A stretch of DNA of 64,000 nucleotides from Xestospongia bergquistia (Eukaryota > Porifera > Demospongiae > Haplosclerida > Petrosiidae). Shown here in pieces: positions 1 to 64,000 of the stretch (the first letter of the stretch is position 1; each line of letters starts with the position of its first letter). A program made the position numbers and the translations under genes. The notes below the pieces were generated by a model that made no database searches, was not told the DNA's origin, and was given only the letters and a program-made list of their open reading frames with translations. The stretch spans positions 6,391,001-6,455,000 of the forward strand of contig OZ014415.1 in NCBI GenBank assembly GCA_963965975.1, in the 5' to 3' direction.

Positions 1-619
1 ATTGAAGAAAGCAGATATTTGGCAGTAAGAGTACCACATACACCTTCCTGGTTAGTCACTGGGATAACCACTTATATTAATAATATACTTTGACATAACA
101 AAATTGTAGGTACTTGTACCAACCACTTGGACTGTTGTTACCTCCATGTACACAGTGAACAGCTGTGAGGATGGTCCTGCCACGAACGAATGTCCCTGGT
201 CGCACCAGGATCTTCTTGCTCTTCAGCATTGCCAGGAATAGTAGGAACTTCATCCTCAGCATTGCCAGGAATAGTAGGAACTTCCTCCTCAGATTCTAGA
301 GTATCAGTCTGTTCAGAAACGTGAGGCTGAGAAGGGTCTTCAGAAACTTGAGGCTGAGAAGGGTCATCACCTTTTTCTTTTGTTTGCATAGCCATGTTGT
401 CCATCACTTTGTTTCCCATCCATCACTAGTAACTGACACCCAACAGTGAGCTTGGAGGTCCACAGCTGTGCCTTCTTTTGGATTATTTTTATTGAATTTT
501 ACAATTTTGTGGGTGATGTCTTTTATGTTGGAAAAGGTAACCTTTTGTCCTTTAGCATCATCTGTAATCACTACAGCTAGCATGCAAAAGCATGGAATGA
601 AAAGCATAGCAATTTGCAT
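1..619 (-). CDS. Ambiguous fragment of a secreted protein with acidic repeats and a serine-protease-like motif (partial)
   Basis: Three overlapping frames on the minus strand look coding, but I could not join them. Frame 1 starts at 619 with a hydrophobic leader (MQIAMLFIPCFCMLAVV) and runs about 70 residues to a stop at 404. Frame 2 (419-138) holds two acidic tandem repeats: DPSQPQVSE/DPSQPHVSE, then two copies of EVPTIPGNAE. Frame 3 (262-77) contains GRTILTAVHCVHGG, which resembles the catalytic-His block (LTAxHC) of S1-family serine proteases, and ends at a possible GT donor near 127. A further open stretch at 1-50 could be the next exon. Either small introns connect the frames or the locus is degraded. 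A secreted trypsin-like protein is possible; the Asp and Ser of the triad would lie outside the window and cannot be checked. Confidence 0.35.
224..367. repeat. Two short coding tandem repeats (2 x 33 bp and 2 x 27 bp)
   Basis: Two near-identical 33-bp units lie at 224-256 and 257-289, and two 27-bp units at 314-340 and 341-367. Both unit lengths are multiples of three. On the minus strand they encode the duplicated EVPTIPGNAE and DPSQPxVSE blocks, so the repeats expand the acidic region without changing frame. Confidence 0.7.
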
Positions 620-2526
620 TATAAATACACAATATACAGACTAAATCTGTTTTGCTGGATTTTTTCTGCAGTAAACCTCTAAATGACTCATTTTTATAGC
701 ATAAAGAAGTCATAGTAATGCATGTAAGTAAGTTGTTGCATTCGGGGCTGTAGGCAATTAGAGCCTTAAGTATTTTGAAAATCCTCTAAATGTGGTTATT
801 AACCAACTAAAAATTGACAATACTTTTAAAAATGAATTGACAAATTTTTATTCTAAAACATTGGAGAAACTACCACTAAATTAAACTACACCGGTATTAA
901 TTTTAACATTTTGTTTGAAACTAAATACTGCACTACAAAATAGAGCATAGTACAACGAATACTATATATATATATATATAATCTTATCATACAAAGGGTG
1001 GCTCAGTTATGAGTACAATAACCATAAGCAGAACAAATTGACACTACCACTCATTCCACCAGCTGTATTACGAGGGTAATGATATTGTCTGCCAGAGTTA
1101 ACATTGTAAACATCTTTGCAATGTAGTATTAACAGCATGGTACTACCACTCATTCTGCTATTTTAAGTTGTTGTAGTGCATTGTAATAGATAGTCTCTTA
1201 GACTCTCCATTATTAGTATACAAGCTCTGTCAACTTTGTGCTTTATCTCCATTATGTTGTACTGGCTCCTAACATACTCCTAGAGTTAAGACTTTTGACT
1301 ACATGAACTAAATATTATATAATAATTGTTTGTGTGTTACAGTGCATTGTAATAAATAGTCCCTTACACTCTCTATTGTTCGTATACAAGCTTGTGCTTT
1401 ATCTCCACATTATGTTGTACTGGCTCCTACTATACTTCTAGAGTCAAGACTTGTGACTACATGAACTAAATATTATTGTTTGAGTACCTGTACTTCTTTC
1501 ATCATATCTCTGAAGGATATCTTGTTGATGACCATTGATGTACAGTTCTCAGAATCTTTGAAACTTAATAATTGTAATTAGGTTGAGCTGTTACAAAACA
1601 TTTCTGCTTTTAAATTATAAGGTACTAATTGATAAAACACAGGCAATTGCAAAGTGCTAATTTTGTTAAATGTTTAATGACAGAGTACATAGTCTACAAT
1701 GTACTCCTTAATTCAAATAATTTATGTGTGTGTTTAGCTTGAGTGAATATAATTAGACTTTTGTACATACATATGTGTTCACTAAACAACCCTAGATACT
1801 TTACTTTGTAGATACTATCAAAAACATATTTAGTCATCTAATAATAATGTATTCTCTTATGATTTTGTATTGACAGTTAGTATTGCAATAACTGCTGGTA
1901 TTGTTAGTGCTACAATATCAGTAGTTGGATATCTAGTGTATCTTTATTGGTGAATATACTAGCAAATTATTGACTAACTCATTTATAATAAAATAAATTA
2001 TAGGAACAATACTTACTAACTTATATTCAAAAAAGAAAGTTATTTTATCATGTAGACTGAACAAATTTGAATGGGTGATTATCTGTATATCCATCAACAT
2101 AGTTATGGCAGATCTAAGAAACTGAAACCTGAAATCAAAGTACTACCAAGTTAAGGAGATTTCAGGTAATGCTCATGTACATTCACTACTGCAATAGAAC
2201 ATCTGAATTCAATAGAAAACTAATAAATCTAAAATGTTGTAATTCTATTGGACAACCATCAGAAATCTCTTGGAAAAAATCTGAAAAGAGTATAAAAGAT
2301 AAAGTCTGAATACTACCTGAAATATGTCTAAATAGTGTCTCAATTCCATTGATATTTTTATTGCATTTACATGCTATATAGCTTGCAGTAGTTGGAACAC
2401 TACCATTTAAGATGTATAATGAAACAAGCTTTCCATTAAATGTAATAAATGATTAAAGATGCAATGATAACTGAATTTAGTTAAATAAGAATAGTTATGA
2501 GCTTAATTTGAAAATAATAGTAATTG
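620..2526. other. Intergenic region without a recognisable gene
   Basis: AT-rich sequence with stops in all frames, a short TA run near 964-980, and a degenerate direct repeat around 1180-1310 and 1330-1470 (the phrase ctagagt-aagact and its flanks occur twice). The only stretch that resembles anything else in the window is 1704-1797, listed separately. I see no coding exon with supporting splice sites. Confidence 0.5.
1704..1797 (+). repeat. Dispersed copy of a sequence also found in vasa intron 1
   Basis: This stretch (it includes gcttgagtgaatat and gttcactaaacaaccctaga) closely matches 43013-43100 in the first intron of the vasa gene and 36590-36690 in the decayed vasa 5' copy. It is either a small dispersed repeat that landed in vasa intron 1 or the remains of another vasa duplication. 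No vasa exon sequence accompanies it here. Confidence 0.6.
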
Positions 2527-4600
2527 TCAAATGTTCATTTTATTTGTTGGTTTTGACTTCCTTTTAGTCTTTGTATTTGTTTGTGCGAAAATGTCAACTT
2601 GAGGGGGTATTCCAATTATGTATCCACCACTTGGACTATTTTTTACAATACGTTCTAACTTCCATAAGAATGTATCACCTTTCTGGATTAGATACATAAT
2701 CAAATGATGTTTATATAAAAAACAAACCTCTAGTTGATAAAAGTACGTTTTATCTCCTGCTGCTGCAGGCAACTCGAGTTTTTTACTTCTTTCTTCCTCA
2801 TCGCAAAGATGATTATTAAATATGCAGGTAGCATACATCTCTGTATCTGTCATGAAAGTGAGTGCATGTGATGTTTACAGAGAAACCTTACCATCACTTT
2901 TATTGTATGTTGCAGTTGCAAGGTTTTCTTTGTTAAAAGTGATTATTACTGCTTCACTGAAAATAATATATTGATAGTGATTGGTATATATAAATCAAAT
3001 TATACCCTTTCTTTAACAATGTTTTTTGATGTTGATCCTAAGGAAATAGTAATGTAAAGTAAGCCATGAGTAAAACACCTTTAAACTAATTTCCTTATTT
3101 GAATTGTAGTAATATTGCAATTATTATAATTAGACTATATTTAATAATGTACCTCTGATATACTTATTGTATATGTTTAATGTACCTTAATGTCTGAGTC
3201 ACTTGATGAAGGAGATGGCTACAGAATAAAAATAAGTCTTAATCAAATGAGAATCTGGGATGTCTATCAAGTCACCTTTGACTTCTTCTTATGACCCTTT
3301 TTGCTCTAAATTGTCAGAAATTTTATTAACAATTCATAAAACCTTACCTTTTGCTTTTTCTAAATTAGATAAAAAAGAAGTCAATGTAAATGTAATGAGT
3401 TAAAATACCTTAATTTTTAAGTCACGGGACTGAGGTGATTGCTTAATAGTGATAGCAGAAATGGTAATACAAAATATTAATTGTATAACATTTCATCTCA
3501 CTTTTGATGTCTTCCTTTTAACACTTGATTTATTCTATATTAACGGGAAAATTGTTAATAGGTGGCGATGAAGCGTTCTAAATTCACCTTTAGGCTTTCC
3601 TTTTCAACCTGATGATTGTCACAAAGCAAGTGTAAAAAAATAAAACATGATTTTTACATTTAATTAGACACAATAAACGTACCATGGAATCACTGCTAGA
3701 TGTGTCACTTGGTGTAAGAGGTGATGGAGATGAAGCTTTCCTGCTCTTGTACTTCTGGAGACATTAAGGCAAAATAGCATGTTTGACACTAGCTATTAAC
3801 CTTATTGTCTTTTCTCTTGACTTTCAACTTCTGAAACTTAGCCATGAAAATATGAAGATAGTTATTATTGAACATTTACCTTTTTACATCCTGACCCTTT
3901 TCCTTTCTACATGAACAGTTTGATAATAGCATAAATAATTAATTTAGCTAAATAATTACCCTCTTGTTATAGTGCTTAGCTTCAATTAAACATTTTGCCA
4001 GAATTTTGTCAATTTCATGTTCATGCCCTCTTAGAGTAGGACATTGGCTATATACCTATACAGTCAATAAAACTCAGCAACATGTAACATCTTGCCAACC
4101 CTGTCATGAATGTGTTTAAGCCGTGATGGCTTAATGTCTTTAAATGTACATTTCCCCCAAATTTCAGCTTCTACAGCTGACGTTTTAAGAATGTGCTGAT
4201 TGTGTACAAATTAAAGAGGTATTTTAGCTATTTTTATATTCTGTAATATTAAAGAAACTCACTCTAAATCGTTGTTTTGGTGGAGTGGATTTCCTCTCCT
4301 TAGTTAGATATTCTTCTGCTGTACATGTGTAATCAACTTGAACTGAAGCTATAGCTATTTAAAAATAGAATTAACATAAATGACAACCAAAACATTAAAC
4401 TCAAGTCCTGATCAGCTATATATAACTCATTGTATAGACTACATGATTAAAGTAATTGATTAAGTAGTAAAATTACCTGTGGAAACGTCTGTTTGAGTGT
4501 CAGGACCTCCAGTACTAGCTAGTACTGGAGGTCCTGTAGAAGTAGAAGGCTCATCAGCACTTATGTACTGGTACTGACCATCATGACCAGCATGACCAGT
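2527..4600 (-). CDS. Multi-exon gene of unknown function with a microexon-encoded Lys/Ser-rich linker
   Basis: Minus-strand exons, 5' to 3': about 4600-4477 (start not found), 4348-4263, 4195-4100, 4055-3960, 3906-3880, 3830-3801, 3754-3683, 3608-3588, 3534-3502, 3429-3409, 3359-3348, 3305-3276, 3218-3186, 3037-3006, 2956-2892, 2846-2728 and 2682-2527. All junction phases agree, which is strong support. The protein has a Ser/Thr/Pro-rich N-terminus, a middle alpha-helical part (IWGKCTFKDIKPSRLKHIHD, then HEHEIDKILAKCLIEAKHY), a linker built from ten phase-0 exons of 12 to 72 nt rich in Lys and Ser, and a C-terminal region (GDTFLWKLERIV, then SPSGGYIIGIPP) with a basic tail. The 45-nt intron 2727-2683 is itself open, so retention would add 15 residues. 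I do not recognise the family; the basic linker suggests nuclear or nucleic-acid binding, which is inference. Confidence 0.6.
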
Positions 4601-5450
4601 AATATATTACATATTTACATTATAATCAAGTATTTCTATAGTCAATAAATAGTTTATTTCAATATAGAGACCTACTAGCTCATAGCTATTCTGAGTTTTA
4701 TTATAACAGTGGATGTATCATCTAGCAAGTTGTCATATGGATAGAAGGAGGTGTGGTCACATTTGTTACATATTACTATATATTTATGATGTTAGTACTA
4801 TGATATATAGGCTTTGATACTAAATACTAAACAAATTTAAAAAAAAATACTAGCTCCACATAAATACAGACGATAATGTAGTAATTATTAATATTTAAAT
4901 ATTTAAATAATATATATATCATCTATTAGTATTATACTGAGTGACTACTGAATGATGATATGGGACACTGGTGGATCTAGGGGAGTGCCTGGGGTGCACA
5001 GGCACCCCTTTTTTGTTATGAGACTACTGATATACTAAGTATTACAAAAGCTACACTAAGTCTACAAAATACACAAGTTAGCAAGAGTCTTATAAAACTT
5101 GACTGTGACTGTCACAAAAATTCACAGACATTCATATTCACGTTAGTTATTCTCATTAGATAGAAAATCTTTGAAACTAAAAGGTACATATAAATCAACA
5201 CAACACAATAACATAATCCAGTGTGACCTTGTCACTGGTAAATCACTACATATGACAAGGGATGCCATATAGCAGGCAGTAATTTAGAGTGAGCTAAAAA
5301 CGTCTGCTAGGCTGTTTTCTTGGATGACATATATAGGATTATCAAATTACTTTTAAAATTAATATCACCTAGTTGAAAACGCAAACACATTAACAAATTA
5401 GATCAACGTATTTTAAATAAGTATAGTTATTGGAGGCGTAACCATAACTG
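4601..5450. other. Intergenic region upstream of K1, sharing about 430 bp with the region upstream of K6
   Basis: There is no gene here. About 5015-5430 matches 38450-38880 upstream of K6 (shared phrases include tgagactactgatat and tgactgtgactgtcacaaaa), so K1 and K6 share a 5' flank. A short GC-rich patch at 4970-5010 (ggtggatctaggggagtgcc) resembles the ends of some DNA transposons, but I found no partner end. Confidence 0.5.
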
Positions 5451-8400
5451 ATGGCAGATTTGTTTAAAAGACTAACAGGTTTAGGTAGAACTCCTGAAAC
5501 CCCTTCAGGTATGTTAACGTTACTAGATATCAAGTACTATCTTAATTAGTAGTAGTACAATATATACACTTGTAGGCTCATTAACTAGACCATCTTTCTC
5601 TACACTGAGTGTCTAACTAGTGAGACTAGCATAATGTATGGACTACATGTATCATAATATATAGTAGAAGATGAGGGTTAGGTTTGTGAAGTATATGTCA
5701 AGTATATAATTAGTATAGTCTTTGTACAAGTCTTGTAGTAGATGTGATGATATACTGTAGGTATATTACCTTATACTGTAACCTGATCTCAAGATATGGT
5801 ACATAATATTCTTTACAGGACAATACAAACTTGGTGATAGAGTCTTTCATCACACTCAAATCATTGGTAATGCTCTGTACTTGTGGGGTGGGGGCTCAGA
5901 TGATTTACCTGATGTACATAATAACGAGGAGAAAAGAAGAATAGCTTCACATGTCCAAGTATTTGATATTACTACTGGTAAATGGGACAATCAGTCTACC
6001 AGAGGTAATCCTCCACTAGGAATGACTGGTTATTTCTGTACAACAGTCAACAACAAAATTTATTATTTCGGTGGATATTGTGGACATGACTTGTGCTGCC
6101 ATAACAGTCTCCATGAGTTAGATACTTCTACCCTCACCTGGACCCAACTACAACCTACTGATGACAATATAACAGTGATGAAGAGAGGCTATGGTGGTAT
6201 TATGTCAAGTGAACAAGCAGGTCATCATTGTCTTTTAGTTATTGGAGGTGGTGGATCCCCACCCTCTATACAATTACCACAGGCTCAATATTATCAATAT
6301 CCTCATGGTATAGTATCTACTAATGAACATAATATATATAACCTGACAACAGGTAATAACATTAATATATCATATTATATTATTATCACTTATTACAGTC
6401 AGTGTCATTACATGTAATTATTGTATGATGTATTATTATATGTTACAATAATGAACATCAGTAATTGTAAACTAGAAGTATATGGACTATATATCCTATC
6501 ATTAATGATTAGTATGTGTGTTGTGGTTTATAGATCTTTTTGTTCATTAAAGTACAATATGTTTTATGTATAATATTTAGTCATTATTATTACATGTGTT
6601 TTATTTGTTCTCCTTTTAGGTCAATGGATTATTCCTGAGATTATTGGACAGTGTATGCCATCTAATAGGAGCTTTGTTATGGAAGCAGTAAACAATACAA
6701 GAGCAATCATCTTTGGTGGTAATGTTGAAGACATCGTATCTAATACACTCTATATACTGGATATAATCAACAACCATACAGTGGTAAGTTATATTATCAT
6801 TCATACACTGACTGATAGCATGTTATATAATGAGTGTTATTTGAGTTCATTTGTCTATCTAGCACTGGCAGACTATAGCTAAACCTGACCTAGTAGTACA
6901 ATGTCCAAAGGAAAGAAGAGCTCATCCTGCCAGTATTATCACTGGATCAATATCACCTATACTAGTAATGATAGGTGGACTGGATGATGATTACAGAACA
7001 ATAAAGGACTGTTGGATACTGGATATTAATGAGACATCATGGACAAAGGTATATCATATAATATTAGTTTATAATATAGAATACTTTTTACTCAGGTAGA
7101 TGGTGTTTTAAAGTAAAATGACAAACCAAAAATAATTTATTTAAATGGAGTTAAGTAAAAATTGTTGTAAATTCAAGTGGAAACTATTAAGTAGCTAACG
7201 ATTTAGGTGATGGTCATTTTAATGAGAATTCTTGTTGTACATTTACGTGCTGTAAATATATAGTGTTCACTGCTCAGGTCGAGTCCAGTTAGTGATTTAA
7301 GACTGGCTTTTCTTAACTGTGAGTGCTATGATGATGATTGTGACTGATCATAATTTGAAAGCTTGAAGCTTCATATTATCTTGGGTCTTTGCATAGCATT
7401 CTATAGTCTTCTATAAATACTTATGCTAATTCTCTAATGTTTCTGTGAAGTAAGTATATTTTAAAACAATTATAGGATGATTTTTTAATTGTAATGTTTA
7501 GTTTATTAATTTCCTAAACAGCTAGTGCTCTAGTTTTTGTATAAGAGTTTCAAGATATATTGAATTGTGTGAACTATATATCTCCAGCTTATTCTTATTA
7601 TGAGTTATAACACTGTATTAAGTAGTCAATTCAAACTGATCAGAGTATAATATTTATAATTATTAAGAAGAACAATTATTACTTTATAACAAATTCCTAT
7701 ATGATCTTAATTGTACTACTTAAGTAGTATATTAGTAATAAAATATTAAAATGGTATATATTTTGTGCCTACATGAAGTATATCCTCACTATATTATGGT
7801 TTATCTATACATGTATGTCTGTATATACTACAGATTGATCTACCTGACTCTGTTACTAAGAGATATAGTCACTCTCTATCAACATTTATCATGGGACCAT
7901 ATTGTGTGTGGTTAGTAGTTATAGGAGGTGGAGTAAATTGTGAAGATGACACAGTCGTCAAAGACCCCAATATAACAATGTTGGTAGAACTAGGTAAGTA
8001 AGTCATTACACACATAATAACAGGGCTATAGCACCCACTTAGACAAGTTATTAGATGATGAGCCAACTATTTCTTGATACCTGTGGTATAATTTTTCACA
8101 TTATCTATCTCATTGATAATGTTAGTATTATGACTGATCTCTTTTCTTTACATCACCTCACTGCAATTAGTTTATTAAAATTACAGTTTCTCAATAATTT
8201 GTTGCCCTTTTTTGTCCTCTGGTCATTAAGACCACACCTCTAATGATTAATTAACTATTCCTGAAAATTTTTGTAGTACACAAAGCATGCTATGTTTGCC
8301 TTAGTGCTTATATTTTTCTTTCTACAGTTTTGAAAAACAAATGTCACGTTTATTTTAAGTATAGATCATGTCATACTATTTCTATATCAATCTTTAAGAA

Positions 8401-10187
8401 TGTAATAGAATATGATGATTTCATTTTTTTATCTATTAACTTTCTTATATCATCATCTTTACATCATACAAATGTTAAAAGTAACAATTAAGTTTAACTT
8501 CATGTACTGTCCATTCAAACACATGTATTATAACATGTATCATGTATTTGATTTTATCATGATGTTGAGTACAAATACATTATTATATATTAATACTGTT
8601 AAATCTTTGCTTGCATTAACATGTAAACAATCATGTCCAAATTATATAATTTCACAATGATTTAATTGGTATATATCTGTTATTGCTATGGGAGACTTAT
8701 AGTTGACATATCATATGTAACATACCAACCACAATGTTTTACTATATAGTTATTATATAACTATATAGTAAAACTAAGGTGATCTTGTTATGTACTACAC
8801 AGTATAGTCTTATTACTATTATATATGTTATACTAGTAGTACTACATTGTATACTGACATTAGTACTGTTGTGTTCTCTCGTATAGTCCTCAATGATGGT
8901 CAGTGGTCAGTAGGGTTTGTACTAAACTCTAATGATCTAACCTCAACTGATGACTACCAACGAAGAGTACTAAAACGACTCACAGAAGGAAGGAGAGAAT
9001 GGATAGAACAACGAGAGAAACAAAATGTCAAACAAGAAGACATTCAGTCTCTTCAAGATGAGTTAAGAGCGACTAGAGATAATTATCAACATCAGTTACA
9101 AGAGGCTCAACGTCAGTTACAAGAGTCTCAACATCAATTACAAGAGTCGCAACATCAGTTTCAAGAGTCTCAACTTCAGTTACAAGAGTCTCAACATCAG
9201 TTTCAAGAGTCTCAACATCAGTTACAAGAGTTTCAACATCAGTTTCAAGAGTTTCAACAGCAGTTACAACAGTCTCAAGATGAGATACAAGAGACAAGAC
9301 AAGCTAGAGATCAATATCAACAAAGTAATCTTAGTCTACTACAGCGACTTCAACAAACAGAACAAGCTCGACAAGATATTGAACAACAATTAGAACAGCT
9401 TCGTTCTCAACTGGATCAACCTCATTGGGTTGTGGGTAGAGAGGAGGTGATAATGACACAGGAGGTCTTAGGTAAAGGATCATATGGCAAAGTTAGAGTG
9501 GCAGTCTTCCGAGGTCTGAGAGTAGCTGCCAAGTCTCTTCATGGTATTATCATCTCAGACTATACCAGTGATCTTTTCTCCAGGGAAATGGACATTGCCT
9601 CTAGAGTACGTCATCCTAATCTTGTTCAATTTATTGGGGCTACTAGAGTGGGTACACCAATTATCCTTACAGAGATCATAACCACAAGTCTTTACAAAGA
9701 ACTCCAGAAGAAGGCCTTGACACAAGCTCAAATACTTGGTATTGGTTGTGATGTAGCTTTAGCTCTTAACTACCTCCATTTATGGAAACCAGACCCTATT
9801 ATCCATCGAGATATTAGTAGCCCTAATGTCCTATTAGAACCATCAGTAGATGATAGCTTTAAAGCTAAAGTAACTGATTATGGAGCAGCTAATCTTCAAC
9901 AACAAGCCAAGACAGATATGCCAGGAAACCCAGCCTATGCTTCCCCAGAGTCTCGTTACCCAGATGATCACAGTCCAGCAATGGATGTCTACAGCTACTC
10001 TGTACTATTGATGGAGATGATACTTCATTGTCCACCTGCTATGACAGTTCCAAAGAGAGAAGAACAAGCTAGTCATGTATCATGGCCTCCTATGTCCTCT
10101 CTCATCCAGAGGTGTCTCAACCGAGATCATCATTGTCGTCCAACTATGACCCAGATCTTAGATCAACTCAAACAACTAAACATTTAA
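5451..10187 (+). CDS. K1: Kelch, coiled-coil and TKL-like protein kinase (800 aa)
   Basis: Exons 5451-5508, 5819-6352, 6620-6783, 6863-7048, 7834-7993 and 8887-10187 splice in frame to 800 codons. The start is the ATG of MADLFKRLTGLGRTPE; the corresponding first exon is conserved in most copies. Residues 20-370 are a Kelch-type beta-propeller with repeated GG pairs and downstream W (LYLWGGGSDD, IYYFGGYCGHD, AIIFGG, LVMIGGLDD, LVVIGGG). Residues about 420-535 are a Gln-rich coiled coil of QLQESQH-like heptads. Residues about 550-795 are a kinase: glycine loop LGKGSYGKV, Lys in VAAKSLH, Glu in SREMDIA, HRDISSPNVLL, DYG in place of DFG, SPE, and DVYSYSVLLMEM. Lys of the usual HRDxK is absent, as in many TK/TKL kinases, but the other catalytic residues are present, so activity is likely. 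Exons and introns are nearly identical to K5, which indicates recent duplication or conversion. There is no signal peptide or TM segment, so it is probably cytosolic. Confidence 0.85.
8736..8773. repeat. Perfect palindrome in K1 intron 5
   Basis: The arms ttttactatatagttat and its reverse complement flank a very short centre. K5 has only the left arm at the matching place (about 34667), so the palindrome formed or was lost after the K1/K5 split. Confidence 0.6.
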
Positions 10188-10470
10188 TAAACTAGAACTG
10201 AACTAACTTTGTGTGATACATTTTATAGTTTATAGGACTTGTATACTTTACCTCTTTTTATAAGTTATAATGTGTACAATATATTATTAATAGTGTGTAG
10301 TTTAAGTGATTTTCAATATATGGTATCTGTTACATTTCACTTATTTTTTATTTTGAAGGCTTTGTTACTTTTACTGGATATAGTGTTGTAATTAATTAAC
10401 TTCAATAATTTTAATTACTGTAGTAATGAATATTATTTAATTTTATCTAGGCATGTGGTACCACTGTGGT
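10188..10470. other. K1 3' flank (probable 3' UTR)
   Basis: The sequence just after the stop (ctttgtgtgatacatttt and following) recurs after the stops of K2, K4, K5 and K6, so it is probably a conserved 3' UTR. No open reading frame is present. Confidence 0.5.
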
Positions 10471-10800
10471 TCTCAAGATGAGATACAAGAGACTGGAAAA
10501 GCTAAGGATCAATGTCTTCACAATAATCTTAGTCTTCTTTAGTGACTTGAACAAACAGCATGCTCAACAAGATAGAACAGTTTCATTCTCAATAGGATTT
10601 GGTGGTAGGTAGAGAGGAGGTGACCATGACACAGCAGACACAGGAACCTTGATTATGTAATAGGTCATTGTCTTCCAAGGTCTAGGTGTGGCTGCCAAGT
10701 CTCTCCGTGGTATCATTATCTCAGACTACAACAACTGATTAGAGAAATGGACATTGTTTCTACAGTTTGTCATCCTAATCTTATTCAATTTTTATTGGAG
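10471..10800 (+). pseudogene. Decayed kinase-exon relic of the K family
   Basis: The sequence follows the K-family coiled-coil and kinase exon from the region encoding SQDEIQETR through the VVGREEV-like linker, the glycine-loop area, AAKSL and the helix-C region to HPNLVQF. It carries stops, frameshifts and deletions and ends abruptly after the LIQF-like segment. A closely matching relic lies at 22575-22910. In both places the relic is followed by the same spacer and then by a Kelch gene with the same first exon (K2, K4). Confidence 0.85.
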
Positions 10801-11761
10801 TTATTAATATTACTAATAGTAGTAATATACATGCGTACTAGCTCATTCTCCATTGGTTATTTTCATAAGTATAAAACATCACTGACTATAGCAAACTAAT
10901 GTTTTAACCTTTGTCCCAAAAATAACCAGATCTTTTTTTAGTCATGCTGGGCCAATTTTACTGTGACAGATAACAGTGACAGTTATAATTTAGTCTATGA
11001 ATAATGAAATTAAGGAGGTGTGGTCATCCTATGACAATAGTAATCACATAATGTATTACATTGTAATAATTATTTTATGATAGTTATTTATATTTTAGAT
11101 TATTTGAAGTCGTCATTACATAATGTTTACTTTTATAAGGTGCTGTACAGCCTTTAAAAATGATATTAATATATTGAGGTTAGGTTATCTATAACAAATA
11201 CATGTATCATGTATCATGTAGTTATATTATAGAAGATAGCATAATCATCAAATACTTATGTTTATAGTGTGTTTTAGTGAGAACTAATTCTATGAATAAG
11301 GTATTGTCTAGATAGTAACCTTTAAAAAAAGGTCTTTATAATTTCACTCCAATGATTACATTGCACAGAGTAGTGTATTCTATTCATATTAATTGATAAC
11401 TCTAACAATTTAACAGTTAATGTTCATTTCAACTACAAGTAGTTTAAACACTTTAGCTTTAACTGCAAGACTTACCAATGAATATGACTACAGGGATATG
11501 CATATGACCTATATGGCTGTTTCTAATTTTAGTATGTTCATAGCTAAAAATAATTCTTATAGAAAGTCAACTAGTATGTAAGTACAAATGTTTTATAACT
11601 AAAGTTTAACAGTATGTTCCCTATAATCATTGCCTTCCAACATGATATGAATTGTGTATTATACTGTGTGGAAAATAAAACTAAAACATCAAAACATAAA
11701 AAATGAATTGTACTATTCTATAGTTCATACAAGTCTTATCAGTTCACTTGTCATTTAATGA

Positions 11762-11792
<31 letters not shown>

Positions 11793-12484
11793 TCACACAG
11801 TAGTACTATAATTTGTAATATGGTATGAAAAGCATCACTATATGTCAGTTATGATTAGTAATCTAATAAGATAGTAATTTTGACAAGTGTATTATTATAA
11901 TTAGTACTGTATAGTAGTGACTTTATTGACTGATACACATCAATGTAGCTACCTTCCATTATAGAGATGACATTCATTTATCCTTATTATATGTATACAT
12001 CAACAAGATCAGTGATCTAGTGAGACAACTGACAACACCTAATCAACTTACGCAACTAACACTTGTACTCTACCTCATTTAAATGTTATTATCATGAGAT
12101 ATACTGTAATTAACCAGGTTTATAAGATTACTCTCTTCACTGATTACATAACACTGTTATTCCATTATTATTGTATTTCATTTGAAATCATATTTCCACA
12201 CTTTTATGTGTCCACATTGCTATATGTAGTATCAAATTGCCATAAATAAACTCCAACCATTGACATTAAGGCATGGGATCTCTGTCTAGTTAAGGGTATG
12301 ACCCATGGCTAGTTTCTTGATAAGACAAACTGATACAATACAATAACACAATAACACAGTTGTTTTGCTAATCTAGTGTTATTATATTTCTAGTTATATT
12401 ATTTCTTTATTACTGAAATCTTAAATCCACAATTTTGTATTGGCATTGCCAGTCAATGACCCCACCCATAACTATGAACTAATT
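10801..12484. other. Spacer upstream of K2, matching the spacer upstream of K4
   Basis: There is no gene. The spacer contains a (CT)n(CA)n microsatellite at 11761-11800. Much of it matches 22911-23812 upstream of K4, including the microsatellite, but this copy is longer because about 500 bp near 10880-11500 and several smaller blocks have no counterpart there. The shared part near the gene probably includes the promoter. Confidence 0.6.
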
Positions 12485-15400
12485 ATGTCTGGTTTATTTA
12501 GAAGGCTAAGAGGTAGAGGTAGAAGTACTAAAATCCCATCAGGTAATGTTACTAGATATCATGTACTATCTTAATTAGTAGTAGCACAATATCTACACTT
12601 GTAGGTATTATGTAGTCTCACTAACTAGACCATCTTTCTCTACAATGAGTGTCTAACTAGTGAGACTAGTATAATGTATGGAGAAAATGAGAGTTACTTC
12701 ACAAGTTCAAGTATTCAATATTACTACTGGTAAATGGAACAATCAGTCTACCAGAGGTAATCCTCCACTAGGAGTGAGAGGATATTTTTGTACAATAGTT
12801 GAGGACAAAATTTATTATTTCGGTGGGTATTGTGGACATGACCACTGTTACCATAACAGTCTCAATGAGTTAAATATTTCTACCCTCACCTGGACCCAAC
12901 TACAACCTACTGATGACAACATTACAGTGATGAAGAGAGGCTTTGGTGGTATGATGTCAAGTGAACAAGTAGGACACCATTGTCTTTTATTTATTGGAGG
13001 TGGTGGATATCCACCCTCTATACAATTACCACAAGCTCAATATTATCAGTTACCCAGTGGTAGACTACGTACAAATGAACATAATCTGTATGACCTGACA
13101 ACAGGTAATAACATTAATACATTAATATCATATTATGTTATCAGATATTACTTATTACAATCAATGTTACTACATGTAATTATTATATGATTATAATAGT
13201 GAACATCAATAACTATAACTAGGAATATATGGATATATATCTTTCCATAAAAATATAATGTATAATATTCAGTCTCTGTTTTATTGACTGGATATGTTTT
13301 ATGTGGTCTCCTTTTAGGTCAATGGATCATACCTGAGATCATTGGACAGTGTATACCACCTAGTAGCAGCTTTGTTATGGAAAGTATTAATAACACGAGA
13401 GGAATCATTTTTGGTGGTTTTGCTGAAGGCACAACATCTAATACACTCTATATACTGGATATCATCAATCATATAGTGGTAAGTTAAATTATCATTCGTA
13501 CACTGACTGATAACATGTTATATAATGAGTGTTAGTTGAGTTCATTTGTCTATCTAGCACTGGCAGACTATAACTAAACCTGACCTAGTAGTACAATGGC
13601 CAGAGGAAAGGTGGAGTCATGCTGCCAGTATTATCGCTGAATCAATATCACCTATACTAGTAATGACAGGTGGACTGAACAATGATAAAAAAACACTAAA
13701 TGACTGTTGGATACTGGATATTAATAAGAAGTCATGGACAAAGGTATATGATTGATAATATACCATATTATCTCTTATTTATTATACGATGATAGTTACT
13801 AAGTTAGTACATGTAATTGTCCATATATTTAGAAGTATAATAAATCATATTCATTTACTACTAATATATTATAATATGTTGTTATCTTTATTATTATCAT
13901 AATTATTACCTTTGTACAAAATTATAGTCTACTTACATTAGAGATTATAAATTAACTAGATGATCTTAGTATTTGTATTTCAGAGTAATAGTTCAACAAT
14001 ATTGTGAATTAATTGTGCCTTTTTATCATAATTACTACAATGTTAGTTAATGGATTTTTAATTCCAAGTAGAAATTATTAATATATAGTGCTTATGATAA
14101 CAAGATATTTGTTTCATTTATTCCTCAACCATAAACTTTTATGGAGTTTTATCCATAATAAGTTTGTTTAATATTAGTAATAAATATATATCTTCACTGT
14201 ACTATAGTTAATCTATAGATATATCTCTACATACTACAGATTAATCTACCTGACTCTGTCACTAAGAGATGTGCACACTCTCTATCAACATTTATTATGG
14301 GACCACATTGTGTGTGGTTAATAGTTGTAGGAGGTTATCAATATTCTGATCATAGGATAGCTATCACAGACCCTAATATAACAACATTGGTAGAACTAGG
14401 TAAGTAAATCATTATACACATAATAATTGGTCTGTAGCAGCTACTTAGCCCATGTACTGTGTTTTTAATAGTATACTTTACAACTTTTCACATTTATACT
14501 CCATTGATAATGTTATAGTATTTAGACTAATTTCTTTTCTTTGCATCAGCTTATTGAAGTTAGTTCTTTATAATTTCTTGATTTCTTGCTGACTTCTTTT
14601 GTCTTCTAACCATTGCCTCATTGCTTCATATCATATAAAAATAGACCAGACCTCTTGAGAATAATTAATTACCTCTGAAGATTTTGATCACACACAATGT
14701 TGATCTTACTACTCATTTTATACTAGGAATGCATAGAAACACAGGGTTTGCCTCACATAGTAAGAGGTTCAGTCTCTTAGTCTGTATTACACTTTATTAA
14801 TTATATGAAATTCTAGTATACCTACCCTCTAACTTTGTCTTTGATCTCATTCACTTTTACAATACTTTAACTGTTTAGACATCTTGTGTGCATCCCTTTG
14901 CTCCTTTTAATTATTTAAATTTATATGCTTTTTCCTTTCTTCAAATTTATTACATCACTAAACATCGAGTAAACATTTTTTCTGTAGACATGCCTGCTTT
15001 TGCATACTTGTGGTTACGTGTTCCTGTAAAGGAGTTATCACACTCCTAAGCATGATGAAACCACACACTCATAGTTACACATATATAAAGTAAGATGAGA
15101 GTTTGCTGCTCTGTTTTGTTGCCTCATGCTAAGGCACTAAGAAATATGTCTTATCATATTATAGATATTTAATAGTATAAAATGTTGTGACAATTTCATT
15201 TGTATCATTTAAATTTCTTGCATAATCATCTTTATATCATGCAACTGTTATAACTAATTTAGTTTGTATATAACTGTTGTTGCTATGGGAGACTCTGTAG
15301 TTGACATATTATATGTAGCACACTGACAACAATGTTTTACTATATAGTTATAAATTAGATGACCTTGCTACATACTACATAATATAATCTTATTACTATC

Positions 15401-16758
15401 ATATATGTTATACTAGTAGTACTACATTGTATACTGACATTAGTATTGTTGTGTTCTCTCATATAGTCCTCAATGATTGTCAGTGGTCAGTAGGGTTTGT
15501 ACTAGACTCTAATGACCTGACCTCAACTGATGACTACCAACAAAGAGTACTAAAACGACTCATAGAAGGAAGGAGAGAATATCACATGGAACAAAAACAG
15601 AAAAAAGAAGACAAAGAGCTTCAATCTATCATTCGGTTCCTTCATTATGAATTAAGAGAGACTAGAAATCATCATCATCGACAACTACAGCAAACACAGC
15701 ACACTCAACAGCAGTTACAGGATTGTCAACAACAACTAAAACAGTGTCAAGATGAGATACAACAGACAAATGATCAATATCAACAAGAGTTACAACAGAA
15801 ACAACAATGGATACAAGAATTAGAGCACCAATTGCAACAGTCTCAAGATGAGATACAAGAGACAAGACAAACTAGAGATCAATATCAACAAAGTAATCTT
15901 AGTCTTCTACAACAACTTCAACAAACAGAACAAGCTCGACAAGATATTGAACAACAGTTAGAACAGCTTCGTTCTCAACAGGAACAACCTAATTGGGTTG
16001 TGGGTAGAGAGGAGGTGATAATGACACAGGAGGTCTTAGGTAATGGAGCATATGGTAAAGTTAACGTGGCTGTCTTTCGAGGTCTGAGAGTAGCTGCCAA
16101 GTCTCTTCATGGTATCATCATCTCAGACTATACTCGAGATCTCTTCTCCAGGGAAATGGAGATTGCTTCTAGAGTACGTCATCCTAATCTTGTCCAATTT
16201 ATTGGGGCTACCAGAGTGGGTACACCCATTATTCTCACTGAGATTATGGCCACAAGTCTTTACAATGAGCTCCAGAAGAAGGCCTTGACACAATCCCAAA
16301 TACTTGGTATTAGTTGTGATGTTGCTTCAGCGCTTAACTACCTCCATTTATGGAAACCAGAGCCTATTATTCATCGAGATATTAGTAGCCCTAATGTCCT
16401 GTTAGAACCATCAGTAGGTGATATCTTTAAAGCTAAAATAGCTGATTATGGAGCAGCTAACCTTCAACAACATGCCAGGACAGATATGCCAGGAAACCCA
16501 GCCTATGCTTCCCCAGAGTCTCGCTATCCAAATGATCACAGTCCAGCAATGGATGTGTACAGCTACTCTGTCCTCCTGATGGAGATGATTCTTTGTCGTC
16601 CACCTGATATGACTGTTGCAAAGAGAGAAGAGCAAGCTAGTCATGTATCATGGCCTCCTATGTCCTCTCTCATCCAGAGGTGTCTCAACCGAGATCATCA
16701 TTGTCGTCCAACTATGACCCAGATCTTAGATCAACTCAAAGAACTAAATGTAAAGTGA
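12485..16758 (+). CDS. K2: Kelch, coiled-coil and TKL-like kinase, with the start of exon 2 deleted
   Basis: Exon 1 (12485-12542, MSGLFRRLRGRGRSTKIPS) is intact. The 3' part of intron 1, its acceptor and the first roughly 40 codons of exon 2 are missing: intron sequence (ataatgtatgga) runs straight into exon-2 sequence at about 12680. In the exon-2 frame the codon at 12672-12674 is a stop and no AG acceptor follows it, so exon 1 cannot splice in normally. A new ATG at 12678 opens the frame. From there the exons are 12678-13104, 13318-13478, 13558-13743, 14240-14399 and 15467-16758, which give 741 aa with all later phases intact. The kinase keeps LGNGAYGKV, AAKSLH, HRDISSPNVLL, ADYGAANL and SPES. 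It may make an N-terminally shortened propeller or be a young pseudogene. Confidence 0.75.
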
Positions 16759-17150
16759 ACTAGAACCGAACTAACTTTGTGTGATACATTTTGTGTTGTT
16801 ATTAAGATTTATATACTTAACCCCTTTTTAATTGAGTTATGTTGTTAATATAGTGAATGTTTTTTTACATGGTTTTCAATGTAAGTTAACTGTTTTATTA
16901 ATTAACTTAAATATCTGTTACAATTGTAATGAATGTTAATATCACCTGTGCATGACTATATAAGCAAGGGTTCTTTTTGTTTCCATGTGTCTCAAAGTTG
17001 GGTCATTGCAATAAGACTCAATTAAAGATTTGTTTCTGGTCTTTTTACTATTGATTATGTGAACCTGGGTTAAGACAATTGGCATTATCATAAATAAATT
17101 TATCTTCGTATGACTTCACAACTTTTACATGAATGCAAGTTTAAAAACTA
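16759..17150. other. K2 3' flank
   Basis: The first 100 bp match the conserved 3' flank of the K genes. The rest is AT-rich with no coding signal. Confidence 0.45.
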
Positions 17151-17400
17151 CATTGTAAAAATTGATTGATTGATTTAACCAATATATTGTTATACAGGTT
17201 ATATGTAGCAAGCTTATTTGATGTAAAGTAAATATAACTTTTTTTTGACTGTTAATAAACTACTATTTATGTAGCTATATAAACAGTAGTATGGTTGTAA
17301 TGAGTTATATTTACTTTTTACATCATACCAAGTTTCCTACACATGCGTGTAACCTGTATAACAATATATTGGTTAAATCAATCAATCAATTTTTACAATG
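17151..17400. mobile_element. MITE with about 50-bp terminal inverted repeats and TA target duplication
   Basis: The ends are perfect inverted repeats for about 50 bp, starting cattgtaaaaattgattgat and containing a GATT run and atattgttatacaggtta. A TA dinucleotide flanks each end (17149-17150 and 17401-17402). The 250-bp element has no coding capacity. A diverged second copy is at 24984-25225. TA duplication and the structure fit a non-autonomous Tc1/mariner-like element; the superfamily is an inference. Confidence 0.85.
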
Positions 17401-17679
17401 TATTGATTAATGTTTAGTCTTTCTTACCTCCTTTCCATGTTTCTTTTTATATAGTAGATCCCCATCTTTGACAATTATCTTCTCTGTTTTTCTCTTTTTT
17501 CATTTCATTAGAGTCATCTAGATATACCTTATTTTTTGCATACCTAAAAACATGCATGAGCAAGATTAAGTTTTCAGGAACAACAGCCATAAAGGATCAA
17601 TTATCACAGATATAGATATTACTAGATATTCTGTGACAGTAAGAGTAACCTCTCATCATTTTCTCATTAATTATATAGC
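17401..17679. other. Spacer without recognisable content
   Basis: AT-rich spacer between the MITE and the propeller-like relic. I see no open frame or repeat. Confidence 0.4.
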
Positions 17680-18063
17680 CTTAGGTACCAGGTGTAGTAA
17701 CAGCTGATGAAGAAATGTGGCTGGTTGCTAGTCATGATCAACGAGTTAGTATATGGTGTAAAGATAACTTGATTGACTGGTTAACATTTCCTGTGCCACC
17801 TGATCATCAAAGCTCTTTCTTCACATAAATTCTGAGAAGTATCAAATAACTTGGAGTTTCTCTTCATTTACACTGACTCCATATTGATTCTATTGACTGT
17901 GTATTTTCTCCTATATCAGGTTCAACAAAGTGTCAGAGTAGTTCACTGTGATAATATGTGTGTAGTTTTGGCCAGTTATATCTTGCATTTCACAACATGT
18001 CTTCCACCCATCACTGTAAATATTAATGGCACTTCAGGATGTACTTCTCTATTATTGGACTAA
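17680..18063 (+). pseudogene. Relic exons of a WD40/beta-propeller protein
   Basis: The stretch from about 17680 to 17827 reads VVTADEEMWLVASHDQRVSI, then WCKDNLIDWLTFPVP, and ends at a stop at 17826. The VASHDQRVSIW pattern is typical of a WD40 blade, and the DWLTFP phrase recalls WDR90/POC16-type proteins from memory. A second open piece (17922-18063, VQQSVRVVHCDNMCVVLAS) could be the following exon with a retained acceptor at 17921. No upstream exons are found, so I read this as a captured 3' fragment of another gene. Confidence 0.4.
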
Positions 18064-18140
18064 ACTTTGTGTGATATATTTTGTAATTATTAGGACTTGT
18101 ATATTTTTCCCTTTTTTTGGTTTTGAGTTATACTGTTAAA
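18064..18140 (+). other. Orphan copy of the K-family 3' UTR
   Basis: The phrase aactttgtgtgatatatttt and the following ttaggacttgtatat-cccttttt match the 3' flanks of K1, K2, K5 and K6. No kinase exon precedes it here, so a K copy has been lost or a breakpoint joined the propeller-like fragment to a K 3' UTR. Confidence 0.6.
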
Positions 18141-19314
18141 ATATAAGTGTTTAGTTTGCAGTTAATTAAATTATTATCTGCTTCAAGAATTATTGTAATA
18201 ACATGCAACTGCTGCATGTGCTACAAACTGTGCTGGTTGGCTACTTTTGCCTCTGACCATCAGTTTGGTTTCAGAATGTCAACTTCCATTATATCTACTA
18301 ACATGATATCAACTATCAAATATCAACTACCCAAAAAAATCAGTTAGTAGTTGTAGAGAATTATAGTAGAACACTACAACTGTATATATAATAACTTAAA
18401 GTTCAACAATATACACTACAGCATTATAGTTACTCAGAGACGTTTTCCTAGCTTTCATTCTTTCCTTATGTCTGTGATCTTTTTTCTGTTCTACTAATTC
18501 TATGGGCAAGATATTTGTATTTTACAGAAAGACAGTCAGATCATGGTAGTACATCAAGGCTGCCTCTATTACCTTCAAATCTCATTTGTAATCTTTTACC
18601 AATTTCAAAACATTTTGATTTACTTGCGATGCTTGATTTAGATAATTTGTGAAGAAGATCCAACTTGAGCTGAAAAAAGTATTACATAGAAGTATTTTGT
18701 ACCTCTATGTAATACTTGCATATTGTATTACAAATCCTAGCAGCTTTTTCAAGTTCAATGTCAACTTTAGCAGTAGTGTTGACAGGAAAAATTACTTCAT
18801 TCCTTGCTGTATGATGCTTAGTTATGACTCTCCTAAATATCCCCAAAGTTGACTTAAGACATGCATTTTTCTTTTAGAGACTTGCTGGATTCAAGCACTT
18901 TGTCCAAGAGTTCCTAACATTATGCAGTGGGATTCTTGAAAATATTTAAATAATATGTATGTTTGGCAAATCTGGAGAATCTACTAATGCATATTGGTAA
19001 TTTGCTTTTACAGATATATATGTATGACAAGATGAATGATCTAATGAGACTACATCAGATATAGTATGACTAAATGTATATTAATTCTATCTATAACAAA
19101 ACTACATCATATATAAATTTATATTGCTCTAGTATATAATATTATGTGATTGATGTATTTGCAGTGTCACACTCTTCATATGACACTTTTCATTATTTCT
19201 ATTGTCATTGTATTATTGTTTATTATTAAAGAATTCAGTCTATAAAAAATGATAACATGTTACATCATTGAGCCCACCTTTGAGAGAAATTGGGCGTGGC
19301 ATTTACTTGGCTTA
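18141..19314. other. Spacer upstream of K3
   Basis: AT-rich, no convincing gene. The short open frames at 18147-18347 and 18649-18852 lack splice or composition support. A short inverted repeat is present at 18677-18718 (gtattacatagaagtatttt against its complement). Confidence 0.45.
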
Positions 19315-22300
19315 ATGGCTACTAACCAAGATAAAGTCCCATCAGGTAATGTTACTAGATATCATGTACTACTTTAATTAGTAGTAATACAATATCTACA
19401 CTTATAGGTATTATGTAGTCTCACTAACTAGACCATCTTTCTCTACAGTGAGTGTCTAACTAGTGAGACTAGTATAATGTATGGACTACATGTATCATAA
19501 TATATAGTAGAAGATGAGGGCTAGGTTTGTGAAGTATATGTCAAGTATATAATTAGTATAGCCTTTGTACAAGTCTTGTAGTAGATGTGATGACATACTG
19601 TAGGTATATTACCTTATACTGTAACCTGATCTCAAGGTATTATTCTCTATAGGACAATACAAACTAGATGGAAGAAATTGTCATCACACTCAAGTGATAG
19701 GAGATAACCTGTACCTGTGGGGTGGGGAGTCAGATGACTTACCTCATGTACATAGTAGTGAGGAGAAAAGGAGAGTAACTTCACATATCCAAATATATAA
19801 TATTACTACTGGTAAATGGAACAATCAGTCTACCAGAGGTAATCTTCCACTAGGTGTGGGAGGCTGTCTATGCACATCAGCCAATGACAAAATTTATTAT
19901 TTTGGTGGATATTGTGGACATGACAGTTGTTTCCATAACAGTCTCCATGAATTTAATATTTCTACTTTCACCTGGACCCAACTACAACCTACTGATGACA
20001 GCATATGTGTCATGAGAAGAGCTAGTGGTTGTATGATGTCAAGTGAACAAGCAGGACATCATTATCTTTTACTTATTGGAGGTGCTGGACCCCCACCCTC
20101 TAAACAATTACCACAAGCTTGTTATCATCAGTTAACTTTTGGTGGTGTATCTACCAATGAACATAACATATATGACCTGACAACAGGTAATAACATTAAT
20201 ATATCATATTATACTATCAGATATCACTTATTACAGTCAATGTTACTACATGTAATTATTATATGATATAATAGTATCATCAATAAATTTAAACTAGGAA
20301 TATATTGAATATATTTCCTACCATTAAAGATTAGTATGTGTGTTGTGGTCAGTAATAATAATGGTCTCTTTATACATTAAAGTTTACTAGATGGCTCTTT
20401 ATTGATTAGATGTCTTTTGTTTGTTCTCCTTTTAGGTCAATGGATCATACCTGACATCACTGGACAGTGTATGCCACCTAACTCTAGCTTTGTTATGGAA
20501 AGTATTAGTAATACAAGAGCAATCATCTTCGGTGGGTATGTTAAAGACACAGTATCTAATACACTCTATATACTGGATATCATCAACCATACAGTGGTAA
20601 GTTATATTATCATTCATACATTGACTGATAACATGTTATATAATGAGTGTTAGTTGAGTTCATTTGTCTATCTAGCACTGGCAGACTATAGCTAAACCTG
20701 ATCAAGTAGTACAATGGCCAGAGAAAAGATATGATCATGCTGCCAGTATTATCATTGGATCAATATCACCTATACTAGTGGTAATAGGTGGGCTGGATTA
20801 TAATAAAAAAACAATAAATGACTGCTGGTTACTAGATGTTAAAATCAATTCATGGGCAAAGGTATATCATTACTGTCTCTTTCTTCCAAGTAGAAATAAT
20901 GAAGTTGAATAAGTAGTACTTGTTAAGTTAATGATGTCAATACATTAGTTACAATTAATTGTCAATACAATCTAACAGTTACTACAAACAAAGTTGTATC
21001 AGATTATGACTATTGTACCTGGGACCTGGGATCTTTACTATATATCTTCACCATAGTATAATTTATCTATACATTTATATCTCTACATATTACAGATTAA
21101 TCTACCTGACTCTGTCACTAAGAGATGTGCCCACTCTCTATCAACATTTATTATGGGACCACATTGTGTGTGGTTAATAGTTGTTGGAGGTCATGTAGAT
21201 TATGTTGGCACACCTGTTACGGACTTCAATTTAACAATGTTAATAGAGCTAGGCAAGTTGGGGATTATGTATACAGTAATTAATATTATGTAGTGTTATG
21301 TGATAATTATAACTCGTTAAGACTTATAAGGTTTTACTCTTATACATCACTATTTTTATTGTATGTAACTATTATTAGTGACAAGCTTCATGTACATTAT
21401 ATAGACAACTATCATAATATACCATAATGTATACTTGTATTATGAGTAACTTGTTATATACATATGTTTTACTAGAAATACTGATATTATAGTACTGTTG
21501 TGTTCTCTCATACAGTTCTCAATGATGGTCAATGGTCAGCAGGGTTTGTACTAGACTCTAATGACTTGACTTCAACTGATGACTACCAACAAAGAGTACT
21601 AAAACGACTTACAGAAGGAAGGAGAGGATGGATAGAAGAATATTACAGACAACTATAGAAAACACAGCAAGCCCTAAAAGACATTGAACAACTGCAACAA
21701 CAGCTACAGGTCTCTCAAAAACAGTTACAGGAGTCTCAACAACAGTCTGAACAACACCTACAAAAATGTTAGCACACAATTCACACCCAACATCAAGAGC
21801 AAGGATGTAGGTTCCATTCTAATAGTTTTAATCACATTTGATACTAGCTATAGCTTGAGCACATGTGTATTTTGAGTAAAACATTTGTTTATAACTCCAT
21901 AATTTCTTTTCTATAGATAATACTGAGTTGACCACATCCAAACAATATAAAGAATATTCTGTAAAGGGAAGTAAGTACATTAAACTACTACATTAAATGT
22001 AATTATTAGATTTGAAACTTTAGTCTATAGTGTCTTAATTGAATTCTCATTCCAGTAATACCAGTATGCAGTATTTATTGTATTCTCTATTATAGGAAAT
22101 GATATTAACAAAGTACTCAATAAAAAATCTGACAAGAGACATGTTGTGGAACTCTTAGCTCAAAATGCACATGATTATAAAAAGCTAGCCCTTGCACTTG
22201 ATGTTGATGATGGATTTGTGGAAGGATTAAAGAGTAGTGATGATGACATTGTAAATTTAGACAAAATTATAAAACGATGGATAAACACACGTTGTTCTCC

Positions 22301-22433
22301 TGTCACTTGGAAAGTTATCATAGAATCTGTGGAAAGTGTCATTTTTGGTAAGAATTTAGACCTTGGAGATAAGATAAGGAATTGGCTGAGAGAAGATGAA
22401 CATTTTGCTTATTACATGGAGAAAGATAACTAA
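19315..22433 (+). CDS. K3: Kelch, coiled-coil and Death-domain protein, interrupted by one TAG
   Basis: Exons 19315-19345, 19653-20186, 20436-20596, 20676-20861, 21096-21252, 21516-21767, 21917-21970 and 22096-22433 close in frame over 571 codons. Exon 1 is shorter than in the other copies (MATNQDKVPS). The Kelch part follows the usual exon plan. Intron 5 begins with GC (ctag|gcaagt) where the other copies have GT. The last K-type exon covers the conserved QWSAGFVLDSNDLTSTDDY block and a short Gln-rich coil. A TAG at 21656-21658 interrupts it where other copies have CAG. Two extra exons then encode a Death domain at about residues 465-560 (VELLAQNAHDYKKLALAL, KRWINTRCSPVTWKVIIES). There is no kinase. 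It is either a recent pseudogene or a polymorphic nonsense allele; the undamaged Death-domain exons favour recent damage. The donor at 21768 (GTTAGC) is weak. Confidence 0.7.
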
Positions 22434-22574
22434 CTAATTGTTTGAAACCTTAACACTATATATCTTACATTATGTTTTAAGACACTATTATGATCTGTAG
22501 TGAAATTTTTCTAATGTTGCCAAAAAAGATTTTTAAACTTTACATTTTTGACTTCTTGACCACTTTATAAGTAA

Positions 22575-22910
22575 TAACAGTCTCAAGATGAGATATAAGA
22601 GACTGGAAAAGCTAAAGGTCAATATCTTCACAATAATCTTAGTCTTCTTTAGTGACTTCAACAAACAGCATGCTCAACAAGATAGAACAGTTTCATTCTC
22701 AATAGGATTTGGTGGTGGGTAGAAAGGAGGTGACCATGACACAGGTACATTAATTATGTAATAGGTCATATGATAAAGTGTCTTCCAAGGTCTAGGTGTA
22801 GCTGCCAAGTCTCTCCGTGGCATCATTATATCAGACTACGACAACTGAACAGAGAAATGGACATCGTTTCTGTCGTCCTAATCTTATTCAATTTTTATTG
22901 GAGTTACTAA
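22575..22910 (+). pseudogene. Second decayed kinase-exon relic of the K family
   Basis: This matches the relic at 10471-10800 almost throughout, with the same premature stops (for example tcttctttagtgactt), and so descends from the same damaged copy. It begins within the coiled-coil region and ends after the helix-C region. It cannot encode a kinase. Confidence 0.85.
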
Positions 22911-23812
22911 CATTACTAATAGTAGTAATATACATGCATACTAGCTCATTCTCCATTGGTTATTTTCATAAGTATCAAACATTAGGTCAGAACTATGGCT
23001 GTTTCTAATTGTAATATGTTTATAGCTGAAAATAATTCTTATAGAAAGTCAACTAGTATGTAAGTACAAATGTTTTATAACTAAAGTTTAACAGTATGTT
23101 CCCTACAATCATTGCATGCCTTTCAAGATGTCAACATGATATGAATTGTGTATTATATTGTGTGGAAAATAAAACTAAAACATCAAAACATAAAAAATGA
23201 ATTGTACTATTCTATAGTTCATACAAATCTTATCAGTTCACTTGTTATTTAATGACTCTCTCTCTCTCACACACACACACACAGTAGTTCTATAATTTGT
23301 AATATGGTGTGAAAAGTATCACTATATGTCAGTTATGATTAGTAATCTAATAATTTTGACAAGTGTATTATTAGTACTGTATAGTAGTGACTGTATTGAC
23401 TGATACACATCAATGTCACCTTCTATCATGAGATATACTGTAATTAACCATGTTTATAAGATTACTCTCTTCACTGATTACATAACACCGGCCATTATTC
23501 CATTATTATTGTATTTCATTTGAAATCATATTTCCACACTTTTATGTGTCCACATTGCTGTATGTAGTATCAATAAACTCCAACCATTGACATTAAGGCA
23601 TGGGATCTCTGTCTAGCTAAGGGTATGACCCATGGCTAGTTTCTTAATAAGACAAACTGATACAATACAATAAGACAATAACACAGTTGTTATGCTAATC
23701 CAGTGTTATTATATTTCTAGTTATATTATTTCTTTATTACTGAAATCTTAAATCCACAATTTTGTATTGACATTGCCAAACAATAAACCCCACCCATAAC
23801 TATGAACTAATT
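22911..23812. other. Spacer upstream of K4, matching the spacer upstream of K2
   Basis: There is no gene. It contains a (CT)n(CA)n tract at 23256-23283 and matches blocks of 10830-12484. The relic, spacer and first exon together form one duplicated unit. Confidence 0.6.
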
Positions 23813-26800
23813 ATGTCTGGTTTATTTAGAAGGCTAAGAGGTAGAGGTAGAAGTACTAAACTTCCTTCAGGTAATGTTACTAGATATCATGTACTACCTT
23901 AATTAGTAGTAGCACAATATCTACACTTGTAGGTATTATGTAGTCTCACTAACTAGACCATCTTTCTCTACAGTGAGTGTCTAACTAGTGAGACTAGTAT
24001 AATGTATGGACTACATGTATTATAATATATAGTAGAAGATGAGGGTTAGGTTTGTGAAGTATATGTCAAGTTTAATAATTAGTATAGCCTTTGTACAAGT
24101 CTTGTAGTAGATGTGATGACATACTGTAGGTATATTACCTTATATTGTAACATTATCTCAAGATATGGTACATATCATTCTCTACAGGACAATACAAACT
24201 TGATGAAAGAGATTTTCATCACACTCAAGTGATTGGTGATGCTCTGTACTTGTGGGGTGGGGACTCAGATGACCTACCTGATGTACATAATAGTGAGGAG
24301 AAAAAGAGAGTAACTTCACAAGTTCAAGTATTTGATATTACTACTGGTAAATGGAATAATAAGTCTACCAGAGGTAACCCTCCACTAGGAGTGAGGGGGT
24401 ATTTTTGTACAACAATTGAGGACAAAATTATTTATTTTGGTGGATATTGTGGACATGACAGCTGTTTCCATAACAGTCTCAATGAATTAGATATTTCTAC
24501 CCTCACCTGGACCCAACTACAATCTACTAATGAAAACATACCAGTGATGAAGAGAAGCATAGGTGATATGATGTCAATTAAACAAGCAGGACATCATTGT
24601 CTTTTACTTATTGGAGGTCATGGATCCCTACCATCTAAACAATTACCACAAGCCAAATATTATCAGTATCATGATGACAATATACGTACTAATGAACATA
24701 ATATATATGACCTGACAACAGGTAATAACATTAATATATCATATTATATTATCAGATATCACTTATTACAGTCAGTGTCATTACATGTAATTATTGTATG
24801 ATGTATTATTAACATTATGAACATTAGTAACTATAAACTAGGAGTATATAGAAATATTTCCTACTATAAAATTTTAATGTTTGTATTGGATTTACAATTC
24901 AGTAATAACTAAGAATACATGGATATGCAGAGTTTGCCTCAAATTTAAAAAGGCTTTGATCTCTTCATCTGGCCAAAATAATACACTGTAAAAATGATTG
25001 GTTGATTTGACCATTATTTGGTTATACAGGTTGCAATTACAAACTTATTTTTTTTAGAAAAGTAAGCATAATCTGTTTTCATTACTAATGTCCTACTGTT
25101 TATGTAGCTACATAACCAATAATTTCATAGTACATTAGTAATCAAAGTAGTATTAAGGTTACTTTTTACATATGCAACCCACATAACCATGTATTGGTTA
25201 AATTAGCTAATCAATTTTTACAGTGTAGTATTACACTTTATCATTTGTAATATAATTCTGTATACCTTATAACTTTGTCTTTGATCTCATTCACTTTCAT
25301 AATGTTTTAGACACTTTGTATGTATCCTTTTTGCTCTTTTAATTTGTCTTTCCAAGTACTAAGTGTTAACTATTCTCTGTAGACTAAGCATGTATTCTTG
25401 CATATCTGTGTTTACTACATGGTTCCAGTAAAGCAGTTATTACATTCCTAAACATGACTGAACCATATATATGCATTAAATAGAAACTAAGGTGAGATTT
25501 TGCTATACCGTTTGAATTAGTTACCTGCACTGTTTGAATTAGTACAATGTATATAGTGTTATCTTTTATGTATAATAGTTAGTCACTGTTGTATTGACTA
25601 GAAATGTTTTGTATGTTCTTCTTTTAGGTCAATGGATCATACCTGAGATCAGTGGACAATGTATGCCACCTAGTAGCAGCTTTGTTATGGAAAATATTAA
25701 TAATATGAGAGGAATCATTTTTGGTGGTTTTGCTGAAGGCACAACATCTAATACACTCTATATACTGGATATCATCAATCATACAGTGGTGAGTTATATT
25801 GTCATTCATACATTGACTGATAACATGTTATATAATGAGTGTTAGTTAAGTTCATTTGTCTATCTAGCACTGGCAGACTATAGCTAAACCTGATCTAGTA
25901 GTACAGTGGCCAGAGGAAAGGTGGGGTCATGCTGCCAGTATTATCACTGGAACAATATCACCTATACTAGTAATGATAGGTGGACTGGGTAATGATAACA
26001 GAACAATAAATGATTGTTGGATACTGGATATTAATGAGAAGTCATGGACAAAGGTATGTCATTGATAATATTCCTACCATATTACCTCTAATTTAATATA
26101 CAATGATAGTTACTAAGTTAGTACATGTAACTGTCCATATATTTAGAAGTATAATAAATCATATTCATTTACTACTAATATATTATAATATGTTGTTATC
26201 ATTATTGTTATCATAATTATTACCATTGTACAAAATTATAGTTTACTTAAAGTAGATGACCTTGGGACATTGTATTTCAGAGTAATAGTTCAACAACATT
26301 AACAAATCATATAATGTAAATTAATTGTGCCATTTTATTATAATTATTACAATGTTAGTTTATGGATTTTTAATTCCAACAGATTAATCTACCTGACTCT
26401 GTCGCTAAGAGATGTGCCCACTCTCTATCAACATTTATTATGGGACCACATTGTGTGTGGTTAATAGTTGTAGGAGGTTATGAATATTCTGATAATAGGA
26501 TAGCTATCACAGACCCTAATATAACAACATTGGTAGAACTAGGTAAGTAAATCATTATACACATAATAATTGGTCTGTAGCAGCTAACGCTACTTAGCCC
26601 ATGTACTGTGTTTTTAATAGTATATTTTACAACTTTTCACATTTATACTTCACTGATAATGTTATAGTATTTAGACTAATCTCTTTTCTTTGCATCAGCT
26701 CATTGAAGTCAGTTCTTTATAATTTCTTGATTTCTTGTTGACTTTTTTGTCTTCTAAGCATTGCCTCATTGCTTCATGCCATATAATAGACCTTGTGCAT

Positions 26801-29542
26801 AATTAATTACCTCTGAAAATTTTGATCACACACAATGTTGACCTTACTACTTATTTTTTGCTTTCTGTTCTCTGAATAACAAATGTTGTATATACTAGGA
26901 ATACCTAGAAACACAGGGTTTGCCTCACATAGTGAAAGATTCAATCTCTTAGTCTGGAAAAATAGTATTACACATTATCATTTGTAGCATAATTCTGTAT
27001 ACCTTATAACTTTGTGTATGATCTCATTCACTTTCACAATACTTTAGACACCTTGTATGCATCCTTCTGCTCTTTTAAGTGTCTTAAATGTGTATGCTTT
27101 TTCATTTCTTCAAGTTTATTACATCACTAAACATTGAGTAAATGTTTTCTCTGTAGAGATGACTGCTTTTGCGCATCTGTGGTTACTAGGGTTGTGTCAG
27201 GCACTTTTGGGCTTAAGCACAGTTTTTGAAGTGCTTCAAAGCTCTTTGTCAATTTAAGCACAAGTGCTTGTGCTCAAACACAAGTCTTAATTGTCTGTGC
27301 TTGTGTTTAAGTCTTTAAGTCCAGTGATGAAGAAAAAAAGGAGATGAGACTCATGCTCAAACAAAAAGTAGAAACTTTGACTAGAAAAGGTTTTCAAAAT
27401 ATCAAGAATAGCTGAAATTGTACTTGGTATCCCTGCTTTATCTGCTGCCATTGAGAGACTCTTCAGTATTGCTGGAAAGATATATTGCCAAGATATCGTT
27501 ATTGACACAAAATCTGAACAATCAATGTTTATTAATTAGATCTAATTAAAATAATGAAATAACTACATGTATTATAACTGTTGCTAGTTTAGATGATTAG
27601 AATAAAAGTGCTTTAAAGTTAAGTACTCTAACAAAGGGCTTGTGCTTGTGCTTAAGCACATGTGGAAATGTTAGTACTTGGTGCTTGACGTAATTTGAAA
27701 GTGCTTGTCCTTGTACTTAAGGACTTTTCCAAAGGGCTTGACACAACCCTGCTGGTTACGTGTTCCAGTAAACCAATTATTGCATTCTTAAGCATGACAA
27801 AACCACACACACATAATCATCTTTATATCATGTAATTATTATAACTGATTAAGTAACCTCCATGTCAGTTTTCACATTGATTTATTTTGTATATAACTGT
27901 TGTTGCTATGGGAGACTCTATAATTGACAAATCGTATGTAACATACTGACAACATGCAATGTTTTACTATTATAGATATATAAAAGGTGACATATATAAC
28001 CATCATATATGTTATACTAGTAGTACTACATTGTATACTGACATTAGTACTGTTCTGTTCTCTCATATAGTCCTCAATGATGGTCAATGGTCAGTAGGGT
28101 TTGTACTAGACTCTAATGACCTGACCTCAAATGATGATGACTACCAACAAAGAGTACTAAAACGACTTACAGAAGGAAGGAGAGAATGTCACATAGAACA
28201 AAGACAGAAACTAAATATAAAACAAGAAGACAAAGATCTTCAATCTATCATTCAGTCTCTTCATGACGAGTTAAGAGAGACTAGAAATCATCATCATCGA
28301 CAACTGCAGCAAACACAGCAAGCTCAACAGAAAATACAGGATTATCAACAACAGTTACAACAGTCTCAACATGAGGTACAAGAGACAAATGATCAATATC
28401 AACAACAACTACAACAGCAACAACAACGGATACAAAAGTTAGAACATCAGCTACAAGAGTCTCAACATCAGTTACAAGACTCTGAACAGCAGTTACAAGA
28501 GTCTCAACAGCAGTTACAACAGTCTCAAGATGAGATACAAGAGAAAAAAGATCAATATCAACGACAGCTACAACAGCAACAACAATGGATACAAGAGTTA
28601 GAACATCAGTTACAACAGTCTCAAGATGAGATACAAGAGACAAGACATGCTAGAGATCAATATCAACAAAGTAATCTTAGTCTTCTACAGCGACTTCAAC
28701 AAACAGAACAAGCTCGACAAGATATTGAACAACAATTAGAACAGCTTTGTTCTCAACAGGATCAACCTCATTGGGTTGTGGGTAGAGAGGAGGTGATAAT
28801 GACACAGGAGGTCTTAGGTAAAGGATCATATGGCAAAGTTAAAGTGGCTGTATTCCGAGGTCTAAGAGTAGCTGCCAAGTCTCTTCACAATATCATCATC
28901 TCAGAGTACACCCAAGATCACTTTTTCAGGGAAATGGACATCGCTTCTAGAGTACGTCATCCTAATCTTGTCCAATTTATTGGGGCTACTACAGTGGGTA
29001 CACCTATCATTCTCATGGAGATCATGGCCACAAGTCTTTATAATGAGCTTCAAAAGAAGGCTTTCACACAATCCCAAATACTCGGTATCAGTTGCAATGT
29101 AGCTTCAGCTCTTAACTACCTCCATTTATGGAAACCAGACCCTATTATCCATCGAGATATAAGTAGCCCAAATATCCTGTTAGAACCATCAGTAGGTGAT
29201 AGCTTTAAAGCTAAAGTAACTGATTATGGAGCAGCTAATCTTCAACAACAAGCCAAGACAAATATGCCAGGAAATCCATCTTATGCTTCCCCAGAGTCTC
29301 ACTATCCGGATGATCACAGTCCAGCAATGGATGTCTATAGCTACTCTGTACTATTGATGGAGATGATCCTTCATTGTCCACCTGCTATGACAGTTCCTAA
29401 GAGAGAAGAACAAGCTAATCATGTATCATGGCCTCCTATGTCCTCTCTTATTCAGAGGTGTCTCAACCGAGATCGTCATTGTCGTCCAACTATGAGCCAG
29501 ATCTTAGATCAACTCAAACAAGAAAAACATGTAATAAACTAG
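23813..29542 (+). CDS. K4: Kelch, coiled-coil and TKL-like protein kinase (856 aa)
   Basis: Exons 23813-23870, 24188-24721, 25628-25788, 25868-26053, 26383-26542 and 28071-29542 give 856 codons plus stop in frame. The first exon is nearly identical to that of K2 (MSGLFRRLRGRGRSTK). This copy has the longest coiled coil, with many Gln-rich heptads (QLQESQQ, QLQQSQDEIQE). The kinase keeps LGKGSYGKV, AAKSLH, FREMDIA, HRDISSPNILL, DYG, SPES and DVYSYSVLLME, so it is probably active. Intron 2 (24722-25627) is enlarged by a block that also occurs in intron 5 and by a MITE. Intron 5 (26543-28070) carries a hAT remnant. The open frame extends upstream of exon 6 to 27959, but that part is intron. Confidence 0.85.
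24984..25225. mobile_element. Second copy of the TA-flanked MITE, in K4 intron 2
   Basis: The terminal inverted repeats start cactgtaaaaatgattggtt and end with the complement (cagtg), flanked by TA at 24982-24983 and 25226-25227. The ends and the ggttatacaggtt motif match the element at 17151-17400; the interiors have diverged. The same intronic sequence occurs without the element near 26960 (aaaaatagtattacac), an empty site with a single TA. Confidence 0.85.
27187..27751 (+). mobile_element. hAT transposon remnant in K4 intron 5
   Basis: The inverted ends are tagggttgtgtcaggc and, reversed, cagggttgtgtcaagc. An 8-bp target duplication with one mismatch flanks it (gtggttac at 27179-27186, ctggttac at 27752-27759). 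K2 intron 5 has the unoccupied sequence gtggttacgtgttcc near 15010. The interior on the plus strand reads IPALSAAIERLFSIAGK, then CQDIVIDTKSEQSMFIN and a stop, which matches the C-terminal dimerisation region of hAT transposases. Most of the transposase is missing, so the element is non-autonomous. Confidence 0.85.
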
Positions 29543-31389
29543 AAGTGAACTAACTTTGTGTGATACATTCTTGATCTGTAGTTTTTTAGTTCTTACTTTT
29601 ACTGTATAATATATTATATAGTTTTTAATGATTTTCAATGTATGTTATTTGTTTTATTGATTTTTTATCAGTATAAAGCTGAATACTTTTCTCTGTTGTT
29701 CTGTGTTACTAATTTTGTTAATTTTTGCAGTTAAATAACTTAGTGTTTGGTACCAAGGTCAGTCTAAGAGTGTAGCAATGAATAAAGTTGTCAGTGAGTT
29801 TATACCTTAACAATGGCTGTTTCTAATTGTAGTATACACTATCTCCACAAAAACCATTCTCCCCAACTTGAAAACATCATAAAACTCCATTATTACAAAT
29901 TGCTAAACCAAACAACAAACAAAGCATGAGCTAAAACAGTCACTTTTATCAAAGCTCCAATCACTCAATTTACTTAAATCAGTTATAGGTAAGTAGTAAC
30001 TTACATAGTTTTCAATAAACACTGTATACACACATATTTTAGATGTGATAACGACGTTAAATCTGTAAACAATGAAAAATTGTTGCATGCGTAATTATGC
30101 ACAAAATTTTGAGGATAATAAATAGTTGATACTACAGTGGTGACATGAACAATGAATTAGTTACTACACTACCAAGTATACGTTTTTTTCCGTATTTTTA
30201 CTGATTTATATGTACTGGTATGGGCATACAGAAATTTTATTAAAAGTATGGATAATCTAATACACATTATACAAAATGGGCTTCAGCACTAATTCAACTT
30301 CAAGTACCTCTTTGAGCCTGACTGAGTCTCTGTCTGACTCTGAATCTGAAGAATCAATTAAAAGACTGAGATTTGGTAGTCAGGAAAGAACATTGTAGTC
30401 CAGTGGAAGTTTAAGAGCTAAGTAATGTAAGAAATTTATCTTATAAAAAGTCTTAACTATAGTATTCTATTTCTGTGTCCATATTGCAGATGTAATTAAA
30501 TTTTGCGTTATATCAATATAAACATTATATATATTGTCATGTTCAAGAATACTCATTACTGAAAATGACTCTGAAATACAGCATTTTTGTACTGAATCTT
30601 TAAAACCACACTTGGAGGCATTGCACTACATATATTCTTGTCCCATAGAAATTCTAGCCATGACTTTCAATCAAAGAAGTATCAAAACCTAGCCTTGTTG
30701 CAGCATACACAACTAATTACAACAAATAGCCTTTTAACATCATTACCAGATGAAGTTGTTGACAACACCATTAATGATGTGAAGCATTATTTCACTGATC
30801 ATGTCTGGTATGAATTATTACAAAGAGGTATATCAAAATATGCAATGTAAAGAATTATTTTACTTGTTTTTGATATAGTAAATGAAAAGAAATGTAAATG
30901 GACCTGTAAATTATGGAATAATGTTTCTACAACAATGAATATGACACAATGTGAAGAGTGGTATCACTGGTACATTTATCAAACCAAAGAATATATAAAT
31001 TTTGTCTTTGATCCAACATACAGCTTCACTTACATTCAATATAGCCTGTTGTTAACATCAAACATCCTGCCATTTCTGAATGGTGTTGTAATACGTGCTT
31101 AACATCTAAGAAGACAAGACAAAATACATTATAAGTCTAACACAATCAATACTCAATACAACAATAGCTTCATTAACAGACTATGAATATTATTTCATTA
31201 CGCCATTATTATAATTAGAAAGCAACACATGACTCTGTACGTGATTGTAGTGTTCACGTGTTCGACCAAAAAATTAAATAAGACTTATGAATATTAAATT
31301 AAATACGTTCCTGTGCTTGCATTCTGCCAACCAAGAAGACACTTCGACACAACAGCAAAGGGTAGGTTACGATGGACTAGACACAACCC
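29543..31389. other. Spacer between K4 and K5
   Basis: The first part resembles the K 3' flank. The open frame at 30638-30850 (it includes SLPDEVVDNTINDVKHYFTD) starts in the middle of sequence without a promoter or splice context, and I do not recognise it; it may be a transposon relic. Nothing else is supported. Confidence 0.4.
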
Positions 31390-34300
31390 ATGGCTAATTT
31401 CTTTAGAAGGCTAAAAGATAGAGGTAGAACTCCTGAAGCCCCTTCAGGTAATGTTACTAGATGTCATGTACTAAATTAGTAGTAGTACCATATCTACACT
31501 TGTAGGTATTATGTAGTCTCACTAACTAGAACATCTTTCTCTACAGTGAGTGTCTAACTAGTGAGACTAGTATAATGTATGGACTACATGTATCATAATA
31601 TATAGTAGAAGATGAGGGTTAGGTTTGTGAAGTATATGTCAAGTATATAATTAGTATAGCCTTTGTACAAGTCTTGTAGTAGATGTGATGACATACTGTA
31701 GATATATTACCTTATACTGTAACCTGATCTCAAGATATGGTACATATCATTCTCTACAGGACAATACAAACTTGGTGTAAGAGCCTTTCATCACACTCAA
31801 ATCATTGGTAATGCTCTGTACTTGTGGGGTGGGGGCTCAGATGATTTACCTGATGTACATAATAATGAGGAGAAAAGAAGAATAGCTTCACATGTCCAAG
31901 TATTTGATATTACTACTGGTAAATGGGACAATCAGACTACCAGAGGTAATCCTCCACTAGGAATGACTGGTTATTTCTGTACAACAGTTGAAGACAAAAT
32001 TTATTATTTTGGTGGGTATTGTGGACATGATGATTGCTTCCATAACAGTCTCCATGAGTTAGATACTTCTATCCTCACCTGGACCCAACTACAACCTACT
32101 GATGACAATATAACAGTGATGAAGAGAGGCAGTGGTGGTATTATGTCAAGTGAACAAGCAGGACATCATTGTCTTTTAGTTATTGGAGGTGGTGGACCCC
32201 CACCCTCTATACAATTACCACAAGCTCAATATTATCAGTATCCTGATGGTGTAGTATCTACTAATGAACAAAATATATATGACCTGACAACAGGTAATAT
32301 CATTACTATATCATATTGTATTATCAGATATCACTTATTACAGTCAATGTTACTACATGTAATTATTATATGATGTATTATTATATGTTACAATAATGAA
32401 CATCAGTAATTGTAAACTAGAAGTATATGGACTATATATCTTATCATTAATGATTAGTATGTGTGTTGTGGTTTATAAATCTTTTTGCTCATTAAAGTAC
32501 AATATGTTTTATGTATAATATTTAGTCATTATTATTACATGTGTTTTATTTGTTCTCCTTTTAGGTCAATGGATTATACCTGAGATTATTGGACAGCGTA
32601 TGCCACATAATACTAGCTTTGCTATGGAAGCAGTAAACAATACAAGAGCAATCATCTTTGGTGGTAATACTGAAGACACAGCAACTAATACACTCTATAT
32701 ACTTGATATCATCAACCATACAGTGGTAAGTTATATTATCATTCATACACTGACTGATAACATGTTATATAATGAGTGTTAGTTGAGTTCATTTGTCTAT
32801 CTAGCACTGGCAGACTATAGCTAAACCTGACCTAGTAGTACAATGGCCAGAGGAAAGATATGGTCATGTTACCAGTATTATCATTGGATCAATATCACCT
32901 ATACTAGTAATGATAGGTGGACTGGATGATGATAGCAAAACAATAAAGGACTGTTGGATACTGGATATTAATGAGAAGTCATGGACAAAGGTATATCATA
33001 TAATATTAGTTTATAATATAGAATACTTTTTACTCAGGTAGATGGTGTTTTAGAGTAAAATGACAAACCAAAAATAATTTATTTAAATGGAGTTAAATAA
33101 AAACTTGTTGTAAATTCAAGTGGAAACTATTAAGTAGTTAACAATTTAGGTGATAGTGGTCATTTTAATGAGAAATTCTTTACGTACTGTAAATATATAG
33201 TGTTCATTGCTCAGATCAAGTCCAGTTAGTGATTTAAGACTGTATTTTCTTAACTGTGAGTGCTATGATGATGATTGTGACTGATCATAATTTAAAAGCT
33301 TGAAGCTTCATATTAGCTTGGGTAGCATTCTATAGTCTTCTATAAATACTTATGCTAATTCTCTAATGTTTCTGTGAAGTAAGTATCTTTCAAAACAATT
33401 ATAGGATGATTTTTTAATTGTAATCTTTAGTTTATTAATTTCCTAAACAGCTAGTGCTCTAGTTTTTGTATAAGAGTTTCAAGATATATTGAATTGTGTG
33501 AACTATATATCTCCAGCTTATTCTTATTATGAGTTATAACACTGTATTAAGTGGTCAATTCAAACTGATCAGAGTATAATATTTATAATTATTAAGAAGA
33601 ACAATTATTACTTTATATCAAATTCCTATATGATCTTAATTGTACTACTTAAGTATGTGTGTAGTATATTAGTAATAAAATATTAAAATGGTATATATTT
33701 TGTGCCTACATGAAGTATATCCTCACTATATTATAGTTTATCTATACATGTATGTCTCTATATACTACAGATTAATCTACCTGACTCTGTTACTAAGAGA
33801 TTTATCCACTCTCTATCAACATTTATCATGGGACCCTATTGTGTGTGGTTAATAGTTGTAGGAGGTGGAGTAAATCATGAAGATTACACACTTGTAAAAG
33901 ACCCCAATATAACAATGTTGGTAGAACTAGGTAAGTAAGTCATTACACACATAATAACAGGGCTGTAACACCCACTTAGGCAAATTATTAAATTATGAGC
34001 CAACTATTTTTTGATACCTGTGGTATAATTTTTCACATTATTTATCTCATTGATAATGTTAGTATTATGACTGATCTCTTTCTTTACATCAACTCACTGC
34101 AATTAGTTTATTAAAATTATAGTTTCTCAATAATTTGTTGCCCTTTTTGTCCTCTGGTCATTAAGACCACACCTCTAATGAATAATTAGTTATTCCTGAA
34201 AATTTTTGTAGTACACAAAGCATGCTATGTTTGCCTTAGTGCTCATTTTTTTCTTTCTACAGTTTTGAAAAACAAATGTCACATTTATTTTATGTATAGA

Positions 34301-36024
34301 TCATGTCATAGTATTTCTATATCAATCTTTAAGAATGTAATAGAATATGATGATTTCGTTTTTTTATCTATTAACTTTCTTATATCACCATCTTTACATC
34401 ATGTAAATGTTAAAAGTAACAATTAAGTTTAACTTCATGTACTGTCCATTCAAAGACATGTATTATAACACAGCAATTTGATTTTATCATGATGTTGAGT
34501 ACAAATACATTATTATATATTAATACTGTTAAATCTTTGCTTGCATTAACATGTAAACAATCATGTCCAAATTATATAATTTCACAATGATTTAATTGGT
34601 ATATATCTGTTGTTGCTATGGGAGACTTATAGTTGGCATATTATATGTAACATACCAACCACAATGTTTTACTATATAGTTATTATATAACAGGTGACCT
34701 TGTTATGTACTACATAGTATAGTCTTATTACTATTATATATGTTATACTAGTAGTACTACATTGTATACTGACATTAGTACTGTTGTGTTCTATCATATA
34801 GTCCTCAATGATGGTCAATGGTCAGTAGGGTTTATACTAAACTCTAATGATCTAACCTCAACTGATGACTACCAACGAAGAGTACTAAAACGACTCACAG
34901 AAGGAAGGAGAGAATGGATAGAACAAGGAGAGAAACAGAATGTCAAACAAGAAGACAACGAGCTTCAATCAATCATTCGGTCTCTTCAAGATGAGTTAAG
35001 AGTGACTAGAGATAATTATCAACAACAACTACAGCAAACACAGCAAGCTCAACATCAGTTACAAGAGTTTCAAGATGAGATACAAGAGTTTCAACATCAA
35101 TTACAACAATCTCAAGATGAGATACAAGAGACAAGACATGCTAGAGATCAATATCAACAAAGTAATCTTAGTCTACTACAACGACTTCAACAAACAGAAC
35201 AAGCTCGACAAGATATTGAACAACAATTAGAACAGCTTTGTTCTCAACAGGATCAACCTCATTGGGTTGTGGGTAGAGAGGAGGTGATAATGACACAGGA
35301 AGTCTTAGGTAATGGGGCATATGGTAAAGTTAAAGTGGCTGTCTTTCGAGGTCTGAGAGTAGCTGCCAAGACTCTTCATGGTATTATCATCTCAGACTAT
35401 ACCACGGATCTGTTCTCCAGAGAAATGGACATTGCTTCTAGAGTACGTCATCCTAATCTTGTCCAATTTATTGGGGCTACTAGAGTGGGTACACCTATCA
35501 TTCTTACAGAGATCATGACCACAAGTCTTTACAATGAGCTCCAGAAGAAGGCCTTGACACAATCCCAAATACTGGGTATAAGTTGTGATGTAGCTTCAGC
35601 TCTTAACTACCTCCATTTATGGAAGCCAGACCCTATTATCCATCGAGATATTAGTAGCCCTAATATCCTGTTAGAACCATCAGTAGGTGATAACTTTAAA
35701 GCTAAAGTAACTGATTATGGAGCAGCTAACCTTCAACAGCATACCAGGACAGATATGCCAGGAAACCCAGCCTATGCTTCCCCAGAGTCTCGCTATCCAG
35801 ATGATCACACTCCAGCAATGGATGTCTACAGCTACTCTGTACTATTGATGGAGATGATTCTTCATCGTCCACCTGCTATGACAGTTCAAAAGAGAGAAGA
35901 ACAAGCTAGTCATATATCATGGCCTCCTATGTCCTCTTTCATCCAGAGGTGTCTCAACCGAGATCGTCATCGTCGTCCAACTATGAGCCAGATCTTAGAT
36001 CAACTCAAACAACTAAAGATATAA
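31390..36024 (+). CDS. K5: Kelch, coiled-coil and TKL-like protein kinase (773 aa)
   Basis: Exons 31390-31447, 31760-32293, 32565-32725, 32805-32990, 33771-33930 and 34802-36024 close in frame to 773 residues. The N-terminus is MANFFRRLKDRGRTPEAPS. The Kelch part and all introns are nearly identical to K1. The coiled coil is shorter than in K1 or K4. The kinase motifs are LGNGAYGKV, AAKTLH, SREMDIA, HRDISSPNILL, DYG, SPES and DVYSYSVLLMEM. GQRMPH in exon 3 replaces the Cys found in the other copies (GQCMP). It is followed at 36435 by a decayed 5' end of vasa, which shows that K5 was duplicated together with the K6/vasa boundary. Confidence 0.85.
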
Positions 36025-36434
36025 TAAACTAGAAGTGAACTAACTTTGTGTGATACATTTTATAGTTTATAGGACTTGTATACTTTACCTCTTTTTATAA
36101 GTTATGATGTGTACAATATATTATTAATAGTGTGTAGTTGTTTAAGTGATTTTCAAGATATGGTATCTGTTGCATTACAGTTTTTTTGAAGGCTTTTGTT
36201 ACTAGTGTTTGATATAGATTTGCAATTAATTAACTTTAATAATTATTATTAATTTCTATTGTAATAAAATATCATTAATATTTTGTCTGGAAGTGCTACA
36301 ATTGTGCAGGTTGAGTTATCTGACTGACTTCTAAAGGTACTCACGGTACTAGTAGTAAGAATTAGTGTTATATTGTCCTGTACTTTAGATGAGTTAATGT
36401 TAACAGATTGTCGTCTGTAACTGATATAAGTAAA
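36025..36434. other. K5 3' flank and copied vasa promoter region
   Basis: This matches 42464-42864, the interval between K6 and vasa (shared: gtactagtagtaagaattag, attgtcctgtactttagatg). It includes the K 3' UTR and presumably the vasa promoter and 5' UTR. Confidence 0.65.
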
Positions 36435-37195
36435 ATGTCTGAAGACTGGGATGAAGATGACAATGGACCTACTACTACTACTATGACTACCTTGACTCCA
36501 GTAAGTTCTAACTCTTAATATGATTGTAGTCTAGTAAACTGTTATACCATGTAATATGTACAATGTCTATAACATAAGACCATATGCTTAATTCAAATAT
36601 TCAAAATGATTTATACGTGTGTGTTAGCTTGAGTGAATATTATTAGACCTTTCTACGTGTATATGTGTTCACTAAACAACCCTAGATGTACTCCAATAAC
36701 CTTTTATGATAGCTACTGGGTTATTCAGCTGGCCTTAGTCATTTTTGTACTGTCCAGTAATATTTAAAACTATTCTATGATATCAGACTGTATAGTGATG
36801 ATAGGAGTCATAGGACCTGATCATCTATCAGAAGTTTTACTAAAGTTTGGTGTTCTTAATGTCCCTTACTCTGTTATATACTTATTATATCTTGTGAGTT
36901 AACTACCAACTGCTTTAATGATACTATTATCACAAAATAATGCGTGTTGATTATGTTCTATAATAATTATAAATGGTTTGATATAGTCATGACTGCTTTG
37001 AGCTCCCTCTCCTTCCCTCCCTCCCCTCTTCTCTCTCCCCCTTCCAGTCATTTAGTAGTAATATTGAAGGTGGTGGAGGATGGGAATCAGCCACGTCACA
37101 GTAGTGGCAGAGGTAGTGGGTGAGACTCATCTAATTCATATGGTAGTGGTGAATTTGGTGATAGTGGTGGTAATAGAAACACTTCTCTCTTTACT
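36435..37195 (+). pseudogene. Decayed 5' end of vasa (exon 1 and part of exon 2)
   Basis: Exon 1 (36435-36500) is open and nearly identical to real vasa exon 1 (MSEDWDEDDNGPT), with one or two extra Thr codons and a good GTAAGT donor. The pyrimidine-rich acceptor and exon 2 start follow at 37048, but a small deletion and a TAG at 37102-37104 end the frame after about 18 codons, and a second stop follows. Homology to vasa ends near 37195, with no helicase core. Because the promoter side was copied too, it could still be transcribed. Confidence 0.85.
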
Positions 37196-38936
37196 AGATT
37201 TTAACAGATGTATAGTATGGACAGTGCCTTTGATTTGATCATACAATTGAGTTTATATTACAGTTAAGTGTAATGTACTTTATATTTACACAGTAACACC
37301 ATGTCCTGATGTATGCTATTATACTTTGTATTTATAGTTACATGTTATTACAGGATCTTTGGTTTTATAATATATCACATAATATTAATTTTAAAGATTG
37401 ATATATTACGCACTAAATTTAGTAAATAAACTAATGTACATTTATCATGTGATCATTTTATAGATGATAATGGACATATCAAGTGTACATTCATGTTACC
37501 AATATATCATAGTAGTGTGATATATTAACTCTATTATCACCAACTGGACCACATTAATATTATAAATGAGGTTTGAATTATATATACTATTGCAATTATA
37601 TTTTCATTCATTATAATTATTACTATTGTATTGTACTAATAATACAATAGTAAGTACACTTGTGTCTCGCTAGATTACCAGTACTAACTAATACATAATG
37701 ATAAGATACATACCAACGAATTATAATACTACTATGTGATACTCCCTTATAATTGACAAATGCAGAGAGAGAGAGAGAGAGAGACAGAGAGAGTGGTAAC
37801 TAATTGGTAGTCAAAACTAGACTGTATGAATAATTAAAATTCAACTAATCAACCCTTAGAGTTTTAAGTTACCTGCTCATATACTTAAGACAAATCTTTA
37901 CAGAGAGTTTATATGAACTGTACTTTAATATTATCTAGAGAGATCATTATATGTAACCTGCTCTTATATCCTCCATATCTTCATTACAGATGTATCTATG
38001 ACTGATCTAATGATACTACATCAGACAGACTATGACTACAAAATACCGCCCCTTTCAAAAAATTTATACCTCTCCCTCCCCCCCCCCCAAAATTTATACC
38101 TCCCTTGAATTTTGACACTGAAGTACTTGCTCTAACTCAGCAATGATATTGTGTATTGCTACAAAACTTAACAGAAAAATATTAATAACAAAAGCAAGCA
38201 AGTCATTCTAGATTAAAAAATGTCAGAGGAAGACAAAGTTTAACATGAAAAGTTAGGAAGACTTTCAATGCAAAAAGCACAGACAAGATGGAATAAGCAT
38301 TTGCTCCAATAAAACTACATACTATGGGCACAAAATACATTTTTGTACAAGTGGAATTTTTCATAAAAAATATTTCATTTGCAGTTATGGCAAATCTACT
38401 TTGCCAATAGTTGTAGCGTTAAGTTGATACATTCAGAAGTTGTTGCTGTCATGAGACTACTGATATAGTAAGTATTACAAAAGCTATGCTAAGTCTACAA
38501 AGGATCTTACAAAACTTGACTGTGACTGTCACAAAAATTCATAAATTCATAAAATCACAGACATTCATATTCACATTAGTTATTCTCATTAAATAGAAAA
38601 ACTTTGTAACAAAAAAAGAAGTAGATATAAATCAACACAACATATTAACATATCCTGTATGACTTATTACTGGTAAATCACTATATGTGTCAAGGGATGC
38701 CATATAGCTGGTACTAATTTCGAGTGGTCTGAAAACGTTTGCTAGGCTGTTTTCTTGGATAAGATATACAGGATTATTGAATTACTTATAACTACCTGTA
38801 TTGCCTTCTATGTGAAAACGCAAACACATTACACAAATTTTGCATTAGATCAACGCGATTTAAAATGCACATTGTTATTGTTCCTCTAACGACTCCACCC
38901 TTATTTATCAAGGCGTAACCATCTCTCTTCTAACTG
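37196..38936. other. Spacer upstream of K6
   Basis: There is no gene. It contains a short palindrome near 37618-37652 (cttactattgtatt and its complement), a (GA)n tract at 37763-37788, a poly-C run at 38081-38091 inside a direct repeat of aaaatttatacctc, and, at about 38450-38880, sequence matching the K1 5' flank. Confidence 0.5.
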
Positions 38937-41900
38937 ATGGCTGATTTTTTAAAAAGAATAACAGGTATAGGTAGAACTCCTGAAATCCCATCAGGTAATG
39001 TTACTAGATATCATGTACTACCTTAATTAGTAGTAGTACAATATCTACACTTGTAGATATTATGTAGTCTCACTAACTAGAACATCTTTCTTTACAGCAA
39101 CTTTCTGACTGGTTAGACTAGTATAATGTATGGACTACATGTATCGTAATATATAGTAGAAGATGAGGGTTAGGTTTGTGAAGTATATATCAAGTATATA
39201 ATTAGTATAGCCTTTGTACAAGTTTTGTAGTAGATGTAATGACATATATTACCTTATAATGTAACCTGATCTCAAGATATGGTACATATCATTCTCTATA
39301 GGACAATACAAACTTGATGTAAGAGTCTTTCATCACACTCAAGTGATTGGTGATGCTCTGTACTTGTGGGGTGGGGAGTCAGATGATTTACCTGATGTAC
39401 ATAACAATGAGGATAAAAAGAGAGTAACTTCACATGTCCAAATATTTGATATTACTACTGGTAAATGGAACAATCAGTCTACCAGTGGTAATCCTCCACT
39501 AGGAGTGGATGGCTATTTCTGTACAACAGTTGATGACAAAATTTATTATTTTGGTGGATATTGTGGACATGATGAATGCTTCCATAACAGTCTTCATGAG
39601 TTAAATATTTCTACCCTCACCTGGACCCAACTACAACCTACTGATGACAGGATTGTAGTGATGAGGAGATCTAGTGGTGGTACGATATCGAGTAAGGAAG
39701 CAGGACAACATTGTCTTTTGTTTATTGGAGGTTTTGGATCTCCACCCTCTACACACCTACCACAAGCTCAATATTATCATTTACCCAATGGTAGAGTATC
39801 TACTAATGAACAAAATATATATGACCTGACAACAGGTAAGAACATTAATATATCATATTATATTATCAGATATCACTTATTACAGTCAATGTTACTACAT
39901 GTAATTATTATGTCATTTCATGCATTAAGGTACAATGCATTGTGTCACAATTTTTATAAATAGTTCACTGTTACCAGATATTGACTAGATGTGTTTTGTT
40001 TGTTCTATTTTTAGGTCAATGGATCAAACCTGAAATCACTGGACAGTGTATGCCGCCTAATGAGAATTTTGTTATGGAAGCAGTAAACAATACAAGAGCA
40101 ATCATCTTTGGTGGTTTTGCTAAAGGCACACCATCTAATACACTCTATATACTGGATATCATCAACCATACAGTGGTAAGTTATGTTATAATTCATACAC
40201 TGACTGATAACATGTTATATAATGAGTGTTACTTGAGTTCATTTGTCTATCTAGCACTGGCAGACTATAGCTAAACCTGACCTAGTAGTACAGTGGCCAG
40301 AGGAAAGACAAGTTCATGCTGCCAGTATTATCACTGAATTAATATCACCTATACTAGTAATGATAGGTGGAGTGGATAAGAGAAACAAAACAATAAATGA
40401 CTGTTGGATACTGGATATTAATGAGAAGTCATGGACAAAGGTATATCATGTATTGTCATTATATTCAGTTTATGATATAGCATATATCTTATTTAGATGT
40501 TTTTCAGATTAATAGTTTGAGAATTAAAACAACAATTGAGACTAAATATATAAAACACAATAAAACTCAATTTAATAATTTTTAATTTTAAGTAGAACCA
40601 CAAAATTCATGTAATTTTACTATCTAATATTATAGTGTAAGAAATAGATAATAATTGTTAAAGTGGGTAAACAATGACTTGACCTTATCAAATTAACAAA
40701 TATCATGTTTAATATAAGTACTACCTACACTACTTGGGATCATTTACTATATATCCTCAATGTTTGATCAATTGATGTCTCTATATACTACAGATTAATC
40801 TACCTGACTCTTTTACTGAGAGAGAAGGCCACTCTCTATCAACATTTATCATGGGACCACATTGTGTGTGGTTAATAGTTGTAGGAGGTAAAGTAAGGAT
40901 CAATAAAGTAGCTGACTCCAATATAACAATGTTGATAGAATTAAGTAAGTAAATCATTTCACATACAAAACAAATGTCACATCAACATTTATGAATATAG
41001 TTTAAGGTGGCAATTAGAACTCATTAAGACATGTTTTCTCACCATGTTCATAGGATATACCGGTATACTACAGCATGTACTTCTATTATAAGTAATTTGT
41101 TATATGTTATTGCTATGGGAGACTTATAGTTGGCATATTATACTGACCACAATGTTTTACTAGTTATATAACAGGTGACCTTGTTATGTACTACATAGCA
41201 TAGTCTTATTACTATCATATATGTTATACTAATAGTACTACATTGTATACTGACATTAGTACTGTTGTGTTCTATCATATAGTCCTCAATGATGGCCAAT
41301 GGTCAGTAGGGTTTGTACTAGACTCTAATGATCTAACCTCAACTGATGACTACCAACGAAGAGTACAAAGACAACTCACAGAAGGAAGAAGAGAATGGAT
41401 CAAACAAGGAGTGAAACAAAATGTAAAGCATGAAGACAAGGAGCTTCAGTCTATCATTCAGTCTCTTCAAGATGAGTTAAGAGTGACTAGAGATCATTAT
41501 CAACAACAACTACAGCAAACACAGCAAGCTCAACATCAGTTACAACAGTCTCAAGATGAGATACAAGAGACAAGACAAGCTAGAGATCAATATCAACAAA
41601 GTAGTCTTAGTCTACTACAACGACTTCAACAAACAGAACAAGCTCGACAAGATATTGAACAACAGTTAGAACAGCTTCGTTCTCAACAAGAACAACCTCA
41701 TTGGGTTGTGGGTAGAGAGGAGGTGATAATGACACAGGAAGTCTTAGGTAATGGGGCATATGGTAAAGTTAAAGTGGCTGTCTTTCGAGGTCTGAGAGTA
41801 GCTGCCAAGACTCTTCATGGCATCATTATTTCTGACTACACCCGAGATCTCTTCTCCAGGGAAATGGACATTGCATCTAGAGTACGTCATCCCAATCTTG

Positions 41901-42463
41901 TGCAATTTATTGGGGCTACAAGAGTAGGTACACCCATTATTCTTACAGAGATCATGGCCACAAGTCTTTATAATGAGCTTCAAAAGAAGGCTTTGACACA
42001 ATCCCAAATACTTTTTATAAGTTGTGATGTAGCTTCAGCTCTTAACTACCTCCATTTATGGAAACCAGACCCTATTATCCATCGAGATATTAGTAGCCCT
42101 AATGTCCTGTTAGAACCATCAGTAAGTGATAGTTTTAAAGCTAAAGTAACTGATTATGGAGCAGCTAACCTTCAACAGCATACCAGGACAGATATGCCAG
42201 GAAACCCAGCCTATGCTTCCCCAGAGTCTCGCTATCCAGATGATCACAGTCCAGCAATGGATGTCTACAGCTACTCTGTACTATTGATGGAGATGATACT
42301 TCATCGTCCACCTGCTATGACAGTTCCTAAGAGAGAAGAACAAGCTAGTCTTATATCATGGCCTCCTATGTCCTCTCTCATTCAGAGGTGTCTCAACCGA
42401 GATCGTCATCATCGTCCAACTATGATCCAGATCTTAGATCAACTCAAACAACTAAAAATATAA
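38937..42463 (+). CDS. K6: Kelch, coiled-coil and TKL-like protein kinase (756 aa)
   Basis: Exons 38937-38994, 39302-39835, 40015-40175, 40255-40440, 40794-40944 and 41283-42463 give 756 codons plus stop. The N-terminus is MADFLKRITGIGRTPEIPS, closest to K1. Exon 5 ends with A before the donor (ttaa|gtaagt), where other copies end in G, so the junction residue becomes Ile. The coiled coil is the shortest of the kinase copies. The kinase has LGNGAYGKV, AAKTLH, HRDISSPNVLL, DYG and SPES; ILFISCDV has Phe where the others have Gly. Intron 1 lacks the hairpin found in four other copies. The gene ends about 400 bp before vasa, on the same strand. Confidence 0.85.
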
Positions 42464-42864
42464 TAAACTAGAAGTGAACTAACTTTGTGTGATACATTTT
42501 ATAGTTTATAAGACTTGTATACTTTACCTCTTTTTATAAGTTATGATGTGTGCTATATATTATTAAATTATTAATAGTGTGTAGTTGTTTAAGTGATTTT
42601 CAATATATGGTATCTGTTACTGTTGGACATAGTTTACAATTAATTAACTTTAATAATTATTTATATCTATAGTAATGAATATCATTAAATTTTATCGGCA
42701 CGTGCTACAATTGTGCAGGTTGGGTTCTCTGACTGACTTCTAAAGCTACTCGAGGTACTAGTAGTAAGAATTAGTGTTATATTGTCCTGTACTTTAGATG
42801 AGTTAATGTTAAACTCTCTATTATTATCAACAGATTCTTCTGTTACTGATATAAGTCAAGTAAA
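42464..42864 (+). promoter_or_regulatory. Short interval between K6 and vasa, presumed vasa promoter and 5' UTR
   Basis: K6 ends and vasa begins within 400 bp, so the K6 3' UTR, the vasa promoter and the vasa 5' UTR must share this interval. It is duplicated at 36025-36434. No TATA box or other core element can be assigned with confidence. Confidence 0.4.
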
Positions 42865-48341
<5,477 letters not shown>

Positions 48342-48778
48342 AAATAAGGAGCCAACGATATCACTTATATTTATAAGTGGTTAGTAGCTAGTAGACTAGT
48401 TAATAACTTAAATGATAATTAATTACATCATTGTGATACTTTATAGTTGTTTATCAGTTACCATGACAACACAATCATTATATTATCATTGATTTTATAT
48501 GTACATGTACTTAATATTGTTTTGTTTATGAATATGTATCTTTAATTATTGTTATTATTCTATTGTTTTCTTGTTATCCTGATTTATGTTGTGTTTGTAT
48601 TATATTGTAATATATATGCCCTATACAAAATTAACAATTTCATTTATTATTCTGATTTATCATAAAATTTAATGCATAATCAAGTGATGGTCTGTTAGTT
48701 TACATGAAATGGCTTCTTGGTATTTATGTGATCGAATTCATATTGGGCGTGGTTCACGGTTTGGATGTAGTTAGTAGA
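48342..48778. other. vasa 3' UTR and upstream region of the Death/CARD/LRR gene
   Basis: AT-rich with no gene. An upstream in-frame ATG at 48704 would add a hydrophobic stretch to the next protein; I prefer the ATG at 48779 because the next domain is intracellular. Confidence 0.5.
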
Positions 48779-51700
48779 ATGGCTGTTGGAGGAGAAGAAT
48801 TGTCTGCTTTTTTGAACGAAAAACCTTCTTTATATGAGTTGTGTGAGCACATTACCATTGGAACTAAGTGGTTCCTGTTTGGTGTCCTTCTCAAGTTAGA
48901 CGAGAGAGCACTAGATGCTATTGAAGAACTTAATAAAGATGTAGCTAATAAATCAATGAAGATGTTTCGATTGTGGTTAGATACCAATCCCTATGCTACC
49001 AGAAGAAAAGTTATTGATACATTAAGAATGAATACTATTAAAGAAAATACCATTGCTGAAACTTATAAAAGAGCACTGACTGAAGGTAAGATCTTAAACA
49101 TAAGAATTATGCATTACATATATAGTTTCTATTAAAATATAGTAAACATCAGTCACTGATGCCTTAAAAATAATGTAGTTTTAAACTTAGAATAAATAGT
49201 GTGACTATTCTAGAGTACCAAAGGCCTGACATAACTACACCAGTAACTACTAAACTCTTCTCTGAATAGAGTTTGAAAGAAATCTTTCCAGTCCAGTATT
49301 TCGTATAATACACAAACACTCTGAGAAACTCAAACAGTTGGAACTTCCTGTTGAAGCATTATGTAAAGAGAAAGTCATCTCTAAAAAAATATTGACCAGA
49401 AATGAAGAGGTCAGATTAGGAGGGTTACCAAATGATGGTGTGTTGAGAGGACTTCGTACAAGAGTAGTAAAGGAGTCTGGGAAATTGCGAAAATTTGCTA
49501 ATGTTCTACGGAAAGTGGTAACAACTGTCCCTGTTGCTAATGATATACTCAAAGAGTGTGGTAAGTAAACAAATTATTTGTATGATTTCCCTTTTAAATT
49601 TTATCTTTTTCATATTGTAGATAATATTAATGATGATACCACTATTCAAGGACACACTGTGGACAAAGCTACTCAAAAAGGTATACTTATCTAATATTTT
49701 AATTACTATTACTTACTTTAACAAACAGAGATCACTGTCTCATCTGAGATAACACAACTTTATCGTTTTCAATCTGGTGATGAAAAGGACTTCAAAACAA
49801 TGCGTATATACTATGGTACTCTCATCGACAGTGTTGTTCCTCTTATTGCTAAACATGTTCCTTCAATTGATGATTTGAAGAAGTATCTAGAGAGATGTTT
49901 TCCAGAACTAAAGCCTGAATTATACCATGCCAAATCATTTGATGATGTTATTGATATTGCCACAAAGAAGTGTACAATTATTGATATTGTCTGCTTGGAA
50001 GCCATTGTTGATCGCTTTAACATTAAAATAGCAGTAGATCATATAATAGCTTATAAAACAGCAGTTGATTTGTTTTGCGATGATGTTAAACTTAGTGTAT
50101 GTTGTAATGAAAGCTTTAAAATAGCTTCAATGGATCTTCTTACCTGTGAAACAATCCAGTTTATTCTAGATTGGGAGGCTGACAAATACACGCTCAGAGA
50201 TATCAAAGCTTTACTAATGAAGACATTTAAATAATTAGGCAAAAATGTCCAAGTGATAACCATCAAGGAAGAATGTTCAATCACTGTAATCTGCTATGCT
50301 TCACATATTATTATGGATATCCTGATGATGGAAGGACAGAAGAATCTTCATCTGCTGAGAGATGTGGGTTTAATTAAACTCACTGTTGGTTATTCTACCA
50401 TTTGGGACAAATATAAAAGAGATGAGGTAAGAAACGAGTAACAAATGAGGATTTTTCATTGTTGTCATATAATCATGATGTAGGAACTGAGAGGTCTTGA
50501 ACAGGAAATTGTTTTACTAAAAGAGAAATTAAATACTGCACATGTACAAGAGCCTACTAATACCAATGGTAATCTGCACTGTTGTAAGTCTTTGATGATA
50601 TGTATTATTTAGGTACTTCTGAAAAGGAATTGAAGTCAGATAAGCAGTTGTTATTTGAAAAAGTCATGGAGATAGAGGAGTTAAAATCTGCTCTTAAAAA
50701 GAAGGAAGGTTAGACTAAATTTTGAGTTTACTATTATATAGTAGCTGCATTTATAGCAATAGACTTAATATAATTATAGAAGCACAATATGTTTACTATT
50801 AGCTGATATGTACTTCCTTTTATAGACACTGAGTCACAACAGCTCATGCAATTAAGAATGAGTAGAATGAGAATATTGGAGTTAGAATCAAGACTAATGG
50901 AAGGTAACTTCATACTTAAATGGCTTTTAAAACTACTCTATGTAGCTAATTGGATTTTTAACCAACTAGAGTAGATCTTTTACTCTAGCATTAATTAATT
51001 AACTTATTGTCCCAGTTAAATTTCTATCTATTGATAAAATTATTATAAGGAACTTTATTTTGCAATGCCTTGTAAAAGTAACAAGTAGTTGCATATAATT
51101 ATTATTATACTGTAAATAAACACCACTTTTGATGTAAGCACAATCATCAAGGATTTATTACACAACTAGTACTGATAACTATGACAGGAACAAAAGCTCT
51201 TAATTGGCTAAACAACAGACTAACATAACTAGCTATTCCTTTCCAGGAACCTCAGTTAGACAGACTTTGCTAAAAAGAGAGGAGGAGATCGCTTCAATGT
51301 CTTTACAACTAAATGAAAGAGATGAAAAGATTAGTCAGTTAATGGAGAACATACAAGGTATAAATAAATGATACATTAATTTAGTTTTACCTTTTTTAAT
51401 GGTAATCATTAGATATGAAGTCTCATATATTAAAATTAAGTGTTCAAATTAAGTCCGCCAATCCAGATATAAGTGAAAGACTTGATGAAATAGTTAACGA
51501 TAAACAAAACCAAGACACAACCATAAGAACTCAAGAGAACTCACCCGACACTCAAGAAGAGACACAATTAAGTAAGGAGTAAGGACAATACAACAGTTGA
51601 TGAAATAGCTAACAAACATGATATGTATGTATGTATATCAATGTATGCTTATATTTGGTAAGTGGGATATATTTATTGTTTGTAACTTATGAACAAGCCA

Positions 51701-52468
51701 TTCATAACAAGAGCACAGAAAAGTAAAAAGTAGTGTCTTACTTTCATAGATGTTTTCATCAAATCTATTATTTAAGAAGCTTATATGTACCAACTTATAT
51801 AAGTTGAAGTGCTAACTTATATAAGTCTACCAGAAGTAGCTACATAATTCTGATATACAATAAAACCATATATACATATTATTTTATTATTATATTGATG
51901 TATAGGAGACACTAGCAATGTTGAATGGTATAGTGATCATGTTTATCTCAGTTCATCCTCTACTGGAAAGTGTGAAGAAGTGATGATGGAATTAAAAAGA
52001 CAAGATACAGGAATACATTGGTGGATTGCTCTAAAGTCATTATCTCCTGATAGCTCATTAGTAGTGTTTAGCAATCTCAATGAATGTCTAGTGAGACGAC
52101 TTAATATATGGAACACTTCTCTTGAAATTGACTGTGTCACTGAATTATCTCATGTGCTCTCCTGTAACGAAACAATTGAGGAACTGCATCTTGTCTCATC
52201 TCCTCTTGGTTCTAATGGTATAGAATTATTGAGTAATGCGCTCTGTACCAACATTTTACTCAAGGGACTGTGGCTGACAGATGATGATACCATAGAAGAC
52301 AAAGATAATGCTCATATCAGTAATATGTTGTCTGCTAATACAACACTGAAAGATCTCCGTCTGAACTGTCCCAATATTACTGAATTCGGAGAACAACAAC
52401 TTTCAGAAGTGCTAACTAGCAATGAGACATTGACTACTCTGTATATTAATGGTCACCGCCTATGCTAA
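48779..52468 (+). CDS. Death, CARD-like, coiled-coil and LRR mosaic protein with one in-frame TAA
   Basis: Exons 48779-49085, 49270-49560, 49621-49680, 49729-50426, 50484-50568, 50613-50708, 50826-50903, 51247-51357, 51413-51571 and 51906-52468 give 816 codons with all phases matching. Exon 1 is a Death domain (LYELCEHITIGTKWFLFGVL, FRLWLDTNPYATRRKVIDTL). Exon 2 looks like a CARD or related death-fold (LPVEALCKEKVISKKILTRN). Exon 4 carries a helical domain (MRIYYGTLIDSVVPLIAKHV to LIKLTVGYSTIWDKYKRDE). Exons 5-9 are coiled coil. Exon 10 carries ribonuclease-inhibitor-like LRRs (ELSHVLSCNETIEELHL, MLSANTTLKDLRLNC, VLTSNETLTTLYI). A TAA at 50232-50234 splits the exon-4 domain, and the frame continues unchanged on both sides. 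The architecture suggests an NLR-like or adaptor role without a NACHT domain (inference). The TAA may be a pseudogenising mutation, an allele or a sequence error. Confidence 0.75.
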
Positions 52469-52921
52469 TATTCTTTAGATAATTATTTATTTCACTAGTG
52501 GATTTTATAACACAGCTATTTATTTTGAATTTTTTATCTTAATTTTATCTTTGACAAAAAATGACCTGGTTATGTGGTTGGTTGTTCTGTCATCTTGTTT
52601 GTCTCAGCAGATATGATTATCACAATAGAGTAGAATTTGATATCAGATGGATTCAAAAACTATCTCAATCTTATGAGCAGCTGACAGGTTGCCAAAATAA
52701 TTAGTTTATTCAAAAAACATTCTTGGTTGGTGAATATGTTTTAAGCAAATGTCATTACAATATAATACTGTAATTATTATAACTACATATTAATTATAAT
52801 ATAACACTTCATAACTACATATATTTGTAACAGAGTATTAGAAAAAAAATACTGAATCATCTCTACAGCCAAAAAACACATGTAATAAAGGGCATATACA
52901 ATGTTCCAATGACATATAACA
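52469..52921. other. Convergent 3' interval containing the left edge of the segmental duplication
   Basis: The interval separates the plus-strand LRR gene from the minus-strand four-TM gene. The duplicated block begins near 52524. A plus-strand relic reading YDYHNRVEFDIRWIQKLSQ after an AG at about 52609 corresponds to the longer open frame at 57779-58021. Confidence 0.5.
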
Positions 52922-54790
52922 TTAAGTGTAGCTGTTCTCATTTTTGGCAAAATCACTTAGTGGGTGCTCCAATAATTGTTTTGTTACACGTTCCTTAACA
53001 GATACAGCTAACATAATAGCAGATATAGTATGGAATTGAATATAGTTGGAAACAAACCATCCCTATAAGATGTGTACAATAGTCAATCAAGGTTGTAATG
53101 AAGGAGGTATACATATATAATTGTATGAAATGTGGTATTGTAATAAAGTAATAACAATATTTGTTAATAATTTAGTAATTTATAGTATTGAGTATTGAGT
53201 ATTTGATTAATAGGTGATAATTTAATATCACAAAGTTACAATCAACTTTCTTAGGATTTTTAGATAATTCATAGCTTATGTCATGCCCAACTTCCATATG
53301 CTTTAATACTTACAAAATCTACAAAGAGCAATGTGGTAATGTTTCCTATCAGTGTTGCTGTTCGTCCTTCAGTTTGATTAGAGACAGCATCACCATATAT
53401 AATCCACAACCAACCAAGAAGGAAACTGCCAACTACACCACCAACGAAAACATTCATCAAAAAGGTACTGATAATATAGTCCTATAATAAGAAATAAAAT
53501 TATTATTATCATGTTTGTTTAATCTCTATGTTAATATATATTATAATAGTGTGATTGAAGCTTTAGAAGTTTATGCTGATCTAGACTACTTACTACCCAC
53601 AGTATTTAATATCACTAAACACAAATATGGTGAGAATACTATCAGCTGTTTTAGCTATAGCTATATAAGGATGATTAAAAAAACAGTAATGCTATGATAC
53701 ATTTAGCACAGGTAGGTGTTTTTATCCGGTTCATCTACTCCTGTCTCATTTACTCTGTTTGTCTTTAGTCTAATTTACAAAATGGTCAATATTTCTATCT
53801 CAAATCCTTGTTACTCAGAGAGGTAAGAATGCTGATACAAACCATCTATTATTAGCAACAATACATTATTTCCATGTACAACAACTATAGTTAATGCTTT
53901 GATAACATATTTCAACTCACCATAATACAAAAGCATTTTGAACTGGAGAAACTAGCTTTGGTCAATCGTATTACAATGATAATCACTTCATATATTATTC
54001 CCAGTAGAAGTAATCCTAAATAAATACCTCCAAATATGTTCAAAGACCTTTGGAGGAAATTACGACCTAAACTAAATGTGTTGAGATCAGCTGTACAGCT
54101 GACAACTTCAGTTGTATTTTGGATATCACTATCTGCATCAATTGTACAGTTGAGAATTCGATTTGTTGGTAATTGTTGAGCAGTTGAGGAGTTGTTAATA
54201 CCAACAATTCCTGCCAAGATTCCAATAGTGACAACTAAAGAGAACTAGAAAGAAAAGATTTGTTAGTAAATTAACTATGAATGAAATTATTATATAATAA
54301 TGCTAGAAGCTGGGTGTAATTTATAGCTCAGCAAATTTGCTACTGTCTTCCTGACACCTTATACTTTTGTTTAGATTGCCACTGTTGCTTTAAGATATTG
54401 CTTAGTATCTAGTTTTATCAGAAGCCACTTACAGAAGGTAATTGATTCAAAGGTGACAGTAACAAGGTAGTGGTCATCCACCACTGAAAATTTGGTGGTA
54501 GATTAATAATTAATAATTTATATCATACACAAGGAAATTAGATTGGATATTGTGTACATATATAGTTCCAATAAAGTAATATAAAATATACAGCTGAGAT
54601 AATATACATATTAACTGGCTTACAATGCAGAAGATTCGAACAAAAATTTCCCTACTGTAACTTGTCTTGTCGAATAAAACATTACGCCCAGAAAGACTAG
54701 CGTACTCTGAACTGTATAGCAAGCAATAAATGTACATTACAAAGGCAATTGCATACAATAATAATACCTGTGGAAGTTGGGGTCAGCCAT
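52922..54790 (-). CDS. Predicted four-transmembrane protein, copy A (247 aa)
   Basis: Minus-strand exons 54790-54768, 54711-54624, 54244-53921, 53481-53314 and 53062-52922 join in frame to 248 codons including stop. The start is MADPNFH. Four hydrophobic segments are visible: about residues 35-56 (IFCIFSLVVTIGILAGIVGI), 95-120 (GGIYLGLLLLGIIYEVIIIV), 150-173 (FLMNVFVGGVVGSFLLGWLW) and 190-213. The first extracytosolic loop has several N-glycosylation sequons (NNSS, NCT, NTT) and two Cys. The topology recalls MARVEL, tetraspanin or synaptogyrin-like proteins, but I see no tetraspanin CCG motif and cannot assign a family. The paralogue at 58265-60177 is intact, so both are probably functional. 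Confidence 0.75.
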
Positions 54791-55023
54791 AGAACACAGC
54801 TAATAGACCTTACTTGAGTTGAGTTGAGTTACTTAGCTTGTGTGTGAAATCATGTGATGTAGTGTAGTTTACATTAAGCCAATGCCCACTCTAATAATTA
54901 TATTAATAAAGATTTTGGTTTTCACAAATAGCCAACACTACTAACATAAGTAATTTATTTATAATACGAAAGCAAACAAAACTTATAGATAACATCTCAT
55001 TGTATATTTATGTTTTTCTAATT
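54791..55023. other. Interval between the four-TM gene and the fibrinogen-like gene
   Basis: A short AT-rich interval with the presumed promoter of the minus-strand four-TM gene and the 3' UTR of the fibrinogen-like gene. Confidence 0.4.
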
Positions 55024-55978
55024 TCATTTAACATAGATTTCATAGTACCCAACAGGAGAATCTTCATTTGTTGTCGGTTCATCTCCACAAACCCTCAACT
55101 CTATGTAGTCAGTAGTAGGAGTAAGCAAGGTCTTATGGAACCATGGTAGACCAGGAGCTTGACAACAGGCCTTCTCTATCAGTCCACACTGCTTACCATC
55201 CCAGAGTGGATCAGTATACAAAACATTATATTCCCAAAAGTTATTAGGTTACTCGGTTACTCCATTGGCATCAAAAGAATTTTCTTGTAGAGAAGCCATA
55301 AATGTCCAGATGTGTTGGCGAGGGTTTCCACGAGTGATGCTAACGCCATCCACATAGGCTGCATTAAAGCCATAGTTAGCACCAGAACGAGAATGAATAG
55401 CATCAGGGTTTCCATACTCATAGCCAATAACTCGACCACACACTTGGGAGTAGTCAATATTGTATGATGGGAATTTGACAGATTGACAATAACCACCTGG
55501 CGACGATGGTGGTCGTCCACATGCTCTTGTTCCATTCTCATCATACAGTCCAAATCCAGGTGGACATTCCTCTTTGGAGTCAGACATGTTCAAGTAAGCT
55601 ACTCTCATCCATCCTCCACCAGAATTACACAGTGGCTCCATTTTACAGAAGACTTGACGAACATGGCCGTTTACATCAGCTATAAAGTAATAGTCTGAAG
55701 GACTGTCAGGCCATTTGGTCTTGATCTCTTCACAAGTATGGAGAAGAGAAGAAGGAGGATAAGGACTTGAATTATTTGCTAACTGTGACATTATCTGATC
55801 GAGTTTGGTTGTGATTTCATTCATCTTGTCTTTGATTTGTTTGTTGTCATGACACTCCTGTGTAAATAAAGGAAACGGATAGACATATGTACCAACAGCT
55901 TCCTGTGCTACAACTACAATTGTTAGTCTGAACACGAACTATGGTATAACCCAAAACCAGGACTATTAGAAATAGCAT
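55024..55978 (-). pseudogene. Secreted fibrinogen-like protein, with a frame break and an in-frame TAA
   Basis: From the ATG at 55978 the frame gives a signal peptide (MLFLIVLVLGYTIVRVQ) followed by NNCSCSTGSC. The body of the protein (ECHDNKQIKDKMNEITTKLD and onward to 55252) is in another frame, so a one-base change or an unrecognised intron near 55890 is needed. The body has a short coiled coil, then a fibrinogen-like subdomain (CNSGGGWMRVAYLNMSDS, CPPGFGLYDENGTRACGRPP, YVDGVSITRGNPRQHIWTFM). A TAA at 55251-55249 interrupts it; the same frame then continues with YTDPLWDGKQCG and ELRVCGDEPTTNEDSPVGYY to a TGA at 55026-55024. The Cys-Pro-Cys segment that I recall between these halves in related proteins is missing. 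It belongs to a secreted family expanded in sponges and cnidarians, possibly lectin-like. The lesions suggest a young pseudogene. Confidence 0.7.
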
Positions 55979-57080
55979 TTCTCTCAGTGATTTCTTCAGA
56001 GATAGATCAAAGGACAATGAATTGTAGTGCAGTGCTTGTTATACTGAGTTCTTTTATAAGCTGACATTAACAACATGTTTGTGACTAAGGTCAGGTAAGG
56101 TCAGGGAAAGTTTATGGAAGATCTTTTGAATAAGTAGTGAGGTGAATGTTAAGAATATTGTTCTGTTATGAGAAAGTACAGAATATGAAAACATTTTGTC
56201 AATAGAAAGGTTAAAGTTTGTAATCATCTATCATGATCAGTATCATACCACAAAGCATGCTTTAATTGTATTTTTTCTTTCATATATAACTTTGCTAAAG
56301 AAAAACTACATATTAATATTGTTCAATTAATAGCATTGATTATGGAGAAAAAATTATTAGCATCAGAATTAAGCCAGTTATATGTAACACCCATCAACCA
56401 TTAACCCTCACCACCCAACATGTGGGTGAGGATTGCAGTACACATGTGTGATACAATGCATTGTACTTAGAACTCCTCCAGGCAATGGAAATGTGAGGGT
56501 GTATGGGATGAACAACAGAAGAGGATATGGTAGACAAGAAATGAGAGAGAGAAGGAGTAGAAAAAGGTAGCTGACAATCATTTAGTAAATTTTAATAAAT
56601 CAAATTTGCAGATTTGTCTTTAAAAGAAAAAAAGAAAAAGTCGTTGTTGTGTTGAGTAGAATAAACTAACTCAACTTGTACTCAGTATCCAAGATTCTGT
56701 GTTAGAGATGAACTACTGCTCCGGCTACTAGGCAGCACTCACTAGTTATATATACTTAATGCATGATTACCCTCAGATGAGGTAATCCTGGCTGGAGCAT
56801 TGCCTCTCACTCTGATGGAATACTTAATAGGGCGGGACACACTTCGTCCTATGTCTTCTCTCTTGTTACTTTTGAGTGCCTTGTACCTTTGATAGTAACA
56901 AACACCCACATAATTATATTTCCACTAAATAATATATTGTTTCTTTTTTAAGTAATGACATTATGCAATAAAGTAACATACATTTATTAAGTGAAATGAT
57001 AAAATTAAAGGCAGAACATTATTTGTTACTAAAACATTGTGATATAATTATTATTATTATTGTCGTCAAATTAATAGCCA
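55979..57080. other. Spacer with a short conserved open frame of unknown status
   Basis: The spacer separates the fibrinogen-like gene from the truncated CIMAP2-like copy. A minus-strand stretch at about 56890-56740 (RYKALKSNKREDIGRSVSRP, RGNAPARITSSEGNHAL) is retained in the second copy at 61396-61213 with a different C-terminus. It may be an exon of an unrecognised transcript or 3' UTR sequence; I cannot place it in a gene. Confidence 0.35.
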
Positions 57081-57731
57081 TTAACAAGGAGCTTCTACAG
57101 GGAGGAGAAATAGACGATGTCCCTCAGAAATATGTTTTGGATGAATTCTCTCCCTTAAGAGTCTCTCATGGGGCGAGTCCACATCAGGTGGAAGACGAGG
57201 TATCCCAGATTGGAACACACTCTTATTACCATTGATATGTCGGTATTTACTCCAACGATCAATGTCATATTGTCCAGCACCTACTGGATTCTAACAAAGA
57301 AAGTTAGCAGTAAAGGAAATCAGAGAGAGAAGTGGAATGCATAGATGGATTATTAGATGGATGAACAGAGATGGATTATATAGAGTTATTCACATTGTTG
57401 TACTACATGTGATGAGTATTTTAGACAAGAAATTTATGAATCTCAATAAGTAGATGATACCATAAAGTGACAGAGAAGTGAATTAGGGAAGTGAAAAGGC
57501 ATTGGAGTAGACAAATCATAATATAAGTGGTACTCACAATGTTCTTTTTCAAGAGTTTGTTGAAGTGTTGAGCTGCAGAGTTAAAGTGGACTCTTCCTGG
57601 AACTGAGTTAACTCTTGGTTTACCAGTATCATAGTATCCAGGACCTGGATCAGTCTATGAGGAAGAAATATGTGATATAATATGTACTATGTGTAGTATA
57701 TACCTTCTTTCTAGGCCATTGACTAAGAGTA
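57081..57731 (-). pseudogene. 5'-truncated duplicate of the CIMAP2-like gene (last two exons)
   Basis: Exons at about 57656-57540 (DPGPGYYDTGKPRVNSVPGR) and 57290-57081 (NPVGAGQYDIDRWSKYRHIN to VEAPC and stop) are open and nearly identical to the last two exons of the full gene at 61588-63898. A stub of the preceding exon (STLSQWPRK) is cut by the duplication breakpoint at about 57731. No promoter or start is present. Confidence 0.85.
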
Positions 57732-57778
57732 CTCTATTTGTTTTGAAATTTTTATCTTAATTTTATCTTTGACAAAAA

Positions 57779-58021
57779 ATGACCTTGTTATGTACATGTG
57801 GTTGGTTCTTCTGTCATCTTGTTTGTCTCAGCAGATATGATTATCACAATAGAGTAGAACTTGATATCAGATGGATTCAAAAACTATCTCAACTCATACA
57901 TATATTTTTCAGAGTATTTGGTTACTACTCTCTGCTAGTAATCATCACCTCATTCACTACAGTAAGTTTAGTAGCATTAGAAATACTTTCAGTCATAATA
58001 TTACCACTTATGAACAGCTGA
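57779..58021 (+). pseudogene. Orphan plus-strand hydrophobic exon at the duplication boundary
   Basis: An open frame follows an acceptor-like tctcagcag and reads YDYHNRVELDIRWIQKLSQL, then a hydrophobic stretch (YYSLLVIITSFTTVSLVALE) and LPLMNS with a stop. Copy A keeps the first 20 residues (52610-52670) but lacks about 135 bp. No neighbouring exon is found. It may be an exon of a lost membrane-protein gene. Confidence 0.35.
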
Positions 58022-58264
58022 CAGGTTGCCAAAATAATTAGTTTATTCAAAAAACATTCTTGGTTGGTGAATATGTTTTAAGCAAATGTCATTACAATAT
58101 AATACTGTAATTATTATAACTAAATATTAATTATATTATAATACTTCATAACTACATATATATATTTGTAACAGAGTATTAAAACTAAAAAATACTAAAT
58201 TATTTCTAAAGCTAAAACACACACATAATAAAGGGCATATACAATCCTTCAATATCATATAGCA

Positions 58265-59009
58265 TTAAATGTAGTTGTTCTCATTTTTGGCAAAATCACT
58301 TAGTGGGTGCTCCAATAATCGTTTTGTTACACGCTCCTTAACAGATATAGCTAACATAATAGCAGATATAGTATGGAATTGAATATAGGTGGAAACAAAC
58401 CATCCCTATAAGAAGTATACAAAAGTCAATCAAACGTTGTAATGAAAGAGATATACATATATAATTGTATTAAATGTGGTATTGTAATTAAGTAATAACA
58501 ATATTTGTTAATAATATAGTACTTGGTATTGAGTAATTGGTTAATAGGTGATAATAAATATCACAAAGTTACAATCAACTTTGTTAGGATTCTTAGACAG
58601 TTCATAGCTTATGTTATGCCCTACATTCCATATGCTTTAATACTTACAAAATCTACAAAGAGCAATGTGATAATAATTGCTATAAGTGTTGCTGTTTGTC
58701 CTTCAGTTTGATTAGAGACAGCATCACCATATATAATCCACAACCAACCAAGAAGGAAACTACCAACTACACCACCAACGAAAACATTCATTAAAAAGGT
58801 ACTGATAATATAGTCCTATAATAAGAAATAAATAAATTATTATTATCAACAAATGCATGTTTGTTTGATCTTTATGGTTTTTGTATAATATGTGACCTGA
58901 TTTGCGATAAGTGATCACTTTTTTCAAAACATTTGTTATATGATCTGTGAAATGGAACTACCGTTAAAACCTCAAAAACAGTTTTGTATACATAATTACC
59001 ACGAATAGT

Positions 59010-59056
<47 letters not shown>

Positions 59057-60177
59057 ATAGTGTGATTGAAGCTTTAGAAGTTTATGGTGAACTAGACCAC
59101 TAACTACCCACAGTATTTATATCACTAAACACATTTATGGTGATCTGGATCATTTACTCCTGTTTCATTTACTCTGTTTTTCTTTAGTCTAATTTACAAA
59201 GTGGTCAGTATTTCTAAGAATACTGAAACTAACAATTTATTGATAGCAACAAATAAATTATTTCAATGTACAACAACTATAGTTGATACTTTGATAACAT
59301 ATTTCAACTCACCATATTACAAAACCATTTTGAACTGGAGAAACTAGCTTTGGTCAATCGTATTGCAATGATAATCACTTCATATATTATTCCCAGTAGA
59401 AGTAATCCTAAATAAATACCTCCAAATATGTTCAAAGACCTTTGGAGGAAATTACGACCTAAACCAAACATATTGAGATCAGCTGTACAGCTGACAACTT
59501 CAGTTGTATTTTGGATATCACTATCTGCATCAATTGTACAGTTGAGAATTCGATTTGTTGGTAATTGTTGAGCAGTTGAGGAGTTGTTAATACCAACAAT
59601 TCCTGCCAAGATTCCAATAGTGACAACTAAAGAGAACTAGAAAGAAAAGATTTGTTAGTAAATTAACTATGAATAAAATTATTATATAATAATGCTAGAA
59701 GCTGGGTGTAATTTATAGCTCAGCAAATTTGCTACTGTCTTCCTGACACCTTATACTTTCCCTTAGCCTGCTACTGTTGCTTTAAGATATTGATTAGTAC
59801 CTAGTTTTATCAGAAAGACAAGTCCACTCTCAAGAGTTAATTGATTCAAAGGTGACAGTAACAAGCTAGTGGCTCATCCACCACCTGGTAGATTAATAAT
59901 TACTAATTTATATCATACACAAAGAAATTAGATTGGATATTATGTACATGTATACTTCCAGTAAAATACAAAATATACAGTTGATATAATATACATATTA
60001 ACTGGCTTACAATGCAGAAGACCCGAACAAAAATTTCGCTCCTGTAACTTGTCTTGTCGAATAAAACATTACGTCCAGAAAGTCTAGCGTACTCTGAACT
60101 GTATAGCAAGCAATAAAACTATATTATAAAGGGAATTGCATACAATAATAATACCTATGAGAGTTTGGGTCAGCCAT
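58265..60177 (-). CDS. Predicted four-transmembrane protein, copy B (247 aa)
   Basis: Exons 60177-60155, 60098-60011, 59636-59313, 58815-58648 and 58405-58265 have the same lengths and phases as copy A and are free of stops. The start is MADPNSH. Differences are mostly conservative substitutions, for example GNI to AII near the fourth membrane segment and loss of one sequon-proximal residue. Keeping an intact 247-aa frame after duplication suggests selection or a very recent event. The function is not recognised. Intron 3, between 58816 and 59312, contains the (TA)n tract. Confidence 0.75.
59016..59053. repeat. (TA)n microsatellite in intron 3 of four-TM copy B
   Basis: An uninterrupted TA run of about 38 bp is absent from the equivalent place in copy A, so it arose after the duplication. 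Confidence 0.9.
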
Positions 60178-60488
60178 AGAACACAGCTAATAGACCTTGA
60201 GCAGTTAAGTTGCATGTGATGTAGTGTAGTTTATTTTAAGCCACTGCCCACTCAAATAATTATGTTTTTTTTTTTCATAGTAGTACAAACAACTAACATA
60301 AGTAGTTTATTTAAAGGTCCAAAAGGAAAACACTGAAGATAAAAGTTATAACAACATTTCAGTGTGTATTATATATCCTTTTTCAATTTCATTTAACAGT
60401 AGTTTATAAATTTATAATACAAAAGCAAAGAAAACTTATAGATAACATCTCATTGTATATTTATCTTTTTCCAATTTCATTTAACATA
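60178..60488. other. Interval between four-TM copy B and the fibrinogen-like remnant
   Basis: AT-rich, with a poly-T run near 60267 and a partial internal repeat: sequence around 60350-60405 and 60415-60490 shares ttcatttaaca and neighbouring words. No coding signal. Confidence 0.4.
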
Positions 60489-60619
60489 CATTTCATAGTA
60501 CCCAACAAGAGAATCTTCATTTGTTGTCGATTCATCTCCACAAACCCTCAACTCTATGTAGTCAGTAGTAGGAGTAAGCAAGGTCTTATGGAACCATGGT
60601 AGACCAGGAGCTTGACAAC
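60489..60619 (-). pseudogene. C-terminal remnant of the second fibrinogen-like copy
   Basis: Only the last 44 or so codons (from about QAPGLPWFHKTLLTPTTDYI) remain. At about 60619 the sequence jumps to upstream flank equivalent to about 56107 in copy A, so the signal peptide, coiled coil and fibrinogen-like core are deleted. Confidence 0.9.
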
Positions 60620-61587
60620 AAGTTTATGGAAGAGCTTTTGAATAAGTAGTGAGGTGAATGTTAAGAATATTGTTCTGTTATGAGAAAGTACAGAATATGA
60701 AAACATTTTGTCAATAGAAAGGTTAAAGTTTGTAATCATCTATCATGATCAGTATCATACCACAAAGCATGCTTTAATTGTATTTTTTCTTTCATATATA
60801 ACTTTGCTAAAGAAAAACTACATATTAATATTGTTCAATTAATAGCATTGATTATAGAGAAAAAGTATTAGCATCAGAATTAAGCCAGTTATATGTAACA
60901 CCCATCAACCATTAACCCTCACCACCCAACATGTGGGTGAGGATTGCAGTACACATGTGTGATACAATGCATTGTACTTAGAACTCCTCAAGGCAATGGA
61001 AATGTGAGGGTGTATGGGATGAACAACAGAAGAGGATATGGTAGACAAGAAATGAGAGAGAGAAGGAGTAGAAAAGGGTAGCTGACAATCATTTAATAAA
61101 TTTTAATAAATCAAAATTGCCGTTTTGTCTTTAAAAGAAAAAAAGAAAAAGTCATTATTGTGTTGAGCAGAATAAACTAACTCAACTTGTACTCAGTATC
61201 CAAGATTCTGTGTTAGAGGTGAACTACCGCTCTGGCTACTAGGCAGCACTCACTAGTTATACGTAATGCATGATTACCCTCAGATGAGGTAATCCTGGCT
61301 GGAGCATTGCCCCTCATTCTGATGGAATACTTAATAGGGCGGGACACACTTCGTCCTATGTCTTCTCTCTTGTTACTTTTGAGTGCCTTGTACCTTTGAT
61401 AGTAACAAACACCCACATAATTATATTTCCACTTAATAATATATTGTTTCCTTTTTAAGTAATGACATTATGCAATAAAGTAACATATATTTATTAAGTG
61501 AAATGATAAGATTAAAGGCAGAACATTATTTGTTACTAAAACATTGTGATATAATTATTATTATTATTGTCGTCAAATTAATAGCCA
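60620..61587. other. Spacer equivalent to 56107-57080
   Basis: Closely matches the copy-A spacer, including the conserved minus-strand frame at 61396-61213 (SNKREDIGRSVSRPIKYSIR). No gene is assigned. Confidence 0.45.
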
Positions 61588-63898
<2,311 letters not shown>

Positions 63899-64000
63899 CT
63901 ATCAGAGAAACTAAGAATAAAGTACATGTCTGTCTGCATGCTTGCCTATACTTGTACATATGACCAGCTATATACCTATATGTCCATCTATTCTCCAATT
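63899..64000 (-). other. Intron of the CIMAP2-like gene at the window edge
   Basis: The first visible exon opens after an acceptor at 63899-63900 in phase 0 and begins within a PG-rich repeat, so earlier exons must lie beyond 64000. Confidence 0.6.

Follow-up and report, generated by a model that had tools for sequence, protein, structure and literature searches.

The window analysed here, the whole stretch of 64,000 nucleotides at C5:6391001-6455000 of a 146-Mb genome, contains a gene, K3, that occupies window positions 19315-22433 in an eight-exon model fitting its paralogues. K3 belongs to a tandem array of 11 Kelch loci, 10 of which have kinases, and it is the only one of the 11 without a kinase match. 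Five further genes in the window (K1, K2, K4, K5, and K6) share the Kelch exons of K3, and all of them have an open coil-kinase exon. The features of these genes, in window positions, are the following:

8889-10172, + strand: open coil-kinase exon of K1, which starts at the shared LNDGQW and reaches the end of the kinase
10471-10879, + strand: another decayed copy of coil-kinase sequence, located behind K1 and sharing 89% identity with the remnant behind K3
15469-16758, + strand: open coil-kinase exon of K2, by coil-kinase alignment
19315-19345, + strand: exon 1 of K3 with the start codon, open into exon 2, GT donor
19653-20186, + strand: exon 2 of K3, Kelch repeats, matching Pfam Kelch families (best 1.2e-18)
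20436-20596, + strand: exon 3 of K3, Kelch, by open frame and paralogue comparison
20676-20861, + strand: exon 4 of K3, Kelch, by Kelch match, paralogue comparison, and open frame
21096-21252, + strand: exon 5 of K3, Kelch, ending in phase 1, with a GC donor (GCAAGT) that the paralogues share
21516-21767, + strand: exon 6 of K3, the first part of the coil-kinase (K) exon that K3 shares with its neighbours, with a Q-rich coil, by genome matches and alignment to kinase-type coils
21656-21658, + strand: TAG, in frame, within the coil; the five paralogues in the window stay open here
21917-21970, + strand: putative exon 7 of K3, 54 nt, phase 1-1, between tttctatag and GTAAGT sites
22096-22433, + strand: exon 8 of K3, Death domain (111 aa from 22098) and stop, by Death-family relatives
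22567-22909, + strand: remnant of a decayed coil-kinase exon, downstream of the Death exon, with 68-71% DNA identity to the array's intact exons
28073-29542, + strand: open coil-kinase exon of K4, Pkinase match at 2.5e-35, HRD and DYG motifs
34804-36009, + strand: open coil-kinase exon of K5, by coil-kinase alignment
41285-42448, + strand: open coil-kinase exon of K6, by coil-kinase alignment

A sequence-only reading of this DNA had held that K3 shares the Kelch exons and the start of the K exon with its neighbours, and both claims were borne out. The Kelch exons are open, follow the same splice pattern as those of the neighbours, and are 68-75% identical to them (exons 2, 4, and 5), and homology to the coil-kinase exons of the neighbours runs from 21516. 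Exon 2 by itself is 71-75% identical to its paralogues, with the K2 comparison covering 141 of 177 aa only. Exons 1-5 of K3 have zero stops and the usual splice sites apart from one GC donor, that of exon 5, which was deduced from the phase and is common to the paralogues. Short first exons similar to exon 1 precede exon 2 in several paralogues. When exons 2-5 and the start of exon 6 were joined, they matched PF24681 of Pfam at 9.1e-39, and several Kelch families scored above the cut-off, which identifies a Kelch propeller. No signal-peptide-like stretch was noticed by eye in exon 1, and the protein is therefore assumed to be cytosolic. The opening 36 codons that Kelch exon 2 has in the neighbours were not found in K2 (window 12573-12680), whose 5' end may be truncated.

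The kinase of the neighbours is TKL-like. Besides its Pkinase match, it is closest among solved structures to CTR1 and TAK1, which account for all nine rows at E <= 1e-20 and which we take to belong to the TKL class. The kinases of K1, K2, K4, K5, and K6 have DYG in place of the usual DFG, and their HRD motif is intact.

What does the last exon of K3 encode? Exon 8 alone matched no Pfam family, even at E 10, and its PDB search did not bring up a Death domain. The structure prediction that had been proposed as a check (AlphaFold, single sequence) was all helical and, with a pLDDT of 47.6, uninformative. Exon 8 is recognizable as a Death domain only through its family. Its closest relatives among the matches listed have E values of 8.7e-60 and 6.3e-57, which is beyond chance. 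A profile, called DD2, was made from exon 8 and 19 relatives out of 29 other loci (best 150 of 666 candidates), with ten near-copies, partial or stop-bearing relatives left aside. FADD was at the top when this profile was compared with the PDB (10 rows, E 0.0028-0.026), followed by THOC1 (three rows, E 0.059-0.9), whose matched part is presumably its Death domain. FADD and THOC1 made up 13 of the 20 rows, and the remaining seven were unrelated with E values of 1 and above. Pfam Death (PF00531) matched 6 of the 20 DD2 members at E <= 1 (best 4.9e-6; exon 8 itself was not among them), and 18 other Pfam families matched one or two members each at E 0.03-0.2. Further evidence comes from hhalign, in which the DD2 profile aligned over 77 columns (93.8%, E 1.8e-7) with seven exons that match Pfam Death, namely those of six of the eight loci from a genome search with Pfam Death and the DD1 exon of a locus called L069. 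On these comparisons exon 8 is accepted as a predicted, divergent Death domain of the DD2 kind. It is not a copy of DD1, the usual domain of the Kelch-Death genes described below, as its relatives are the DD2 family, and neither DD1 nor ZU5 gave a match behind K3. Pfam Death has at least 150 matches above cut-off in the whole genome (best 150 of 983 candidates), many of them clustered.

The Kelch, K, and Death exons of K3 lie on one strand in consistent phases. Exons 7 and 8 had been read together as a Death domain with matching splice phases; both are indeed in phase 1 and exon 8 belongs to a Death family, but exon 7, although its splice signals are good, is without a relative. The stretch that holds it (window 21659-22095) matched only itself in the genome, and with no second match a known module in its 18 residues is unsupported.

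The Death exon sits in an unusual place. K3 aligns to the kinase-type coil-kinase exons from 21518 to ~21763, in pieces owing to the repetitive coil. The alignment is interrupted there and comes back at 22567-22909, and the Death exon is located within the ~0.8 kb that splits the coil-kinase exon. The returning segment consists of coil and the start of a kinase with stops and frameshifts, and the remaining kinase is absent from its three-frame translation. In other words, K3 does not show a clean exchange of last exons, since a kinase remnant persists behind the Death segment. The similar decayed copy behind K1 has no Death exon beside it among the matches listed. The preferred explanation of this layout is that K3 originated as a Kelch-coil-kinase gene, one of 11 tandem copies; a segment with a phase-1 Death exon would have entered its coil-kinase exon, and the kinase half would have decayed behind the Death exon afterwards.

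The Death exon together with the next 387 bp (window 22096-22820) recurs on the other strand at C5:6681932-6682655, where it is the closest relative of exon 8 and the last exon found behind a Kelch locus. The Kelch part of that locus is placed as follows:

C5:6693951-6692361: open frames of the Kelch exons, lying between these positions
C5:6691351-6691028: K exon

Behind this K exon are DD1 (Pfam 3.5e-6) and ZU5 (Pfam 1.1e-5), and the Kelch, K, DD1, ZU5, and DD2 exons are a candidate for a single gene. Within the locus, a 360-bp unit is repeated ten times with 99% matches (L069 3308-6896; C5:6687407-6690995). Each unit holds one short coiled-coil exon, and the length of the coil may vary with exon number. 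The block shared with K3 stops within the kinase remnant at C5:6681932-6682655 and continues at K3, which weakly suggests that it was copied from a K3-like locus. The Death exon is 89.2% identical in the two places and the flank 96%. The non-coding flank with its kinase remnant is thus closer than the Death exon preceding it, as if conversion tracts were patchy. A second DD2 copy at C5:6680426-6680971 (L042) is frameshifted near its start and has decayed coil-kinase directly behind it. At another locus, L041 (C3:1827252-1830584), a DD2 exon is 81% identical to that of K3. A COR-B domain ahead of it was considered and, at E 0.15, fell below cut-off; the position of this copy behind a weakly COR-B-like exon indicates that the Death exon is found in other contexts too.

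Can K3 produce a protein that includes the Death domain? The translation of exon 6 runs LNDGQWSAGF...EEYYRQL and then meets the TAG at 21656-21658, which the earlier reading overlooked. The splice form with exons 6, 7, and 8 therefore yields 403 residues, with the stop as codon 404 of 571, ahead of the Death domain. The claim that K3 ends in a Death domain thus applies to the anatomy of the gene but fails for this protein, whose nonsense codon lies upstream. There are ways around the TAG. The end of exon 5 and the starts of exons 6, 7, and 8 are all in phase 1, so that skipping of exon 6 keeps a Kelch-Death frame open (486 aa with exon 7, 468 aa without it). The phase-1 sites among the GT and GC sites listed in exon 6 are 21768, behind the TAG, and 21528, a weak donor near the exon start whose use would give an open Kelch-Death frame of 490 aa. 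A Kelch-Death protein from K3 would require exon 6 skipping, the weak donor, or a TAG-free allele, and the chances that one is made appear to be about even.

A separate gene that starts behind K3 and includes 22096-22433 would be another way for the Death exon to be translated, and the nearest relatives of the exon, lying at the ends of other genes, do place it in several contexts. However, neither exon 7 nor the parts of exon 6 past the TAG and of exon 8 ahead of the domain contain an in-frame ATG, and the sole Met of exon 8 lies near the exon end. Exon 8 also starts in phase 1 and so needs an upstream coding exon. A standalone Death gene, with its start codon absent from the exons read, is very improbable. 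Barring an unseen first exon, the Death domain is translated only within a Kelch protein that avoids the TAG, or never.

The second of these outcomes is a serious contender. If K3 is dead or truncated, its protein stops at the TAG, after the Kelch part and ~47 residues from exon 6, while the Death exon is carried along untranslated as a leftover of a segmental copy. The in-frame TAG and the decayed kinase behind the Death exon are consistent with this, and so are two features of sequence change. First, K3 is the longest branch among the seven Kelch rows compared. Second, the private changes of the Death exon (8 nonsynonymous, 4 synonymous) are indistinguishable from the neutral ratio of 3.2:1, and one of them, P11S, replaces a nearly invariant proline. 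The dN/dS of the Death exon relative to the copy at C5:6681932-6682655 is 0.30. Its open frame was rejected as proof of selection because 8:4 fits neutrality and only ~4% of random changes would be stops. Against the loss of K3, its Kelch exons retain their frame, their splice sites, and a neighbour-like dN/dS (0.49-0.63 relative to six relatives, where the range among the relatives is 0.44-0.99, with gapped parts of exons 5 and 6 omitted), and their private changes number 28 nonsynonymous and 18 synonymous. The Death exon is free of stops and frameshifts and has a good acceptor in the matching phase, and exon 6 skipping restores an open frame. A dead or truncated K3 falls only slightly short of an even chance. 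This reading concerns K3 only, and not the pattern of the family to which K3 belongs.

That pattern emerged from a search for other Kelch-Death genes, which the sequence-only reading had named as a check and which succeeded outside K3. The start of the K exon has at least 57 matches in the genome, a lower bound because the K exon at C5:6691351 was missed by the search. A DD1 match (78 in the genome) lies within 4 kb downstream on the same strand of 24 of the 57 K exons. Chance does not explain these neighbours, as 1000 random placements gave a mean of 0.18 and a maximum of 2. A TKL-like kinase lies within 4 kb downstream on the same strand of 21 K exons, where the kinase set comprised 31 rows chosen from the best 150, those with at least 69% identity on C1 and C5. 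DD2 follows a single K exon, that of K3 (among the best 12 of 150 DD2 matches), and 11 have neither output. The two outputs are mutually exclusive, in that no K exon had both DD1 and a kinase among the matches listed. ZU5 is found within 3 kb behind DD1 at 8 of the 24 Kelch-DD1 loci. UPA was considered for the stretch behind ZU5, but the stretch typed had no Pfam match save one to another family at E 0.082. The counts contain some imperfect loci: a single kinase at 2-3 kb is counted for two of the 21 K exons with kinases, and stops occur in three of the kinases and in two DD1 exons of the 24 Death loci. Kelch exon 5 was present within 1.5 kb upstream of the K exon at 28 of 30 loci checked; the exceptions are K4 (L034), whose exon 5 is further off within the window, and L035, which is without it. 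For 54 of the 78 DD1 matches no K exon match lies within 4 kb upstream. DD1 therefore has further locations, or it neighbours Kelch genes with an undetected K exon, like the one at C5:6691351.

How did one module come to have two outputs? Evidence comes from a pairwise comparison of ten loci on C1 (seven Death and three kinase, at 5.21-5.30 and 6.00-6.13 Mb). In all 21 Death/kinase pairs, the K-exon match (82-94% identical) breaks off in the range 1624-1816 (locus bases), and beyond that breakpoint none of the 21 shows a match of at least 100 bp. Matching resumes further along in all 21 Death/Death pairs, and each of the three kinase/kinase pairs continues to base 3093 or beyond. The usual end of homology, at ~1780-1816, corresponds to the 3' boundary of the K exon. 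Two loci, L029 (1624) and L024 (1730), stop earlier against all partners, Death/Death pairs included. The pair L024/L036 was accordingly rejected as the cleanest swap, as L024 stops at base 1730 against Death loci too. Kinase and Death loci are also intermingled in a tree built from a short alignment of the K exon together with Kelch exons 4-5 (30 loci, up to 453 columns). The tree has seven changes between kinase and Death when kinase and Death rows alone are counted, and 15 of its 27 inner branches are open. Its starred branches alone force four changes (kinase versus all others) or five (Death versus all others), with K3 and three loci that lack both outputs placed among the others in both counts. 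Gene conversion among copies could look like such swapping, and conversion between neighbours may play a part.

In its full form, the conversion model states that the mix of outputs arose from conversion of Kelch exons between two old families, Kelch-kinase and Kelch-Death-ZU5, and not from an exchange of effector ends. The copies are in tandem, the 3' flank of K3 is closer than its Death exon to the distant copy (96% versus 89%), a patchiness expected of conversion, and kinase-type and Death-type coils differ on C5. However, homology between Death and kinase loci on C1 spans introns and stops near the 3' end of the K exon, and the Death exon of K3 is physically inside a kinase exon. These observations make conversion the rather unlikely route, while exchange of the effector end is preferred. 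Either route leads to one Kelch module with two outputs. The earlier proposal of one sensor scaffold wired to two outputs thus holds at the level of the family, through genes outside the window, whereas the word sensor goes beyond the exons themselves.

According to the exchange model, the Kelch propeller and the start of the coil exon would have been reused across the genome as an N-terminal module, and on more than one occasion they would have been linked to either a TKL-like kinase or a Death domain, the latter with a detected ZU5 in a third of cases. The cytosolic propeller would probably bind a ligand or a partner, the coil would probably oligomerise the protein, and the resulting proximity would probably activate the kinase or nucleate a Death-domain assembly. 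These steps of sensing, oligomerisation, and signalling are drawn from the known roles of the domains. It is likely that the anatomy of the K3 locus and the family pattern, apart from the question of what K3 produces, are as this model describes. A broader picture is more tentative and somewhat less probable than its opposite. It is that an early-branching animal has lineage-specific cytosolic Kelch sensors whose ends are swapped by recombination at the 3' end of a shared exon, so that near-identical neighbours report via a kinase or via Death(-ZU5). K3 would then be caught mid-swap, with a new Death exon inside a decaying kinase exon and symmetric phase-1 exons that let the broken coil be skipped.

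The modules recall several known systems. The RIPK and IRAK-Pelle families have a TKL kinase and a Death domain in one polypeptide, the same two modules as here. Unlike in those families, the modules are alternatives in the Kelch loci, none of the 57 having both among the matches listed; at K3 the kinase accompanying the Death exon is a broken remnant. Kelch repeats are not known from the RIPK and IRAK-Pelle families, whereas Kelch is the N-terminal module here. UNC5 netrin receptors, PIDD, and ankyrins are ZU5-Death proteins, and Death and ZU5 exons are likewise adjacent at the eight Kelch-DD1 loci with ZU5. The order differs, as the Death domain of UNC5 is C-terminal to ZU5 and the order here is Kelch propeller, coil, Death, and then ZU5. 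K3 stands outside these Kelch-DD1(-ZU5) genes because its Death exon is of the DD2 kind. The Kelch-repeat adaptors KLHDC2 and KLHL20 (PF24681) have a Kelch propeller like the joined K3 exons, and families of this type are not known to have a Death, ZU5, or kinase partner. No animal Kelch-Death or Kelch-TKL gene family was described in the titles and abstract openings of the literature searched. NLRs, among them sponge NLRs with DEATH or CARD domains (PMC12909245), have exchangeable effector ends, and they too combine a conserved sensor-like module with alternative death-fold ends. Unlike in the NLRs, Kelch serves here as the constant module, and a kinase is one of the outputs; the word Kelch has no occurrence in the main text of that paper.

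Alternative signalling ends on one constant module are thus already known from NLR-type receptors. If the exchange model is true, the same logic would operate with Kelch propellers and would choose between a kinase and a Death domain, at a breakpoint that is still readable between loci 82-94% identical. The exchange of effectors would then be datable and its effect on signalling directly testable. It would also bring a group not found described in the literature searched into the genome's large Death-domain repertoire.
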